Source of the DNA: Chelativorans multitrophicus
GTDB lineage: Bacteria; Pseudomonadota; Alphaproteobacteria; Rhizobiales; Rhizobiaceae
Direction of reading: 5' to 3'
DNA length: 64,000 nucleotides
Assembly (NCBI RefSeq): GCF_011317445.1
Contig: NZ_JAAAPL010000004.1
Coordinates: 1 to 64,000, forward strand
Part shown: positions 1-64,000 of the stretch, in pieces
Position numbering within the stretch: position 1 is the stretch's first letter
Layout of the letters: the number at the start of each line of letters is the position of its first letter
Notes under the pieces: generated by a model
Database searches by the model: none
What the model saw: the letters and a program-made list of their open reading frames with translations, nothing else
Told to the model about the DNA's origin: nothing
Made by a program: the position numbers and the translations under genes

Positions 1-1
1 C

Positions 2-463
2 GGCGGGGCAGCCGCCCTCTCTGGTGGCGCGGCCGTCGCACGTGGAGGAGCCGCCGCCGCAGGCGGCGCCGCGACGGCCTACTCGCTCGGCTCGGCCGGA
101 CAAAGTGGAGCAGCCGGCGTCGCATCTGGCCTCGGCGGCGTCGCCCGCGCCGGCGGCAGCGCCACGATGGCACCCGTGAAGCGCGCAGTATCCCGCGCCT
201 CGGAGTCCATGCGCTCGTCCTACGCCGCCGGCGGTCGGTCCGCGGCGGCCATGACCGGCGGCAGTTCCTCGATGGGAACGATCGGCGGTGAGCCCGAGGC
301 TGCCGCTTCCTCGACCACGGGAGGTCCGCCCGCCTGGGCCCAGCGCATGCGCCGCAGCCAGACGATGAGCCATGGGGTCTCCGCCGCCGCCCATGCCGTC
401 CGTTCCGGCGATAGCCACGGCGGCGGTGCTTCCATCAGCCTTTCGCAGAGTGACCGCACATGA
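2..463 (+). CDS. trbL: TrbL, conjugative transfer membrane protein (C-terminal part)
   Basis: Only the last 153 codons are present; the 5' part lies before the window. The visible part is the low-complexity tail rich in Gly, Ala and Ser that follows the membrane domain of TrbL/VirB6-type proteins in trb-type IV secretion systems. TrbL is an inner-membrane channel component for DNA transfer. The stop codon overlaps the trbF start by 4 bases (ATGA), and trbF, trbG and trbI follow in the standard trb order, which is the main support for the name. The tail alone is too biased in composition to identify the protein. Confidence 0.8.
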   Translation, partial: GGAAALSGGAAVARGGAAAAGGAATAYSLGSAGQSGAAGVASGLGGVARAGGSATMAPVKRAVSRASESMRSSYAAGGRSAAAMTGGSSSMGTIGGEPEAAASSTTGGPPAWAQRMRRSQTMSHGVSAAAHAVRSGDSHGGGASISLSQSDRT

Positions 464-1149
464 ACATCTTCAAGCGACCGATGACCCGCTACGGCAAGAC
501 GCCGGAACCGGAAACCCCTTATCAACGCGCCGGCCAGGCATGGGACGACCGCATCGGCTCTGCCCGCGTGCAGGCCCGCAACTGGCGCTACATGGCCTTT
601 GGCTGCCTGATTCTGTCAGCGGGATTCGCCTCGGCTCTGGTCTGGCAGTCGGCACGCGGGACAGTGGTGCCCTGGGTGGTCGAGATCGACAGCCGGGGAG
701 AGGCCCGTGCGGTGGAACCCGCGGTCGCCGACTATCGCCCCAACGACCCCCAGATCGCCTTCCACCTTGCCCGATTCATCGAGCAGGTTCGCGGCCTGCC
801 TGCCGATCCCATCGTCGTGCGGCAAAATTGGCTGCGCGCCTACGACTTCACGACCGACCGCGGCGCGGTCGCGCTCAATGACTATGCCCGCGCCAATGAT
901 CCGTTCACCCGTGTCGGCCGTCAGCAGATCAGTGTCGAGGTATCCAGCGTCATCCGCGCTTCACCGGATTCGTTCCGCGTCGCGTGGACGGAGCGCCGCT
1001 TCGAGAACGGCCAGCTCGCCGGCACCGAACGATGGACCGCGATCCTGACCATCGCGATCCAGGCGCCGCGGGATGCCGAGCGTCTGCGGCGCAATCCCTT
1101 GGGAGTCTACGTCAATGCAATCAACTGGTCTCGGGAGCTGGGGCAATGA
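460..1149 (+). CDS. trbF: TrbF, VirB8-like conjugative transfer protein
   Basis: The 229-residue protein has a short cytoplasmic N-terminus (residues 1-42), one membrane segment (about 45-63) and a periplasmic VirB8/TrbF domain. The family bridges the inner-membrane and core parts of the type IV secretion channel. Sequence such as VPWVVEID after the membrane helix and the NPLGVYVNAINWSREL end are characteristic of TrbF. It overlaps trbL upstream and trbG downstream by 4 bases each, so translation is probably coupled along the operon. Length is normal for TrbF. Confidence 0.93.
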   Translation: MNIFKRPMTRYGKTPEPETPYQRAGQAWDDRIGSARVQARNWRYMAFGCLILSAGFASALVWQSARGTVVPWVVEIDSRGEARAVEPAVADYRPNDPQIAFHLARFIEQVRGLPADPIVVRQNWLRAYDFTTDRGAVALNDYARANDPFTRVGRQQISVEVSSVIRASPDSFRVAWTERRFENGQLAGTERWTAILTIAIQAPRDAERLRRNPLGVYVNAINWSRELGQ

Positions 1150-2132
1150 ACGATTCGACCATACTCGCGCATGGGCGCAAGGCCGTCCGCGCCAGTATCC
1201 TCCTCGCAGCGCTGGCATCGGCCACCGCGCTTACCGGCTGCGCAACGGCGCCGCGACCGCCGCACATCACCTACGATGCCGACGTGCCCCCATTGCCCGT
1301 GGTGCCCGCCGCCGTCACCGACGAGACGCCCCGCCCAATCCACGTCCCGCCCGCCTGGTCACCGGCGACGGGCGGGACAGCCGCCTCGACGCCGACGGCC
1401 CGCGTCGAAAACGCCAATCTCGCCGCACGTGTCGAGCCTCGGCGTGAAGGCTACTACAATGCGATCCAGATTTATCCGTGGAGCGAAGGCGCGCTCTATC
1501 AGGTCTACGCGGCTCCCGGCCAGATCACCACCATCGCGCTGGAGCCCGGCGAGAGCCTGACCGGCGCCGGTCCGATCGCGGCGGGCGACACGGCGCGCTG
1601 GATAATTGGGGATACGGAAAGCGGCTCTGGCCCAAACCGCCGCGTGCATGTTCTGGTCAAGCCGACCCGGCCTGACATCACCACGAACCTTGTCGTCAGC
1701 ACGGACCGACGCGTTTACCTGATCGAATTGCGCTCCGGCGAAAATCCCTACATGCCGGCAGTCGCCTGGGCCTATCCCACACCTCCGGCCTCGCAACGCC
1801 AGACCGCTCCCGCCGCACCGATCATCCCGGCTGTTGCGTCGCGCAACTACCGCTACGGCCTCACCGGCGATGCACCTCCGTGGCGTCCGATCTCGGTCTA
1901 TGACGACGGCCGGAGGGTCTATATAGAGTTCCCGCGCGGCATCGTGCAGGGCGAGATGCCGCCGATCTTCGTCATCGGCTCGGACGGTCAGCCAGAAATC
2001 GTCAATAGCCGCGTCCACAACAACATCCTGATCGTGGATCGCCTTTTCGGGGCGGCCGAACTTCGGCTTGGCAGCGGCAATCGCCAGCAAATCGTGCGGA
2101 TCGTCAGGACTGACGGGAGGCCGACGACATGA
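1146..2132 (+). CDS. trbG: TrbG, VirB9-like lipoprotein of the conjugation channel
   Basis: The 328-residue protein starts at the ATG overlapping the trbF stop. It has an N-terminal signal with a lipobox (ATALTGC, Cys at about residue 32), so it is probably lipidated and attached to the outer membrane. The rest matches the VirB9/TrbG/CagX fold: a middle part with VKPTRPDITTNLVVSTDRR and a C-terminal part with PRGIVQGEMPPIFVIGSDG. VirB9-type proteins form the outer core of the channel with VirB7 and VirB10 homologues. The stop overlaps the trbI start (ATGA). A longer reading frame upstream of this ATG exists but overlaps trbF and is not needed. Confidence 0.92.
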   Translation: MNDSTILAHGRKAVRASILLAALASATALTGCATAPRPPHITYDADVPPLPVVPAAVTDETPRPIHVPPAWSPATGGTAASTPTARVENANLAARVEPRREGYYNAIQIYPWSEGALYQVYAAPGQITTIALEPGESLTGAGPIAAGDTARWIIGDTESGSGPNRRVHVLVKPTRPDITTNLVVSTDRRVYLIELRSGENPYMPAVAWAYPTPPASQRQTAPAAPIIPAVASRNYRYGLTGDAPPWRPISVYDDGRRVYIEFPRGIVQGEMPPIFVIGSDGQPEIVNSRVHNNILIVDRLFGAAELRLGSGNRQQIVRIVRTDGRPTT

Positions 2133-3295
2133 CCGCCAACGAGACCGGAAAGGGAGAGGGGATCGGCGCGGCCGACACGGCAACGACCATGCGGCTGCGG
2201 GCGGAGGCGCCAAGCGTCACCCGCGTCTCGCGCAAGGTGCTGACCGGGCTCGGCCTCATTGCCGGCCTCGGCATCGGCGGTGCGCTGATCTATGCGCTCC
2301 AGACCGCCGATCGGCAGCGGCAAGGCGAGGAGCTGTTCACCACCGACCGCCGCCAAACGGCCGATGGTTTGCAGGGGCTGCCGTCCGACTACAGCGGCAT
2401 CCCACAATTGGGACCACCACTTCCGGGCGATCTGGGAGGACCGATCGTGCGCTCCCGTGAGGAAGGCCGGCCCATTCCGGTAGAGACCATGCCGATGCCG
2501 CAGGCTGACCCGGAGGAGCAGCGGCGGCTTGCGGAGATGGAGGCCGCACGCACCAGCCAGCTCTTTTTTCAGACCCGCTCGGACACCAGCTCCGGCCTGC
2601 CATCCTTCCAGCCGAACTTCGGCGGCGCGACTAGCCCGACAGGTTCCGGGAGCCAGGACAGGCATCTGACCTTCCTCAACGCCGAGGTCGACCGGCGAAC
2701 GGTGGCGCCGGATCGCGTCGCTGCACCAGCCTCGCCCTACGTTCTTCAGGCCGGATCGGTGATCCCGGCGGCCCTCATCACCGGCATTCGATCGGACCTG
2801 CCTGGGCAGATCACAGCACAGGTCACCCAACACGTCTACGACTCCCCCACCGGAAGCCTTGTCCTGATTCCGCAGGGGACCCGGATCATCGGGGAGTACG
2901 ACGCCGGTGTCACATTCGGTCAGCGCCGGATTTTGCTGGTGTGGAATCGCCTGATCTTCCCGAACGGACGCTCCATCGTCCTCGAAAGGCAGCCGGGCGT
3001 CGATACCCAGGGCTATGCGGGCCTCGAAGATCAGGTCGACTATCATTGGTGGGACCTGGCCAAGGCCGCTGGTCTTTCAACGCTGCTTGCGATCGGCACA
3101 AACATGGCCATGAGCGACGAGGACAGGCTTATCCAGGCGATCCGCCGGGGCGCTGGCGACACGGTCAACGACGCGGGCCAGCAGATCATCCAGCGACAAT
3201 TGCAGGTCGCCCCGACCCTCACAATCCGTCCGGGGTTCCCGATGCGCGTCGTCGTTACTCGCGACCTCGTTCTCGAGCCCTACGCCGCACACTGA
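2129..3295 (+). CDS. trbI: TrbI, VirB10-like channel protein
   Basis: The 388-residue protein has a cytoplasmic N-terminus, a single membrane helix at about residues 35-58 and a Pro-rich periplasmic linker. The C-terminal VirB10/TrbI beta-barrel domain includes LIPQGTRIIGEYD and an end reading VVVTRDLVLEPY. VirB10 homologues span both membranes and gate the type IV secretion channel in response to the ATPases. It is the last recognisable trb gene. The next gene, DUF2274, starts 43 bases later. The length is somewhat short for the family, but the conserved C-terminal region is complete. Confidence 0.93.
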   Translation: MTANETGKGEGIGAADTATTMRLRAEAPSVTRVSRKVLTGLGLIAGLGIGGALIYALQTADRQRQGEELFTTDRRQTADGLQGLPSDYSGIPQLGPPLPGDLGGPIVRSREEGRPIPVETMPMPQADPEEQRRLAEMEAARTSQLFFQTRSDTSSGLPSFQPNFGGATSPTGSGSQDRHLTFLNAEVDRRTVAPDRVAAPASPYVLQAGSVIPAALITGIRSDLPGQITAQVTQHVYDSPTGSLVLIPQGTRIIGEYDAGVTFGQRRILLVWNRLIFPNGRSIVLERQPGVDTQGYAGLEDQVDYHWWDLAKAAGLSTLLAIGTNMAMSDEDRLIQAIRRGAGDTVNDAGQQIIQRQLQVAPTLTIRPGFPMRVVVTRDLVLEPYAAH

Positions 3296-3338
3296 CGCGG
3301 CAGGAACGAACTTTTCCAACCACCGCAGGAGGCGCGCC

Positions 3339-3614
3339 ATGTCCGATCTGAAGCTGGGGCCGTTGCCCAAGATCCGCTACGTCCGCAGGACCATCATGTT
3401 GCCGGAGCCGTTGAGCGAGGAACTTGAGCAATATGCCGCTGAGCATAGTCGGCTCTATGAGCCGGTCGACGCTATCGCGCTGATTCCGCACATGCTGGAG
3501 GATTTTCTGCGCTCTGATCGCGGTTGGCGCAACCGCAAGGCCAGGAAGGACCGCACCGACAATCGTTTGAAGACCGTTGCCGACCCGGCGCGCCGACACG
3601 AACCGGGCGCGTGA
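3339..3614 (+). CDS. DUF2274 small protein of trb operons
   Basis: This 91-residue, basic protein resembles DUF2274 proteins (opening KLGPLPK, then VKLTI-like strand and LIPHMLEDFL), which are found immediately after trbI in many conjugative elements. The AGGAGGCGCGCC stretch upstream gives a strong ribosome binding site. It has no signal peptide or membrane segment. Position and length suggest a DNA-binding or accessory role in conjugation, but no function is established. It runs convergently toward the LysR gene, with about 30 bases between the stop codons. Confidence 0.75.
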   Translation: MSDLKLGPLPKIRYVRRTIMLPEPLSEELEQYAAEHSRLYEPVDAIALIPHMLEDFLRSDRGWRNRKARKDRTDNRLKTVADPARRHEPGA

Positions 3615-3645
3615 GCGCATCGAACCTGTTTCCCGAGGGCCTCGG

Positions 3646-4671
3646 TTAGGACTCGAAGCGATCTCGTCCGCCGCCGTTCGGGCGTTGCGCTCGAACAGTA
3701 AGCGCCTTGCCGTGGCGCGACCGGCCGGCAAGAAGGTAGGCGACCGAGACGAATCGGCGAAGAGCGGGATTGTCATTGTCCGGCGACCATACCGCGCTGA
3801 ACGGAACGACATCCTCGCATGCTGTGAGGGGACGAAAGACGAGGCCGGGCATGCGCACCTCAGTCCATACCGAGGAGACCAGGGTGATGCCTTGGCCGAG
3901 TGCGACAAGGCTCATCAGCGTCTCCTGAGTGCAGGGCTTGCGCTCCACCCGCGGATATGTGCTGAAGTCGGCCACCCGACGCACGATGTAGTCATGAACC
4001 TCGGGACCTGGCTCACGTCTGGTTACGATGAATTGCTCGTCCCGGAGCATCGGCCAATCGACGCGCTCTAAGTTCGCAAGGGGATGGCTGACCGGAACCG
4101 CAACGTGGACACGTTCGTGCCACAACTCCGCGATCTCACAATCGGGAATCTCGCCGCTTCCAGAAAAGAAGGCAACATCGAGCTGCCGCGACCGCAGGGC
4201 CGTGACGTGTTCCCGGCGACCGCCATCGTAGACTTCGACCGCCACCTCCGGATGCTTGGACGAGTAGTCAAGCAAGAGGTTCCGCATGAACCCGCCCGCT
4301 ATCGAGACGATGATGCCAACCCGCACGGTGCCGGACGCCACCCGGCCGGCAGCGCCCGCCGTTCGAAACGCCGATCCGATCTGTCTCACCGCCGGGACCA
4401 CCTGATCGAGAAAGCGCGCGCCAGCGTCCGTCAGTCGAACGCCTGACGCGCCTCTTTCAAAAAGCGCGACGCCGATTTCGTCCTCCAAGTCCCTCACGCC
4501 CCTGCTGACGCTCGACGGATGTGCGTCGAGAGCTTCAGCGGCGCGACGAAAGCTCAGATATTCGGCTGCTGCCAGCACGTAGCGAAGCGCCCGGAGATCG
4601 AGTGGCGGGCTCTCATCAGTATGACCTTGGTTCCCGACCTGCATATGCCACCCGCGCCGGTCATCATTCAT
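3646..4671 (-). CDS. LysR-family transcriptional regulator beside the trb operon
   Basis: This 341-residue LysR-type regulator has an N-terminal winged helix-turn-helix (about residues 25-85, with AAEYLSFRRAAEALDAHPSSVSRGVRDLE) followed by a periplasmic-binding-like effector domain. The start was set at the ATG preceded by GGAGGCAACCGC. An upstream in-frame start 45 bases earlier has no such signal. LysR genes next to trbI-DUF2274 are common in alphaproteobacterial conjugative elements, so it may control transfer or an adjacent function; the target is not visible here. The effector is unknown. Confidence 0.85.
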   Translation of the reverse strand: MNDDRRGWHMQVGNQGHTDESPPLDLRALRYVLAAAEYLSFRRAAEALDAHPSSVSRGVRDLEDEIGVALFERGASGVRLTDAGARFLDQVVPAVRQIGSAFRTAGAAGRVASGTVRVGIIVSIAGGFMRNLLLDYSSKHPEVAVEVYDGGRREHVTALRSRQLDVAFFSGSGEIPDCEIAELWHERVHVAVPVSHPLANLERVDWPMLRDEQFIVTRREPGPEVHDYIVRRVADFSTYPRVERKPCTQETLMSLVALGQGITLVSSVWTEVRMPGLVFRPLTACEDVVPFSAVWSPDNDNPALRRFVSVAYLLAGRSRHGKALTVRAQRPNGGGRDRFES

Positions 4672-4985
4672 GCGGTTGCCTCCGTTTTTGACGCAGATCC
4701 GCCAAACGGCCGCCACAGCAAAGGGAGGTCAGCTTTCGACACGCGCTCGGGAGGATTGTCCGCAAAGCTATTCGCACTCGCACGGAGCGAGCTTCGACGA
4801 TCGCCTTCATTCAGCCGGTGCTGGAACCTGTCGAGCGGTTTCCGCCACATCGCTAAGCAGGTTAAGATTCGGCGCGCGACAAAATCTTGATCTGGATTAA
4901 AGACTTACGAGAGAGAAACATCGACTTGTTGGAGCAAGCTTCGGCAGCCGAGCGCTTGGGGATTGCTGCTTAGAAGGAGGGTTTG
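4672..4985. other. Intergenic region between LysR and sigma factor genes
   Basis: No convincing gene is visible in these 314 bases. The stretch should contain the divergent promoters of the LysR gene (leftward) and the sigma factor gene (rightward). Its one clear signal is an FNR/FixK-type dyad at 4887-4900. It marks the change from conjugation genes to cargo. Confidence 0.6.
4887..4900 (+). promoter_or_regulatory. FNR/FixK-type box upstream of sigma factor gene
   Basis: TTGATCTGGATTAA matches the TTGAT-N4-ATCAA dyad with one change. It ends 85 bases before the sigma factor start codon and is identical to the box at 13268. Confidence 0.7.
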
Positions 4986-5639
4986 GTGGCGGACGACGAA
5001 GATCAGGATATGCCAGAAGGGGCATGGGAAGGCGAGGCTTCAAAGCCTCACGACGCGGCAGTGCAGCGCGCATTGGTTGAGGCCCAGCAAACAATACTGC
5101 ATTTTCTTCAGAATCGTCTTCGCGACCGGGACGAGGCGGAGGAAGTGCTTCAACGTTTCTCCCTTCGCGCACTTGAGCGCGCCGCACAGCTCCGCGACGT
5201 TCGCACCGTGCGCGGTTGGCTAGGCAGGATACTCGCGACGACGATCGTTGACCATCAACGAGATGTGATCCGCCGACGCCAGCGCGAGGAGGAGCTGGGC
5301 CCCGAAACCCTGGAAAGCCACGAAGCCGAGCCCGACGCCGAGTTGGACGCGGCCATTTGCAACTGCCTCTATCGTTTGCTGCCGACGCTCAAGGCCGAAT
5401 ACGCCGACATCATCTGGCGCGCGGACATCCTGGGGGAGCCACGAGACCGGCTCGCGGCGAGCCTCGGCACGTCACTGAACAACGTCACCGTGCGGCTGCA
5501 CCGCGGGCGCCGTGCATTGCGCAAACGCCTTGAAGAGATGTGTCGGACGTGTCCGATACACGGATTCCTCGACTGCCATTGCGAGAAGGCGGAGAAATTT
5601 CGAGTCGAGCACGCGGCCGTCGCCGGTCGAGCGAAGTAA
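4986..5639 (+). CDS. ECF-type sigma-70 factor with Cys-rich tail
   Basis: The 217-residue protein has a sigma region 2 (about residues 28-85, including GWLGRILATTIVDHQRD) and a region 4 helix-turn-helix (about 130-180, ending RLHRGRRALRKRL). A tail follows with CRTCPIHGFLDCHC, four Cys and two His in 14 residues. Such tails in ECF factors can bind metal or sense redox state. GTG at 4986 was chosen because AAGGAGG lies 5 bases upstream; TTG at 4983 is too close. No anti-sigma gene is adjacent; a DMT-type transporter follows after 39 bases. An FNR-type box upstream suggests low-oxygen control. Targets are unknown. Confidence 0.8.
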   Translation: MADDEDQDMPEGAWEGEASKPHDAAVQRALVEAQQTILHFLQNRLRDRDEAEEVLQRFSLRALERAAQLRDVRTVRGWLGRILATTIVDHQRDVIRRRQREEELGPETLESHEAEPDAELDAAICNCLYRLLPTLKAEYADIIWRADILGEPRDRLAASLGTSLNNVTVRLHRGRRALRKRLEEMCRTCPIHGFLDCHCEKAEKFRVEHAAVAGRAK

Positions 5640-5678
5640 AGACAGCCCTTTGCGGCCGCATCGTCCTGGGACGGGTTC

Positions 5679-6572
5679 ATGATCACTCGCTTCACGCCCA
5701 TCCTCGTCTTGGTTGCCTTTCTCAACGCACTCTGCTTTCCGCTCATCACGGTCGGCCTGGAGCATGCGCCCCATATGACCTTCGCCGCGCTGCGGGCGAT
5801 CGTTGCCGGCATGTCGCTGGCACTTGTCGCTGCGCTCCTCAGACGACCGATCCCGATGGATCTCCGAATGTGGATGGCGCTCGGCGCCATGGGAATGGGA
5901 GCGACCGGCTTCGCATATTTCGGAATGTTTCACGCCGCAGAGTTCGTATCGCCAGGACTCGCGACAATTCTCACCAACACCCAGCCGTTGATCGCTGCGG
6001 TCCTAGCGTTCGCGTTCCTCTCCGAACGTCTACGACCGTCGCAGTATATTGGCCTGGGGATCGGCTTCTTGGGTATTGTCACGGTCGCCATGCCACGGTT
6101 GGGTATCGGGAATGGCCCCGGTGAGCTCTTCGCCTTGTCCTATCTAATCCTCGCCGCTTCCGGGCTCGCGGTCAGCAACGTTCTGATGAAGACGGTTCGC
6201 AGCCGAATCGATCCCCTCGTCGCGATGGCGGCACAGCTCCTTCTCGGCGCGGTGCCTCTCGCGATCCTGGCGCTGCTGACAGAGCAGCCTTCCGACATTC
6301 ATCTTTCGGCCGACTTTGTCATCGCGCTGACCCTGTTGGCGCTTCCCGGAACGGCCTTGTCATACTGGCTTTGGTTCTGGGTGCTCGACCGGATTTCCCT
6401 CAGCCATGCCAATGCGTTCACTTTCCTAACGCCTGTGCTGGCCCTCTTGCTCGGAGTTACGATGTTCGATGAACAGATCGGACCTCCGTTGATTTTGGGG
6501 CTGCTTCTTACGGGCATCGGCGTCGTGATCGTTGAACGAAACAGTCGGAGCCGAATCGCTCCGACTACGTAG
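5679..6572 (+). CDS. EamA/DMT-family transporter
   Basis: The 297-residue protein consists of about ten hydrophobic segments in two EamA repeats (roughly residues 1-135 and 145-285), the layout of drug/metabolite transporters in the inner membrane. The substrate cannot be read from sequence; family members export amino acids, nucleosides or small organics. It lies 39 bases after the sigma factor gene and could be co-transcribed with it. It is convergent with the Crp/Fnr gene, whose stop lies 31 bases away. A 9-bp perfect hairpin spans the 3' end of the gene. Confidence 0.85.
   Translation: MITRFTPILVLVAFLNALCFPLITVGLEHAPHMTFAALRAIVAGMSLALVAALLRRPIPMDLRMWMALGAMGMGATGFAYFGMFHAAEFVSPGLATILTNTQPLIAAVLAFAFLSERLRPSQYIGLGIGFLGIVTVAMPRLGIGNGPGELFALSYLILAASGLAVSNVLMKTVRSRIDPLVAMAAQLLLGAVPLAILALLTEQPSDIHLSADFVIALTLLALPGTALSYWLWFWVLDRISLSHANAFTFLTPVLALLLGVTMFDEQIGPPLILGLLLTGIGVVIVERNSRSRIAPTT
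6543..6566. terminator. Hairpin at convergent gene ends
   Basis: A perfect 9-bp stem (AGTCGGAGC with GCTCCGACT, 6-base loop) lies at the end of the transporter gene, facing the end of the Crp/Fnr gene. There is no T-run, so a terminator role is only plausible. Confidence 0.4.
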
Positions 6573-6603
6573 TTCATCTCTCATGCCGAACAGGTGCCGC
6601 CAT

Positions 6604-7515
6604 TCAGACCGATCGTCGCTGAAACCACGACATGGCAGTCTGCGGATCGACGCCGGCGACCTCTATGAGCCGATCCGGGTCCAGTATCCGAAGCCTCCTA
6701 TAGTGGAAATGCACGATCTTCTCCTTGCGCAGCGTGGCGAGCACGCGGTTCACATGAACGAAGGTCAGGCCCGTCGCGTCCCCGATTTGCTCTTGGGTGA
6801 GAGGGATCGCCATCTCCTCAATGCGGTCGCCCGGCCATTGAGCGCGATACCGCGTAAACAACTCCAGCAATAGATGCGCCACGCGCTCGCGGGCCGTCCG
6901 GCGTCCGATGCTGGTCATATGGTCGTAGGCCATTGATGTGTCGCGCGCCAACGCGCTCGCCAGCCGCATGCTCATCTCCGGATCGTCCCGCGAGGCCGCT
7001 GACAGCACGGTGCTCGGAATGACGGAGACGACCACCTCGGTCAATGCCTGCGCGCTGTAGCTGACCTGGGCGCCCTTGGAGGTCGGCATCCCCATCACCG
7101 CCCCAGGCAGTGCGAAATGGACGATCTGCCGCCGGCCGTCCTCCAACAGCGTGTAGATCGCAACCCATCCGGACAGCAGGTTGAAGATTGCGGTGTTCGT
7201 CTCGCCTATACTGAACAGATCTCGGCCGGCCGCGATCTTGCGATCACCCTTGCGGTATCGCGGAAGCAGGCGATACGCATCTGTGGACGGCGGCAGACCC
7301 GTAGCCGGAGCCCAGCTCTGGCCGTCGTTTCCGTCGCCCCCGCGCTTTGGGCGCCTGCTCAACTCATCGAGCGGAAGGCCCGGAGGGCGTTCCGCTTCCC
7401 GTGTCACCGATCCTCGAAAAAATGGTCTGCTCCGTCCGCGTTCAAAATCGTCCCATTCGTCGCGGAAGAGCGACCGGGCTACCTCTGTTGATAAGGACGC
7501 TCGATCCCAGCTCAT
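6604..7515 (-). CDS. Crp/Fnr-family regulator without cysteines
   Basis: This 303-residue regulator has an extra N-terminal stretch of about 75 residues, a cyclic-nucleotide-binding-like domain (about 85-195) and a C-terminal winged helix-turn-helix (LTQEQIGDATGLTFVHVNRV). The start is fixed by GGAGGTG four bases before the ATG. It contains no cysteine, so it cannot carry the Fe-S cluster of classical FNR. Its recognition helix has H-V-N-R where FNR and FixK have the E-x-x-S-R contact motif, so it may not read the FNR-type boxes nearby. It is the only Crp/Fnr gene in the window and follows a CutF-like gene on the same strand. Confidence 0.9.
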   Translation of the reverse strand: MSWDRASLSTEVARSLFRDEWDDFERGRSRPFFRGSVTREAERPPGLPLDELSRRPKRGGDGNDGQSWAPATGLPPSTDAYRLLPRYRKGDRKIAAGRDLFSIGETNTAIFNLLSGWVAIYTLLEDGRRQIVHFALPGAVMGMPTSKGAQVSYSAQALTEVVVSVIPSTVLSAASRDDPEMSMRLASALARDTSMAYDHMTSIGRRTARERVAHLLLELFTRYRAQWPGDRIEEMAIPLTQEQIGDATGLTFVHVNRVLATLRKEKIVHFHYRRLRILDPDRLIEVAGVDPQTAMSWFQRRSV

Positions 7516-7599
7516 ATTACACCTCCGGGCGCATGGCCCGTTGCAGCGACTGCGATCGCAGCCAGCAAGTTGTCCTGAAGAAGAACCTCGCCGCGCCGA

Positions 7600-7660
7600 A
7601 GCGACGCCTCCGCCACGTCCGTGGCCGCTGCCACTCCCTCAGAGGGAGCGGGCACGCGAG
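7600..7660 (-). other. Two short hairpins between CutF-like gene and Crp/Fnr gene
   Basis: The spacer contains a GCCAC/GTGGC hairpin with a 4-base loop and a CTCCCT/AGGGAG hairpin with a 3-base loop. They could structure a leader in the message for the regulator. Their role is inferred. Confidence 0.35.
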
Positions 7661-7695
7661 CATATCGGCATGGTCAGTGCAGGCGAGGAAACGAC

Positions 7696-8043
7696 CTAGA
7701 CGAAGCTGGGTCGCGGGACCGGAGGGTCTCTGCTGAGGATGATCGTTCGGAGGCAGTCATCGCGGAGGCCAGGCACGGCTGACGCTTCGACCGACCTCCA
7801 GAGAAACTCGCCGCGATGCCCTGGCAGCGGTAGCTTGCAGGGTGCGCACGTCATGGTGCAGCACGATACTCGGGACGAGCAGTCGTTACCCGGAGTCGAT
7901 GCCGTGAGGACAACATCCGCCACAGCGTCGGGCTGGGTTATGGATTGAAGCGGAACGAACCTGGCTTCGTGCGCGGACGCCGGTTCCCCCTGCATGAGAA
8001 AGGAAACCGTGCAGACGACCAGCAATGCCAGAAACCTGAGCAT
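7696..8043 (-). CDS. CutF-like small exported protein, copy 2 (upstream of Crp/Fnr gene)
   Basis: The 115-residue product has a signal peptide (cut near ASA-HE, residue 25), a motif CCTMTCAPC that contains CxxxCxxC, and a Pro-rich end (DPPVPRP). The same three traits occur in the protein before the multicopper oxidase at 23.5 kb. They are also the hallmarks of CutF of the Rhodobacter capsulatus cutFOG operon, where a copper-binding leader protein controls translation of the next gene. Here the next gene on the strand, 180 bases on, is the Crp/Fnr regulator. A perfect FNR-type box lies 127 bases before the start. Homology is judged by motif only. Confidence 0.65.
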   Translation of the reverse strand: MLRFLALLVVCTVSFLMQGEPASAHEARFVPLQSITQPDAVADVVLTASTPGNDCSSRVSCCTMTCAPCKLPLPGHRGEFLWRSVEASAVPGLRDDCLRTIILSRDPPVPRPSFV

Positions 8044-8169
8044 CTGCCCAATCCGCTCCGTTGGCGACCCTGCGCTCCTTCACGCTTCATCCGACGGAGA
8101 GCCTACCCCATCGCATTGCACGCGCAAGACCACGCCGCTGCACTACACGATAATGCAACACGCGCCGCC

Positions 8170-8183
8170 TTGATCCAGATCAA
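8170..8183 (-). promoter_or_regulatory. Perfect FNR/FixK-type box upstream of CutF-like/Crp-Fnr unit
   Basis: TTGATCCAGATCAA is a perfect TTGAT-N4-ATCAA dyad. It ends 127 bases before the start of the leftward CutF-like gene and about 190 bases before the rightward NifX-like gene. Confidence 0.75.
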
Positions 8184-8287
8184 CCGTTGTTGCCAACGAC
8201 GGTCAGCGCCACCAAACCCTCGCCAGCCCCGCTCGCATGGCCTGCCGGGAGATCGCGAGGTCAACCGACGTGCCTTTGTGACCTCAC

Positions 8288-8301
8288 TTGATCGAGATTA
8301 A
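8288..8301 (+). promoter_or_regulatory. FNR/FixK-type box upstream of NifX-like gene
   Basis: TTGATCGAGATTAA, one change from the perfect dyad, lies 72 bases before the start of the NifX-like gene. Confidence 0.7.
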
Positions 8302-8373
8302 AGTGCGGCGCGACCGGGGCGATGATAGTGACAGTTCAATGACTAGTCCGACTGGCTCTTTCACGGCCCAGGA

Positions 8374-8721
8374 ATGGCATCGATAGCCTCACCCTCGTCT
8401 GATCGAAATCATAGCGTGGCCCTGCTCGTCGCCCGCGACCAACGTAGGTATGCTCTAAGCCCGTTTTTCGCCAAGAGCGATGGGCTCCTCGTAGTCGATC
8501 CCGTGGAGCGGCGTCGACGGTATCGCGCCAATGTTGCCCGAACGACCGAGTCCGCTTGCGACCTGATCCTTGCCAGTGGTGCAACTCGCCTCATTTGCGG
8601 CTACGTGGCTGTTCCCGACCGTGACAGGCTCCGGGCCGCTGGCATCGATGTCCGCCTCGGCTCCTGCGCGCGCACGGTCAACGACCTCGTCACCTCGTTC
8701 GAGACCTTGCCGGACGCGTGA
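8374..8721 (+). CDS. NifX/NafY-family Fe-Mo cluster-binding-like protein
   Basis: The 115-residue protein matches the dinitrogenase iron-molybdenum cofactor domain found in NifX, NafY and the NifB C-terminus. The end reads AAGIDVRLGSCARTVNDLV, with the single conserved Cys region and an earlier GATRLICGYV strand. Such domains hold metal clusters during nitrogenase assembly, but many family members occur in organisms without nitrogenase. No nif gene is visible in this window. An FNR-type box precedes it. The start codon has only a weak ribosome binding site (AGGA directly before ATG), so the N-terminus is uncertain. Confidence 0.7.
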   Translation: MASIASPSSDRNHSVALLVARDQRRYALSPFFAKSDGLLVVDPVERRRRYRANVARTTESACDLILASGATRLICGYVAVPDRDRLRAAGIDVRLGSCARTVNDLVTSFETLPDA

Positions 8722-8734
8722 GGCCGCAGGCTAC

Positions 8735-8766
8735 CAAAAAAGAAGGAGGCGCCGTGCAGCGCCTCC
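8735..8766 (-). terminator. Rho-independent terminator of the first DUF305 gene
   Basis: Read on the minus strand, an 8-bp GGAGGCGC/GCGCCTCC stem with a 6-base loop is followed by TTCTTTTTT. It lies 20 bases past the DUF305 stop codon. Confidence 0.8.
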
Positions 8767-8786
8767 CATTCTCCATGCAATAACGC

Positions 8787-9191
8787 CTACTGGGGAGCGT
8801 TCGCGCGGAGCCATTCCTCCAACTGCGCGATCTCGGCTTCCTGGGCTGAGATCACGTCTTCCGCAAGCGCGCGGATCTCCGGATCGGAACCGTGCTCAAG
8901 AACGACGCGCGCCATGTCGATGGCGGCCTGATGGTGCGGGATCATGCCGCGGGCGAAATCCACGTCCGGGTTGCCGCTATAGTCCATGGTCGACATCGCC
9001 GCGTGCATCGTTTCCATGGCATCGACGTAGCCGCGAACCGCCGGATCATCATCGGGCGACACGGAAGTCTCGCCGGCGGCTGGTCCGCCGTGCATCGCGC
9101 CGTGGTCGGCCTGCGACCATGCTGGAATCGAAGCCGCAAAGCCGAGACCAGCCGCCACGACCGACGTAATCATAAGTTTCTGCATTTTCAT
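8787..9191 (-). CDS. DUF305 exported protein, copy 1
   Basis: The 134-residue protein has a signal peptide (cut near AWS-QA, about residue 26), a His/Met-bearing linker and a four-helix DUF305 domain with the family signature [17 protein letters not shown]305 proteins are periplasmic, ferritin-like bundles linked to metal, usually copper, handling. AAGGAACGTGCC precedes the ATG. The gene stands alone, with a strong terminator after it and an FNR-type box before it. It is very similar to the copy at 39319 (shared [18 protein letters not shown] and [14 protein letters not shown]), so the two probably arose by duplication within the island. Confidence 0.9.
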
Positions 9192-9288
9192 GGCACGTTC
9201 CTTTCAGTGTGGTTTTTCCCGACAGGTCTCGCGCCGGATTTTCGGCACAGTCTGCGAGATCAGTCTCCACGTCGATCCGGTCGACTCT

Positions 9289-9302
9289 TTAACCGAGATC
9301 AA
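9289..9302 (-). promoter_or_regulatory. FNR/FixK-type box upstream of DUF305 copy 1
   Basis: TTGATCTCGGTTAA on the minus strand lies 98 bases before the DUF305 start codon. Confidence 0.65.
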
Positions 9303-9483
9303 GAACGTCGCTGCGATCTGACGAACCCCTCGACGCCGGCCCGGTGCAAACGCTCTTCCTTAACCGCAAACTTCAGCAAAACGACCATCGAAATCATCGG
9401 CAAGGCAATTCGAGACGGAACGAATGGCTCTCTGTCACGAAGTCTCACATTCCAAATCCTAGCTGGTGGCCCTTCGGCGAAGA

Positions 9484-9497
9484 TTGATCTGGGTTAA
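9484..9497 (+). promoter_or_regulatory. FNR/FixK-type box in the 9.2-9.8 kb intergenic region
   Basis: TTGATCTGGGTTAA lies 286 bases before the DUF2933 start. It may serve an unseen small RNA or transcript, or a distal site. Confidence 0.55.
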
Positions 9498-9635
9498 GTT
9501 TTGACGCCATCCGCGTCCAGTCCGCGCGACTGCCGACGCGCATTGGCGATTCCAGAAGCAAACGCGACGAGCGAGACGGACGGACCCTGCCTCGCCCACA
9601 ACCGATTCCACTTCGTCGCCCACCCAGACAAAACT

Positions 9636-9649
9636 ATAACAGAGATCAA
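9636..9649 (+). promoter_or_regulatory. FNR/FixK-type box upstream of DUF2933 gene
   Basis: ATAACAGAGATCAA has a perfect right half-site (ATCAA) and an imperfect left half. It lies 133 bases before the DUF2933 start codon. Confidence 0.55.
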
Positions 9650-9782
9650 GGTTCTTGCCCCCTTGCGCGAGCACTGTTGAACGACCAACAACCGACGCGG
9701 GCGCGATCAATCCTGCTCTAACGCGCCGTTGCGTCGCCTACGTCCAAACGGATCTGCTCCGTCAGAAAGGTCGACAACGGAT

Positions 9783-10049
9783 ATGGCACGCAATGCGAGA
9801 CAGCCTAGCAACTACGACCAACCTCCTCGGTCGCCCTCGGCGGCAACCATAGCGCTTTGGGGTTTCCTCGCCATCGGCGCCTTCTACCTGATCGCCGAGC
9901 ATCGAGCGCACCTGCTGGGGTGGCTGCCTTGGCTGATCATCCTGGCCTGTCCGCTGCTCCATATTTTCATGCACCGAAGCCACGGTGGCCACGAACACGA
10001 CGGAAGCTCGTCTACGAAGCGTTCTGACAATCCTCCCCACCAACACTAA
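9783..10049 (+). CDS. DUF2933-like small membrane protein
   Basis: The 88-residue protein has two close hydrophobic segments (about residues 20-35 and 42-60) and a His-rich tail (HRSHGGHEHD), the pattern of DUF2933 proteins that accompany metal-resistance and methyltransferase genes. Its role is unknown; the His tail may bind metal. The start at ATG 9783 was preferred to an earlier frame start that has no family resemblance. The next gene, an isoprenylcysteine methyltransferase-like protein, starts 22 bases after its stop, so the two are probably one transcript. Confidence 0.75.
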   Translation: MARNARQPSNYDQPPRSPSAATIALWGFLAIGAFYLIAEHRAHLLGWLPWLIILACPLLHIFMHRSHGGHEHDGSSSTKRSDNPPHQH

Positions 10050-10071
10050 GCGTCCAGGGAAGCAGGCAGAC

Positions 10072-10716
10072 ATGCACGAAGACGTTCAAGCTTACGGCCT
10101 CTGGTCGCTGGTATTTCTCAACTCGGCCGTGTTCATCTTCTTCGCGTTCAGCTTCTTCAAGCCGTCGACAACACGCGACTGGCGTTCTTTCGGCGCCTAC
10201 AGCGCGTTCATCGTCGCTTTGTTCACCGAGATGTATGGATTTCCGTTGACCATCTATCTTCTTTCGGGCTGGCTACAGTCGCGCTATCCCCAAATCGACT
10301 GGCTATCCCACGATGCTGGCCATCTTCTGGAGACGCTGCTTGGCTGGCGGCTGAATCCGCATTTCGAACCGTTTCACCTTCTCAGTTTCGTCTTCATCGG
10401 TGGCGGGTTCATGCTTATCGCTTCGGGGTGGAAGGTCCTCTACGACGCTCAGAAGAAGGGCGTGCTCGCCACTACCGGCGTCTACGCCTGGGTGCGTCAT
10501 CCCCAGTATGTGGGCTTCGTCCTCATCATGTTTGGGTTCCTGCTCCAGTGGCCGACCCTGCTGACCGCCGTGATGTTCCCGATCCTCGTCATCATGTATT
10601 GGCGGCTTGCCCGCCGGGAGGAGCAGGAAGTGCTAGATCAGCATGGGGAAGCATATGCGCGCTACATGCGGGACGTGCCGGGATATTTCCCGCGCCTGGT
10701 CGCCAGGCCGGCTTGA
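10072..10716 (+). CDS. Isoprenylcysteine carboxyl methyltransferase-like membrane protein
   Basis: The 214-residue integral membrane protein has about five hydrophobic segments and the C-terminal ICMT/phospholipid methyltransferase signature: GVYAWVRHPQYVGF followed by EEQEVLDQHGEAYARYMRDVP. This fold uses S-adenosylmethionine to methylate small lipophilic or protein targets. Bacterial members without prenylated partners have unknown substrates. It is paired with the DUF2933 gene, a frequent arrangement beside copper and low-oxygen loci. ATG 10072 was chosen because the hydrophobic region starts just after it; an earlier frame start overlaps the DUF2933 gene. Confidence 0.85.
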   Translation: MHEDVQAYGLWSLVFLNSAVFIFFAFSFFKPSTTRDWRSFGAYSAFIVALFTEMYGFPLTIYLLSGWLQSRYPQIDWLSHDAGHLLETLLGWRLNPHFEPFHLLSFVFIGGGFMLIASGWKVLYDAQKKGVLATTGVYAWVRHPQYVGFVLIMFGFLLQWPTLLTAVMFPILVIMYWRLARREEQEVLDQHGEAYARYMRDVPGYFPRLVARPA

Positions 10717-10803
10717 TCCGAAGCGCATTCGGCCCACGGGAAAGCCCAGCGGCGCCAGGACAAGCCGTGCGCCTGACATCGGACGATCAATGCCATCAAC
10801 TCA

Positions 10804-10817
10804 TTGATCCACTTTAA
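10804..10817 (+). promoter_or_regulatory. FNR/FixK-type box upstream of cfa
   Basis: TTGATCCACTTTAA matches with two changes. It ends only 33 bases before the assigned cfa start. An activator site at about -41 would put transcription start at that ATG, so translation may begin further in. Confidence 0.55.
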
Positions 10818-10850
10818 AGTCTGGATGCTCGACCTCGCTCCAATGTCGCC

Positions 10851-12137
10851 ATGCTCTGGTTATCTCGCAAAGCATGGTATTGGCACGTGGACGCAATTCT
10901 GTTCGGAACGCTTGATCGCCTGATCAACAAAGGCTCGCTTCAACTCACAACAGCCCGGGGCAACACAAAAGTGTTCGGGGACGACAGCGGTCCGCCCATT
11001 TCGGTTCGCTTTGCTTGCAAGGCCGCGCAGCGGCGCGTGCTTGCAGACCCTGAATTGCGGCTCGGAGAAGCTTACGCCGATGGCCAGCTTTTGATTGAGA
11101 ACGGCAGCATCGCCGATCTGCTGGATCTTCTCCTGTCGCAGGGCGACGCTCTCCAACGGCAGTTCGCCTCACGACTGCTGTCGGGAACCCGGCTCGCGCT
11201 GCGTCGAATCCATCAACACAACCTGCGAAAACGGTCCAGGCGGAATGTCGCTCATCACTACGATCTCGACGGCCGGCTCTACGATCTGTTTCTCGACCGC
11301 GACCGGCAATATAGCTGCGCCTATTTCGAGGAGCCGCACCTGACACTGGACGAGGCGCAAACCGCCAAGAAACGGCATATTGCCGCGAAGCTTCTTGTGC
11401 AGTCTGGCGCGTCGGTTCTCGACATCGGTTGCGGCTGGGGAGGACTAGCGCTCTTCCTGGCCGAGACCTATGGGGCCGAGGTGACCGGCATCACCCTCTC
11501 GAAAGAGCAGCATGAATACGCCCGCCAGCGGGCCGCGGCAGCGCCTCACGGCGAGCGGCCGAATTTCCAGCTTCGCGACTACCGCGAGATCGAGGGCAGG
11601 TTCGATCGTATCGTGTCGGTCGGCATGTTCGAGCACGTCGGCGTGAACCACTTCAGAGAGTTCTTTCGCAAGAGCCATGATCTGCTCGCGGACGACGGCG
11701 TCCTCTTGCTGCATTCGATCGGGCGGTTCGACCGGCCAGGCTTCACCAATCCGTGGATTGCAAAATATATCTTTCCGGGCGGATATATCCCGTCCCTTTC
11801 TGAAGTCCTTCCGGCCGTGGAAAGCTCAGGGCTTGTGGTCACGGACATCGAGATCCTGCGATTGCACTACGCCGAGACACTCCGCCACTGGCGGGAGCGG
11901 TTCCTTGCCCGGCGCGATGAGGCGGTCGACCTCTACGACGAGCGCTTCGCGCGCCTTTGGGAGTTCTACCTTGCGGTTTCGGAAATGGCGTTTCGCCATC
12001 AGGGCATGATGGTCTTTCAGATGCAGATTGCGAAGCGGCAGACGAGTGTTCCGCTCAGGCGCGATTACATTGGCGCCGAAGAAGCACGCCTCCGCGCCTC
12101 CAGCTCCGACGCCGAGGACCGAGCAAGCGCGGTATAA
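10851..12137 (+). CDS. cfa: Cyclopropane-fatty-acyl-phospholipid synthase
   Basis: The 428-residue protein has an N-terminal lipid-binding region and an S-adenosylmethionine domain with VLDIGCGWGGLALFLAE (about residues 190-206). Other family motifs are SCAYFEEP and SVGMFEHVG. It converts double bonds of membrane lipids to cyclopropane rings, which stabilises membranes under acid, stationary-phase or anoxic stress. Length is normal for Cfa. The assigned ATG has a poor ribosome binding site and lies very close to an FNR-type box; a start near codon 12 (GTG) is possible. It is convergent with the exported protein gene at 12221. Confidence 0.92.
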   Translation: MLWLSRKAWYWHVDAILFGTLDRLINKGSLQLTTARGNTKVFGDDSGPPISVRFACKAAQRRVLADPELRLGEAYADGQLLIENGSIADLLDLLLSQGDALQRQFASRLLSGTRLALRRIHQHNLRKRSRRNVAHHYDLDGRLYDLFLDRDRQYSCAYFEEPHLTLDEAQTAKKRHIAAKLLVQSGASVLDIGCGWGGLALFLAETYGAEVTGITLSKEQHEYARQRAAAAPHGERPNFQLRDYREIEGRFDRIVSVGMFEHVGVNHFREFFRKSHDLLADDGVLLLHSIGRFDRPGFTNPWIAKYIFPGGYIPSLSEVLPAVESSGLVVTDIEILRLHYAETLRHWRERFLARRDEAVDLYDERFARLWEFYLAVSEMAFRHQGMMVFQMQIAKRQTSVPLRRDYIGAEEARLRASSSDAEDRASAV

Positions 12138-12220
12138 TCAATTGCTCTATCGCGTTCGCCTCTGCGCAACCCCTGGCCTTCCGCTCCGCGTTGCGCGGCC
12201 GCGGCACCCAATCGACGTGA

Positions 12221-12709
12221 CTACTGATGATCGCTGGAGAATGTAAGGTGGGTCGGCCGGTCCCGGTCCGGGATCGAAATCGACAGTTCGATCTCGTACC
12301 GGCTGCGGCCAGGAAAGTTCACGAAGCCGCCATAAGTGATCGTGCCGGCGATCGACATCGGTTCCAGATCGATCCGCTCATGGCTGACATGGCCGAGCGA
12401 GGAGACCGTCGCCACGATCTCGGCGTTTTCGATCCGGTCGCTTGTCCGAGTGTCAAAGACGGCGACGACGATGTGCTGAGGGTGCCGTCCACTGGGTGCT
12501 CCGCCGTGCATCGCGCCTTCCGCATGATCGGAGGGATGGCCGCGCACGACGGAAGCCGGCATAATGCCGAGATACACCGAAAGCCCATCGGCCGATTGGT
12601 AGCCGTCGTCGGCCGACGCCAAGCCTGCCGACACGAGAAGCGCGCCGAGGGTTGCGGACAGGGTTCGCCCGGCGAACAATCTCAGCGTTGACGGTTTGCG
12701 CTTGACCAT
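12221..12709 (-). CDS. Exported protein of unknown function in DUF305 operon
   Basis: The 162-residue protein has an N-terminal signal (about residues 1-33, ending GLASA-DD) and a beta-rich domain with MHGGAPSGRHPQHIVVAVFD and TITYGGFVNFPGRSRYEI. It resembles periplasmic proteins of the YtkA/CopC-like immunoglobulin type that sit beside metal genes, but I do not recognise the family with certainty. It starts 25 bases after the second DUF305 gene and is probably co-transcribed with it from the FNR-type box at 13268. The His/Met-containing segment could bind copper; that is inference. Confidence 0.75.
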   Translation of the reverse strand: MVKRKPSTLRLFAGRTLSATLGALLVSAGLASADDGYQSADGLSVYLGIMPASVVRGHPSDHAEGAMHGGAPSGRHPQHIVVAVFDTRTSDRIENAEIVATVSSLGHVSHERIDLEPMSIAGTITYGGFVNFPGRSRYEIELSISIPDRDRPTHLTFSSDHQ

Positions 12710-12733
12710 CTCGCTATCCTCCGGATCTGCAGC

Positions 12734-13177
12734 CTATTCGCCGCGGTCAGACAGCCACGCTCGCATTGCGTCGATCTCGGCCTGCTGAGCGTCGATGATC
12801 TCCTGCGCCCATTGGCGGCTTTGCTCGTCCTCACCGAACTCGAGAGCCGCTCGGGCCATGTCGATCGCGGCCTGGTGATGCGCGATCATGCCCTTGACGA
12901 ACGCGACGTCGGCGTTCTCTTCCTGCATCGCCTCCATCATGGGCGCGTGCATGCCCATCATCGCCCCCATATAGGCTCGCGAGGCTTCTGGCATCGTCGC
13001 CATGCGCTCCGCCATCATGCCTTCCATCATCTGCATCATGGGTCCCGATTGCTGAACGGGAGCGGACTCGGCGTGCTCACCATTCCCGTCCGGGTGATGC
13101 GGATCGGTTTGTGCCATCACGCCCATCGGAAGGATGGCTAGCCCAGCGACGAGGGCGATTCGTCCAAAGAGTTGCAT
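12734..13177 (-). CDS. DUF305 exported protein, copy 2
   Basis: The 147-residue product has a signal peptide (cut near VMA-QT, about residue 21), a very Met-rich segment (MMQMMEGMMAERMATM) and a DUF305 domain with [15 protein letters not shown]. The Met-rich part suggests copper(I) binding in the periplasm. GGGGATGTCGCA precedes ATG 13177; the longer frame extending to 13384 lacks a signal peptide and was rejected. It heads a two-gene unit with the exported protein at 12221. An FNR-type box lies 91 bases upstream, shared with the divergent carbamate kinase gene. Confidence 0.88.
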   Translation of the reverse strand: MQLFGRIALVAGLAILPMGVMAQTDPHHPDGNGEHAESAPVQQSGPMMQMMEGMMAERMATMPEASRAYMGAMMGMHAPMMEAMQEENADVAFVKGMIAHHQAAIDMARAALEFGEDEQSRQWAQEIIDAQQAEIDAMRAWLSDRGE

Positions 13178-13267
13178 TGCGACATCCCCTTTTTCGCGCG
13201 CCTCCCACGAAATGTTCAGAGAGAAGCACGTCATCCCGAAAACTAGCGGCCGTCGTCGTGCCAAGAC

Positions 13268-13281
13268 TTGATCTGGATTAA
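13268..13281. promoter_or_regulatory. FNR/FixK-type box between DUF305 copy 2 and carbamate kinase
   Basis: TTGATCTGGATTAA, identical to the box at 4887, lies 90 bases from the leftward DUF305 start and 148 bases from the rightward arcC start. It could serve either or both. Confidence 0.7.
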
Positions 13282-13429
13282 AGAACACGCACTCGCTGCG
13301 ATCGAGACTTTCAGTCCAGCAATATGCAGTTCCGGACGGCCCCCGAGATGGGGAGAACGATCGAGTTCGGTCCGCCTTTCGCACCAGGCGCGGTGCGCGG
13401 CGGCATGGTTTCAGGGATGGGAGCGATAC

Positions 13430-14341
13430 ATGCGGGTCGTCGTGGCGCTAGGCGGAAACGCGCTCCTCAAGCGCGGCGAGCCGATGACGGCGGACGTGCA
13501 GCGCGCTAACGCTCGCACGGCGGCACGCGCGCTCGCCGTTCTTGCGCGCGATCACGAGATCGTCGTCGCCCACGGTAGCGGGCCGCAAGTGGGCCTGCTC
13601 GCGCTCCAGGCGGCGGCGTACAAGGACGTTCCGCCTTTCCCGCTCGACATCATCAGCGCCGAGAGTATCGGCATGATCGGCTATCTCGTCGAGCAGGAAC
13701 TGGCCAATGCGTTGCCCGCTGGAACGCGCATCGGGACACTGCTCACCCAGATCGAGGTCGACCGCAACGATCCCGCCTTCCAGCGACCGGAAAAGCCGAT
13801 CGGGCCGATTTACGGGCCGGAGGAAGCCGAGACGGTCAGGAAGAACCATGACTGGCCACTCGTCGAGGAAAGCCCAGGCAAATGGCGGCGCGTGGTCGCC
13901 TCGCCCTTGCCTGGACGCATCACCCAGATCGAGACCATCCGCCTCCTTGTGGAGAACGGTGTGATCGCGATTTGCGCTGGGGGCGGCGGCATTCCCGTGA
14001 TCCGGAACGATGATGGCGACCTCGTCGGCGTCGAGGCCGTGATAGACAAGGACCGCGCCGCCGGGCTTTTGGCGGAAGAGGTGTCCGCCGACGCGTTCTT
14101 GATGCTCACCGACGTGGACGGCGTCTACAAGGCGTGGGGCACCGAGCATCAGCGTCGGATCGAGCGCATACGCCCCGATGAGATCGATCCCGGAGACTTC
14201 CCGCCCGGCTCCATGGGCCCCAAGGTCGAGGCGGCCGCTGCGTTCGCGTCGGCGAAGGGGCGGATCGCGGGAATCGGCAAGCTGGAGGATGCCCGCGCGA
14301 TCCTCGAACGGCGCTCAGGCACGACATTCTCGCTTCAATGA
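13430..14341 (+). CDS. arcC: Carbamate kinase
   Basis: The 303-residue protein opens with VVVALGGNALLKRGEP and has the amino-acid kinase fold motifs AHGSGPQVG, SAESIGMIGYL and ICAGGGGIPVI. Carbamate kinase makes ATP from carbamoyl phosphate and ADP in the last step of fermentative arginine, agmatine or allantoin breakdown. No arginine deiminase or ornithine carbamoyltransferase gene is in the window, so the carbamoyl phosphate source lies elsewhere or differs. ATG 13430 has GGGAGCGATAC before it. A universal stress protein gene follows after 21 bases, likely on the same transcript. Confidence 0.93.
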   Translation: MRVVVALGGNALLKRGEPMTADVQRANARTAARALAVLARDHEIVVAHGSGPQVGLLALQAAAYKDVPPFPLDIISAESIGMIGYLVEQELANALPAGTRIGTLLTQIEVDRNDPAFQRPEKPIGPIYGPEEAETVRKNHDWPLVEESPGKWRRVVASPLPGRITQIETIRLLVENGVIAICAGGGGIPVIRNDDGDLVGVEAVIDKDRAAGLLAEEVSADAFLMLTDVDGVYKAWGTEHQRRIERIRPDEIDPGDFPPGSMGPKVEAAAAFASAKGRIAGIGKLEDARAILERRSGTTFSLQ

Positions 14342-14362
14342 AACGGAAGGGACATCACGGCC

Positions 14363-14803
14363 ATGTATAAGCACATCCTCATCACCACCGACGGATCGGA
14401 GCTTGCCCGCAAGGGCGTCGATCATGGACTTTCGCTGGCTAGGAGCCTTGATGCGAAGGTCACAGTCGTGACGGTGACCGAGCCGTTCCCGATCTATGCG
14501 GGAGAGGGCTGGGCTCTTGGACCCCAAGAGTTCGAACGCTACGACGCGGATCAGGTCAAATTCGCCAAGGAGCTTCTCGAGCCCATCAAGGCCGACGCCG
14601 CAAAGCTCGGCGTTTCCTGTGAGACGCGCCACCTTCCCGGTCGACGCCCGGCAGAAGCCATCCTCGAAATTGCCTCGGAGCAAGGCTGCTCGCTGATCGT
14701 CATGGCGTCGCACGGCCGCCGTGGGCTCGGCCGGCTGTTGCTCGGCAGCCAGACGAGCGAGGTGGTGAGCCAGTCGCCGATTCCCGTGCTCGTCGTGAGA
14801 TAG
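14363..14803 (+). CDS. Universal stress protein (UspA family)
   Basis: The 146-residue single-domain UspA protein opens with YKHILITTDGS and ends with the ATP-binding signature IVMASHGRRGLGRLLLGS followed by SPIPVLVV. Usp proteins with this G-2x-G-9x-G(S/T) motif bind ATP and accumulate in growth arrest and anoxia. It directly follows carbamate kinase. FNR-regulated usp genes next to fermentation genes are well known in other bacteria. The ribosome binding site is GGAAGGGACATC before ATG. Confidence 0.93.
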   Translation: MYKHILITTDGSELARKGVDHGLSLARSLDAKVTVVTVTEPFPIYAGEGWALGPQEFERYDADQVKFAKELLEPIKADAAKLGVSCETRHLPGRRPAEAILEIASEQGCSLIVMASHGRRGLGRLLLGSQTSEVVSQSPIPVLVVR

Positions 14804-14895
14804 CTTCGTTCAACCATCCGCGTCGTGCAATTTGTCAGCCGGGCGAGAAGCCGGGCGACGGGTGCCACTCGCCAAACAACTCGCCGACGGAGACT

Positions 14896-14909
14896 TTAAC
14901 CTCGATCAA
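14896..14909 (+). promoter_or_regulatory. FNR/FixK-type box upstream of the copB-phosphoketolase operon
   Basis: TTAACCTCGATCAA (minus strand TTGATCGAGGTTAA) lies 86 bases before the copB start. It probably drives the long unit copB to thymidine/AMP phosphorylase. Confidence 0.7.
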
Positions 14910-14995
14910 AGATTCGATGCCGGGATGGGGCGAGGTTCCTGACTGAAGTAACATGCTTTCGCACCATGGCCGCGACCAGATCAAGGACAGTCCTG

Positions 14996-17107
14996 ATGAG
15001 TTCACCCCATTCCCACCACGGCCATCAGAACCATCAGACCCACGCGACCGGGCATAGAGGTGGCGACGATTACTATGGCGATCCCAAAATCGTAGCGGCT
15101 GCCGGCTCGAGCCATTCCGGACATGGCGGTCATGGCGGCCACGACCATGGTGCGATGGTCGCCGATTTCCGCCGCCGCTTCTGGGTCACGCTGGTCCTGA
15201 CGCCTCCGGTCCTGCTGCTCTCGCCGATGATCCAGCACTGGCTCGGCCTCGCCGAAGCGCTGGCCTTTCCCGGCGACCGCTACGTTCTCTTCGTGCTCTC
15301 GACCATCGCCTATCTCTACGGCGGCTGGCCGTTCCTGACCGGCTTCACCTCCGAGTTGCGCAAGCTCCAGCCCGGCATGATGACGCTGATCGCATTGGCG
15401 ATCTCGGCGGCGTACTTCTTTTCGGCCGCCGTCACCTTCGGTCTCCCCGGCCAGGAGTTCTACTGGGAGCTGGTGACGCTGATCGCCATCATGCTGCTGG
15501 GCCACTGGGTCGAGATGCGCTCGGTGATGGGCGCCTCGCGCGCCCTGGAAGAGCTCGTCCGACTGCTTCCCGACAGCGCGACGAGGATCGACGCGGACGG
15601 CACCACGCACGAGGTCGCGATCTCGGCGCTGCAGCCCGGCGACCGCGTGCTGGTGCGGCCGGGCGCCAAGGTGCCCGTCGACGGAGAGATCGTCGAAGGA
15701 TCGTCGGGCTTCAACGAAGCGATGCTGACCGGGGAATCCCGGCCGGTCTCCAAGACCGTGGGCGCGACCGCCATCGGCGGCGCGATCAACGGCGCCAATG
15801 CCGTGACCATCCAGGTGACCGCCACCGGCGACGCCACCTATCTGGCGCAGGTCATCGACCTCGTCAAAAAGGCGCAGGCCACGCGATCCCGCACCCAGGA
15901 CCTCGCGAACCGCGCCGCCTCATGGCTGACCTACATCGCGCTTGTCGTCGGCTTCGGTACGCTCGTCGTCTGGTGGCTGGTGCTGGGTGCGCCGTTCGAA
16001 TTCGCGATGGAGCGCATGGTGACGGTGATGGTCGTCGCCTGTCCGCACGCGCTCGGCCTCGCCGTTCCGCTCGTCGTAGCGGTGAGCACGTCGCTGTCGG
16101 CCGGCAACGGCCTGCTGATCCGTGACCGCGCCGCCTTCGAGCGAGCGCGCAATCTCAACGCCGCCGTCTTCGACAAGACCGGCACGCTGACCGAGGGTCG
16201 CTTCGGGGTCAGCGACATCGTGCTGCTGGCCGGTGGCGACGAGAACGAGGAACTGGCCTATGCGGCCGCGGCCGAAAGCCAGTCCGAGCACCCCATCGCC
16301 CACGGCATCGTCGCCGAGGCGAAGGACCGGAGCCTGACCGTTCCCAGGGCGAGCGAGGTCAGCAACATCACCGGCGAAGGCATCGTGGCAAAGGTCGGCG
16401 GCAAGGATTTGCGCATCGTCAGCCCCGGTTATCTGGCACGGCAAGGCACGCCGGTCGGTCACGAGCGGCTCAAGCAGCTTGAATCGCAGGGCAAGACCGT
16501 GGTCGTCCTCGTGCGCGACGGCGAACCGCGTGCGCTCTTCGCGCTGGCCGACATCATCCGTCCGGAATCGAAGGAAGCCATCGCCGAACTCAAGTCCCTC
16601 GGGATCAGCTCCATCATGCTCACCGGCGATGCCGAGGGCGTTGCAAAGGCGGTATCGGAAGAACTCGGCATCACCGAGTATTTCGCCGAGGTGCTGCCCG
16701 ATCAGAAATCGCAGAAGATCGAGGAACTGCAAGCGCGCGGGCTCTCGGTCGCAATGGTCGGGGACGGGGTGAACGATGCCCCCGCGCTGGTGGTGGCCGA
16801 TCTCGGGATCGCCATCGGCGCGGGCACCGACGTGGCCGTCGAATCCGCCGATGTGGTGCTGGTCAGGAGCGACCCGCGCGACGTGGGCGCGATCCTTGGC
16901 CTCTCGCGCGCCACCTACCGCAAGATGGTGCAGAACCTGATCTGGGCGACGGGCTACAACGCGATCGCCATCCCGATGGCGGCCGGCATCACCTTCGGAA
17001 CCGGCTTCATGATGACGCCGGCCGTGGCCGCCGTCTTCATGTCGGCCAGCACCGTCATCGTCGCCATCAACGCCCAGTTCCTGCGCTCCTACAGGCGGCA
17101 CAAATGA
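14996..17107 (+). CDS. copB: CopB-type heavy-metal P-type ATPase
   Basis: This P1B-type ATPase of 703 residues has a His-rich N-terminus (HSHHGHQNHQTH and further GH repeats) in place of the Cys metal-binding domains. It has CPHALGL (about residue 349) in the membrane, DKTGTLTEG (about 393), SEHPIAHG and GDGVNDAPALVVADLG. The CPH motif and His-rich start mark the CopB subgroup, which exports copper (or silver) ions. AAGGA precedes ATG 14996; a start 30 bases earlier has no such signal. It overlaps the PRPP synthase gene by 4 bases, which ties copper export to the metabolic genes downstream. Confidence 0.92.
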   Translation: MSSPHSHHGHQNHQTHATGHRGGDDYYGDPKIVAAAGSSHSGHGGHGGHDHGAMVADFRRRFWVTLVLTPPVLLLSPMIQHWLGLAEALAFPGDRYVLFVLSTIAYLYGGWPFLTGFTSELRKLQPGMMTLIALAISAAYFFSAAVTFGLPGQEFYWELVTLIAIMLLGHWVEMRSVMGASRALEELVRLLPDSATRIDADGTTHEVAISALQPGDRVLVRPGAKVPVDGEIVEGSSGFNEAMLTGESRPVSKTVGATAIGGAINGANAVTIQVTATGDATYLAQVIDLVKKAQATRSRTQDLANRAASWLTYIALVVGFGTLVVWWLVLGAPFEFAMERMVTVMVVACPHALGLAVPLVVAVSTSLSAGNGLLIRDRAAFERARNLNAAVFDKTGTLTEGRFGVSDIVLLAGGDENEELAYAAAAESQSEHPIAHGIVAEAKDRSLTVPRASEVSNITGEGIVAKVGGKDLRIVSPGYLARQGTPVGHERLKQLESQGKTVVVLVRDGEPRALFALADIIRPESKEAIAELKSLGISSIMLTGDAEGVAKAVSEELGITEYFAEVLPDQKSQKIEELQARGLSVAMVGDGVNDAPALVVADLGIAIGAGTDVAVESADVVLVRSDPRDVGAILGLSRATYRKMVQNLIWATGYNAIAIPMAAGITFGTGFMMTPAVAAVFMSASTVIVAINAQFLRSYRRHK

Positions 17108-18120
17108 CGACGTTCGCCGACGAACCGGGGAAGTCCGTCATGCGGCTGATCCTTCCACTGCCGGGCAACGAGACGTTCGCGCGGCGCCTTGCCGACGACG
17201 GCGGTTGGGAACTCGGCGCGCTGGCGACGCGCCGCTTCCCGGACGGCGAGACCTACGTCCGCATCCTTTCGGATGTGAAGGACAAGGCGGTCGATCTTGT
17301 CTCGACGCTCGCGAGGCCCGATGATGGCTTCCTGCGCCTGATCTTCGTTGCCGACGCCGCCCGTTCGCTCGGCGCGCGGGAAGTCAACCTGATCGCGCCA
17401 TACCTATCCTACATGCGGCAGGATCGCCGCTTCCAGCCCGGTGAGGCGATCACCTCGAGGAGCTTCGCGCGGCTCGTCTCGTCGAGCTTCGACAGGCTGG
17501 TGACGGTCGATCCGCATCTCCATCGCTACCCGGCGCTATCGGCGCTCTACACGATCCCCACCATTACCCTGCATGCCGCGCCGCTGCTGGCGGACTGGAT
17601 CGCCAGCGCGGTCGAGAAGCCCCTGATCGTCGGCCCCGACGAGGAAAGCGAACAATGGGTCTCGGCCATCGCCGCGCGCATCGGCGCGCCGCATGCGGTG
17701 CTGCGCAAGGTTCGCCATGGTGACCGCAATGTCGAAATCGCGCTGCCGGACCTTACCGGGTGGCGCGGCCGGCAGCCCGTGCTCGCGGACGATATCGCAT
17801 CCTCAGGGCACACGCTCATCGAGGCCGCCCGCCAACTCCCGCTACAGGGCTTCGCCCGTCCCGTGGTCGCGGTGGTGCATGCGATTTTCGCCGAGGATTC
17901 CTTCCAGCGCCTCGCCCCTCTCTGCGACCGGATCGTCTCGTCCGATTCGGTGCCGCACGAGAGCAATGCCGTCTCGCTCGCCGGCGTGATCGCGGGCGCC
18001 ATCGCGTCATCGGCCGCCGACGATGCGGATCTCGTGCGTCATCGGCGTCCGCCCGAGCCCCTGGACGAGGTGGAGCAGGCGGGCTTCGATTCCTTTCCCG
18101 CCAGCGATCCGCCGCCCTGA
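17104..18120 (+). CDS. PRPP synthase-like ribose-phosphate pyrophosphokinase
   Basis: The 338-residue protein has two phosphoribosyltransferase-like domains of the PRPP synthase family: RRFPDGETYVRI, SYMRQDRRFQPGEAI, a divalent-metal/ATP region VTVDPHLHRYPAL and a PRPP loop DDIASSGHTLIEA. It would form PRPP from ribose 5-phosphate and ATP, or act on a related sugar phosphate. It is divergent from housekeeping PrsA. An added C-terminal tail ends GFDSFPASDPPP, a motif normally seen at the end of unrelated small proteins. The start at 17104 overlaps the copB stop. ATG 17140, preceded by GGGGAAG, would better match the family start. Confidence 0.85.
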   Translation: MTTFADEPGKSVMRLILPLPGNETFARRLADDGGWELGALATRRFPDGETYVRILSDVKDKAVDLVSTLARPDDGFLRLIFVADAARSLGAREVNLIAPYLSYMRQDRRFQPGEAITSRSFARLVSSSFDRLVTVDPHLHRYPALSALYTIPTITLHAAPLLADWIASAVEKPLIVGPDEESEQWVSAIAARIGAPHAVLRKVRHGDRNVEIALPDLTGWRGRQPVLADDIASSGHTLIEAARQLPLQGFARPVVAVVHAIFAEDSFQRLAPLCDRIVSSDSVPHESNAVSLAGVIAGAIASSAADDADLVRHRRPPEPLDEVEQAGFDSFPASDPPP

Positions 18121-18172
18121 ACCGGCGGCGTGAGCTGACGAACAAGAACAACTGATTGAAAGCGGCGACGGT

Positions 18173-20542
18173 ATGAACGAAACGGCAACAGAAGCATTCG
18201 GGACCTGGCGCAAGGGATACGGCCCGATCGCGCACACGGATGAAACGGTGGAGCGCATCAAAGCGCTGGCCGCGTCCGGGCGCATCGACCCCGATACCCT
18301 CTACCGCATCCTCATCGCCGCGGATCGCCTGACCTCATCCGCCATGTGGACCGTCGTCCACATGACCTATGCCAGCCGGGTCGACCTTTCCGGCGCACCG
18401 CTGCCGGCCGAGGCGTTCAAGCCGACGCCAGAAGGCCACACCGGCGGCTCGCTCAACATGGTGCCCGCTTTCGTCGGCTATCTCGCGGCCAACGCGATCA
18501 CCGCGAAGACCCGTTCATGGCTGATGGGCCAAGGCCACTGCGTCGCCGCGATCGAGGCGGTCAACGCACTCACCGGGGACGTTTCGGCCGCCCAGAAGGG
18601 CCGCTACGACCGCAGCGAAAAAGGTCTCTCGCAGCTTGCAGCCGACTTCTACTCCTACGCCATCGACGCCAAGGGCAATGTCGCCGTGCCGCTCGGCAGC
18701 CATGCCGGGCCGAACACGGCCGGCGCGATCTCCGAAGGCGGCTATCTCGGCTTCGCCGAGGTCCAGTACGTCCATGCGCCGCTGCCGGGCGAAAGCCTCG
18801 TCGCCTTCCTCAGCGACGGCGCCTTCGAGGAACAGCGCGGATCGGACTGGACCCCGCGCTGGTGGCGGGCCGAGGATTCCGGCCTCGCGATCCCGGTCAT
18901 GATCCTCAACGGCCGCCGGATCGAGGAGCGCGTCCAGATCGCCCAGCAGGGCGGCGCCGACTGGCTGGTCGACCATCTGAGGCTCAACGGCTTCGATCCT
19001 TTCATCGTCGACGGCCGCGATCCCGCCGCCATCGCCTGCGCCATCATGGAGGCCGAAACCCGGCTCGAACGCTTCGCCGCCGATCCCGGCCGAACCTATC
19101 CCGCGCCCGTTCCCTACGTGATCGCCGAGACGGTCAAGGGCTTCGGCTTTCCGGGAGCGGGCACCAACGCCGCGCACAATCTGCCGCTCGGCGGTAATCC
19201 GGCGCGCGACGAGCCAGCCAGGAAAGCGTTCAACGAAGCGACGCAGGCGCTGTTCGTGCCCCCCGAAGAGATCGAGCGCGCGGTCGCCGAAATCGCCGTC
19301 CATGACCGGCAGGGCCGCGTGCCCGAAAGCCGGCATCCGCTCGGCACGCGCAACCCGCCCGCGCCCGACCTGCCCGAGCCGGACTGGACTGTCGCCGGCG
19401 ACCCGCCCGATTGCGCCATGCACGCGGTCGACCGCTGGTTCGTCCGCGTCGTGGATGCCAACCCCGGCCTTCGCCCGCGCGTCGGCAATCCCGACGAATT
19501 GCGCTCCAACCATATGGGCGCCGCGCTCGACAGGCTGCGCCATCGCGTCAACGCGTCCGAGCCCGGCGTCGCCGACGCCGTCGACGGGGCCGTCATCACC
19601 GCGCTCAACGAGGAAGCGGTGGCGGGCGCGGCGCTCGCCAACAAGGGCGGGATCAACCTGATCGTCAGCTACGAAGCCTTCGCCATGAAGATGCTGGGAG
19701 GCTTGCGTCAGGAGATCGTCTTTTCCCGGCGTCAGCGCGAAACCGGCCAGGAACCCGGCTGGATCTCAGTGCCCCTCGTCGTCACTTCCCATACGTGGGA
19801 AAACTCGAAGAACGAGCAGTCGCATCAGGACCCGACCATCGGCGAGGCGCTGCTCGGCGAGATGTCCGACACCGCGCGCGTGCTCTTCCCGGTCGACGCC
19901 AACAGCGCCATGGCTGCCCTGCGCTCCGTCTACGAGGGGCGCGGCCAAGTGGCCTGTCTGATCGTCTCCAAGCGCGACATGCCGCACCGCTTCGATGCCG
20001 AGGCGGCGGCACGTTTCGTCACGGGGGGCGCGGCGCATGTCGAGGGCGAAGCGACAAGCGCCGAGCTTCAGATCGTCGCCATCGGAGCCTATCAACTCGA
20101 GGAGGCGCTGAAAGCCGCCCATCGCCTCAGGACGCACGGTCACCGTGTCCTCGTCACCGCCTTGTCCGAGCCCGGCCGCTTCCGCATCCCACGCGATTCC
20201 CTCGAGGCAGCCTTCACGGCGAGCGACGAGGAACTGGCCGCCCTGTTCCCGGCGGCCATGCCGCGCCTGATCGTCTCCCACACCCGGCCCGAACCCATGC
20301 TCGGCCTGCTCCGGCGACTGGATTCCGGCCCACAGACGACGGCCGCGCGCGGCTATATCAGCCGGGGCGGCACGCTGGACGTATCGGGCATGCTGTTCGC
20401 CAACCGCTGCTCCTGGGCGCATCTGGTCGACGCCGCCGTCCCGCTTGCCGGCTGGTGCCGAGACGACCTCCTCGCGCCTGCCGAGCGGGACGCCGTGGAC
20501 GGACGCGGCCACCCCGGCGACATCGCCGCATTTACGATCTGA
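18173..20542 (+). CDS. xfp: Phosphoketolase (XFP family)
   Basis: The 789-residue thiamine-diphosphate enzyme has full family length. Motifs include EGHTGGSLNMVPAFVGYL near the N-terminus, LGSHAGPNTAGAISEGG, and SHTWENSKNEQSHQDPTI followed by the C-terminal XFP domain. It splits xylulose 5-phosphate or fructose 6-phosphate with phosphate into acetyl phosphate and a shorter sugar phosphate, bypassing decarboxylation. The usual GDGEAE cofactor motif is replaced by SDGAFEEQRGSDW, so this is a divergent subgroup. It lies between PRPP synthase and the beta-CASP protein, with gaps of 52 and 8 bases, in one operon. No acetate kinase gene is in the window. Confidence 0.9.
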   Translation: MNETATEAFGTWRKGYGPIAHTDETVERIKALAASGRIDPDTLYRILIAADRLTSSAMWTVVHMTYASRVDLSGAPLPAEAFKPTPEGHTGGSLNMVPAFVGYLAANAITAKTRSWLMGQGHCVAAIEAVNALTGDVSAAQKGRYDRSEKGLSQLAADFYSYAIDAKGNVAVPLGSHAGPNTAGAISEGGYLGFAEVQYVHAPLPGESLVAFLSDGAFEEQRGSDWTPRWWRAEDSGLAIPVMILNGRRIEERVQIAQQGGADWLVDHLRLNGFDPFIVDGRDPAAIACAIMEAETRLERFAADPGRTYPAPVPYVIAETVKGFGFPGAGTNAAHNLPLGGNPARDEPARKAFNEATQALFVPPEEIERAVAEIAVHDRQGRVPESRHPLGTRNPPAPDLPEPDWTVAGDPPDCAMHAVDRWFVRVVDANPGLRPRVGNPDELRSNHMGAALDRLRHRVNASEPGVADAVDGAVITALNEEAVAGAALANKGGINLIVSYEAFAMKMLGGLRQEIVFSRRQRETGQEPGWISVPLVVTSHTWENSKNEQSHQDPTIGEALLGEMSDTARVLFPVDANSAMAALRSVYEGRGQVACLIVSKRDMPHRFDAEAAARFVTGGAAHVEGEATSAELQIVAIGAYQLEEALKAAHRLRTHGHRVLVTALSEPGRFRIPRDSLEAAFTASDEELAALFPAAMPRLIVSHTRPEPMLGLLRRLDSGPQTTAARGYISRGGTLDVSGMLFANRCSWAHLVDAAVPLAGWCRDDLLAPAERDAVDGRGHPGDIAAFTI

Positions 20543-20550
20543 AGGCCCTC

Positions 20551-21909
20551 ATGCTCACTCTCACCTCTCTCGGCGGTGCCGGCACCGTCACCGGCTCGAA
20601 ACATCTCCTGACCAACGGCGACAGGCGCATCCTGATCGATTGCGGCCTGTTCCAGGGTCTCAAGAACCTGCGCGAGTTGAACTGGGAGCCGTTGCCGGTC
20701 GCCCCATCCAGCATCGACGCCGTGGTGCTGACCCATGCCCATCTCGACCATTCGGGCTACCTGCCGAAACTCGTGCGCGACGGTTTCAAAGGTCGCATCT
20801 ACGCCACGGCCGCGACCCGCGACGTGGCCGAACTGATCCTGAAAGACAGCGGGTTCCTCAACGAGAAGGACGCCGAATACGCCAACCGCAAGGGCTTTTC
20901 CAAACACAAGCCGGCCCTGCCGCTCTACGGTGTACGGGATGCTGAACGCGCAATGGAGTTCTTCTCCATCGTGCCGTTCGACAAGGCCGTTCAGCTTCCG
21001 GGCGGCGCGACCCTGACGTTCCGCCACGCCGGCCACATCCTGGGTGCGGCGAGCGCCGAAATCGAATTGGCCGGCCGCCGCATCGCGTTTTCCGGCGATC
21101 TTGGGCGCTACGGCGATCCGATGCTCCCCGATCCGGCTCCCGTGCCAGAGGCCGACTATATCGTCGTCGAATCCACCTACGGCAACCGCATCCACGATCC
21201 CGCCGATACGACCGAAGTGCTGGGAGAGATCGTCGAGCGCACCGTCAAGCGTGGCGGCACGGTCGTCATCCCCGCCTTCGCGGTCGGCCGGGCGCAGTCC
21301 GTCCTCTATCATCTCTGGAAGCTGAAGACCGCCGGCCGCCTTGCCAATGTTCCGATCTATCTCGACAGCCCGATGGCGATCGACGCGCCCGACCTGTTAC
21401 ACGCTCATAGCGGAGATCATCGCCTCACCCACGATGAATGCGCCGCGATCTGCAAGATCGCGACCTACACCCGCGATGTCGAAGGCTCCAAAGCGATCAC
21501 TGCCAGCCCGTGGCCCAAGATCGTGATCTCGGCGAGCGGCATGGCGACGGGCGGTCGCGTCCTTCACCATTTGAAGGCCTTCGCGTCCGATCCGAAGCAC
21601 ACCATCCTGTTTTCCGGCTATCAGGCCGCCGGGACGCGGGGCCGCGCCATGGTCCAGGGCGCGCGGGAGATCAGGATCCATGGCCAATGGGTGCCCGTCA
21701 GGGCAGAGATCGACGATCTGTCGATGCTCTCGGCCCATGCCGACGCCGACGAGCTGATGCGCTGGCTCTCGGGATTCGAACGGGGGCCGTCCCGCGTCTT
21801 CATCGTTCATGGCGAGGATGAAGCCTCCGAGGCCTTGCGCATCCGGATCGATCGCGAGCTGGGCTGGAATGCCACTGTGCCCCGTCAGGATCAGGTGTTC
21901 GACCTATGA
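20551..21909 (+). CDS. Metallo-beta-lactamase / beta-CASP ribonuclease
   Basis: The 452-residue protein begins LTSLGGAGTVTGSKHLL and has the zinc motif THAHLDHSGYLPKL, then HAGHILGAASAEI, FSGDLGRYGDPML, VVESTYGNR, the beta-CASP part with VIPAFAVGRAQ, and the C-terminal RMK-type motif SMLSAHADADEL. It is close in layout to CPSF73/YsgH-like RNA endonucleases. Its presence in a metabolic operon suggests RNA turnover that could feed the nucleotide phosphorylase encoded next. ATG 20551 is preceded by GAAGG. Its stop overlaps the next gene by 4 bases. Confidence 0.93.
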   Translation: MLTLTSLGGAGTVTGSKHLLTNGDRRILIDCGLFQGLKNLRELNWEPLPVAPSSIDAVVLTHAHLDHSGYLPKLVRDGFKGRIYATAATRDVAELILKDSGFLNEKDAEYANRKGFSKHKPALPLYGVRDAERAMEFFSIVPFDKAVQLPGGATLTFRHAGHILGAASAEIELAGRRIAFSGDLGRYGDPMLPDPAPVPEADYIVVESTYGNRIHDPADTTEVLGEIVERTVKRGGTVVIPAFAVGRAQSVLYHLWKLKTAGRLANVPIYLDSPMAIDAPDLLHAHSGDHRLTHDECAAICKIATYTRDVEGSKAITASPWPKIVISASGMATGGRVLHHLKAFASDPKHTILFSGYQAAGTRGRAMVQGAREIRIHGQWVPVRAEIDDLSMLSAHADADELMRWLSGFERGPSRVFIVHGEDEASEALRIRIDRELGWNATVPRQDQVFDL

Positions 21910-23435
21910 CCGCGCTCGTCTCTCCCGCCGGTCCCGAGCAGCCATCTCTCCGCGTTCGACGCCTGCTGTTGCACACCCAGCACCAGCCGGTCGTCGTCAT
22001 GCACACGGACTGTCACGTCTGCAGGTCGGAAGGGTTGGCGGCACGTTCGCAGGTTCTCCTCACCAACGGAGCCCGGCAGGTGCATGCGACGCTGTTTCAG
22101 GTCGACGGCGACGCCGTGCTCAGCCACGACGAGGTCGGTCTCTCGGAAACGGCCTGGGACCTCCTCGGCGTCGCGGAAGGCGACGAGGTCCGGGTCAGCC
22201 ACCCGCCCGCGCTGGAATCGCTCGCAAGCGTGCGGCGCCGCATCTATGGCCACCGCCTCGATGCCCAGGCCCTGTCCGAGATCGTAAGGGACGTCGCCGC
22301 CGGTCGCTACACCGACGTCCACCTGGCCGCCTTTCTGACCGCGAGCGCGGCGCTGCCTCTCGACGAGAACGAGACCGCCGATCTGACCGGCGCCATGATC
22401 GCGGTCGGTGACAGGATGGAATGGGACGCTCCCACCGTCGTCGACAAGCACTGTGTCGGCGGCTTGCCCGGAAATCGCACCACGCCCATCGTCGTGGCGA
22501 TCGTCGCGGCCAATGGGCTCGTAATGCCCAAGACCTCCTCGCGCGCCATCACCTCGCCGGCCGGCACCGCCGACACGATGGAGACGCTGGCCCCGGTCGA
22601 TCTCGATCTTGCCACGCTGAGGCGTGTCGTCGAGGCGGAAGGCGGATGCATCGCCTGGGGCGGCGCCGTCCATCTGAGCCCGGCCGACGACATCTTCGTG
22701 CGGGTCGAGCGCGAGCTCGACGTCGACACCGAGGGTCAGCTCATCGCCTCGGTGCTTTCCAAGAAGATCTCCGCCGGCTCCACCCATGTCGTCATCGACA
22801 TTCCGGTGGGTCCCACGGCGAAGGTTCGCGGAGAAGATGCGGCATCTCATCTCGCCTCCCGGATAACGGCGGTCGCGTCCCGCTTCGGCCTCGCGGCCAC
22901 ATGCGTGCAGACCGATGGATCCCAGCCGGTCGGCCGCGGCATCGGTCCCGCTCTCGAGGCGTTCGACGTGCTTGCCGTGCTGCAAAATGCGTCCGACGCC
23001 CCGGACGATCTGCGCCGGCGCGCCGCCACGTTGGCCGGCGCGGCCCTGGAGATCGGACGCAAGGCCGGCAAGGGAGAAGGAACCGCGCTCGCGCTGGAGA
23101 CGCTTGCCGATGGTCGGGCATGGAAGAAGTTCGAGGCGATCTGCGAGGCGCAGGGCGGGCTGCGCGCACCCCCCAGGGCGGCTCATGTCCATCCGCTTGT
23201 CGCTCCGCGCGCCGGACGGGTGGTTCATATCAACAATCGTAAGCTGTCACGCCTCGCCAAGCTCGCAGGCGCTCCGGAATCGAAGGCGGGGGGCGTCCAT
23301 ATGGACGTTCGGCTCGGCGACGAAATCGATCGCGGGCAACCCCTGCTCCATGTCCATGCCGAGACAACGGGCGAGCTTGCCTACGCGCTCGACTATGCCG
23401 CGCGCGCCGGGGATATTGTCGAGATCGAGGCTTGA
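21906..23435 (+). CDS. Thymidine phosphorylase-family enzyme, AMP phosphorylase-like
   Basis: The 509-residue protein has the nucleoside phosphorylase class II fold: DKHCVGGLPGNRT (phosphate-binding), PKTSSRAITSPAGTADTME and a C-terminal PYNP-like domain. An extra N-terminal domain of about 85 residues sits before the usual start. That layout and the length match the archaeal-type AMP phosphorylase / putative thymidine phosphorylase 2 family. Such enzymes release a base from a nucleoside 5'-monophosphate to give ribose 1,5-bisphosphate, or from thymidine. The true substrate is not decided by sequence. It ends the copB operon and is followed by an FNR-type box and the CutF-like gene. Confidence 0.88.
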   Translation: MTALVSPAGPEQPSLRVRRLLLHTQHQPVVVMHTDCHVCRSEGLAARSQVLLTNGARQVHATLFQVDGDAVLSHDEVGLSETAWDLLGVAEGDEVRVSHPPALESLASVRRRIYGHRLDAQALSEIVRDVAAGRYTDVHLAAFLTASAALPLDENETADLTGAMIAVGDRMEWDAPTVVDKHCVGGLPGNRTTPIVVAIVAANGLVMPKTSSRAITSPAGTADTMETLAPVDLDLATLRRVVEAEGGCIAWGGAVHLSPADDIFVRVERELDVDTEGQLIASVLSKKISAGSTHVVIDIPVGPTAKVRGEDAASHLASRITAVASRFGLAATCVQTDGSQPVGRGIGPALEAFDVLAVLQNASDAPDDLRRRAATLAGAALEIGRKAGKGEGTALALETLADGRAWKKFEAICEAQGGLRAPPRAAHVHPLVAPRAGRVVHINNRKLSRLAKLAGAPESKAGGVHMDVRLGDEIDRGQPLLHVHAETTGELAYALDYAARAGDIVEIEA

Positions 23436-23472
23436 GGAGGCTCCGGCCAGGCCGGGCTATGCGACGTCTCCC

Positions 23473-23486
23473 TTGATCTCCATCAA
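23473..23486 (+). promoter_or_regulatory. Perfect FNR/FixK-type box upstream of cutF-like gene
   Basis: TTGATCTCCATCAA, a perfect TTGAT-N4-ATCAA dyad, ends 46 bases before the GTG start of the CutF-like gene. This fits activation at about -41 with a very short leader, or repression. Confidence 0.75.
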
Positions 23487-23532
23487 CTGAAAACGTCCCT
23501 GGCATGCTAGAATTGAATCGAGGTGGTTTGAA

Positions 23533-23904
23533 GTGACTTTGGTTGCGAACATTTCCGGACGATTGAAAACGGCTGTCGTTGCCGCGTTCGTGTTCGCCCT
23601 TCTGGCAGCGTCCCTGTCGGCCGCGCATGCCTTGCCGTGCCTGGACCTGACGAATGCTCAAAGCGTTTCGGCCAGCGGCAAGGCAGACGGCGTTGCCGCG
23701 CATGCCAATCTTCACGGCAGCAGCAAGAGGACCGACAGAAGCATCGACCGGTGCTGTCAGAAATCCTGCGCCACCTGCCTCAGCGTGGTGCGGCCTGCCG
23801 CCCCTTTCGACGGTATCACTGTGGCGAGGGACCATTCCTCGCCGATCGAGATCCAATCGGCGGGCATTTCCGTCGGTCCTCCTCACCGACCTCCCCGAAC
23901 CTGA
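23533..23904 (+). CDS. cutF: CutF-like copper-responsive leader protein, copy 1
   Basis: The 123-residue protein has an export signal (about residues 1-35, ending SAAHA), a CCQKSCATC motif containing CxxxCxxC, and a Pro-rich end (GPPHRPPRT). It sits directly before a multicopper oxidase gene. This is the arrangement of cutF-cutO in Rhodobacter capsulatus, where copper binding by CutF and a Pro-dependent pause control translation of the oxidase. GTG 23533 has GAGGTGG 6-8 bases upstream. Three hairpins fill the 103-base gap to cutO. Homology is inferred from motifs, position and length; the protein is of DUF2946-like character. Confidence 0.75.
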   Translation: MTLVANISGRLKTAVVAAFVFALLAASLSAAHALPCLDLTNAQSVSASGKADGVAAHANLHGSSKRTDRSIDRCCQKSCATCLSVVRPAAPFDGITVARDHSSPIEIQSAGISVGPPHRPPRT

Positions 23905-23917
23905 TCTGACCGAATCG

Positions 23918-23990
23918 CCCCGATCGCGCATCGGGGTCTTCGACGCGCGTCTGAAAGACGCGCCGATCAGTTCGCCTGCACGACGCAGGC
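23918..23990 (+). promoter_or_regulatory. Three consecutive hairpins in the cutF-cutO leader
   Basis: Stems are CCCCGAT/ATCGGGG (23918-23936), GCGCGTCT/AGACGCGC (23945-23963) and GCCTGC/GCAGGC (23974-23990). The oxidase ribosome binding site AGGAG (23997-24001) lies seven bases after the last stem and is not paired by them. The CTCCT in the Pro codons at the cutF end (CCTCCT near 23877) could pair with AGGAG instead. A regulatory leader is likely by analogy with cutFOG; the exact mechanism is inferred. Confidence 0.6.
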
Positions 23991-24007
23991 TACATCAGGA
24001 GTGAACC

Positions 24008-25507
24008 ATGAACCGACGTAGCTTTCTCACAACGATCATGATGGGCACGGCCGCCTTCGGCGCGGCCACCGTCATCCGCCCATCGAGGGTCTTGTCCCAG
24101 ACCTTGGCCGCCACGCCGCCGCTCCGACTCGCCATCGCCAGTCGCACGATCGAGGTCAACGGCAGGGCAGCACGGGTGTTCGGATTGCTTCAGCCTGACG
24201 GCAAGCAGGGGATCGAGCTGGATGCCGGCTCGAGCTTCGATGTCGAACTCACCAACGAGATCGATGAACCGACCATGATCCACTGGCACGGCCTGACGCC
24301 GCCATGGACGATGGACGGGGTGCCGGACAATCCGATCGCGCTCATCAAGGCCGGCGAATCCGTGCGCTACACCTTCCCTGTCGGCGCCGGCGGCACCCAC
24401 TGGATGCATGCCCACACGCTGCAGGAACAAAACCTTCTCGCCGCGCCGCTCATCGTCCGGACGGCGGCCGACCGGGAACGCGACGAACAGGAAGTCGTCA
24501 TCCTCCTGCACGACTTTTCCTTCACACCGGCCGAAGAGCTGCTGGCCCGGCTGACGAGCGGACAAGCCCATGAGGGCCAGACGAATGCGCCGGCGACAGG
24601 ACAGGGAGGAATGGCCGGAATGCCGATGATGGATCATTCCTCCATGGGGCAGGGCGGCATGGACATGGGCGGTATGCCCGGAATGGACATGGGCGGAATG
24701 GAGGCTATGGACCTCAACGACATCGAATACGATGCCTACCTGGCCAATGACCGGACGCTCGACGATCCCGAAGTCGTGCAGGTTGAAAACGGTGGCCGCG
24801 TCCGCCTGCGCATCATCAATGGCGCCACCGCGACCGCCTTCACCATCGACACCGGAACCGTGCTGGGCACGCTCGTGGCTGTCGACGGCCAGGAGGTCGA
24901 ACCTGTCGATGCCACGACGTTCCCGATCAGCATGGGTCAACGCCTCGACATCCGCCTGGAGCTGCCTCAAGGAGCCGGAACCTATCCGGTTCTGGCCCTG
25001 CGGGAAGGGGCGGTGGAGCGCACGGGCGTGATCCTTGCCACAGCCGGGGCCGCCGTTCGGCGCATCGCCGTCGTGGGCGAATCTGAGGGGCCGATTGTCG
25101 GCAATGCACTCGAACAGCGGCTACGGGCCAAAAACCCGCTGGCCGTGCGTCCGGCAGACCGACGTTTCGAGATCGCCCTGACCGGCCAGATGCAAGGCTA
25201 TGTCTGGGGCATGGACGGCGCATCGGATATGCGCACGCGCCAGGGAGAGCGTATCGAGATCACCATGCGCAACGCATCCATGATGGCGCATCCGATGCAC
25301 CTGCACGGTCATCATTTCCAGGTGACCAGCGTCAACGGCGCCGCGATAGCAGGAGCCGTCCGCGACACGGTCCTGGTGCCTCCCGAGGAAGCGGTGACCA
25401 TCGTTTTCGATGCCGGAAACAGCGGCAAGTGGCCTTTGCACTGCCACCATCTGTATCACATGGCGACCGGCATGATGGCCTATATCGACTATGAGGACCG
25501 CGTCTAG
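24008..25507 (+). CDS. cutO: Multicopper oxidase (CutO/CueO-like)
   Basis: The 499-residue protein has a Tat signal (NRRSFLTT; cut near residue 34). Copper motifs are IHWHGL (about 92), HWMHAH (about 132), HPMHLHGHHF (about 429) and the type 1/3 cluster HCHHLYHMATGMM (about 477). A Met-rich insert (MDMGGMPGMDMGGME) at about 215-235 is like that of CueO and probably binds copper(I). It oxidises copper(I) to the less toxic copper(II) in the periplasm. It is preceded by the CutF-like leader and three hairpins. No cutG-like chaperone gene follows; a rhizobial repeat comes next. Confidence 0.92.
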   Translation: MNRRSFLTTIMMGTAAFGAATVIRPSRVLSQTLAATPPLRLAIASRTIEVNGRAARVFGLLQPDGKQGIELDAGSSFDVELTNEIDEPTMIHWHGLTPPWTMDGVPDNPIALIKAGESVRYTFPVGAGGTHWMHAHTLQEQNLLAAPLIVRTAADRERDEQEVVILLHDFSFTPAEELLARLTSGQAHEGQTNAPATGQGGMAGMPMMDHSSMGQGGMDMGGMPGMDMGGMEAMDLNDIEYDAYLANDRTLDDPEVVQVENGGRVRLRIINGATATAFTIDTGTVLGTLVAVDGQEVEPVDATTFPISMGQRLDIRLELPQGAGTYPVLALREGAVERTGVILATAGAAVRRIAVVGESEGPIVGNALEQRLRAKNPLAVRPADRRFEIALTGQMQGYVWGMDGASDMRTRQGERIEITMRNASMMAHPMHLHGHHFQVTSVNGAAIAGAVRDTVLVPPEEAVTIVFDAGNSGKWPLHCHHLYHMATGMMAYIDYEDRV

Positions 25508-25612
25508 AGCGTTTCCAGCAAAAGTGGCTACCATTTTTGCGGTTCGGAAACGTGACAAGTCAATAAGTTAGAGCTCCCGTTCTGATTCAATCAGAACGGG
25601 AAATGCTCTAGC
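25508..25612. repeat. Rhizobial-type intergenic palindromic repeat
   Basis: The sequence after the oxidase gene has the look of the interspersed palindromic elements of Rhizobiales: AGAGCGTTTCC at one end, GGAAATGCTCTAG at the other, and GAAACG and GAGCTCCCGTTC between. At its core is a perfect 12-bp stem CCCGTTCTGATT/AATCAGAACGGG with a one-base loop (25576-25600). Recognised from general knowledge of such repeats; copy number in the genome is not checkable here. Confidence 0.65.
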
Positions 25613-25951
25613 CGGTGCGGCGATCGACAATTCCCGTTGCCGTGGTGTCGGCTCCGCCGGCGCATGGACAGGCAGCCTGCGTGGACCTGAGGCGCATCGT
25701 CGGGGGCATGCCCTGGCAACGGGAAGAAATGATCACGCCGGCAAGGCAAGGCACTTCACAGGGTTTCGACGTCAAAAGCCGCCGGTTACGACTGCGCGGC
25801 TTCCTGTCGCTGTTCACTCAACGCCTGCTTCACCGGCGATCAGAACGCGAATTGCCCCCTCAGTCATGCCTTCGCCCCCATACCTTCAACACGGTCGCGA
25901 ATGCTGCTCCTTCCATCGCGCGGGCCACGCGGTTGGCGCCAACGCATTCCC
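25613..25951. other. Intergenic stretch without recognisable gene
   Basis: No coding sequence could be supported in these 339 bases between the palindromic repeat and the end of the leftward membrane protein gene. Short frames on both strands have no motifs and no ribosome binding site. Confidence 0.5.
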
Positions 25952-26374
25952 TCACGGTCCTGCTTTCCATATCAGGATGGCTGCGCAGATCAGCGCCAGG
26001 ACGAACATGGACGCGATGAAGATCAGGTAATCCCCACCAATGACCACGTTGCTATAGGCGAAGCGCCCGAAAACCACGAGAATGCCTGCCGCCGTACCGT
26101 AGCGCAGCCACCTGGCGTCGCCCGAGAAGGTTGCAACGCCGATCCCCGTGAGGACGATGCCGAAGCCGGTGATGAACCCGCCCCAGGTCCGGAAGACGAT
26201 GCCGAGCCAGTCGAGAAACGCCTGAGGCAACGTGGCCTCGTCGATGCCCGTAAAGCGAATGTCCTCGGGGAGCAGCGCGGGGCGGATTCCGAGAAAATAG
26301 ATGCCGGTCCCGAAGGCGAGCACGCCCAGGATCGTGAGGAGCGTGCCGCTGAGCCGATTTGTGGTCGTTTGCAT
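25952..26374 (-). CDS. Small integral membrane protein of unknown function
   Basis: The 140-residue protein has four hydrophobic segments (about residues 9-30, 62-82, 90-106 and 112-135), so it is probably an inner-membrane four-helix protein. The family is not recognised. CGGAGACGATC before ATG 26374 gives a good ribosome binding site. It diverges from the type II GAPDH gene, and the two share an FNR-type box midway, which suggests common oxygen control. Confidence 0.75.
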   Translation of the reverse strand: MQTTTNRLSGTLLTILGVLAFGTGIYFLGIRPALLPEDIRFTGIDEATLPQAFLDWLGIVFRTWGGFITGFGIVLTGIGVATFSGDARWLRYGTAAGILVVFGRFAYSNVVIGGDYLIFIASMFVLALICAAILIWKAGP

Positions 26375-26437
26375 GATCGTCTCCGAAAAATGATGTGCAG
26401 TTCCGGGATACCGGCACCGCCGGCTCCCTTCGCATCC

Positions 26438-26451
26438 TTAACGTGGATCAA
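26438..26451. promoter_or_regulatory. FNR/FixK-type box between membrane protein and GAPDH genes
   Basis: TTAACGTGGATCAA (minus strand TTGATCCACGTTAA) lies 63 bases from the leftward and 73 bases from the rightward start codon. Confidence 0.65.
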
Positions 26452-26524
26452 GGATAGCATCGCCGAGCGCAACGAAACTCATCGAGACACGACGAACATC
26501 CAGTTCCGAAGGAGGCCGAAAGCC

Positions 26525-27565
26525 ATGAGCCGGAAAACCCCTGTCCGCGTCGCAATCAACGGTTATGGCGTGATCGGCAAGCGCGTGGCCGATGCCATTG
26601 TTGCGCAGGACGACATGGTTCTTGCCGGTGTCGCGGATGTGGCGACCGACTGGCGCCTCCGACCACTCGGGGCGAAGGGCATCGCCCTTTATGGCGCGAC
26701 GCCGGAACACGCCGAGGCCATGGGCAAGGCGGGCCTGATAGTCGCGGGAACGCTCGACGCGCTTCTCGCGCAATCGGATGTCGTCGTCGACTGCACGCCC
26801 AAGCGTATTGCCGCTCAAAACGTCGAGACCTACAGAGCCCGCGAGATCAGGTTCATTGTCCATGGGGGCGAGAAACATGCCGTGACGGGGCACTCGTTCG
26901 TCGCCGAATCGTCTTTTGAAAGCGCGGTCGGCCGCATGGCGACCCGCGTGGTGTCGTGCAACACCACGTCCATCGTGCGGACCCTCACCGTCCTCAAGCG
27001 GGCAGGCCTCTTGAAGCGGGCTCGCGGGACCTTGCTCCGACGCGCCACCGACCCCTGGGAAAGCCACGAAGGCGGCATCATGAATACGCTCGTGCCCGAA
27101 CCGGAAATCCCCAGCCATCAGGGGCCCGACGCCCAGAGCGTCGATCCCGATCTCGACGTCGTCACCATGGCCGTGAAGGTGCCGGAGACGCTCGCCCATC
27201 TCCATTACTGGGCGGTCCAGCTGACCCGCCCGGCCGAGAAGGAAGAGGTGCTTCAGGCCTTCAGGACGTCGTCCCGTATCGCGCTGATCCGTACCGCCGA
27301 TGGTCTGGCCGCCCTGAACACCGTCAAGGAGCTGATGGCCGATCTCGACCGGCCGCGCGACAATCTCTACGAAGTGGCGCTTTGGGAGGACATGCTGCGC
27401 ACGGAAGGCGACGAGCTGTTCTACGCCTATATGGTCGACAACCAGGCCATCGTCATTCCCGAGACGATCGACGCCATCCGCGCCCTGACCGGCCTCGCAT
27501 CGGACGCCGACGGCTCGATCGCGCTCACCAACGCCTCCCTCGGCATTCGGCAGCGGTTCTTCTGA
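26525..27565 (+). CDS. Archaeal-type (type II) glyceraldehyde-3-phosphate dehydrogenase
   Basis: The 346-residue protein starts VRVAINGYGVIGKRVADAI and has the catalytic region VVSCNTTSIVRTL (Cys about 143), IPSHQGPDAQSV, NLYEVALWED and VIPETIDAIRAL. These match archaeal NAD(P)-dependent phosphorylating GAPDH, which shares only the fold with bacterial GapA. The bacterial host will have its own GapA, so this is an extra enzyme with a different cofactor or direction preference. AAGGAGG precedes the ATG. It would use the glyceraldehyde 3-phosphate made by phosphoketolase. The UbiB-like kinase gene follows 39 bases later. Confidence 0.93.
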   Translation: MSRKTPVRVAINGYGVIGKRVADAIVAQDDMVLAGVADVATDWRLRPLGAKGIALYGATPEHAEAMGKAGLIVAGTLDALLAQSDVVVDCTPKRIAAQNVETYRAREIRFIVHGGEKHAVTGHSFVAESSFESAVGRMATRVVSCNTTSIVRTLTVLKRAGLLKRARGTLLRRATDPWESHEGGIMNTLVPEPEIPSHQGPDAQSVDPDLDVVTMAVKVPETLAHLHYWAVQLTRPAEKEEVLQAFRTSSRIALIRTADGLAALNTVKELMADLDRPRDNLYEVALWEDMLRTEGDELFYAYMVDNQAIVIPETIDAIRALTGLASDADGSIALTNASLGIRQRFF

Positions 27566-27604
27566 GGCCATGGGCGGCATCGGTCATAAACCGGGACCGG
27601 CCGG

Positions 27605-29203
27605 GTGATCTTCCGGTTCTTCAGGATCGTTGCCGCGGCATCCTCGCTGATCCTGCTCTATCTCGGCGAGCGGCGTCGCGGTGTCGGCGCCGACGCTTCA
27701 GCCCTGCCGGTGCGCCTGCGCCAGATGCTCGATGAACTCGGCGGGAGCTTCATCAAGATCGGACAGGCCCTCAGCATGCGGCCCGATCTGTTCCCGGAAG
27801 CCTATCTGAGGCAGTTGCGCGACCTGCGCGAGCATGCCCGGCCGTTCTCCGCGCAAGAGGCAAGAGCAGAGCTCGAGAACGCCATGCGGCGTCCGCTCGA
27901 CGAGGTGTTCCGGACATTCGAGAGCGAGCCTTTCGCCGCCGCGTCGATCGCCCAGGTCCACCGCGCCACCCTGACCGATGGGCAGGACGTGATCGTGAAG
28001 ATCCGACGCCCGCATATGCGCGAGCGCATCGACGGAGACATGCGCATTCTCGTTGGCGTCGCCCGGCTCGCCGGCGTGGCGGTCCCCGGCCTTCGGCGCT
28101 TCCAGCCCGCGCGCCTCGCGCGCGAGATCTGGGCCAATCTCAGGCGTGAGACCGATCTTCTGCAGGAAGCCCGCAACATCCGCCGCTTCAGAGAGGCCTA
28201 CAAGCAGCGCGCGGACGTCTACGTGCCGGCAGCATTTGAAGCACTGTGCAGCGAGGCGATCCTCGTTCAGGTCATGAGCCATGGCCGATCGATCGAAGAC
28301 CCGGCGGTGGTGCAGGATGGCCCCAGGATCGCAGGCGTGCTCGTCGATTTCTATCTCGAGCAGCTGCTGAAGACCGGTCTGTTTCATGGCGATCCGCATC
28401 CCGGCAATCTATTCGTCATGGAGGACGGCCGGATCTGCTTTCACGATTTCGGGCTCGTCGGCTATCTCGATCGCACGACCCGGCGCAATCTGGGGATCTT
28501 CCTTCAGGCCTTCGTTCAGCAGGACGCCGGATGGATGCTCGACGCGGCCATCGCTCTTTCGCTGATCGACCGGCAGGCGGAGCGCACGCTGTTCGTGCAG
28601 GGTATCGAAGAAATCCTCAGCGACTATTCTTCGCTGCCGCTGAAGGACTGGTCGATCGCCGATGCCTTCCTCAGGGTGATGCGGCTCGGCGACGGCGCCC
28701 ACGTCGTCGTTCCCTACAACCTCATGGTGTTCGTCAGGGCACTTTTTCTGATCGAGGGCTGCCTGCGCCGGCTCGATCCCGACTTCAACGTGCTGGATAC
28801 GCTCATTGCCAAAGGCGAGGCTGCGGTGGCGCACACGCTGGGCGGCAGGCCCGACCGGGCAGCCATGGCGCGTCTCAAGACCGAGCTGGCGCTCTCGGCA
28901 GAGGACCTGCCCGCGCTGCTGGCCTCCTGGCTTCATCGCGCCCATCAGGACGGAGGAGACCTGGCCCTCGGTCTGCGTGTCCATCATTCGGACGAGACCG
29001 AGCGGCGGCTCGATCGCAGGGCGGTGCTCGCGGCCCTTGCGCTTCTTTCGGTCGGAATCCTGGTCACGTCCGCGCTGCTGGCGGAAGCGCGCGTCGGACC
29101 TGACGTACTGGGCCTACCCGTGGCGGCCCTGATCGGATTTGTCGTGGCGATCTGGCTCTGCCTGCGCGTGCTGGGCTTGGTGAGCTCGCTCTGGCGACGC
29201 TGA
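27605..29203 (+). CDS. ABC1/UbiB-family atypical kinase
   Basis: The 532-residue protein has the UbiB/ADCK layout: LGGSFIKIGQALSMRPDL (KxGQ motif, about residue 45-60), AAASIAQVHRATL (Ala-rich loop), VIVKIRRP, ETDLLQEARN, GLFHGDPHPGNLF and HDFGLVGYL. Two membrane helices follow at the C-terminus (about 475-495 and 503-525). The family supports ubiquinone synthesis and membrane lipid extraction through ATP hydrolysis. GTG 27605 is the start that keeps the hydrophobic N-terminus; its ribosome binding site is weak. The context suggests quinone or lipid adjustment in low oxygen. It is probably co-transcribed with the GAPDH gene. Confidence 0.92.
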   Translation: MIFRFFRIVAAASSLILLYLGERRRGVGADASALPVRLRQMLDELGGSFIKIGQALSMRPDLFPEAYLRQLRDLREHARPFSAQEARAELENAMRRPLDEVFRTFESEPFAAASIAQVHRATLTDGQDVIVKIRRPHMRERIDGDMRILVGVARLAGVAVPGLRRFQPARLAREIWANLRRETDLLQEARNIRRFREAYKQRADVYVPAAFEALCSEAILVQVMSHGRSIEDPAVVQDGPRIAGVLVDFYLEQLLKTGLFHGDPHPGNLFVMEDGRICFHDFGLVGYLDRTTRRNLGIFLQAFVQQDAGWMLDAAIALSLIDRQAERTLFVQGIEEILSDYSSLPLKDWSIADAFLRVMRLGDGAHVVVPYNLMVFVRALFLIEGCLRRLDPDFNVLDTLIAKGEAAVAHTLGGRPDRAAMARLKTELALSAEDLPALLASWLHRAHQDGGDLALGLRVHHSDETERRLDRRAVLAALALLSVGILVTSALLAEARVGPDVLGLPVAALIGFVVAIWLCLRVLGLVSSLWRR

Positions 29204-29220
29204 GCGTCACGCTGGCGCGG

Positions 29221-29292
29221 GTGCGTGTGCACCAGATCAGCGCGAGCCGATGCACGGAGATCACGGCGCGGTCGAAGAAGAGCAGATGGGCC
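29221..29292 (-). pseudogene. Remnant of a DUF6629 gene C-terminal end
   Basis: About 70 bases resemble the 3' end of the DUF6629 membrane protein gene at 30.9 kb, in the same orientation (about 37 of 50 bases identical over the core). In the same frame, FFDRAVISVHRLALIW aligns with CFGGAVISTYLLALMW. The rest of the gene is missing. The cardiolipin synthase gene starts just after it. Confidence 0.55.
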
Positions 29293-29320
29293 TCAGCAGA
29301 GGGCAGGTAGGACAACGGCG

Positions 29321-30757
29321 ATGGCGTTTACTGGGAACGAAACCTGGGCGATTGCCTACCTCGCGATGGAATGGACAATCCGCATTGTGATGGTTGTTGT
29401 CGTGCCCTTGCGGCGTACGCCCGACGCTGCACGCAGCTGGCTCCTACTGGTATTCTTCCTGCCCATTCCCGCACTTGCGGTCTATCTTGCTATCGGCAGA
29501 CCGACCTACCCACGCTGGCGCCGGGAACGCTTCGCCAGATTGCCGGAGGTCCTCGCCGCGGCGTCGAAAGAGATTGCCCATTCCCACTTCTGCCGCCAGC
29601 CAGAATTGCCGGGCCCGCTGGCGGGGCCAGCACTGCTGATCGAAACGCTCGGGCGATTCCCTGCGCTGTCCGGCAACGATGTCGAACTTCTTTCCAGTTA
29701 CGACGGCGTTATCGACCGTATGGTCGCCGACATTGATCATGCAGAACGAACTGTCCATCTCCTGTTCTACATATTCGCGGACGACGATACGGGCCGGCGC
29801 GTAATAGAAGCCCTGGAACGGGCGGCCCGGCGAGGTGTCGCATGCAGGGTGCTGATTGATGCCATCGGTTCGCGGCAATGGCGGCGACAGGTGGCGAGGC
29901 TGCTCGCCCAGGCGGGTGTGGATGTTCGATTCGCTCTGAAGGTAGGGATCTTTCGGCGGAGATCGGCGCGTGCCGACCTACGCAATCACCGGAAGATCGC
30001 CGTTGTCGACAGTCGCGTCGGCTATGTCGGCTCTCAAAACATAACGAATGCCCTGTCCGCCTCCGATATAGCAAATGAAGAGTTGGTCGCACGGGTTGTC
30101 GGCCCAATCACGACAGAGCTCCAAGCCGTCTTTGTCGGCGACTGGTTCATGGAAACGGAGGAGGAGCTGGCAGTATCCGCCCTGTTCCCGCACCATCATC
30201 CCGAGGCCGGGGTCGTTGCACAGGTCCTACCAAGTGGTCCCGATTATCCCGACGCCGGCATCGGGTATCTAGTAGCGGCTCTGGTTCACGGCGCAAGCAA
30301 GCGTGTCGTGATCACGACACCTTATTTCGTCCCGGACGAGCCGCTCCTTCAGGCACTCAAAACCGCAGTACTGCGCGGGGTGGAAGTGCGTTTGCTGGTC
30401 CCGCGTCTCACGGACCACATCCTGGTGAAGTTGGCGCAGCAATCCTACTACTCCGAGCTACTCCAAGCCGGTGTTCAAGTGCACCTCTATGAGGGGGGGT
30501 TCCTGCACGCCAAGCATGTCACGTTTGATGACGAGATCTCGCTGCTGGGTTCCAGCAATGTCGACATCCGCTCTTTTGTCCTGAACGCCGAAGTAAGTCT
30601 CATCGCTTTTGATAAGGGTGTCACGGTGCAGTTGCGAAGCGAGCAGATGCGCTGCCTCGACAAGAGCGAGATGCTCACCTCCGAAGGTTGGGAAGAGCGC
30701 CCGATGATCCACAAGATTGGCGAGAATCTGGCGCGGCTAGCGAGTCCTCTCCTGTGA
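29321..30757 (+). CDS. cls: Cardiolipin synthase (phospholipase D family)
   Basis: The 478-residue protein has two N-terminal membrane helices (about residues 10-30 and 38-57) and two HKD motifs: NHRKIAVVDSRVGYVGSQN (about 222) and LHAKHVTFDDEISLLGSSN (about 393). It joins two phosphatidylglycerols, or a PG with another phospholipid, to cardiolipin at the inner membrane. ATG 29321 is preceded by AGGTAGGACAACGGCG; a start 96 bases earlier would overlap the gene remnant. Codon use looks less GC-biased than in the flanking genes, and the gene sits between a DUF6629 remnant and an intact DUF6629 gene, which hints at separate insertion. Confidence 0.92.
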   Translation: MAFTGNETWAIAYLAMEWTIRIVMVVVVPLRRTPDAARSWLLLVFFLPIPALAVYLAIGRPTYPRWRRERFARLPEVLAAASKEIAHSHFCRQPELPGPLAGPALLIETLGRFPALSGNDVELLSSYDGVIDRMVADIDHAERTVHLLFYIFADDDTGRRVIEALERAARRGVACRVLIDAIGSRQWRRQVARLLAQAGVDVRFALKVGIFRRRSARADLRNHRKIAVVDSRVGYVGSQNITNALSASDIANEELVARVVGPITTELQAVFVGDWFMETEEELAVSALFPHHHPEAGVVAQVLPSGPDYPDAGIGYLVAALVHGASKRVVITTPYFVPDEPLLQALKTAVLRGVEVRLLVPRLTDHILVKLAQQSYYSELLQAGVQVHLYEGGFLHAKHVTFDDEISLLGSSNVDIRSFVLNAEVSLIAFDKGVTVQLRSEQMRCLDKSEMLTSEGWEERPMIHKIGENLARLASPLL

Positions 30758-30906
30758 GCAGCACCTGCGGCTCTACAGTACTCCAACGCAACGCGACGTC
30801 CCGTTTCGATCCCAGGTGCATAAGGGCGGATTCGCCGTCGCGATCTCGGCCTTACCTTCGCGTGCTTCGCCCGGCACACTCTAGCAATGCGAACGTACGG
30901 ACCCGA

Positions 30907-31575
30907 TCACGCCAATACGGGCGTCGACCGCCTGCGCCACATCAGTGCGAGCAAATAGGTGGAGATCACCGCGCCGCCGAAGCAGAACACCGAGATGTAG
31001 GCGTAGGAGAAGAACACATACGTGACGACGAGGACGCCGGCGACCAGCAGGCCGAACACCTTGATCTCCCGGCTGCGCACCAGCAGGAACGGCACGATGA
31101 CGACGGTGACGTAGATCGCGTAGGTCACGTTCCGCGAGACGAGCCCGTCGAGCAGGTTGATGTCCTGGTAGCGGACCGCCCAGCGCAGGAACGTCGTCGT
31201 CAGCCAGCCGTCATGTACGAAATAGGGAATGAATTGCAGGCCGCCCAGCATCGCTCCCGCAATCACGAACAGCAGGATGACGTTCCGCCGCGCGCCGCGC
31301 TCGAGAAAGTAGGCTGAAACCGGCACCCAGATCGGCCAGGCGATCCAGGTGAAGAACATAAAGAGGAGCGAGTATTGAGCGACGTGATGCGCATTACCGG
31401 CACGGCCCTCGATCCAGATCAGGCCTTCCACCAGTTGCTGCAGCCCGAACAGAAATGGCAGAGTCGCGATCATCAGGTAGCGGCGATCCCGCCGCCAGGC
31501 GGAGGCGGCGGCAACCGCCCCGGTCGGGATGAGAATAGCCGCGGCGCCCAGACTGACCTCTGCGGACAGGCACAT
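30907..31575 (-). CDS. DUF6629-family membrane protein
   Basis: The 222-residue protein opens MCLSAEVSLGAAAILIPTG and has about seven hydrophobic segments, as in DUF6629 proteins. Function is unknown. The ATG at 31575 lies one base after the stop of the dehydrogenase gene, and the family start (MC-SA) agrees, so the longer upstream frame was not used. It is the last gene of the glgP-CBS-dehydrogenase unit. The C-terminal part has a degenerate copy at about 29.2 kb. Confidence 0.8.
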   Translation of the reverse strand: MCLSAEVSLGAAAILIPTGAVAAASAWRRDRRYLMIATLPFLFGLQQLVEGLIWIEGRAGNAHHVAQYSLLFMFFTWIAWPIWVPVSAYFLERGARRNVILLFVIAGAMLGGLQFIPYFVHDGWLTTTFLRWAVRYQDINLLDGLVSRNVTYAIYVTVVIVPFLLVRSREIKVFGLLVAGVLVVTYVFFSYAYISVFCFGGAVISTYLLALMWRRRSTPVLA

Positions 31576-31576
31576 C

Positions 31577-32587
31577 TCAGCCAGCCTGGACCAGATTGAC
31601 GAGCTGTCCGGCCGCAAACCCTTCGATATTGGCGATGGTGGTATCTATGATTCGCCGGAGGGCGGCGTCGGTATTGTAGGCATTGTGCGGCGTGATCAGG
31701 ACGTTCGGAAATCGCAGGAGCACGTGGTTGGCGACCAGCGCCTTGAGATCAGACTCATCGACCGCCCTGTCCTGGCGGAAGATCTCGGCTTCTTCCCGGA
31801 TGAGCGGCTCCTGTGGCAATACGTCGAGGCCAGCCGAACGCAGCTTGCCGCTTGCCAGTGCCCGCACCAGCGCCTCGGTATCGACCACGTTGCCGCGTGC
31901 CGTGTTGATGAGGATGGCGCCATCCTTCATGGCCGCGAATTGCCGCTCCCCGATCAGCCCGACGGTCGTCGGCGATGACGGCACATGCAGCGTCACCACA
32001 TCGGCCTGCGCCAGGATCTCGTCGAGCCCGCCATAGGTGAATCCCGACCGCGTCGCGGCCGCGTCGTCCTCGACCTGGTCGAAGGCCAACACCTTCATGC
32101 CGAAGCCACGCGCGATCTCGATCGCGCGGCGGCCGATGCGGCCCGTCCCGACGACCGCGATGACCTTGTCGCGCAATTCGAGACCGCGTATGCCGGCCAT
32201 CGAAAAGCCGCCACGGCGCGTCAGCGCGACGCTCTCGACGATGTTGCGCGCGAGCGCCAGCAGCAGCGCGAAGGCGTGCTCGGCGACCGTCGCATCGCCA
32301 TAGTCCGGGACATTGACAATGGCGATGCCGCGATCCCGGCAGGCGGAAAGGTCGATGTGATCGTATCCCGCCGAGCGGGTGGCAATGAGCTTCAGATCGG
32401 GCAATCGGCCGATGATCCCGGCATCGAGACGAGAGGCCACGAAGGGGCTGATCACCTCTGCGTCCTTGAAGTCGTCGACCGTCGTGAAGTTGAGCGGAGC
32501 TGTCGTGCAGCGGACATCGTGCCGGCGCATCAGGGGTGCGCAGGCCTTTTTCTCCCAATCCTCCGCCTCGAACAGAACGACCCTCAT
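31577..32587 (-). CDS. D-2-hydroxyacid dehydrogenase, D-lactate dehydrogenase-like
   Basis: The 336-residue protein has an N-terminal catalytic domain and a Rossmann domain with VVGTGRIGRRAIEIA (about residues 146-160), LHVPSSPTTVGLIG, the Arg-containing INTARGNVVDTEAL, and the catalytic His in LITPHNAYNT (about 305). It probably reduces pyruvate to D-lactate with NADH, regenerating NAD+ in fermentation. It could also act on a related 2-oxoacid. Its start overlaps the stop of the CBS gene (ATGA) with GAAGGAG upstream, so translation is coupled. Glycogen phosphorylase two genes upstream supports a fermentative role. Confidence 0.9.
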   Translation of the reverse strand: MRVVLFEAEDWEKKACAPLMRRHDVRCTTAPLNFTTVDDFKDAEVISPFVASRLDAGIIGRLPDLKLIATRSAGYDHIDLSACRDRGIAIVNVPDYGDATVAEHAFALLLALARNIVESVALTRRGGFSMAGIRGLELRDKVIAVVGTGRIGRRAIEIARGFGMKVLAFDQVEDDAAATRSGFTYGGLDEILAQADVVTLHVPSSPTTVGLIGERQFAAMKDGAILINTARGNVVDTEALVRALASGKLRSAGLDVLPQEPLIREEAEIFRQDRAVDESDLKALVANHVLLRFPNVLITPHNAYNTDAALRRIIDTTIANIEGFAAGQLVNLVQAG

Positions 32588-33237
32588 TCATGCTCCTTCT
32601 CGATCGTCAGTTCGTCCATAAACCCCGATCCCACGACGCTGTCGACCACCATCCGCACGACCTCGAGCTCTGCGGCCGATCGCATTGCGCCAGCCACGCG
32701 CACCCTGCCGGCCTCGACGTGCAGTTCCGGCTGACGGCTCAGGACGCTCCCGGCCTCCGCGAGGCGAGCGTTCAGTGCGCGTCGGACGGCCTCGTCGCCC
32801 CTGATCTCGGCCTCCGGTCCGCCCGCCGAGATAACCTTGAGGAGGTCCGCCCGGCTGACGATCCCCACCAGCTGCGTGTCGCGGAGAACAGGCAGGCGCT
32901 TGATCCGGTGAACGCCGAGGAGCATCGCCACCCGGGACAGCGGGGCGTCCTCCCCGATCGTGAGGACGGGAGAGGACATGAGCGCGCCAACCTTCCAGCT
33001 CCGGCTTTGGACATAGGCGCGGGCGCGCTCCTGCGCCCCTTCATCGCCGAGGGGGGTTCCCAGTTCGGAGCGTCGCAGCAGGTCGCCCTCGGTCAGCAGG
33101 CCGACCATGACCTGGCCGTCATCAAGCACGGGCAGGCCGCTGACGTGTTTGGTGAGCATGATCTGCGCGGCGTGCCAGACGCTGTGCTCGGGGCTGATCG
33201 TGACCAGCTGGGTCGACATCACATCTCGCACGCGCAT
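32584..33237 (-). CDS. CBS-pair and BON domain protein
   Basis: The 217-residue protein has two CBS motifs (about residues 1-60 and 90-145; RVRDVMSTQLVTISPEHSV, then LMSSPVLTIGEDAPLSRVA) and a C-terminal BON-like domain (about 155-215). CBS pairs bind adenine nucleotides and often sense energy charge. BON domains may bind membrane phospholipids. ATG 33237 was chosen over 33255 because GGGGGACGAGCG precedes it. It lies between glycogen phosphorylase and the dehydrogenase, so it may tune that pathway to AMP/ATP; this is inference. Confidence 0.92.
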   Translation of the reverse strand: MRVRDVMSTQLVTISPEHSVWHAAQIMLTKHVSGLPVLDDGQVMVGLLTEGDLLRRSELGTPLGDEGAQERARAYVQSRSWKVGALMSSPVLTIGEDAPLSRVAMLLGVHRIKRLPVLRDTQLVGIVSRADLLKVISAGGPEAEIRGDEAVRRALNARLAEAGSVLSRQPELHVEAGRVRVAGAMRSAAELEVVRMVVDSVVGSGFMDELTIEKEHE

Positions 33238-33251
33238 CGCTCGTCCCCCTG

Positions 33252-34943
33252 TCATCGCAGATAGGCTTCGGTGACGTAGCGCTGCATCATCCGATGAGAA
33301 TTGAAGGACGGGCCGATCTTGCTGATCGCCTGCTTCATCATCCAGATCCATTTCGGCCGATCGCGGTGGTAGAGCGGCAGGACGACATCCTCCAGCTTCG
33401 CGTAGAGTGCCGGACCGTCCCCTGAACCTGGCGGTGTTCCCTCGATCGACCAGCCGGTGACGCCGTCGACACAGCCTTCGAGCCACCACCCGTCGAGCAC
33501 GCTGAGGTTCAAGACGCCGTTCAACGCCGCCTTCATGCCGCTCGTGCCCGACGCTTCGAGCGGCGCCAGGGGCGTATTGAGCCAGATGTCGCAGCCCGCG
33601 ACCAGGGCGGCGGAGAGCCGCATGTCATAACCGGGAAGGAAGACGGTCTCGACGATGCCTTCGAGACGTTCGATATGACGTCGGAAGTCCGCGATCGCCT
33701 TTGCACCACCCTCGTCCTTCGGATGGGCCAGCCCCGCCAGGACGATCTGAAAGGGATGGTCCTGCGCGATCGCGATCAACCGCTCGATATCGGAGAAGAT
33801 CAGTCCGGGCCGCTTGTAAGCGGTCATGCGGCGCGCATACCCGATCAAGGGGAGGTCGTCACGCAGTTGCGTGCCTGTCGCTGCGGCAATGAGCGTAAGC
33901 AGCTCGGTCTTGGCGTTCTGATGAGCGTTCCAGACCGATGCGTCCTCGAACTGGTCGGCAAAGGCCAGCGTCGCTGGCTCATGGGCCCAATTGAGATACC
34001 GACTGGCATGAAGTTCGGCGAACGCGCGATGCGTCCACGTATGGACATGAACGCCATTGGTGATCGAGCTGATCTCATAGCCGGGGAACATCTTGCGCGC
34101 GGTCTCGGCATGGCGGCGCGCGACCCCGTTCACATAGCCGCTGAGGTTGAGCGCGAGCTGCGTCATGTTGAGTTGCTTCGGGCCGCCCAGCGCTTTCAGC
34201 ACATCGGGTTCGACATAGTCGCCCAGGATGCGCTGCACGAGATCGTAGTCGAAGCGGTCAAAGCCCGCATCGACCGGCGTGTGGGTCGTGAACACACAGC
34301 GGTCGCGAACGGCGGCAGTGTCATATTGGCGTTCGGACGATGACGCGTCGCCGTCGTCCCTCCGCGTCTCGCGAAGCAGCGGCAGGGTCAGCAGCGCGGC
34401 GTGGCCCTCATTGAGGTGGAATTTCTCGATCGCGAAGCCGAGCGCCTGGAGAATGAGATGACCACCAATTCCCAGGACGATTTCCTGCTTGAGCCGGTAA
34501 GCGTCGTCTCCTCCATAGAGGACATCGGTGATGCGCCGGTCCTCGGGCGCGTTTTCTTGCAGGTCCGTATCGAGCAGCAGGACCGGAATCGCGTGGCCAA
34601 GCGGGCATTCAAGAGAATAGAGCCACGGTCGAATCCATACATCGCGACCCTCGATCCGCACGGCGACCATGTTTGGGAGGGGTTCGGTCCAGTCCGCGGG
34701 GGACCAGGGATTGCTTCCGCTCGCCTGTTCGCCGCTGGGCGTTATCTCCTGATGAACGTAGCCCTGCCTGCTCAACAGGGTCACGAAAACCATCGGCAAG
34801 TCCAGATCCGCGGCCGATCGGGCGGTGTCGCCGGCAAGAACGCCGAGCCCGCCGCTGTAGGTATGGACCTCCGGCCGCAGCGCGATCTCCATCGAAAAGT
34901 AGGCGATCCGGGCACGGCGCACGGAGCGCTCGAAGAGTTTCAA
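33252..34943 (-). CDS. glgP: Alpha-glucan (glycogen) phosphorylase, short type
   Basis: The 563-residue GT35-family protein opens RIAYFSMEIALRPEVHTYSGGLGVLAGD and has FHLNEGHAAL, VFTTHTPVDAG, SITNGVHVHTW, YARRMTAYKRP and the PLP-site region LEASGTSGMKAALNGV. It belongs to the shorter alpha-glucan phosphorylases (about 550-850 residues, TIGR02094 type), not the classical 800-residue GlgP. It releases glucose 1-phosphate from glycogen without ATP, a good fuel entry in anoxia. It heads a four-gene leftward unit. No clear FNR-type box lies directly upstream. Confidence 0.93.
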   Translation of the reverse strand: MKLFERSVRRARIAYFSMEIALRPEVHTYSGGLGVLAGDTARSAADLDLPMVFVTLLSRQGYVHQEITPSGEQASGSNPWSPADWTEPLPNMVAVRIEGRDVWIRPWLYSLECPLGHAIPVLLLDTDLQENAPEDRRITDVLYGGDDAYRLKQEIVLGIGGHLILQALGFAIEKFHLNEGHAALLTLPLLRETRRDDGDASSSERQYDTAAVRDRCVFTTHTPVDAGFDRFDYDLVQRILGDYVEPDVLKALGGPKQLNMTQLALNLSGYVNGVARRHAETARKMFPGYEISSITNGVHVHTWTHRAFAELHASRYLNWAHEPATLAFADQFEDASVWNAHQNAKTELLTLIAAATGTQLRDDLPLIGYARRMTAYKRPGLIFSDIERLIAIAQDHPFQIVLAGLAHPKDEGGAKAIADFRRHIERLEGIVETVFLPGYDMRLSAALVAGCDIWLNTPLAPLEASGTSGMKAALNGVLNLSVLDGWWLEGCVDGVTGWSIEGTPPGSGDGPALYAKLEDVVLPLYHRDRPKWIWMMKQAISKIGPSFNSHRMMQRYVTEAYLR

Positions 34944-35094
34944 CTGGCGTCTCCCGTTCGTGTTCGTTCAGGCACTGGGTCATGCGCGGCCACCGACATG
35001 CGGTTGTGTGTCGGCCACTCGTTTTTGGGACAGGTCTCCCTTCACCCGAACAACTGAGTCAGGGAAACCTTCGCTTGATCGTGGGCCGCGAGGC

Positions 35095-35298
35095 TCAGGC
35101 CTTTTTCTTGAACTCCGCGCCATCTGGCACTTCCAGCTCAGGAACCGCTGCTATTGCGGCGATCTCCGATTCCGCTTGCAGCCAATGGTCGAGCTCGCAG
35201 CCCGTGGGGCAACCTTCGTCCTCCCAGATCTGGTATGCGCGTTGTTCAATTCTGAGGTGAACCGACTCATCGGCCGGCATTGTTTCTGTGTCTGACAT
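35095..35298 (-). CDS. DUF2934-like small soluble protein
   Basis: The 67-residue acidic protein has the helical DUF2934 pattern (RIEQRAYQIWEDEGCPTG, then DHWLQAESE). It is cytoplasmic with unknown function; such proteins are common near stress and low-oxygen genes in Rhizobiales. ATG 35298 is preceded by AAGGAG at proper distance; ATG 35304 is too close. An FNR-type box lies 67 bases upstream. It is monocistronic. Confidence 0.8.
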   Translation of the reverse strand: MSDTETMPADESVHLRIEQRAYQIWEDEGCPTGCELDHWLQAESEIAAIAAVPELEVPDGAEFKKKA

Positions 35299-35364
35299 CG
35301 CCATGGCTCCTTGTAGGACGCTGCGGAACGTCCGGAGGATCGCCCGGAAAGCAAGGAACGGTCG

Positions 35365-35378
35365 TTGATGCAGGTTAA
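35365..35378 (-). promoter_or_regulatory. FNR/FixK-type box upstream of DUF2934 gene
   Basis: On the minus strand TTAACCTGCATCAA, with a perfect ATCAA half; the plus strand reads TTGATGCAGGTTAA. It lies 66 bases before the start and is the rightmost box found. Confidence 0.6.
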
Positions 35379-35435
35379 AGATCGCGGAGGCCGGGAATTG
35401 CGCATGGCAACGACGGACGACATCGGGGCGCGGGC

Positions 35436-35900
35436 CTAATGGCGGGCGAAGACGGTCCTGCTCGACGCGCTGAACACGATGACCTCGTAAGGCTCTGCCG
35501 GGCCTCCGACCTCCATGCCAGGCGATCCGGGCGGCATGCCGGACACCGCAAGGCCAATGGCAAAGGGTCGCTCGCGCAGGAGGCGCAGCACGTCCCCGGC
35601 CGGCACGTGACCTTCGATGGTGTAGCCCTCGACGACACCGGTGTGGCACGATTGCAAATCCGCGGGTACGCCGAGCCGCGCCTTGAGAGGCGCCAGATCG
35701 TCGACCAGCCTGTCGCTGACCGTGAACCCGGCCGAGCGCATGTGCGCGATCCAGCCGCCGCAGCAGCCGCAGCTCGGCGAACGGGCGACGTCGATCGCGG
35801 GCCGGGCTGCATAGGCGGGGCGCGGCAACACGGCTGTCAGCGGTGCGACGACGCCGAGCGCGGCGAGACCGAGCATCCTTCGGCGCGACAGTTCCGTCAT
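35436..35900 (-). CDS. DUF411 exported metal-binding protein
   Basis: The 154-residue protein has a Tat-like signal (SRRRMLGLAALG, cut near residue 31) and a DUF411 domain with SPSCGCCGGWIAHMRSAGF (Cys cluster about 43-47) and LQSCHTGVVEGYTIEGHVP. DUF411 proteins are periplasmic and linked to copper resistance, probably as metal binders. It follows cueR after 36 bases and is likely co-transcribed with copA-cueR. Cys-Gly-Cys-Cys and the single later Cys would give a copper(I) site. Confidence 0.9.
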   Translation of the reverse strand: MTELSRRRMLGLAALGVVAPLTAVLPRPAYAARPAIDVARSPSCGCCGGWIAHMRSAGFTVSDRLVDDLAPLKARLGVPADLQSCHTGVVEGYTIEGHVPAGDVLRLLRERPFAIGLAVSGMPPGSPGMEVGGPAEPYEVIVFSASSRTVFARH

Positions 35901-35936
35901 TGAGAATGGTCCCTTCGTGTCCGGGCGGCCGGTCGC

Positions 35937-36386
35937 TTACTGAAGGCAATTGTCGATCGCACCACGCCGCCGCTTCGGTTCCTGATCGGCATCGTCGTTC
36001 GCGCTTTCGAGGTCGGCGAGGATGGGGCAGTCTGGCCGGTTGTCGCCCGAGCAGCAGGAGGCCAGCGTCTGAAGCGTGTCGGCCATCTGCTCCATCTCGC
36101 CGATCTTGCGCCGCAGGTCCTCGATATGCGCGAGAGCGATGCGCTTGACGTCGGCGCTCTGTCGGCTGCGATCGCGCCAGAGTCCGAGAAGTTCGTCGAT
36201 CTCCGCGACCGAGAAGCCCAGATCGCGCGCGCGCCGGATGAAGCGCAGCATATGCACGTCGGTCCCCGAATAGTCCCGATAGCCTGACGCCGTGCGATCG
36301 GCCGGCGGAATCAGGCCGGTCTGCTCGTAGTAGCGGATCATTTTCGCGCTCACGCCCGAGGCGCGCGCCGCTTCGCCGATATTCAT
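35937..36386 (-). CDS. cueR: CueR/HmrR-type copper-responsive MerR regulator
   Basis: The 149-residue MerR-family protein has an N-terminal winged helix ([25 protein letters not shown]), a long dimer helix and a C-terminal metal loop [11 protein letters not shown]. The loop spacing (C-x8-C type) is that of monovalent-copper sensors CueR and HmrR. It twists 19-20 bp spaced promoters to activate transcription. Two such promoters lie between copA and copZ. The start overlaps the copA stop (ATGA). A GAXXAD-like tail is His/Arg-rich and not typical of CueR. Confidence 0.93.
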
Positions 36387-38950
36387 GCCGCGCTCCTTTC
36401 AATCCTCGAAGGGTCATCTCCGGTCGCATCCGGACCCGCCGACCGCGCGGCGGGGATCGCCGCGCCGGCCACGGCTTCCATCGGCGGCTTCCATCCGCGC
36501 AGGCGCAATGCGTTGCCGAGCACGAAGACCGAGGACAGCGCCATCGCGCCGGCCGCCAGCACCGGCGAGAGGAGGATGCCGAAGGCCGGGTAGAGCACGC
36601 CCGCTGCGACCGGGATCAGCGCGGTGTTGTAGGCAAAGGCCCAGAACAGGTTCTGCCTGATGTTGCGGATCGTGCCCTTCGACAGCGCGATGGCGTTGGG
36701 CACGCCCTTGAGGCTGCCCGACATCAGCACCACGTCGGCCGCCTCTATGGCGATGTCTGTGCCGGTGCCGATGGCGATGCCGACATCGGCCTCGGCAAGC
36801 GCGGGCGCGTCGTTGATGCCGTCGCCGACGAAGGCGAGCTTTCCGTGCTCGGCCTTCAAAGCCTTGACGGCCTCGACCTTGCCCTCCGGCAGCACCTCGG
36901 CGATCACATGGTCGATGCCGAGGCGCCTCGCGATGGCTTCGGCGGTGCGCCTGTTGTCGCCGGTGATCATCGCGACCTCGAGGCCGAGGTCGTGGAGGGC
37001 GGCGATGGCGGCGGGCGTCGTATCCTTGATCGGATCGGCGACCGCGACGATGGCGGCGAGCCTGCCGCCGATCGCGGCGTAGAGCGGCGTTTTCCCCTCG
37101 TCGGCGAGGCGTTCGGCCGTCCCGGCGAAGGTCGCCACGTCGAGTCCCAGCGTCTTCATGTAGCGGTCCGCGCCGATCTCGACGCGCTCCCCTCCGGCGT
37201 CGGCCTTGACGCCAAAGCCCGTGACCGATTCAAAGCCCGAGATCGGGGGAAGGACGATACCTTCAGCCTCCGCAGCGTCCACGATGGCACGGGCGATGGG
37301 GTGCTCGGACTTCGCCTCGACCGCCGCGACCCTGGCCAGCACGTCGCTCCGCGCGAAGCCCTTGGCCACCTCCAGATCGGTGAGCGCCGGCCGGCCCTGG
37401 GTCAGCGTGCCGGTCTTGTCGAGCGCCACGACCCTGGCGTCCTTCAGAAGCTGGAGCGCCTCGCCCTTGCGGAACAGCACGCCCATCTCCGCACCACGGC
37501 CGGTCCCGACCATGATCGAGGTCGGCGTGGCGAGCCCCATGGCGCAAGGGCAGGCGATGATGAGGACCGCGACGGCATTGACCAGTGCGAAGGTCAGCGC
37601 CGGGTCGGGTCCGAGCACCAGCCACACCAGGAAGGTCAGCAGCGCGGCGCCGATGACGGCGGGCACGAAATACATGGTCACCTTGTCGACCAGCGCCTGG
37701 ATCGGCAGCTTGGAGCCTTGCGCCTGCTCGACCATGCGGATGATCTGCGAGAGCACCGTCGCGCCGCCCACCGCCGTCGCGGTGAAGGCGAACGCGCCCT
37801 TCTGGTTGACCGTGCCGCCCACGACCTGGCTTCCCGCCGCCTTTGCGACGGGGATCGGCTCGCCGGTGATCATCGATTCGTCGATATAGCTCTCGCCCTC
37901 GATGACCTCTCCGTCCACGGGCACGCGTTCGCCCGGCCTCACCTCGACCACGTCGCCCGGCGCGACCTCGCCGATGGCGATCTCGACCGCCTTGCCTTCG
38001 CGGCGCACGTGGGCGGTCTTCGCCTGCAAGCCGACGAGGCGCTTGATCGCCTCCGAGGTGCGCCCCTTGGCGCGCGCCTCGAGGAAGCGGCCGAGCAGGA
38101 TCAGGGTGACGATGACGGCCGCCGCCTCGTAATAGACGTTGATGGTGCCGTCCGGAAGGAGCGAGGGCGCGAAGGTCGCGACCATCGAATAGGCATAGGC
38201 CGCCATCGTGCCCACCGCGACGAGCGAGTTCATGTCGGGCGCCAGGCGCACGAGGGCGGGAAAGCCCTTCTCGTAGAACCGGATACCCGGCACGAACAGC
38301 ACGATCGTCGTCAGCGCGAACTGGATATACCAGGTCCACTGCATGCCGATCGTCGCCATGATGAGATCGTGCGCGCCGGGGATGAGATGCGAGCCCATCT
38401 CCAGCACGAAGACCGGCAGGGTCAGCGCGGCGGCCACGATCACGTCGCGCCCGAGTTCCGCCTGCTCGCGGCTTTTGCGGGCATCTGTCTCGTCTTCATG
38501 CGACACGCCGCCATCGAGCACCCGCGCCACGTAGCCGCTCCGCTCGATCGCCCCGATCAGTTCGGCGGCATCGGCGAGGCCGCTTACCTGGGCGCGCTCG
38601 GTGGCGAGGTTGACGGTGGCGTTCGCGACGCCCGGAACGGCCATCAGTGCGCGCTCCACATTCCCGACGCACGAAGCGCAGGTCATGCCTTCGACCGAAA
38701 GCTCGATCGTCGATGACGGCACCCCATAGCCCGCATCCTCGACGGCGGCGACGAGGGTGCGCCGGTCGGCCGGCGCATCGAACGAAACCTGGGCATTTTC
38801 CGTGGCCAGATTGACGTTGGCGTTCCTCACCCCGGGCACGGCCTTCAGGGCTTTCTCCACGCGGCCCACGCACGAGGCGCAACTCATCCCCTCAATCGGG
38901 AGAGTGACCGCCTCATGGGTGGCAACGTGGTCTCTCAGCGGCGCATTCAT
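36383..38950 (-). CDS. copA: Copper-translocating P-type ATPase CopA
   Basis: The 855-residue P1B-1 ATPase has two N-terminal metal-binding domains (GMSCASC about residue 21 and GMTCASC about 88), eight expected helices, the CPC motif in [31 protein letters not shown] and [16 protein letters not shown]. It exports copper(I) from the cytoplasm. ATG 38950, preceded by AAGGAAGTTCA, was chosen; the long frame extending upstream to 39334 would cover the copZ gene and was rejected. cueR follows in an overlapping arrangement. A CueR-type promoter lies just upstream. Confidence 0.96.
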
Positions 38951-38996
38951 TGAACTTCCTTGCAGACCGGATTCAACATTCGGCCAGCAAGTTGAG

Positions 38997-39020
38997 GCTT
39001 CCAACGATGGGAAGGTCAAG
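38997..39020 (-). promoter_or_regulatory. CueR-type promoter of copA
   Basis: On the minus strand CTTGACCTTCCCATCGTTGG is followed by AAGCC. The dyad CTTCC-N7-GGAAG lies inside the unusually long 19-bp spacer between TTGACC and a -10-like CAACTT, the hallmark of MerR-family promoters. It mirrors the copZ promoter. Confidence 0.8.
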
Positions 39021-39040
39021 ATGCTTTTTTTGGTTTTTCT

Positions 39041-39072
39041 CTTGACCTTCCAACGGTGGGAAGCCCCATCTG
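39041..39072 (+). promoter_or_regulatory. CueR-type promoter of copZ
   Basis: CTTGACCTTCCAACGGTGGG then AAGCCC and a weak -10 (CATCTG). TTGACC is spaced 19 bases from the -10, and CTTCCAACGGTGGGAAG nearly repeats the copA dyad CTTCCAACGATGGGAAG. Confidence 0.8.
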
Positions 39073-39103
39073 GAGAGGCATGAGACATGAAAAGGAGATT
39101 CTC

Positions 39104-39301
39104 GTGCAGTTCCACATCAAGAATATGTCGTGCGGCGGCTGCGTCCGCAGCGTCACCAAGGCCGTTCAGTCCGTGGATCCGGCCGCCACGGTGCTCGCCG
39201 ATCCCGCGACAAAAAAGGTCGAGGTCACATCCGACCAGCCCCGCGCCCTCTTGGAGGCCGCGCTGAAGGAAGCGGGCTATCCGCCCGCGCCTGCCGCCTG
39301 A
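39104..39301 (+). CDS. copZ: CopZ-like copper chaperone
   Basis: The 65-residue protein is a single heavy-metal-associated domain with the copper(I) site MSCGGC (about residues 8-13) and a normal beta-alpha-beta pattern. It delivers copper(I) to CopA. GTG 39104 is favoured: AAGGAG lies 6 bases upstream and the resulting length is typical. ATG 39080 would add eight residues with no domain match. It heads the operon with the DUF305 genes under the CueR-type promoter. Confidence 0.88.
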
Positions 39302-39318
39302 GCCGGGGAGAACCCGAC

Positions 39319-39723
39319 ATGAACAGGCTGACACCGATCCTTATCGGCGGCGCGATCATCGTCGCCGCCGGTCTGGCCTTCGCTCAGGCCGAGATGGGAG
39401 GGTCCGACCCCATGGCACAGATGGACCATGGCGGGAATGGCCCTCAGGTCGCGGCCGAAGCGTCCGACAGTCCAGCTATCCAGGCCTACAGGGAGGCCAA
39501 TGACCGGATGCACGCCGACATGGCGCTCGACTACACTGGCGATGCGGATGTCGATTTCATGCGCGGCATGATCCCGCATCATCAGGGCGCGATCGACATG
39601 GCCCGCGTCGTGCTGGAACACGGAACGGATCCCGAGGTTCGTGCATTGGCCGAGGACGTGATCTCCGCGCAGGAAGCCGAGATCGAGATGATGCGACGCT
39701 GGCTCGCGGATCGGGGCTATTGA
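39319..39723 (+). CDS. DUF305 exported protein, copy 3
   Basis: The 134-residue product has a signal peptide (cut near AFA-QA, about residue 23), a Met/His linker ([10 protein letters not shown]) and a DUF305 domain with [15 protein letters not shown]. It is nearly the same length as copy 1 at 8787 and shares long similar stretches with it. It follows copZ after 17 bases. GGGGAGAACCCGAC precedes ATG. A periplasmic copper-binding role is likely from family and context. Confidence 0.92.
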
Positions 39724-39729
39724 GGCGAA

Positions 39730-39754
39730 GCGGGCGGACGCCGATTCCGCCCGC
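39730..39754 (+). terminator. Stable hairpin after DUF305 copy 3
   Basis: A 9-bp stem GCGGGCGGA/TCCGCCCGC with a 7-base loop starts six bases after the stop. No T-run follows, so it may act as an attenuator or mRNA stabiliser rather than a full terminator. Confidence 0.4.
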
Positions 39755-39814
39755 CCGCCTTGCGTGCTCGGGCCCACGACTCGGTCACAGACAAGAGACC
39801 TCGGGAGATTTGAG

Positions 39815-40318
39815 ATGCCCCCTCATTCCGGAGCCGCCGGGCACGAGCACGACGGGAAACACGGCGGACGTCCCTATGTGATGTTCTGGATCAACATGGC
39901 GCTCGGTCTGGTCGTCATGTATGTCGTGATGTTCTCGATGATCGATGGCATTCGCGATTTTCGGAACAATCTGAACATGTTCTACATGGCCGTGACCATG
40001 TGGGCGCCGATGGGCATTTTCATGCTGGCGACGATGCCGGGCATGTATCCCCGGCGATCTCTCAACATCGCGCTTTACGCTGCGTTCATTGCGCTGACAC
40101 TCGGTTCCTTCGCGGCCACGCGGGCGCAGGCCCTAATCGATGATCGTCAGTTCATCGACTCGATGATTCCCCATCACTCCGGTGCGATCCTGATGTGCCG
40201 CGAGGCGAATTTGAGCGACGCGGAACTCGTCTCCCTCTGCGAGGGCATCAGCGGCGGGCAACGGTCCGAGATAGAGCAGATGGAGCGGATCAGAGCGCGC
40301 CTCGATGGCGCTTCGTAG
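39815..40318 (+). CDS. Membrane-anchored DUF305 protein
   Basis: The 167-residue protein has a His-rich cytoplasmic start (GHEHDGKHGGRP), three hydrophobic segments (about residues 20-42, 52-70 and 80-98) and a short DUF305-like end with DSMIPHHSGAILMC. It may pass or store copper at the inner membrane. GGGAGATTTGAG precedes ATG 39815. It follows DUF305 copy 3 by 91 bases and a hairpin. Confidence 0.88.
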   Translation: MPPHSGAAGHEHDGKHGGRPYVMFWINMALGLVVMYVVMFSMIDGIRDFRNNLNMFYMAVTMWAPMGIFMLATMPGMYPRRSLNIALYAAFIALTLGSFAATRAQALIDDRQFIDSMIPHHSGAILMCREANLSDAELVSLCEGISGGQRSEIEQMERIRARLDGAS

Positions 40319-40393
40319 CGACGCGAATGCTGCCGCGCACTCAACGCTCTGTCTCAATGCTAACGATGGCCATTGCCTTTATAGTCATCTCTC

Positions 40394-41167
40394 CTATCGA
40401 GAAATCCCAGTCCTCACACGATCCATGTCGGCAACGATCCTGGGCGGTTCTTCACTAAGTGGCATGTTCGACAAGTCGCCTGCGCCATCCAGTGCGCCGG
40501 GGGCATCGGCTTCGAGAGCCGCAAAGAGCGGATCGAAATCCTCCTGTTCCGGCCCTTTCTCGCTATGCAGCTCGAAGGTCTTTCGCAGTGCCGACCCCGA
40601 ACTCAAGCTGCGAACCAGCACCTCGGCAATCTGGCGACGCGCAATGGCGCCGTCGGATGGATTGCCGGCCAGCGGTTTGTCACCTTGCAGCATCACCAGC
40701 CGGTTCTGGTCGGGGGCGTTGTAGTCGAACCAGGCCGGGCGCACGATCGTATACGGCAGGCCACTGGCCCGAACGAGACGTTCGGCGCGGCGCTTCCAGT
40801 CGTGTGATCCCTTGCGATCAGTGGTACCGATCGCCGTCATGAGGGCGATACGCACTTTGCGCCCCGCAAGCGCGGCAAGCACGTTGCGCACGCCACCATA
40901 ATCGACCGCCTCCGCCGCAGCAGGACTGCCATAGGTTCCCTGCGTGAAAATGATGGCATCGAGCCCTTCGACCGCTTGGGACAGCGTATCCGCTCGGGTT
41001 AGGTCTCCAATGACGACTTCCGTTCCGGGCGGAAATACTTCTCGCTTGCGAGCATCGCGCGCCAACGCGCGCACGTCATAGCCGTGCTCCAAAGCCGCTG
41101 CGACGACATGGCGGCCGATGCTTCCGGTCGCTCCGACAACTAACACTGTGGATGGGGATTGAGGCAT
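40394..41167 (-). CDS. NAD(P)-binding SDR-like oxidoreductase (NmrA/atypical type)
   Basis: The 257-residue protein has the dinucleotide motif VLVVGATGSIGRHV (about residues 8-21), then DLTRADTLSQAVEGLDAIIF, and resembles NAD(P)H-binding proteins of the atypical SDR type such as YwnB. A role in sensing or reducing redox partners is possible. ATG 41167 starts just before the motif; an upstream frame overlaps the next gene. It is the last gene of the leftward AKR/SDR cluster. Confidence 0.88.
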   Translation of the reverse strand: MPQSPSTVLVVGATGSIGRHVVAAALEHGYDVRALARDARKREVFPPGTEVVIGDLTRADTLSQAVEGLDAIIFTQGTYGSPAAAEAVDYGGVRNVLAALAGRKVRIALMTAIGTTDRKGSHDWKRRAERLVRASGLPYTIVRPAWFDYNAPDQNRLVMLQGDKPLAGNPSDGAIARRQIAEVLVRSLSSGSALRKTFELHSEKGPEQEDFDPLFAALEADAPGALDGAGDLSNMPLSEEPPRIVADMDRVRTGISR

Positions 41168-41177
41168 GCGAGGCTCA

Positions 41178-42254
41178 CTATTGCACGCTGTTTGTCGTGA
41201 TGAATTTCTCCCAGAACCGGATCGCATCGGCGATCCATCCTTCGGCGCTGGTTCCGAATCCCGGTCCGAAACCATGGCCCAGGTTCTTGTAGCGGTGAAA
41301 CTCCACCTCGGTCCCGGCAGCCCGAAGCGCCGCCACGCGCCGCTCCATCGCTGAGGGTGGGGCTATTCCGTCGCGTTCACCGACAACGACGAACGTCGGC
41401 GGCTCGTCAGCCGCTATGTCCGAATGACCCGTATAGGCCATGACGACGGTCGACGGCCTCGGAAGGCCGTCGCCATCGAAAGCCGCGACGCCGTAGGAGC
41501 CAATCGCGGCGGCCATGCGCGCACCGGCCGAGCTCCCCCATAGCGAGTAGTCGGCAGTGCCGACGCCCAGCGCATCCGCATTTTCGAAGATGAACGAAAT
41601 CGCAGCGGCAAGATCCTCGGTGGCGACGCCTCCGCCGGACCCGACACGGTATTTCAGCACGAAGGCGTTGTAGCCTGCCCTGCTGATCTCTTCGGCATAG
41701 GGAAAGCCCTCATGGACCGAGCCGACATAGGAGAACCCGCCGCCGGGGGCGATAACAGCGAAAGGTGCGCCCGGTTTTCCCCGGAAAAAGAACAGGCCGG
41801 TATTCTCACGACCCGGCACCGCGCGCTTTTCCTCGGGAGTATAGAAATCGTAGAACACGGTATTGTCCGCGCGCGCGTCGTCGATCATGCGATTGAGCCC
41901 CGACACCACGACATCGGGATCGACGTTGCTGTGGTAGGGCAGCAGCGCACCGATCTCGCGGAGCGTCATGGCTTCGTCATAGGACCGGCCATCCCACGGC
42001 AGGAGCAAGGACGCATACCCTGCGAAGGCGGGATGATGCAGAAGATCGCCCAGGCTGCTTTCCGGCTTCATGTCCTCGTACTGACCGCTGTGATCGGATG
42101 CCGTTGCACCGGGCTCGCTACCCATATTCGCGGAAGCGATGGCGGTGCCGTTCGCCGAGGCGAAGGAAACGGCGAAGAAGAGGGAGAGTGCGATGCCGGC
42201 CCGGTGCAATACACCTCGAACCAGCGCCCCTGCAGCCGTTCGTGTCCTTACCAT
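41178..42254 (-). CDS. Exported alpha/beta hydrolase
   Basis: The 358-residue protein has a signal peptide (about residues 10-35) and an alpha/beta hydrolase fold with GGGFSYVGSVHEG (oxyanion type HGG-like), nucleophile elbow WGSSAGARMA and a C-terminal LGHGFG with the catalytic His. It resembles acetyl-xylan esterase/BD-FAE-like esterases. The substrate is unknown. GGAAG lies 8 bases before ATG 42254; a GTG nine bases upstream is less well placed. Confidence 0.85.
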   Translation of the reverse strand: MVRTRTAAGALVRGVLHRAGIALSLFFAVSFASANGTAIASANMGSEPGATASDHSGQYEDMKPESSLGDLLHHPAFAGYASLLLPWDGRSYDEAMTLREIGALLPYHSNVDPDVVVSGLNRMIDDARADNTVFYDFYTPEEKRAVPGRENTGLFFFRGKPGAPFAVIAPGGGFSYVGSVHEGFPYAEEISRAGYNAFVLKYRVGSGGGVATEDLAAAISFIFENADALGVGTADYSLWGSSAGARMAAAIGSYGVAAFDGDGLPRPSTVVMAYTGHSDIAADEPPTFVVVGERDGIAPPSAMERRVAALRAAGTEVEFHRYKNLGHGFGPGFGTSAEGWIADAIRFWEKFITTNSVQ

Positions 42255-42286
42255 ACGCGTCACTTCCAGTCGGACTCATCTTTGCG

Positions 42287-42877
42287 TCACCGGGCGTCCA
42301 GGCGATCGAGCCATTCCATCACCTGCTCTATGGTCTGCCGCTCCTGCGGACCCTCCATGGTGAAGCCCTCGACAAGCCGCGCAGCCGGCGCGATCTGGGC
42401 GAGGACTTCCCGGCTGTCGCCCAACCCGTAGCCGCCATGGGTGACCAGCGGGACAAGAGTCTTGCTCGAAAGGTCGTGCGCGGACAGGAAAGACCGGATC
42501 ACGGGCGGCGCGGTCGTCCCCCAGATCGGGAACCCGAGGAACACCGTTCCATAGGCGCCGATATCGGCAACGGTCTCTTTCAGCGGGGGCTCATAGCCAC
42601 GTTCGGTCTCCTGCTGCGCTTGCTCGACCGTCTCGAAATAATCGTCCGGATAGGGATTTTCGGGCAGAATCTCGAACAGGTCAGCTCGCAGCGCGCGCCT
42701 GACCTGACCAGCGACGGTACGCGTGTTCCCGCTGCGCGAGAAATACGCAACAAGGATTCTTCCCTGCGGGAGTTCCGCCGCCACGGCCGATGAAGCCAAG
42801 GCGGCTCCACCCGCCACGAGGGACAGGAGCAGTGAAGTCATGAGAAACTCCCTCCGTGTCGGATCGGGCTGATTCAT
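42287..42877 (-). CDS. Exported flavodoxin-family protein
   Basis: The 196-residue protein has a Tat-type signal (TRREFLMTSLLLSL, cut near residue 35) and a flavodoxin fold with the FMN phosphate loop AYFSRSGNTRTVA, then DLFEILPENPYPDDY and VFLGFPIWGTTAPPV. Periplasmic flavodoxins of this sort are thought to carry electrons or reduce quinones. Located between the AKR gene and the hydrolase gene, it may be part of a redox chain. Confidence 0.88.
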   Translation of the reverse strand: MNQPDPTRREFLMTSLLLSLVAGGAALASSAVAAELPQGRILVAYFSRSGNTRTVAGQVRRALRADLFEILPENPYPDDYFETVEQAQQETERGYEPPLKETVADIGAYGTVFLGFPIWGTTAPPVIRSFLSAHDLSSKTLVPLVTHGGYGLGDSREVLAQIAPAARLVEGFTMEGPQERQTIEQVMEWLDRLDAR

Positions 42878-42983
42878 CTTTCTTTCCCGTCTGTTGATCA
42901 GAACCCTGCCATCTTCGAGCACGGCTTCCGGCAGGCATCGTGCCCTGCGCGGCGGTGAGCCGCAGGCCGGCCCGCGCGCCGGA

Positions 42984-43910
42984 TTACGCCTCGGGGATCG
43001 GCCTGCCATAGCTCTCGAGCGTGATGCTGTCGGGCTCCGGGCCGCTGCGGACACCGGTATCGAGCGCATCGATGGCGGCGATCTGCTCTCCCGAAAGCTC
43101 GAAGTCGAAGACATCGAAATTCTCCGCGATGCGCGCCGGTTTTGTCGACTTGGGAATGACGGAACGGCCTTCCTGCAAATGCCAGCGCAGCATCACCTGG
43201 GCGGCCGACTTGCCGTGCTGCTGCGCGATTTCCAGCAGCACCGGGTCTTCGAGCGTGCTTTTCTCGCCGCCCCTATAGAAGGTAATGCCGCCGATGGGTG
43301 ACCAGGCTTGCGTGAGGATGCCGTGCTCGGCATGCAGGCGCTGCAATGCCCTCTGCTGGAAATAGGGGTGGACTTCGATCTGGTTCACCGCAGGCACGAT
43401 GGATGTTTCGGTCAACAGGCGCGTCAGATGCTCGGGCATGAAGTTGCTGACGCCGATCGCGCGCACCTTGCCATCGGCCAGCAGCTTTTCGAGCGCCCGA
43501 TAGGCGCCAAGGGTGCGATCGAATGCGGAGGGGAGCGGCTGATGCAGAAGCAAGAGATCGATTTGATCGACGCCAAGCTTGCCCGCGCTCTTGTCGAACG
43601 CGTGCAGGGTTTCGTCGTAGCCGTAGTCGCTGATCCAGATCTTGGTCTCAATAAAAACCTCGTCACGCGCGATGCCGGCGCGACGGATACCTTCGCCCAC
43701 CTCACGCTCGTTGCCATAGGCGGCGGCCGTGTCGATATGACGATAGCCAAGCCGCAAGGCTTCTTCGACCGCAGCCGTCGTTTCGTCGGGCGGCGTCTGA
43801 AAAACACCGAGCCCGATCATCGGCATCTCGACGCCGGAGCCGTCGGCGTCCGCCGCACTGTCGCGACCCGGGGCTGAAACGTCGCGGTTTACAAGTTTGT
43901 ATGTCTTCAT
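42984..43910 (-). CDS. Aldo/keto reductase (AKR5-like)
   Basis: The 308-residue TIM-barrel protein carries the AKR catalytic set: HIDTAAAYGNEREVG (Asp, Tyr), ETKIWISDYG (Lys) and LLLLHQPLP (His), plus the NADPH-binding end SVIPKSTKPARIAEN. It reduces aldehydes or ketones with NADPH. It is close in layout to 2,5-diketo-D-gluconate reductases. An insert at about residues 12-27 is unusual. GAGAAGAACG precedes ATG 43910. It is followed by the exported flavodoxin gene. Confidence 0.92.
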   Translation of the reverse strand: MKTYKLVNRDVSAPGRDSAADADGSGVEMPMIGLGVFQTPPDETTAAVEEALRLGYRHIDTAAAYGNEREVGEGIRRAGIARDEVFIETKIWISDYGYDETLHAFDKSAGKLGVDQIDLLLLHQPLPSAFDRTLGAYRALEKLLADGKVRAIGVSNFMPEHLTRLLTETSIVPAVNQIEVHPYFQQRALQRLHAEHGILTQAWSPIGGITFYRGGEKSTLEDPVLLEIAQQHGKSAAQVMLRWHLQEGRSVIPKSTKPARIAENFDVFDFELSGEQIAAIDALDTGVRSGPEPDSITLESYGRPIPEA

Positions 43911-43923
43911 CGTTCTTCTCGAT

Positions 43924-44766
43924 TCATGATCTGGTGCCGGTCGGAAAGTCGGTGCTTGTGCTGACGTCCCGCCATGCTTCGAGTTCGGTGCGCTGGGCAT
44001 CGAGCTCGGAACGGGCATTCTTCAGCGCGTCGCTTCCGAGCAGCAGCCGGAAAGGCGGATTGGTTTGCCCCACGACGTCGATCAACACGCGCGCCGCCTT
44101 GTCGGGGTCGCCCTGCTGGGTGCCGTGCATCTTGTCGTTTTCCTTGCGCCGTGGGCCGGCGGTCGATGCATAGTCATCGATGCGGGCCTTCGCCTGGTGC
44201 AGGGAACGGCCGGCGAAATCGGTCCTGAAGGCGCCGGGCTCGACCACGATCACCCGGATGCCGAGCGGGGCCAGTTCCTTGCGCAGCGCGTCCGACATGC
44301 CTTCGACGGCGAACTTGGTGGCCGAATAGTAGCCCGAGCCCGGTGCGGCCAGCCGCCCGGCGATCGAGGACAGGTTGACGATGGTGCCGCTTCGGCGGGC
44401 GCGCATGCCGGGCAGCACCGCCTTGATCATCGCCACCGTGCCGGAGAAATTGGTGGCGAAGAGGTCGGCGACTTCCTGATCGTCACCCTCCTCGACCGCG
44501 CCGCGATAGCCGTATCCGGCGTTGTTGACGAGCACGTCGATCGCGCCGAAACGCTCTTCGGCCTGCTCCACGACCCGCGCGATCGCTGACTTGTCGGTCA
44601 CGTCCAGCGTGGTTGCCAGTGCGGTTCGCGGATAGGCGGCGGCGAGTTGGTCGAGTGCCTGGGTGTTGCGAGCGGTAATGACGGCATTGTCCCCGGCTTT
44701 GAGGACGGCCTGTGCAAAGCTCTTGCCGAGGCCCGTCGAACATCCCGTGATCAGCCAGGTCTTCAT
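43924..44766 (-). CDS. Short-chain dehydrogenase/reductase
   Basis: The 280-residue classical SDR has TGCSTGLGKSFA (cofactor loop, residues 8-19), VNNAGYGY and the active-site YSATKFA with an upstream Ser (LSSIAG). It is probably NADP-dependent and acts on an unknown alcohol or carbonyl. Gaps to the neighbours are 13 and 45 bases, which places it in the leftward operon. Confidence 0.93.
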   Translation of the reverse strand: MKTWLITGCSTGLGKSFAQAVLKAGDNAVITARNTQALDQLAAAYPRTALATTLDVTDKSAIARVVEQAEERFGAIDVLVNNAGYGYRGAVEEGDDQEVADLFATNFSGTVAMIKAVLPGMRARRSGTIVNLSSIAGRLAAPGSGYYSATKFAVEGMSDALRKELAPLGIRVIVVEPGAFRTDFAGRSLHQAKARIDDYASTAGPRRKENDKMHGTQQGDPDKAARVLIDVVGQTNPPFRLLLGSDALKNARSELDAQRTELEAWRDVSTSTDFPTGTRS

Positions 44767-44811
44767 GATGGTCTCTCCTTCGTTACATGCGTCGGCGCCC
44801 TGATGCCGTCC

Positions 44812-45552
44812 TCAGAGTTCCTGCGCTGTCGGCCGAAACAGGATTTCGTTGATGTCGACGTTCTCGGGCTGGCTCATGGCGAAGAGGACGCAGCGGGCGA
44901 AGCTGTCGGCGGGAATGGCGGTTTGATGATAGAAGCCGGCGACGGCCTCCGAGACCCCAGGGGCGCCAACCGAACCGGGAAGCTCCGTGTCGACGGCACC
45001 GGGCGACAGAATGGTGGTGCGGATGTTGTAGGGCTTGACCTCCTTGCGCAGTGCTTCCGAGATCACGCGCACCGAATACTTCGTCGCCGAATAGATCGCG
45101 CCGCCGGCGCCGATCGTGTGGCCGGCGACCGACGAGACGTTAATGAACTGGCCGCTCTTTTGCTCCTTGAAGAAAGGAAGTGCTGCCGCGATGCCCCAGA
45201 GTACGCCCTTGATGTTGACGTCGATGCACTGGTCCCATTCGTCGAAGCGCATCATCTCCAGCGGCGCCAGCGGCATGATCCCGGCATTGTTGATCATCAC
45301 GTCAATCTTGCCCTGGGTCTTGACCGCGTGGTCGACAAAGGCCTTAACCTGCTCCCGGTCGGTGACATCGACCTTGAAGATAGCCTCCTCACCAAGACTC
45401 AGTTCCTTCGCCAGCGCCTCGAGCCGGTCGAGACGCCGCGCGCCCAGCACCACCTTCGCCCCTTCGCGCACGAGATGGCGGGCGGTTTCCGCGCCCAGCC
45501 CGCTCGACGCGCCGGTGATGACGACCACCTTGTCCTTGATGTTCTCGGTCAT
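44812..45552 (-). CDS. Short-chain dehydrogenase/reductase (YdfG-like)
   Basis: The 246-residue classical SDR has [35 protein letters not shown] and [10 protein letters not shown]. The MPLAPLEMM stretch is frequent in SDRs annotated as oxidoreductases of the YdfG/YusZ type. The substrate is not known. It follows the aldo/keto reductase gene at 45576 by 23 bases. Confidence 0.93.
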
Positions 45553-45575
45553 TTCATTCGTCCTCGTATATGGAA

Positions 45576-47730
<2,155 letters not shown>

Positions 47731-47912
47731 GTCCATGGGTCCTTCGATGATGATCACCTGCACGGGGCTGGCCGGTCGCCTCGGGTCAAGGTCGGCCGAA
47801 ACGACCTTGTTCCGGACGTTTATGGCCGATGATCCCAAATTTACCTTCCGACCATGAATGCGATAAGGTGCTATAATCTGCATGAGCCTTTTAGATGAGC
47901 TAACAAATACAG

Positions 47913-48800
47913 ATGGAAAACCTCAACGATCTCGCCGCTTTCGGCGCTGTCGCGCGTGAGCGGAGCTTCACCCGCGCTGCCGCCAAACTTCGCGTTTCCC
48001 CGTCGGCGCTGAGCCAAACCGTCAAGAATCTTGAAGAACGGCTGGGGATACGGCTTCTGACCCGCACCACGCGCAGCGTCGCGCCAACCGAAGCCGGCGA
48101 ACGGCTGTTGCGCACGATTACGCCCCGCTTTGAGGAAATCGACGCTGAACTTGCCGCGTTGAGCGAACTGCGCGACAAGCCGGCCGGAACCGTCCGGATC
48201 ACGGCCGGCGAACATCCCGCGATTTCGCTCCTGCAACCCGCGCTCAAACGGTTCCTGCCGGAATACCCGGATATCCAGGTGGAAATCATCATCGACTACG
48301 GCCTGACCGATATCGTCGCGGAGGGATTCGACGCCGGGGTACGCATGGGCGAACAGGTTGCGAAAGACATGATCGCCGTGCCGATCGGCCCGGATATGCG
48401 CATGGCGGTCGTCGCATCACCGGCCTATTTCGACCAGCACCCCATCCCAAAGACGCCGCAGGACATGACCGTGCACAAATGCATCAATACGCGCCTGCCG
48501 ACCTATGGCGGCGTGTTTAGCTGGGGCCTTGAGAAGAAGGGCCGTGAAGTGAAGGTTCGAGGCGAAGGACAGCTTATCTTCAACAGCCTTGCCATGCGCC
48601 TGTCGTCGGCTCTGGACGGTCTCGGTGTAGCTTATATGCCAGAAGATCAAGCGCTTCCCTATATCGCCGATGGCCGGCTGATCCGGGTTCTGGAGGACTG
48701 GTGCCCTGGCTTCCCCGGCTACCACCTCTATTATCCCAGCCGACGCCAGCAATCGCCGGCATTTTCCGTCCTGATGGAGGCCCTTCGCTACCGGGCATGA
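47913..48800 (+). CDS. LysR-family regulator of the redox cluster
   Basis: The 295-residue LysR protein has the N-terminal helix-turn-helix ([36 protein letters not shown]) and an effector domain opening [19 protein letters not shown]. It is divergent from the aldo/keto reductase genes, with 182 bases between the start codons, so it probably controls them; LysR regulators beside AKR/SDR sets commonly respond to oxidised or carbonyl compounds. The gene end overlaps the convergent methyltransferase gene by 13 bases. Confidence 0.93.
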
Positions 48801-49297
48801 GCGATGTGTTCGATCCGATATACGGACGCGGGCGGAGGATTGCTGAAGACCCTTCTGAGGGAGGTTGCCCGCAATGCGAGCCGTGCCAGGATCGCCGGCG
48901 GCACCGGACAGCGATACCCATAGGTGAACTGATAGAACGCGGCGGCATCCCTCAGATTTGCGAATGCGCCGCGCATGATGCGCATGACGGTCGATGGCGG
49001 CATCGACAGCAAGGGCAGGCCGCTTATTACCGCTCCTGCCTTAACCGGCGCGGCAATTCTCAAGCGCCCGGCGTCCATACGCAAGACAGTTGTCTTCGGG
49101 AATGTTCGGGAAAGCCTGTATGCGAACGCATCCCCGGATTCGACCAGTATGAGCTGGCTTTCCGTAATGCCGCGCTCGATAAGCCGGTGTGTGAACACGC
49201 CTGTGCCGGGACCAAGTTCGAGGACGGGCGCGTTGGCGGCGGAAATCTCGCTGGTGATGAGGTCGGCAGGCGCGGCGCTGGAAGGTGCGATCGCCAT
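48788..49297 (-). pseudogene. PmtA-like phospholipid N-methyltransferase, frameshifted near the start
   Basis: The 169-residue reading frame has a Rossmann methyltransferase start (APVLELGPGTGVFTHRLIERG) and the end of PmtA-type phosphatidylethanolamine methyltransferases. It lacks the usual first 20 residues. A second frame just upstream (49350 to about 49298) encodes QETLNFWRNLIADPRRV, which is that missing N-terminal part, after which a one-base shift is needed to enter this frame at AIAPSS. So the gene is probably broken near 49297, unless a sequencing error or an internal start (MAIAPSS) rescues it. If intact it methylates membrane lipid. Confidence 0.55.
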
Positions 49298-49363
49298 ACG
49301 CGCCTTGGATCGGCGATCAGATTTCGCCAGAAATTCAAGGTCTCTTGCAAAGTGACCTTCCTT

Positions 49364-50062
49364 TTACTGTCGTGGCATGGGCGTCCTGCGCGCCGTCCTG
49401 GCGTAATCGACCAGCTTCATGGTGTAGTAAGTGAGCGTCGCGTAGAGGCCGACGATCGCCAGGCAGTGCAAAAAGAACCCGACGACCGATTCCTCGAAAT
49501 TCCACCAGTCGAGGCTCATTTGCATCGTCAGTTTCTCGTCGAGAGCGAGTTCGGACGAGCTTCGGATACCCTGTAGCGATATGGCGGCCGCCGCTATACG
49601 CAGGAGGGCGGTTCTCAATCCGCTTTGTCCCTTGATGCCGCACAGGTTGCGGGCCAACCCCATCAGCATCGGCCAGCGCAACCCAAGATGGATGGCCGCG
49701 GCGATGAGCGCCCAATAGGCGGCCAGCGTGTGAATCTGGCGCACGGTGAAACCGCCATAGGCGGAGAAAATCCCCGACAAGGCGGTCGAGATCAGGATGC
49801 TCGTGACAAGAAGCGCGACCATTGCCGTCAGGAGCACGCTGGTCGAAATCACGTTGACAAGGCCACGGGGGTCCGGCGCCTGCCTGCCGATCGCGCCGTA
49901 CCAGCGCCGGTTGAAGGTGTTGTGCGCGATCAGGAGGACGAAGAAGGCGGTCCCGGCAATCTCATGGCTGAGATTGCCGAGCCACCAGTAGGAAAACCCG
50001 AACAGGAGGAGGCTGAAGGCGATGAGGTCGAGGACCAGGCGCAGCCGAAAGATCTTGCTCAA
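49364..50062 (-). CDS. DUF4405-type membrane protein (cytochrome b-like)
   Basis: The 232-residue protein has about five membrane helices with scattered conserved His (for example AHNTFN, QIHTLAAYW, AIHLG, FFLHCLA), as in DUF4405 and other membrane-bound cytochrome b-like proteins. It may bind haem. Start: TTG 50062 after GGGGCAGC is the best candidate, because the longer frame would overlap the P460 gene; this start is uncertain. It is co-directional with the cytochrome P460 gene, which ends 11 bases before it, so the two may form an electron-transfer pair. Confidence 0.72.
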   Translation of the reverse strand: MSKIFRLRLVLDLIAFSLLLFGFSYWWLGNLSHEIAGTAFFVLLIAHNTFNRRWYGAIGRQAPDPRGLVNVISTSVLLTAMVALLVTSILISTALSGIFSAYGGFTVRQIHTLAAYWALIAAAIHLGLRWPMLMGLARNLCGIKGQSGLRTALLRIAAAAISLQGIRSSSELALDEKLTMQMSLDWWNFEESVVGFFLHCLAIVGLYATLTYYTMKLVDYARTARRTPMPRQ

Positions 50063-50073
50063 CGAAGCTGCCC

Positions 50074-50559
50074 CTACTCGACCGGCGTGCCGTTGAAGCG
50101 TGGAATGCGATATCCCGTGAACAGGTAGTCCGCGCTCGCCTGCCGGGAATGACATGCCTGGCAGCGCGCGGTGTTCTCGTCCATGTTGATGGACTGATCT
50201 GGCCAGAACCATTGGAACTGCCAGTCGCCGGTGCGCCGGCCCGCCTCGTAGTCCTCGCCCCAGCCTTCGCCCTTCTCCATCACGAAATAGCGGTAGAGTT
50301 CCATGTCGTCGCGATAGTCGACGAGGACGAACTGCGTTCCGTTCGGGATCGGCTCGCCGGCCTTTACCGCCTCGATCGCTTCCGGCGTGGTCATGATATG
50401 CTCGGTGACGTTGCCCCGGCGCACGGTGGTGTAATGCACCAGCGCTTCCAGATCGGGAAACTCGACGCGAGTTGTCTCGGCCTGCACCTGCCAGCCGATG
50501 GTCGTGGCGGCGACGGTAGCAAGCCCGGCGAACAGGAAAGTCAATCCAAAGCGTTTCAT
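50074..50559 (-). CDS. Cytochrome P460-family protein
   Basis: The 161-residue protein has a signal peptide (cut near VQA-ET, about residue 27) and a P460 domain ending ENTARCQACHSRQASADYLF, with a CxxCH haem c site. P460 cytochromes oxidise hydroxylamine or nitric oxide in the periplasm; members outside ammonia oxidisers have unclear roles. ATG 50559 is used; a GTG two codons upstream is also possible. The haem ligand pattern and the acidic GWGEDYEAG segment are normal for the family. Confidence 0.85.
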   Translation of the reverse strand: MKRFGLTFLFAGLATVAATTIGWQVQAETTRVEFPDLEALVHYTTVRRGNVTEHIMTTPEAIEAVKAGEPIPNGTQFVLVDYRDDMELYRYFVMEKGEGWGEDYEAGRRTGDWQFQWFWPDQSINMDENTARCQACHSRQASADYLFTGYRIPRFNGTPVE

Positions 50560-50688
50560 GGGCACACTTGCTTTAGAGGGAAGGCGAGTGCACCGATATG
50601 TGCTCGCCGGCTTTAGCGATGCGATGCTCAGCCGCGCCGCGTCCTCGATCCAAGACGCGCCAGATCAACGCCGCGCGCAGTCACCTGT

Positions 50689-51162
50689 TTAACGGGTGTT
50701 GTATTCTTCGTCGGTGACGTGCTCCATCCAAGTCACGCTCTGTCCATCCACAGTGCTTCCCACGGCCAGGTGAGTCATGGCGCTGTTCGGAGCGGCCCCG
50801 TGCCAATGCTTCACACCGGGCGGGCACCACACCACATCGCCCTGGCGAATAACCTCAACGTCCTTCCCCCATTCCTGGGTCAGGCCGATCCCGGACGTCA
50901 CCACCAGGCGCTGGCCCGCTGGGTGGGTATGCCATGCGGAGCGCGCACCCGGCTCGAATGTCACGTAAGCGCCCGACGCATTGATGCTTTCATTGGGAGA
51001 GAACAACGGATCGACGCGCACCCGGCCGGTGAAATAATCTGCCGAGCCATATGTAGAGGCTTGCTCTCCCGCCCGCGTGATCTGCTGGCCTTGTTCTTCA
51101 GCGGCGGCGGTGAGTGGCATTGCGGCGCATAGCAGCGCGGCTCCTGCAATGGTGTTTTTCAT
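50689..51162 (-). CDS. Exported cupin protein
   Basis: The 157-residue protein has a signal peptide (cut near AAA-EE, about residue 22) and a cupin fold with GARSAWHTHPAGQRLVVTSGIG (motif 1, His ligands) and PPGVKHWHGAAPNSAMTHLAV (motif 2). It is the (R)-mandelonitrile lyase/carboxymuconolactone-associated type of exported cupin. The metal-binding His set is complete. It sits downstream of the carboxymuconolactone decarboxylase gene, a frequent pairing. Confidence 0.9.
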   Translation of the reverse strand: MKNTIAGAALLCAAMPLTAAAEEQGQQITRAGEQASTYGSADYFTGRVRVDPLFSPNESINASGAYVTFEPGARSAWHTHPAGQRLVVTSGIGLTQEWGKDVEVIRQGDVVWCPPGVKHWHGAAPNSAMTHLAVGSTVDGQSVTWMEHVTDEEYNTR

Positions 51163-51281
51163 GATCGTGGACCTTTCCGGCTAGCGCCTTCGAAGCGCTG
51201 TTTCTGTAGGGGATGGGGGCAGGCGCAGAGTCGGTCCTCTCGCCCGTCTGGGCAGAAGGTCCCGCGGCTGCACTGAAAAGA

Positions 51282-52076
51282 TCAGCCCCCCAAGGTCTCG
51301 GTTACGACCGTCAAAGCCTTGGTGGCCTTCCCCCAGCCGGCGTAAAAGGCGAGATGCGTCAGAGCTTCCGCGATCTCGTCGCGAGTAAGCCCGGCCTCTA
51401 TGCCGCGACGCAAATACGGCTCCATCAGGTCGATATCGCCTGTGCCGGTGAGGGCAGCGATCGTGACGAGGCTGCGATCGCGAACGCTCAGGTCAGGCCG
51501 GGACCAGAGGTCGCCGTGGACAATCCGATCGGTAAGGTCCGCGAACTTCGGCGCGACGGCTTCGAGCTGTGCGTTTGCCGCGTCATCGGTCTCAGAGGAA
51601 GACGAAAGCGGCTCAAGCTCCGCTTGAAGCGCAGCGAAATCCACATCCCGCTCGGTGTAGACCTCATCATACACTTCGAGCGCCGAGACCGCATTCGGCC
51701 AGCCCGAGTAAATGGCAAGGTGGGTCAGGACGCCCGACGCTTCCATGGGCGTGACCCCGTTGGTCAATGCACGACCGAGATGGCCGCGAAGCTGCGCCGG
51801 CTTGTTGGTGGCGATCAGGACTGAAATAACGGCGAGGCTGCGGTCACGCGGCGAAAGACCCTCTCCTGGCCATATCTCACCGAACAGCACCTCGTCGGTG
51901 TATCTGGCCATTCCCGGCACGAGCTTCTGCTGAAGCGGACCCGATGGACGCGTCTGGTTCTGCTGCTGCGTCCCCTGCTGCGGTTGCGCCTGTTGATCGG
52001 TGGGCGGTTGTGACTGGGCCTGGGCGTGTGTTGCTCCGGCGAACGCAAGCGCGAAAGCAAGTGCAGCTCGTTTCAT
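51282..52076 (-). CDS. Exported protein with two carboxymuconolactone decarboxylase domains
   Basis: The 264-residue protein has a signal peptide (cut near THA-QA, about residue 19), a Gln-rich linker (QAQPQQGTQQQNQTRP) and two CMD-like domains (about 60-135 and 165-255). Both have the GVTPMEA or GLTRDEIAEALTHLAFY-type helix but no CxxC pair, so peroxidase activity of the AhpD type is unlikely. Function is unknown; it often pairs with a cupin and with AKR genes. ATG 52076 has no strong ribosome binding site. Confidence 0.9.
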   Translation of the reverse strand: MKRAALAFALAFAGATHAQAQSQPPTDQQAQPQQGTQQQNQTRPSGPLQQKLVPGMARYTDEVLFGEIWPGEGLSPRDRSLAVISVLIATNKPAQLRGHLGRALTNGVTPMEASGVLTHLAIYSGWPNAVSALEVYDEVYTERDVDFAALQAELEPLSSSSETDDAANAQLEAVAPKFADLTDRIVHGDLWSRPDLSVRDRSLVTIAALTGTGDIDLMEPYLRRGIEAGLTRDEIAEALTHLAFYAGWGKATKALTVVTETLGG

Positions 52077-52218
52077 ATCGATTTTCCAGTCTTTTTGGGA
52101 TGTTCAGGATCTCGCAGCAGACCGACATGCGGGCCGTGGTCCGCTGCGCGATCGATGGCACATCGTTGATGATGATGACCGTGCCCGGCGCAGCAACGCC
52201 GGACACGGCAAGCCGGGA

Positions 52219-53322
52219 TCAGGAGCGATCGGCGTCGAGCGTCCGTCCGAAGAATGTCGTCAGCTTGCCCATGGCGGCTTCGACATACTCAGGCACCCAG
52301 TAGGTCTCGATGTGCGTTGCACCCTCGATTGTGAACAGTTCCTTGTCGGTTGTGCCCGTCGCCTTCTCGTAGGCATCTTCGGTCATATAGAGGCTGTCGG
52401 CCGCGCTGCCGGCGATCATCAGGAGAGGCTGGTCGATCATGTCGATCTGGTCGGTGGCATCCCAGCGCATCAGATCGAGCAGGCTGCTCGTGGTGTAGCG
52501 GAAGGTCGATCCCTCATGGGCGTGCGTGCGCCAGTAATATTCGTAACCCTGGCGATACATCTCGAAGGGCAGAGCGGCGATCTCTTCGTCCGTCATGTCG
52601 GCATCGCCCGAGTAGAGGACTTCGCCTCCGGCCTTTTCCTGGGCGCGGGCCTCCGAAGCCTGCTGCAACCGTTCCTGGATCGTCTCCAGTTGCGAATCTT
52701 CGAAGCCGTTGCGGCGAACGCGACCGGAATTGAACATGCTCAGCGTTGCGATCGACACAAAGCGTTTGTCGGACTTCGCCGCCGACAAGGCGTATCCGCC
52801 GCCGCCGCAAATGCCGAGCAGGCCGAGACGCGCCGCATCGACGCCCGGATACTGGGTGAGGAAGTCCGCCGCGCCGTGAATGTCCTCGATGCGGTACTGG
52901 GGCTTGTCCACGCTGCGCGGCTCGCCGCCGCTGCCGCCCTGATACGCGGCGTCCATGGCGATCGTGATGTAGCCCTGTTCGGCAAGATGCTGGGCATAGA
53001 GGCCCGCGACCTGTTCCTTGACGCCGCCATTCGGGTGCGCCACCACGATCGCGGGATATTGCTGGTCGGGGTCGTAGTCCGCCGGGGTGTAGACGTTGGC
53101 GACGATGTCGAGGCCGTTGAGGTCGTAGTTGACCGGGTGGATATTGAACTGTCCCGGCACGTTTTCCGTGATCGCGCCGCGATAAACGAGCGTGAACGGA
53201 TTTTCGGATGCGACAGCATTGGCGCTGGTCATTGTTAGAACTCCTGTCATTGCGGCGGACAACACGAGAGCTGAGGTCCCAAGAAATTCTCTTCTTTTCC
53301 TGTCGATAGTTTCGCCGGACAT
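52219..53322 (-). CDS. Exported alpha/beta hydrolase with Cys nucleophile elbow
   Basis: The 367-residue protein has a Tat-type signal (KRREFLGTSALVLSAA) and an alpha/beta hydrolase fold. The elbow reads LLGICGGGGYALSAA, with Cys where Ser is usual, as in dienelactone hydrolases and the YcjY/xylanase-like family; IVVAHPNGG is the oxyanion strand and GATHIETYW carries the His. ATG 53322, preceded by GGAGCCTGAA, is the chosen start. It is followed by the gene for the CMD protein. The natural substrate is unknown. Confidence 0.88.
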   Translation of the reverse strand: MSGETIDRKRREFLGTSALVLSAAMTGVLTMTSANAVASENPFTLVYRGAITENVPGQFNIHPVNYDLNGLDIVANVYTPADYDPDQQYPAIVVAHPNGGVKEQVAGLYAQHLAEQGYITIAMDAAYQGGSGGEPRSVDKPQYRIEDIHGAADFLTQYPGVDAARLGLLGICGGGGYALSAAKSDKRFVSIATLSMFNSGRVRRNGFEDSQLETIQERLQQASEARAQEKAGGEVLYSGDADMTDEEIAALPFEMYRQGYEYYWRTHAHEGSTFRYTTSSLLDLMRWDATDQIDMIDQPLLMIAGSAADSLYMTEDAYEKATGTTDKELFTIEGATHIETYWVPEYVEAAMGKLTTFFGRTLDADRS

Positions 53323-53383
53323 TTCAGGCTCCATTGTTCGATTTCGAGGGGTGCCCGTGCCGTGCCGGCACGAGCGCAGGCGA

Positions 53384-54517
53384 TCAGTCCAGGTCCTTAT
53401 CGGCAAGGAACTGCGATACCTGATCGGCGATCGCGACATTGTTCAGATCGGAGAACGGGAAGTGCGTGTTGCCGGTGATGCCGATCTCCGGCAGGAGCAC
53501 GAGGCTGGCGTCGCCGCCGCGCTCATTGATGGCGTCCACCCAAAGGCGCGCCATATCGACACGAACGCGCCAGTTATCCTCGCCACGGCGGTCGGTCGGC
53601 TCGGAGGGAATGTTGTCGCCGTAATAGATGACGATCGGGATGCGGGTCAGCCTTTCGAAAGCCTCGGCCGACACCGCCTCCGGTTCAAGCGTTCCCGCGG
53701 CACTCGGCATCGCTTCAGGAAGCGCGCCCTCGGGGAAAACGAATCCGCTGCCGGGCTCGAAGGCGACAATGCCCCGCACATCCTCATTCTTGATGGCGGT
53801 TTGCCAGCCCGGGCCGCCGCCTTGCGAGTGTGTGAACAGCACTGACGGCCCGATCCGCTCGACCAGGGCGGACATGGAGTCCGATATGACCCCGGCGTCA
53901 TATGGCCCGGTATTTGGCGTGAAGGAGCGGAAGAACTGGTCGAGCGTTTCGGGGCTCTGGTCGAATTGTACGCCTTCGAAGTAATCGGGCCAGATGCCAA
54001 GCCGGAACTGATCGAAGAAAAGCTGGTCGTTCGGGACGGGCTCGATCTCGATGGCTTCGGTGCTGTTGCCGGCCCGTCCGCGACGTGGCTGATCGACCAG
54101 GTAGATGGGGAAACCGCGCCGCAGAAAGATCGTGTCGAAGCCCTCGCGGCCGTCCGACGTCGTTTCCCAGCTACGCGCGGACTGAAAAGCTCCATGCAGC
54201 ATGACGATCGGCAGCGGACGCGCTTCGGGCGGCACCTGGTACGACACATACAGGTGATCGCCGTGCAGGGTCTGGCCTTCGGCCGACGGGGCATTGTTAT
54301 TGTAGGTGCCGGGCGTCTCGGACACGGTGCCGCCGACCGCGAAGCTGCCCTGCTCCTGAACGGTCAGAGGCTCGAAGTTCCCCGACTGTTCAGCGATGGC
54401 GGTCATTGGGGAAAGCATCGCCACCACGGCAACAGCGGACGTGAGTAGTGGACTGCGTAAGCACAAGGCACCCATCCTTTTCGACATTTCCGATATGTCG
54501 AGGAAGATAGACCCCAT
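53384..54517 (-). CDS. Exported alpha/beta hydrolase (esterase)
   Basis: The 377-residue protein has a signal sequence (about residues 18-42, ending AIA-EQ) and an alpha/beta hydrolase fold with IVMLHGAFQSARSWETT (oxyanion) and FTHSQGGGPGW (Ser nucleophile). A late GNTHFPF carries the probable catalytic His. It matches esterases of the 2-oxo-acid/streptogramin-type hydrolase group; the substrate is unknown. The start is uncertain: ATG 54517, 54487 and 54475 are all possible. It is the first gene of the minus-strand cluster and the last before the tRNA. Confidence 0.85.
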   Translation of the reverse strand: MGSIFLDISEMSKRMGALCLRSPLLTSAVAVVAMLSPMTAIAEQSGNFEPLTVQEQGSFAVGGTVSETPGTYNNNAPSAEGQTLHGDHLYVSYQVPPEARPLPIVMLHGAFQSARSWETTSDGREGFDTIFLRRGFPIYLVDQPRRGRAGNSTEAIEIEPVPNDQLFFDQFRLGIWPDYFEGVQFDQSPETLDQFFRSFTPNTGPYDAGVISDSMSALVERIGPSVLFTHSQGGGPGWQTAIKNEDVRGIVAFEPGSGFVFPEGALPEAMPSAAGTLEPEAVSAEAFERLTRIPIVIYYGDNIPSEPTDRRGEDNWRVRVDMARLWVDAINERGGDASLVLLPEIGITGNTHFPFSDLNNVAIADQVSQFLADKDLD

Positions 54518-55134
54518 CGCATTCCGCGATTAGATGCCCATATCAGGATGCGTCTTTAAGTCTGGCTTAACAATTTTAGATACGTGCCTCGGTAGAGGTG
54601 GAGGCGGTTTCGGCCGGCGGAAGGCGCACTTGGCCGCCAAGGTCGATGAAATCCAGTCCGTAAGCCTTCGGTATGCTTTGTCGAGGAGGCAACGTTCCGA
54701 TGCCGACCTCTTGGTCGAAACGAGGTTCGTTACGATTACCCATGGCCTTCTCCAAACTCGATACCATGATACGAGCCAAGGCCGAGCGAACCCTTGAAGC
54801 CTCCGGAAAACCAAACCGTCGGGAGTGCTCATCCCGCTCTTCGAGCCAGCGAATGCGCCAATTACTCCAAAGCCGGGCTACGACGCTGACCCGGGATCGC
54901 GAAGCCGTGTATATAAAGCTCGCTATTCGCTATCCCATGAGCATCCAACGACCGCTGACAACCGCTACGCTCACCACCTCTCTTTATGGGTTGACGGCCT
55001 TAGGGAGGGGATCTGCAATTTGCGGGGTTGGCGCGAACAGAAAGTGAACGAGGTTGTCAACCAAATTTGTCCGCCGACTCTACGACAAGCTACGCGAGCA
55101 TTCGCGAAAGTGTCCGATTAGCCAAAACCGTTGC
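54518..55134. other. Island end region without recognisable gene
   Basis: In 617 bases between the last hydrolase gene and the tRNA terminator no supported gene was found. No integrase, excisionase or IS motif was recognised in either strand. Base composition is lower in GC than the cargo genes, so it may be decayed sequence. Confidence 0.5.
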
Positions 55135-55166
55135 AAAAACCGTTGCAATACCGACTTCTGCAACGG
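55135..55166 (-). terminator. Terminator of tRNA-Arg
   Basis: On the minus strand CCGTTGCA and TGCAACGG form an 8-bp stem with an 11-base loop, followed by TTTTT. It lies 29 bases beyond the tRNA 3' end. The sequence CCGTTGCAA is also repeated in tandem just after, which may matter for attachment. Confidence 0.75.
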
Positions 55167-55194
55167 TGAAATTTCACTAAGTCCTTGAAAGAAA

Positions 55195-55271
55195 TGGCGC
55201 GCCCGACACGATTCGAACGTGTGGCCTCCACCTTCGGAGGGTGGCGCTCTATCCAGCTGAGCTACGGGCGC
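55195..55271 (-). tRNA. tRNA-Arg (anticodon CCG)
   Basis: On the minus strand the 77-base sequence starts GCGCCCGTAGCTCAGCTGG and folds as a standard tRNA. The acceptor GCGCCCG pairs with CGGGCGC; the D-arm is GCTC-GAGC. The anticodon arm CCACC-CTCCGAA-GGTGG has CCG in the loop. The T arm with GTTCGAAT is followed by an encoded GCCA end. The anticodon CCG reads Arg codon CGG. The 3' end faces the island at lower coordinates, so it is the likely integration site. Confidence 0.95.
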
Positions 55272-55517
55272 TTTGGTAGTCCAATATCGTTCGACATCAA
55301 CCTGGGTCAACCTCAAACCTTGTCTGGCGAAAATCGAATTTGAGCGAGGCCGAAATTCCGCTCAAATGCCGCCGACGCTTCTCTATACCCTTCTTCCGCT
55401 TGCTTCCGCAGTGCTTCCGCGACTTCAACCGGACATTTTTCGCTTCCGTCGATTTCCGCCAAGCTCTTGGTTTTATTCGACTTTTTTCCTCCGCTTCCGC
55501 ACCAGAAAGCGCTTGCA
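55272..55517. other. Spacer with CTTCCGC repeats between tRNA-Arg and tRNA fragment
   Basis: This 246-base spacer has no supported gene. It contains at least four copies of CTTCCGC within about 130 bases on the plus strand. The nature of the repeats is unclear; they may be remnants of the insertion. Confidence 0.5.
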
Positions 55518-55562
55518 TCTGCCTTCGGAGGGCAGCACTCTATCCAGCTGAGCTACGGGTGC
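55518..55562 (-). pseudogene. Truncated tRNA-Arg gene (5' half)
   Basis: On the minus strand the 45 bases beginning GCACCCGTAGCTCAGCTGG match the intact tRNA-Arg through the anticodon arm. The anticodon stem is changed but still paired (CTGCC/GGCAG) and the CCG anticodon is kept. The variable loop, T arm and 3' acceptor are missing; unrelated sequence follows. So it is a second, 3'-truncated tRNA-Arg gene. Confidence 0.8.
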
Positions 55563-55776
55563 TTTTAGATCTCTAGGACCCAACGCGGGTCTTCATAGCG
55601 GATGCGCGGTTCGGCATCAACTTCAATCGAACACCCGCCTCCTTTTCGCGACAGAATCGCCTTAAGGCAGGCAGGTCACAGCTTCGTGAACGTTGACATA
55701 TAGAAATTTGGATCTTAGTGCCTATTTTTGTTGTGTGAGGAAGCAAACTTCCTCGTGTATATGATGGAGATCTATA

Positions 55777-56085
55777 ATGCGTAAGACCCTTTTCGTAGCT
55801 TCGGCCCTCGCTGTATTGAGCGCAGGCCCGGCTCTCGCTGCCAATGATTCACCTTTCGCATCCGACAAGGTAACCGCTCCTTCCTATCAGGCGGATTTTT
55901 CCGCCGAGCGGGGCTACTCTGCCGCCAACGATTTTCGTCCGAGTTCGACGAACGCCTATCCGGTCATAAATGTGGGTAGCGCATCGCAGGCTGGCAATGT
56001 CGATCCTGGTCTCGTGACTTCCAGCGTTTCGGTGAAGCATTTCCCGGATGCCGGTACCGAGCAGTTCAAGGTTAGCGACGACTAA
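55777..56085 (+). CDS. Small exported protein of unknown function
   Basis: The 102-residue protein has a clear signal peptide (cut near ALA-AN, about residue 22) and a mature part without Cys or recognisable motif, rich in Ser, Ala and Asp. The ribosome binding site GGAG is 7 bases before ATG. It is the first chromosomal-side gene past the tRNAs. A TTGACA -35-like element near 55694 may serve it. Family not recognised. Confidence 0.75.
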   Translation: MRKTLFVASALAVLSAGPALAANDSPFASDKVTAPSYQADFSAERGYSAANDFRPSSTNAYPVINVGSASQAGNVDPGLVTSSVSVKHFPDAGTEQFKVSDD

Positions 56086-56411
56086 TAATTGGGGTAGACC
56101 GGCTCCCAAACCCGGTCACCAACGCCCGGGACCGTCCCGTGCTTTAATGCACGGGCTGGCCCCGGGGCGCCCCAGAAGAGGGGTGCATCCACTCGGTCCA
56201 CTGGTTTGTTGCATTTTTAATTAATAGCGACGGTTCTCCGATCGGCTGAAATTGCTGGCGGCAATGACCGATTCTGGCTGCTTGGACCGTCTATCATCAA
56301 GCGCTTGTGAGCGGCCAGGACACTCGATTAGCGGAACTCTGATTTTCCTCAGTGGTTAAGGGTCTAGGGGTGAGCAAAGGCCCTTCCCGGAGACTTGAAG
56401 GAGAATCCCAA
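56086..56411. other. Intergenic region with hairpin
   Basis: No gene is supported in these 326 bases. A 7-bp stem CCCGTGC/GCACGGG with a 6-base loop lies at 56136-56155. It has no T-run and could be a transcript end of the small exported protein gene upstream. Confidence 0.5.
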
Positions 56412-56744
56412 ATGCAAAAGATACTTGCCGCCACTTCGGCTTTGTTCCTGCTCGGTTCGAGCGTAAGCTTTGCGCAGGGCGTGGATAGCACCGTAACGAC
56501 GGGCAGTATCGGCCCGACGCAATCAATGGCCGCACGAGACCTGAACGAACAATTCAAGCCAAGCGACGAGGACAATCTTCCCTATTCCCTTAGGGACGAC
56601 GATGTCTTTGATAATGAAATGGATACAAACACCGCGATTGTCGATTCCCCGCTTCTTCGCCCCTTGGCGGGGCAGGAAACGGAAACTTTCTCGGCCCGGG
56701 ATGAAAATCTCCCGCCCGAGAACGAGACAATCCCCGGCGGTTGA
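56412..56744 (+). CDS. Small exported protein of unknown function
   Basis: The 110-residue protein has a signal peptide (cut near SFA-QG, about residue 22) and an acidic mature domain with TTGSIGPTQSM and a Pro-rich end (NLPPENETIPGG). GGAGAATCCCAA precedes ATG 56412. A terminator follows at 56796. The family is not recognised; it resembles the gene at 55777 only in size and export. Confidence 0.75.
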   Translation: MQKILAATSALFLLGSSVSFAQGVDSTVTTGSIGPTQSMAARDLNEQFKPSDEDNLPYSLRDDDVFDNEMDTNTAIVDSPLLRPLAGQETETFSARDENLPPENETIPGG

Positions 56745-56795
56745 TAGCAATGCTTCTCCGTTAGATGGGTCGGTTGAGTTCTCCCTTCCGACAGG

Positions 56796-56830
56796 AGGCC
56801 GTTTCGGCTACATGCCGGAACGGCCTTTTT
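56796..56830 (+). terminator. Rho-independent terminator
   Basis: The stem AGGCCGTT(T)CGG/CCG(G)AACGGCCT with a 7-base loop is followed by TTTTTG and ATTTTTT. It ends the small exported protein gene before glcB. Confidence 0.8.
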
Positions 56831-56944
56831 GATTTTTTATCATTGCCGTGCGCCGGGCCAAATTGCATGCTTGGCGGCTGAGGGCGATTGACCGCGTGCG
56901 CCCGCCATGGTCAAACGCAGCGTTTGCATGTGCCGAGGTGCCAA

Positions 56945-59143
56945 ATGACCGATCGCGTCGAGATCAACGGGCTCAAGATCGCCCGTGAGCTTCATGACTT
57001 TGCGATGAACGAAGTCCTTCCGGGGACTGGTGTGGATGCAGAGACCTTCTGGCATTCACTTTCCCAAATCGTTCACACGCTCTCGCCGCGCAACCGCGCG
57101 CTGCTTTCCAAAAGGGATGACCTGCAGGCGAAGATCGATGCCTGGCATCGCGCGAATCGCGCGCCGAGTGACCTGCAGGCCTATGAGGCCTTTCTCCGGG
57201 AGATCGGCTATCTCCTGCCTGAGGGGCCGGATTTCAAGGTGACGACTTCGGATGTCGACCCGGAGATCTCGCAGATTGCCGGGCCGCAGCTCGTCGTGCC
57301 GGTGATGAACGCGCGCTATGCGCTCAATGCCGCGAATGCACGCTGGGGTTCGCTCTACGATGCTCTTTACGGGACCGACGCCATTCCCGAAACGGCAGGC
57401 GCGGAGCGCGGCAAAGGGTTCAATCCGCAGCGGGGCGAGAAGGTTATTGCCTGGGCGCGCAAGTTCCTGGACGAGAGCATACCGCTAAGAAATGCGAGCT
57501 GGGCCGATGCGGCGCGGCTTTCTGTGAAGGACGGGAAGCTAGCTGTCGATTTCGACGGCGCCGCCGCTGACCTGGCGGACCCGGCGCAGTTCACCGGTTA
57601 TAGCGGAGAGGCTGATAGTCCCCGCGAAGTGGTGTTGGCCCGAAACGGGCTCCATGTGCGAATCATCATAGATCGCAACCATCCGATCGGCAGCACCGAC
57701 AGGGCAGGTATTGCCGACGTCGTCATGGAAGCCGCACTCACAACAATCATGGATTGCGAGGATTCCGTCGCGGCCGTCGATGCGGAAGACAAGGTGCTCG
57801 CCTACCGCAATTGGCTAGGCCTCATGAAGGGGGATCTTGAGGAGACGTTCCAGAAGGGCGGCACAACGGTCACGCGGAAGCTCAATCAGGATATCCGCCT
57901 CACTGCGCCCGACGGTTCGCCGATTAAGCTTCCCGGCCGTTCACTCATGCTCGTCCGCAATGTCGGCCACCTCATGACAAACCCGGCGATCCTCGACAGG
58001 GATGGCAAGGAGGTGCCCGAGGGCATCATGGATGCAATGTTCACGGCGTTGATCGCGCTGCACGACATTGGTCCAAACGGCCGGCGCATGAACAGCCGTG
58101 CCGGCTCCATGTATGTGGTAAAGCCGAAAATGCACGGGCCGGAGGAAGTCGCGTTTGCCGTGGAGCTCTTCGGCAGCGTGGAGGATGCGCTGGGCATGCG
58201 CCCCAATACGATCAAGATGGGCATCATGGACGAGGAGCGGCGCACGACCGTGAACCTTAAGGAGTGCATCCGAGCCGCTTCGGAGCGCGTAGTGTTCATC
58301 AATACCGGTTTCCTCGACCGCACGGGCGACGAGATCCATACCTCGATGGAAGCCGGCCCAATGATCCGCAAGGGCGATATGAAGCAGTCGACCTGGATAG
58401 CGGCTTACGAGAACTGGAATGTCGATATCGGGCTCCTGTGCGGACTTTCTGGCCGTGCCCAGATCGGCAAGGGCATGTGGGCGATGCCCGATCTGATGGC
58501 GGCCATGCTGGACCAGAAGATCGCCCATCCGAAGGCGGGCGCCAATACGGCTTGGGTCCCTTCGCCAACCGCGGCCACGCTGCACGCGACCCATTACCAC
58601 CAGGTGGACGTAAAGGCGGTGCAGGAAGGCCTGAAATCCCGCACAAGGGCCAAGCTCGGCGATATCCTCTCCATTCCAGTGGCGGTGCGCCCGAACTGGT
58701 CGCCTGAAGATATCAGGCAGGAGCTCGACAACAACGCCCAGGGAATTCTCGGCTATGTTGTGCGCTGGATCGATCAGGGCGTGGGCTGCTCCAAGGTGCC
58801 GGACATCAATAATGTGGGCCTGATGGAAGACCGCGCGACACTGCGCATCTCCTCCCAGCACATCGCCAATTGGCTGCATCACGGCGTGGTTACGCCGGAG
58901 CAGGTGATGGAAACCATGAAGCGAATGGCGGAGGTGGTCGACAGTCAGAATGCAGGTGATCCCGACTACGAACCGATAGCGCCGAATTTTGAGGATTCCA
59001 TCGCCTTTCAGGCTGCCTGTGACCTCGTCTTTAAGGGCCGCGAGCAGCCAAACGGCTATACGGAGCCGGTGCTGCATGCAAGGCGGCTCCAGAAGAAGGC
59101 TCAAGACAGGAAGGGTGCTGCGGCTGACAGCTCCAGAGGCTGA
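56945..59143 (+). CDS. glcB: Malate synthase G
   Basis: The 732-residue protein matches GlcB in length and motifs: [18 protein letters not shown] at the start, the [23 protein letters not shown] region, [14 protein letters not shown] (metal-binding), [33 protein letters not shown] and the end region [16 protein letters not shown]. It condenses glyoxylate with acetyl-CoA to malate in the glyoxylate cycle. GAGGTGCCAA precedes ATG 56945; longer frames begin with low-complexity codons. Chromosomal, single gene. Confidence 0.96.
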
Positions 59144-59304
59144 CAAGGGCTCGGCTGTTGACGAGATATGCATTGGCCTTTCACGAGAGAACCGGCGCTG
59201 TATCGGCGGACGGTCGCTGTCATACTGCGCTGCCGGGCAAATGCGACCGGGCCTGAAGCTGCGCCTCGGCAGGGCGCGGACAGCCGGATAGCGCAGCCTT
59301 TGGC

Positions 59305-59982
59305 ATGAATATCCTCGCCATTGATACCGCCGCCGCGTTCTGCTCCGCCTGCGTCTATGATGCTCAGGCAGCAGAGGAGAAAGGCCGCGCGGTTCTCGAT
59401 CTCGGCAAGGGCCATGCCGAGCACATTATGGATGTGATCGAGAAGGCGCTGGGGCAAGCCCGGCTTTCCTTTAAGGAAATGGATGCGATCGCCGTTTCGG
59501 TAGGGCCGGGTTCATTTACGGGCCTGCGGGTCGGCATCTCCGCAGCGCGCGGCCTTGCGCTCGCGTTGAAAATCCCGGCCATAGGCGTGACCACGCTGGA
59601 AGCATTGGCGGCAGAAGCGCGCGCGGCCTTTCCTGGCCGCTCTGTGCTTTGCGCGCTGGGGCGGGCGGAACCGGTCGCTATGGCGCAATTCGATGCTGCC
59701 GGGCACTGCCTGGACGGGCCACGGCTCACCTCGGTTGAAAACCTTGTGCGGATTGCCGGGGAAGGAAGGCCGCTGCTGGTCGGCGACGCGGCAGAGCGCA
59801 TTGCCGGGGAGGCGGATGAACATTTTGACATCGGATCTCGTGCTGCGACCTCGGATATTCTTTTTTATGCCCGTGTTGCGGCCAGCCGGCCGGCGGCGGG
59901 CGAAAAGCCCAAGCCGCTATATCTGCGCGCGCCGGACGCGAAGCCTCAGACCGGCTTTGCCGTGCCGCTAAAGGGGAGATGA
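59305..59982 (+). CDS. tsaB: TsaB, tRNA t6A synthesis protein
   Basis: The 225-residue protein is the TsaB/YeaZ partner of TsaD: ILAIDTAAAFCSACVYD at the start, GHAEHIMDVIE and VGPGSFTGLRVGISAARGLALAL. It helps form N6-threonylcarbamoyl adenosine on tRNAs reading ANN codons. It overlaps the rimI gene by 4 bases, the usual tsaB-rimI pairing in Alphaproteobacteria. Confidence 0.92.
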   Translation: MNILAIDTAAAFCSACVYDAQAAEEKGRAVLDLGKGHAEHIMDVIEKALGQARLSFKEMDAIAVSVGPGSFTGLRVGISAARGLALALKIPAIGVTTLEALAAEARAAFPGRSVLCALGRAEPVAMAQFDAAGHCLDGPRLTSVENLVRIAGEGRPLLVGDAAERIAGEADEHFDIGSRAATSDILFYARVAASRPAAGEKPKPLYLRAPDAKPQTGFAVPLKGR

Positions 59983-60476
59983 TGGCGTTTTCTCTCTCCC
60001 GATTGCTTAGAAAGACATTCGTCGTGCGCCCGCTGGAGATTGCTGACTGCCGGTTTCTGGCCATGCTGCACGAGGAGGATTTCGTGCGGCCCTGGACTGA
60101 CGGGGAGTTCGAATCCCTTCTGTCCCAGGATACCGTATTCGGCTTCGCCGCTATTGAGGAAGGTGTTCCGGGCGGAAAACCCTGCGGGTTCGTCCTCGCG
60201 CGCCGCGCAGCCGGCGAGGCCGAAATCCTCACGGTCACCGTAGCCCGTGCTTTGCGCCGCCGCGGTATCGGCCGCATGCTGATGGATGCCGTTCTGCGCA
60301 CATTGCATGCCGAACGCGTGGAGGCGCTGTTCCTGGAGGTGGATGAGAACAATGCGCCGGCGATCACGCTTTACCGGCGCCTGGGTTTTCGCCAGGTCGG
60401 CCATAGGCCCGATTATTACCGGGATGCAAGTGCACGCCAGAGCAATGCGCTGGTAATGCGCCGGGACCTCAGGTAG
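59979..60476 (+). CDS. rimI: Ribosomal protein S18 alanine N-acetyltransferase
   Basis: The 165-residue GNAT-family protein has VTVARALRRRGIGRMLMDAVL (acetyl-CoA loop) and LEVDENNAPAITLYRRLGFRQVG, the pattern of RimI. Acetylates the N-terminus of S18. It overlaps the tsaB stop (ATGATGG). The downstream gene plsC starts 24 bases later. Confidence 0.92.
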   Translation: MMAFSLSRLLRKTFVVRPLEIADCRFLAMLHEEDFVRPWTDGEFESLLSQDTVFGFAAIEEGVPGGKPCGFVLARRAAGEAEILTVTVARALRRRGIGRMLMDAVLRTLHAERVEALFLEVDENNAPAITLYRRLGFRQVGHRPDYYRDASARQSNALVMRRDLR

Positions 60477-60500
60477 CGGACACTGGCCAGGAGTCGCGAC

Positions 60501-61289
60501 ATGCTCGGCAAGCTCCGCCTGATCGGAAGGATACTGCTCGTTGCCGGCTACACGCCGCCGCTTATCCTGATACAGGAATTGGCGCTGCGCACCCGGTGGT
60601 GGAGCGATCGTGTGGCGCCTCGCCTTTGGCACAGGCTCACGCTTAAAGTGCTGGGGATCAGGGTTCAGGTAAAGGGTGCGCCCACGGCGGAGCGTCCGCT
60701 GCTTCTCGTTTCCAATCACGTATCGTGGACCGATATACTTGTGCTGGGCTCCATCACCGGCGTGCATTTCGTCGCTAAGGCCGAAATGCGAGGCTGGCCG
60801 GTGCTCGGCACTTTCGCCCGCCTTCAACGCTCGGTATTCGTCGACCGGGAGCGCAAGCGAAGCGCTCCCGAGCAAGCGCGCGAAATCGCCTCGCGGCTGG
60901 CGGACGGCGATCCGATGGTGCTTTTCGCCGAAGGCACGACTGGCGACGGGACCAGCGTTCTGCCGTTCAAAAGCACCCTTTTTGGCGCGGCCTATATGGC
61001 GCTCGGTCAGGCAAAGAGCAGCCAGGTCATTGTACAGCCCGTGGCCATCGCCTATCTGCGCCGGAGCGGGCTGCCGCTTGACCGGCGTGAGCGCGGGGCG
61101 CTCGCCTGGATCGGCAACATGGATTTCGTGCCCCATCTTTTGGCGTTGCTTCGCCTCAAGGCCATCGACGTAGAAGTCCATTTCGGGGAATCCATCTCCT
61201 TTTCCGCGGACGGGGACAGGAAAGCGTTGGCACGCACAGCCGAGGCAGAGGTGCGGCGCATGCTGGTCGGCGCATTGCGTCAGCGGTGA
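60501..61289 (+). CDS. plsC: 1-acyl-sn-glycerol-3-phosphate acyltransferase
   Basis: The 262-residue protein has one N-terminal hydrophobic segment (about residues 5-22) and the PlsC motifs NHVSWTDI (about 71), VDRERKR (about 114) and FAEGTTGDG (about 142). It makes phosphatidic acid in phospholipid synthesis. It lies in the tsaB-rimI-plsC-miaB order of Rhizobiales. Confidence 0.93.
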   Translation: MLGKLRLIGRILLVAGYTPPLILIQELALRTRWWSDRVAPRLWHRLTLKVLGIRVQVKGAPTAERPLLLVSNHVSWTDILVLGSITGVHFVAKAEMRGWPVLGTFARLQRSVFVDRERKRSAPEQAREIASRLADGDPMVLFAEGTTGDGTSVLPFKSTLFGAAYMALGQAKSSQVIVQPVAIAYLRRSGLPLDRRERGALAWIGNMDFVPHLLALLRLKAIDVEVHFGESISFSADGDRKALARTAEAEVRRMLVGALRQR

Positions 61290-61340
61290 CCTGGAAGATT
61301 CGTCTGTTTTTTGGGATCGAAAGACGCTAGTTACGCGATC

Positions 61341-62768
<1,428 letters not shown>

Positions 62769-62790
62769 AAGCCAAAAAAGGGGAACGCGT

Positions 62791-63837
62791 TTGACGGGTG
62801 GTCCGGAGCTCAAGCACACGCCCTCTGGGGCGTCCGACATGGCGCACATCGTGCTCACCTTCGACAACAACAAGCTTGCCAGCGCGCTTTACGGCCCCTT
62901 TGACGAGAACCTGGCTCGCCTTGAGCAGAAGCTGGGGGTCGATATACGGTCCAAGGGCAACCAGCTTTCCGTAAAGGGAGAATCGACGGCTGCGGAGCAG
63001 GCCCGGCGCGCGCTCGATTACCTCTATGGCCTGGTGCAGGGCGGTGCGGAGCTTTCCGCATCGGAGGTGGATGGTGCGATCCGGCTTGCGCAGGCTGCCG
63101 ACGACCAGTTGAGCCTACCCACTTTGGAAGGCAAGGGAAGGCTCGCCGCCGCGCAGATTTCGACGCGCAAGCGCACCATCAACGCGCGCTCGACGAACCA
63201 GGACGCCTATATGCGCGCCCTGGAGCGTTCGGAGCTTGTCTTTGGCATTGGGCCGGCAGGTACGGGCAAAACCTTCCTTGCTGTTGCCTATGCCGCAATG
63301 CTGCTCGAGCGCGGCATGGTGGACCGGATCGTCCTCTCACGCCCGGCGGTTGAGGCAGGCGAGCGCCTGGGATTTCTGCCTGGCGACTTGCGGGAGAAGG
63401 TCGATCCCTATCTCAGGCCGCTTTATGACGCGCTCTACGAGATGATGCCCGCCGACAAGGTGGAGCGCGCTCTCGCGGCGGACGTCATCGAGATTGCGCC
63501 GCTGGCATTCATGCGCGGCCGGACGCTTTCCAACGCGGTAGTGATTCTGGACGAGGCGCAGAATACCACGCCGATGCAGATGAAAATGTTCTTGACCCGC
63601 CTTGGCGAGAACGGCCGCATGATCGTTACCGGCGATCCAAGCCAGATCGATCTGCCCCCCAACACTAAATCGGGTCTGATCGAGGCGCTGGATATCCTCA
63701 GGGATGTGCCGGGCATTGTTACCGTGCGCTTCAATGAGAAGGACGTGGTGCGCCATCCTCTGGTGGCGGCCATCGTGGAGGCCTATGACAGGCAGCCGCG
63801 TAAAACAACGGAGAGGCGGCGCGAAGGCGATGGTTGA
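62791..63837 (+). CDS. phoH: PhoH-family ATPase
   Basis: The 348-residue protein has an N-terminal KH-like part and the PhoH ATPase core: GIGPAGTGKTFLAVAYA (Walker A), VLSRPAVEAGERLGFLPGD, VVILDEAQNTTPMQMK (Walker B) and TGDPSQIDLP. Family members accompany YbeY and RNA processing. TTG 62791 follows AAAGGGGAACGCGT at correct spacing, so it is taken as the start; a later ATG 62839 would shorten it by 16 residues. It overlaps ybeY by 8 bases. Confidence 0.95.
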   Translation: MTGGPELKHTPSGASDMAHIVLTFDNNKLASALYGPFDENLARLEQKLGVDIRSKGNQLSVKGESTAAEQARRALDYLYGLVQGGAELSASEVDGAIRLAQAADDQLSLPTLEGKGRLAAAQISTRKRTINARSTNQDAYMRALERSELVFGIGPAGTGKTFLAVAYAAMLLERGMVDRIVLSRPAVEAGERLGFLPGDLREKVDPYLRPLYDALYEMMPADKVERALAADVIEIAPLAFMRGRTLSNAVVILDEAQNTTPMQMKMFLTRLGENGRMIVTGDPSQIDLPPNTKSGLIEALDILRDVPGIVTVRFNEKDVVRHPLVAAIVEAYDRQPRKTTERRREGDG

Positions 63838-64000
63838 GGGCGAAGCATCTTCGCCGGCTTTCACGATCGACTATGCCGTTGCGACCGGAGACTGGCCAGC
63901 CGAGGATGTGCTGCGCGGCCTTGTCGAACGTGCCGTAACGGCGGCTGCCGCGCGAACCGACGGCCCGCTGCAAGCAAGCCTGAGTGTTCTTTTCACCGAC
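63830..64000 (+). CDS. ybeY: YbeY rRNA maturation endoribonuclease (5' part, cut by the window)
   Basis: The first 57 codons (MVEGEASSPAFTIDYAV start) are visible. Position after phoH and the N-terminal style fit YbeY, a zinc-dependent RNase for 16S rRNA maturation. The HGxLHLxGYDH catalytic motif lies beyond the window. Name rests mainly on gene order. Confidence 0.82.
   Translation, partial: MVEGEASSPAFTIDYAVATGDWPAEDVLRGLVERAVTAAAARTDGPLQASLSVLFTD

Follow-up and report, generated by a model that had tools for sequence, protein, structure and literature searches.

In the cutFOG operon of Rhodobacter capsulatus, copper controls the gene that follows cutF in cis through Cys and Pro motifs of CutF, and a stem-loop shields the Shine-Dalgarno (SD) sequence of this next gene (PMC9973294). 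The rules given there for CutF-like leaders comprise a length below 150 amino acids, a Pro-Pro pair (PP) within the last 15 residues, an N-terminal signal peptide, a following gene in the same orientation no more than 1000 nt away and homology to CutF-like clusters; the spacers of such genes are mostly under 100 nt (PMC9973294). In Bordetella pertussis, the DUF2946 leader CruR is separated from bfrG by a spacer of 162 bp, copper lowers bfrG expression through Rho, and the leader carries a RAPP motif with 45 residues between CXXC and RAPP and a constant Cys-Pro spacing (PMC9426467). The genes controlled by the CutF, CruR and CopL leaders characterized to date encode effectors, namely an oxidase, a transporter and the copper oxidase CopA (PMC9973294, PMC9426467). 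Regulators as leader targets are not without precedent, since NosR/NirR are named among the neighbours of CutF-like genes (PMC9973294) and sigma factor genes lie behind RAPP/RGPP arrest peptides (PMC12992588). Among the matches listed in literature searches of open-licence papers, none deals with such a leader before a Crp/Fnr gene, and neither "crp" nor "fnr" occurs in the main text of PMC9973294, which shows only neighbour classes of at least 20 cases.

The window, a stretch of 64,000 nt from Chelativorans multitrophicus, contains a small leader gene followed on the same strand by a Crp/Fnr family gene (crp), with these features:

7696-8043, minus strand: CutF-like leader gene, 115 amino acids, product exported by appearance (open reading frame, dN/dS, relatives)
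7837-7860, minus strand: CxxxCxxC codons of the leader, C62-x3-C66-x2-C69 (from sequence)
7708-7728, minus strand: DPPVPRP codons of the leader, a putative slow or arrest site (from sequence)
7516-7695, minus strand: leader-crp spacer, 180 nt (172-196 nt in core relatives)
7417-7572, minus strand: stretch around the crp start covered by a nucleotide model, conservation strongest at about -30 to +90
7513-7526, minus strand: crp start signals, with SD GGAGG (7522-7526), TGTAAT and ATG (7513-7515), 6 nt from GGAGG to ATG
6604-7515, minus strand: Crp/Fnr family regulator gene crp (HTH_Crp_2, E 1.7e-16; cNMP_binding, E 9.3e-14)
8170-8183, plus strand: FNR/FixK-type box with the sequence TTGATCCAGATCAA, at 127-140 nt ahead of the leader start
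8288-8301: second FNR-type box, one mismatch, upstream of the leader

The initial annotation, which had placed a small protein with CxxxCxxC and a DPPVPRP end ahead of a Crp/Fnr gene on the same strand, was right as to both open reading frames (ORFs).

Regarding the leader, the ORF starts with ATG and encodes a hydrophobic N-terminus followed by ASAHEA, and a C-terminus reading RDPPVPRPSFV. In terms of the published rules, its 115 residues lie below the limit of 150, P107-P108 fall within the last 15 residues and the Crp/Fnr gene follows on the same strand after 180 nt, inside the 1000 nt allowed (PMC9973294). The N-terminal hydrophobic run passes a simple hydropathy rule and has the look of a putative signal peptide. 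The likeness to CutF extends to small size, a Sec-type N-terminus (by appearance), a Cys metal motif, a Pro-rich C-terminus, a next gene on the same strand and an SD predicted to be paired; it is a likeness of features, the spacer of about 180 nt exceeds the mostly shorter than 100 nt of CutF-like genes, and the next gene encodes a transcription regulator whereas the target of CutF is a multicopper oxidase (PMC9973294). Profile searches returned no family for the window leader in Pfam (E up to 5), DUF2946 included, or in NCBIfam (E up to 0.1), whereas one leader of a related locus (L039 of G326b, FRPP end) gave a weak match to CopL (NF033807; E 1.2e-4, 22.7 bits) below the cut-off of 40.

Seven pairwise comparisons of leaders gave dN/dS values of 0.25, 0.53, 0.26, 0.26, 0.21, 0.30 and 0.26, a range (0.21-0.53) from which we judge that selection acts on the leader at the protein level. 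Because of these values and because relatives exist, the leader is not a chance ORF, and that reading was ruled out. In the core group, to which the window type belongs, the distances from the three Cys of CxxxCxxC to the Asp of DPP that follows are 43-44, 39-40 and 36-37 residues, with the last Cys missing in L008. Among outer relatives, G392, G513, G517 and G049 have Cys 43 and 38 residues before DPP, and G620, G1066 and G1109 have Cys at 49, 44, 42 and 38 residues, while the sequence between the Cys cluster and DPP has mostly diverged. Nascent chains come out of the ribosome at a distance of about 30-40 residues from the catalytic centre, and the Cys cluster would therefore emerge at about the time the Pro motif is decoded. 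A near-constant Cys-DPP distance despite a divergent protein is as expected of a nascent-chain sensor.

The regulator has both domains that define the Crp/Fnr superfamily, a cNMP-binding-like domain and HTH_Crp, with protein-like constraint beginning at about residue 76, and the closest solved structures by sequence are FixK2 (PDB 4i2o, E 2e-21) and an FNR type regulator (9qlt, E 3.3e-19). While it shares membership of Crp/Fnr with these proteins by sequence, it differs from them in being without the FNR cysteines: the window protein contains no Cys at all and hence no Fe-S ligands of the FNR kind. A CxxC..C arrangement near the N-terminus is present in eight outer relatives and absent in G647 and two rows of G326, and the Fe-S ligands were probably lost in the window lineage, judging from this distribution. 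FNR proteins have the recognition-helix motif E--SR, from which the TFVHVNR of the window regulator differs. The designation "low-oxygen regulator" in the initial annotation is accordingly unsupported for the protein, with zero Cys and a recognition helix unlike the FNR motif.

Conservation of the gene pair was assessed at 32 separate crp places, of which 24 are genomic and 8 plasmid-borne, after dropping the leader hits L017 and L019 (stops inside), L018 (partial) and L002 and L003 (E about 0.5, stops inside). A leader stands in front of crp at 28 of the 32, at least five of these being near-copies (L049-L052 nearly duplicate L007, and G1109a and G1066 are identical at 3645 of 3651 bases). 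At 25 places (17 genomic, 8 plasmid-borne) the leader ends in DPP[VI]P[RK], and at three (G647 and, twice, G326) a small ORF rich in Cys and with FRPP at its end precedes crp. One place (L045 of G189) has a leader cut by a transposase region, and three (L036, L037 and L038) are leaderless, each an extra copy in a genome that has another pair. The conservation on which the initial annotation made its proposal depend is thus borne out, and the situation it held to be fatal, relatives having the Crp/Fnr gene alone, was encountered only in the three extra copies and the transposase-truncated case. In the latter, a transposase-like ORF occupies the expected start of the leader, and the DPPVPR-bearing tail of the leader is retained together with the spacer and crp.

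A uniform leader rule (80-170 amino acids, hydrophobic N-terminus, PP near the end, ORF ending within 620 nt, two Cys 30-62 residues before PP), drawn up after the positives were known, accepted 28 of the 28 given leaders, nothing at L036-L038 and nothing at 12 control Crp/Fnr genes, which were hand-picked among the best 60 of 438 plasmid matches. Against plasmids, tblastn with the leader found 8 records (36-54% identity) and the Crp search 438, of which 8 reached at least 60% identity and the other 430 stayed below; the 8 are the same records that hold the leader, and among the best 60 of the 438 the next-ranked Crp has 38.9% identity. Leader and crp adjoin in all 8 of these records, five of which are near-identical (598-600 of 600 bases); seven are typed conjugative and one mobilizable. 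In genomes, the window's own included and with samples that overlap one another, the leader query matched 6 of 297 family members, 5 of 397 genomes of the order (G316 only as a partial hit with stops) and 2 of 385 of the class (G842 likewise), as well as 2 of 4 and 1 of 18 in smaller samples, and the Crp query matched 8 of 397 and 8 of 297, with 2 of 8, 1 of 28, 4 of 66 and 2 of 60 in other samples. In L005 and L008 the leader is unannotated yet present in the DNA. Since 28 of 32 places in the clade have a leader and none of the 12 other Crp/Fnr genes does, the pair is no accident, and chance is ruled out by the co-occurrence on plasmids as well.

The Cys-rich, exported-looking FRPP-end leaders were seen before relatives of the regulator at L032, L035 and L039, one of them weakly CopL-like. 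With DPP-type and FRPP/CopL-like leaders there is therefore more than one leader type before one regulator clade, and the sensor types seem exchangeable.

Much of the spacer sequence diverges in the core group. Around the crp start, every 30-nt step from 0 to +90 is 93-100% identical in five closer pairs and -60 to 0 is 70-100% identical, with flanks dropping at some points to 53-80%; for five pairs of more distant relatives, identity is 67-87% over -30 to +60 and only 33-70% in many of the steps to either side. Codons 2-25 of crp show 0-3 differences per 72 nt and a dS of 0-0.067, compared with 0.11-1.27 in the core of the same genes, although the contrast is slight in the closest pair, window and L004 (0.067 versus 0.113). 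The first 75 or so codons lack codon-position bias (15/14/15, 44/43/45 and 44/35/54 over the three positions; 15/2/92, for example, in the core). Low dS and absent codon-position bias together mean that the crp start is kept as nucleic acid, and by this comparison the region from about -30 to +90 is conserved at the nucleotide level, which would suit RNA and DNA alike. The nucleotide model, searched against the window and a set of loci of relatives, hits nothing there but core-clade crp starts (E up to 0.1), and the conserved block occurs once in the window; a repeated promoter was ruled out on both counts. A search of 6500-9300 against Rfam gave no known RNA family up to E 1.

A crp start at an inner codon was also set aside: the 12 rows listed share no inner start codon, and in 12 of 13 core rows the frame is open and preserved by the indels, so the conserved ATG/GTG was retained as the probable start. 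In 9 of 12 core rows this start reads AATGTGA, in which an ATG-TGA start-stop overlaps a GTG start; the window reads AATATGA (7513-7520), without the ATG-TGA overlap, and ATGTGA lies slightly upstream of the crp start in the outer relatives G049, G513 and G517. A natural variant is found on plasmid p2 of Rhizobium rosettiformans (L005), where leader and crp core are kept and the SD and start codon are lost at the conserved place (7466-7625 of that locus).

RNAalifold predicts short hairpins at the crp start, including CGGGC-N5-GCCCG beside the SD, and pairing of GCC with the GGU of the SD. For 14 of its 36 pairs, those nearest the SD, 94.7% of cells can pair, versus 32-50% when the pairs are slid; this control is biased towards a structure derived from the consensus. 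Covariation is weak, its score being reached by 28 of 500 shuffles and the percentage paired by 71 of 500. An unusually stable leader RNA was ruled out by the overall fold (z -1.04).

The initial annotation had further pointed out that CCTCCGG in the leader's Pro codons is complementary to the ribosome binding site of the regulator, and this 7-nt complementarity is real: CCTCCGG at 7725-7719, in the codons for Pro-Pro-Val, is complementary to CCGGAGG at 7528-7522 over its whole length. By itself it carries less weight than the conservation of the small ORF and of the gene pair. In folds including 30, 90 and 180 nt of leader before the Asp codon, the pairing predicted for the window SD is 0.95, 0.94 and 0.61 in total and 0.89, 0.87 and 0.00 with the Pro codons alone; when a ribosome is set to occupy the Pro codons, SD pairing is 0.55, 0.88 and 0.62. 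High Pro-codon pairing is predicted also for L004 (30 and 90 nt), L006 (all three) and G272 (90 and 180 nt), and values of 0.99, 0.63 and 0.24 for G612. In G213, G1133 and G1106 the SD partner is mostly other leader sequence, and in G288, G151, L008 and L007 partners are mixed or local. As a null, the leader end of each row was recoded synonymously 60 times in the 30-nt fold: the observed Pro-codon pairing was reached by 8% of recodings for the window, 2% for L004 and L007 and 0% for L006 and G612, while the remaining eight rows gave 17-100%. SD pairing is also high among the recodings, with means of 0.57-0.90, and is therefore not very informative by itself. CCT is used for the first Pro in 9 of the 13 core rows and in 1 of 7 outer rows, compared with 17 of 133 Pro codons in core crp genes; the 13 core rows are interrelated and include the close relatives window/L004, L006/G1106 and G151/L008.

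As a single general switch the 7-nt complementarity fails, CCTCC being absent from the Pro codons of L008, G151, G288 and G1133 and L005 having no SD. The specific CCTCCGG:CCGGAGG switch is thus suggestive only, predicted in the window and some relatives but not in all, and dependent on the stretch folded. As regards a stem-loop over the SD like that of CutF, most folds predict a paired SD; the partners differ, recodings pair likewise and covariation is weak.

From sequence, folding models and analogy, we hold with slightly better than even confidence that the leader is a CutF-type nascent-chain leader gating the Crp/Fnr regulator by metal. Leader and crp would share a transcript, whose promoter probably lies close to the FNR-type boxes. 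During synthesis and export the Cys cluster would leave the ribosome tunnel about as the DPPVPR codons reach the catalytic centre, and copper or another thiophilic metal bound there would alter the dwell of the ribosome. This dwell would decide whether the spacer and start region, in which the ribosome site of the regulator is predicted to be paired, opens, and the opening would set the amount of Crp/Fnr protein made. By analogy we lean somewhat towards metal raising regulator synthesis, as with CutF, over lowering it, as with CruR. The conserved pair, the Cys-DPP spacing, the leader dN/dS and the low dS at the crp start speak for a CutF-type leader, as do the predicted SD pairing, the copper-related neighbours and the precedents of CutF and CruR (PMC9973294, PMC9426467). 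Against it stand the paired SD not being distinctive, Pro-codon pairing of 0.00 in the 180-nt fold, weak covariation, an SD predicted to stay paired (0.88 and 0.62) despite the ribosome in the two longer folds, the fold z of -1.04, terminator-like sites in the spacer, a spacer longer than most CutF-like ones, a leader without Pfam or NCBIfam match, and the retention of the leader in L005, which has lost SD and start.

A CruR-like mode of action, in which the ribosome would stall on the Pro motif without metal and metal would relieve the stall, letting Rho or a terminator stop transcription in the spacer so that regulator synthesis falls, appears rather unlikely. The leader shares with CruR an exported Cys-motif protein, the near-constant Cys-Pro spacing that is a CruR hallmark and a long spacer (172-196 nt, resembling the 162 bp of cruR-bfrG), but its C-terminus has DPPVPR and not RAPP, and its last Cys is 36-38 residues from DPP instead of the 45 residues of CruR (PMC9426467). 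Three overlapping terminator-like sites at 7585-7606 in the spacer would suit termination, yet translation control fits better because the nucleotide conservation centres on the crp start codon.

The same conservation, which spans third codon positions and continues past the start codon, and the lack of codon-position bias in the first 75 or so codons would also be compatible with a DNA element, that is, a separate promoter or operator from which crp is expressed independently of the leader, and TGTAAT resembles a -10 box by eye. We consider this improbable: a consensus scan found no sigma-70-type promoter in 6500-8800, the block has a good ribosome site and start codon, and the pair stays linked. 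Least probable is a plain small periplasmic metal-binding protein in one operon with the regulator and without cis control, which would account for the exported look, the Cys cluster and the copper-related neighbours but needs neither a near-constant Cys-Pro spacing, nor a conserved Pro end beside the stop, nor a nucleotide-conserved start of the next gene.

Regarding transcription, the window has five FNR-type sites when up to one mismatch is allowed, where 0.88 would be expected, and 1 of 100 shuffles yields as many. In 11 of 12 related loci a box of this quality lies 65-142 nt ahead of the leader ORF (ORF starts chosen mechanically), six of them perfect; none was found before the leader ORF of L025. 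With such boxes before the operon, oxygen may thus enter at its transcription, via the window regulator or another Crp/Fnr protein. Further boxes lie at 4887-4900 and 13268-13281 (one mismatch each) and at 23473-23486 (perfect); the first precedes a sigma-like gene, the second is near carbamate kinase and CopM genes and the third stands at 23.5 kb. It is possible that the boxes across the island mark its regulon.

On one side of the pair lie the conjugation genes trbF, trbG and trbI (460-3295), and on the other a P-type ATPase gene (14966-17107; copper model TIGR01511, 584 bits, cut-off 397); CopM family genes at 8787-9191 and 12734-13384 both score above cut-off. A gene at 4983-5639 (plus strand) encodes an ECF-like sigma factor whose C-terminus bears a cluster of Cys, CRTCPIHGFLDCHCE, which we take to be reminiscent of the metal-sensing CorE sigma factors. 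Sigma-like genes also occur near the pair in L005, L006 and L008 and beside the leaderless crp of L038, there with the same tail. Divergent from the leader, an ORF of 115 amino acids (8374-8721, plus strand) has a sub-threshold match to Nitro_FeMo-Co (E 0.005).

The gating of the regulator by a metal-sensing leader may form part of a mobile-island module, in which FNR/FixK-type boxes would set transcription at low oxygen, a nascent-chain metal sensor would gate regulator translation via an RNA element of about 120 nt straddling the start codon, and the sensor type would be exchanged (DPPVP, FRPP/CopL-like) while the regulator clade stays constant; in this full form we regard the proposal as tentative. 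Natural variants, comprising the lost start, the transposase-cut leader and the FRPP/CopL-like leaders, make the mechanism directly testable. Should a leader of this kind gate a transcription factor, an entire regulon would come under the influence of metal outside the cytoplasm, and in operons headed by FNR-type boxes a single short transcript would combine metal and oxygen signals.
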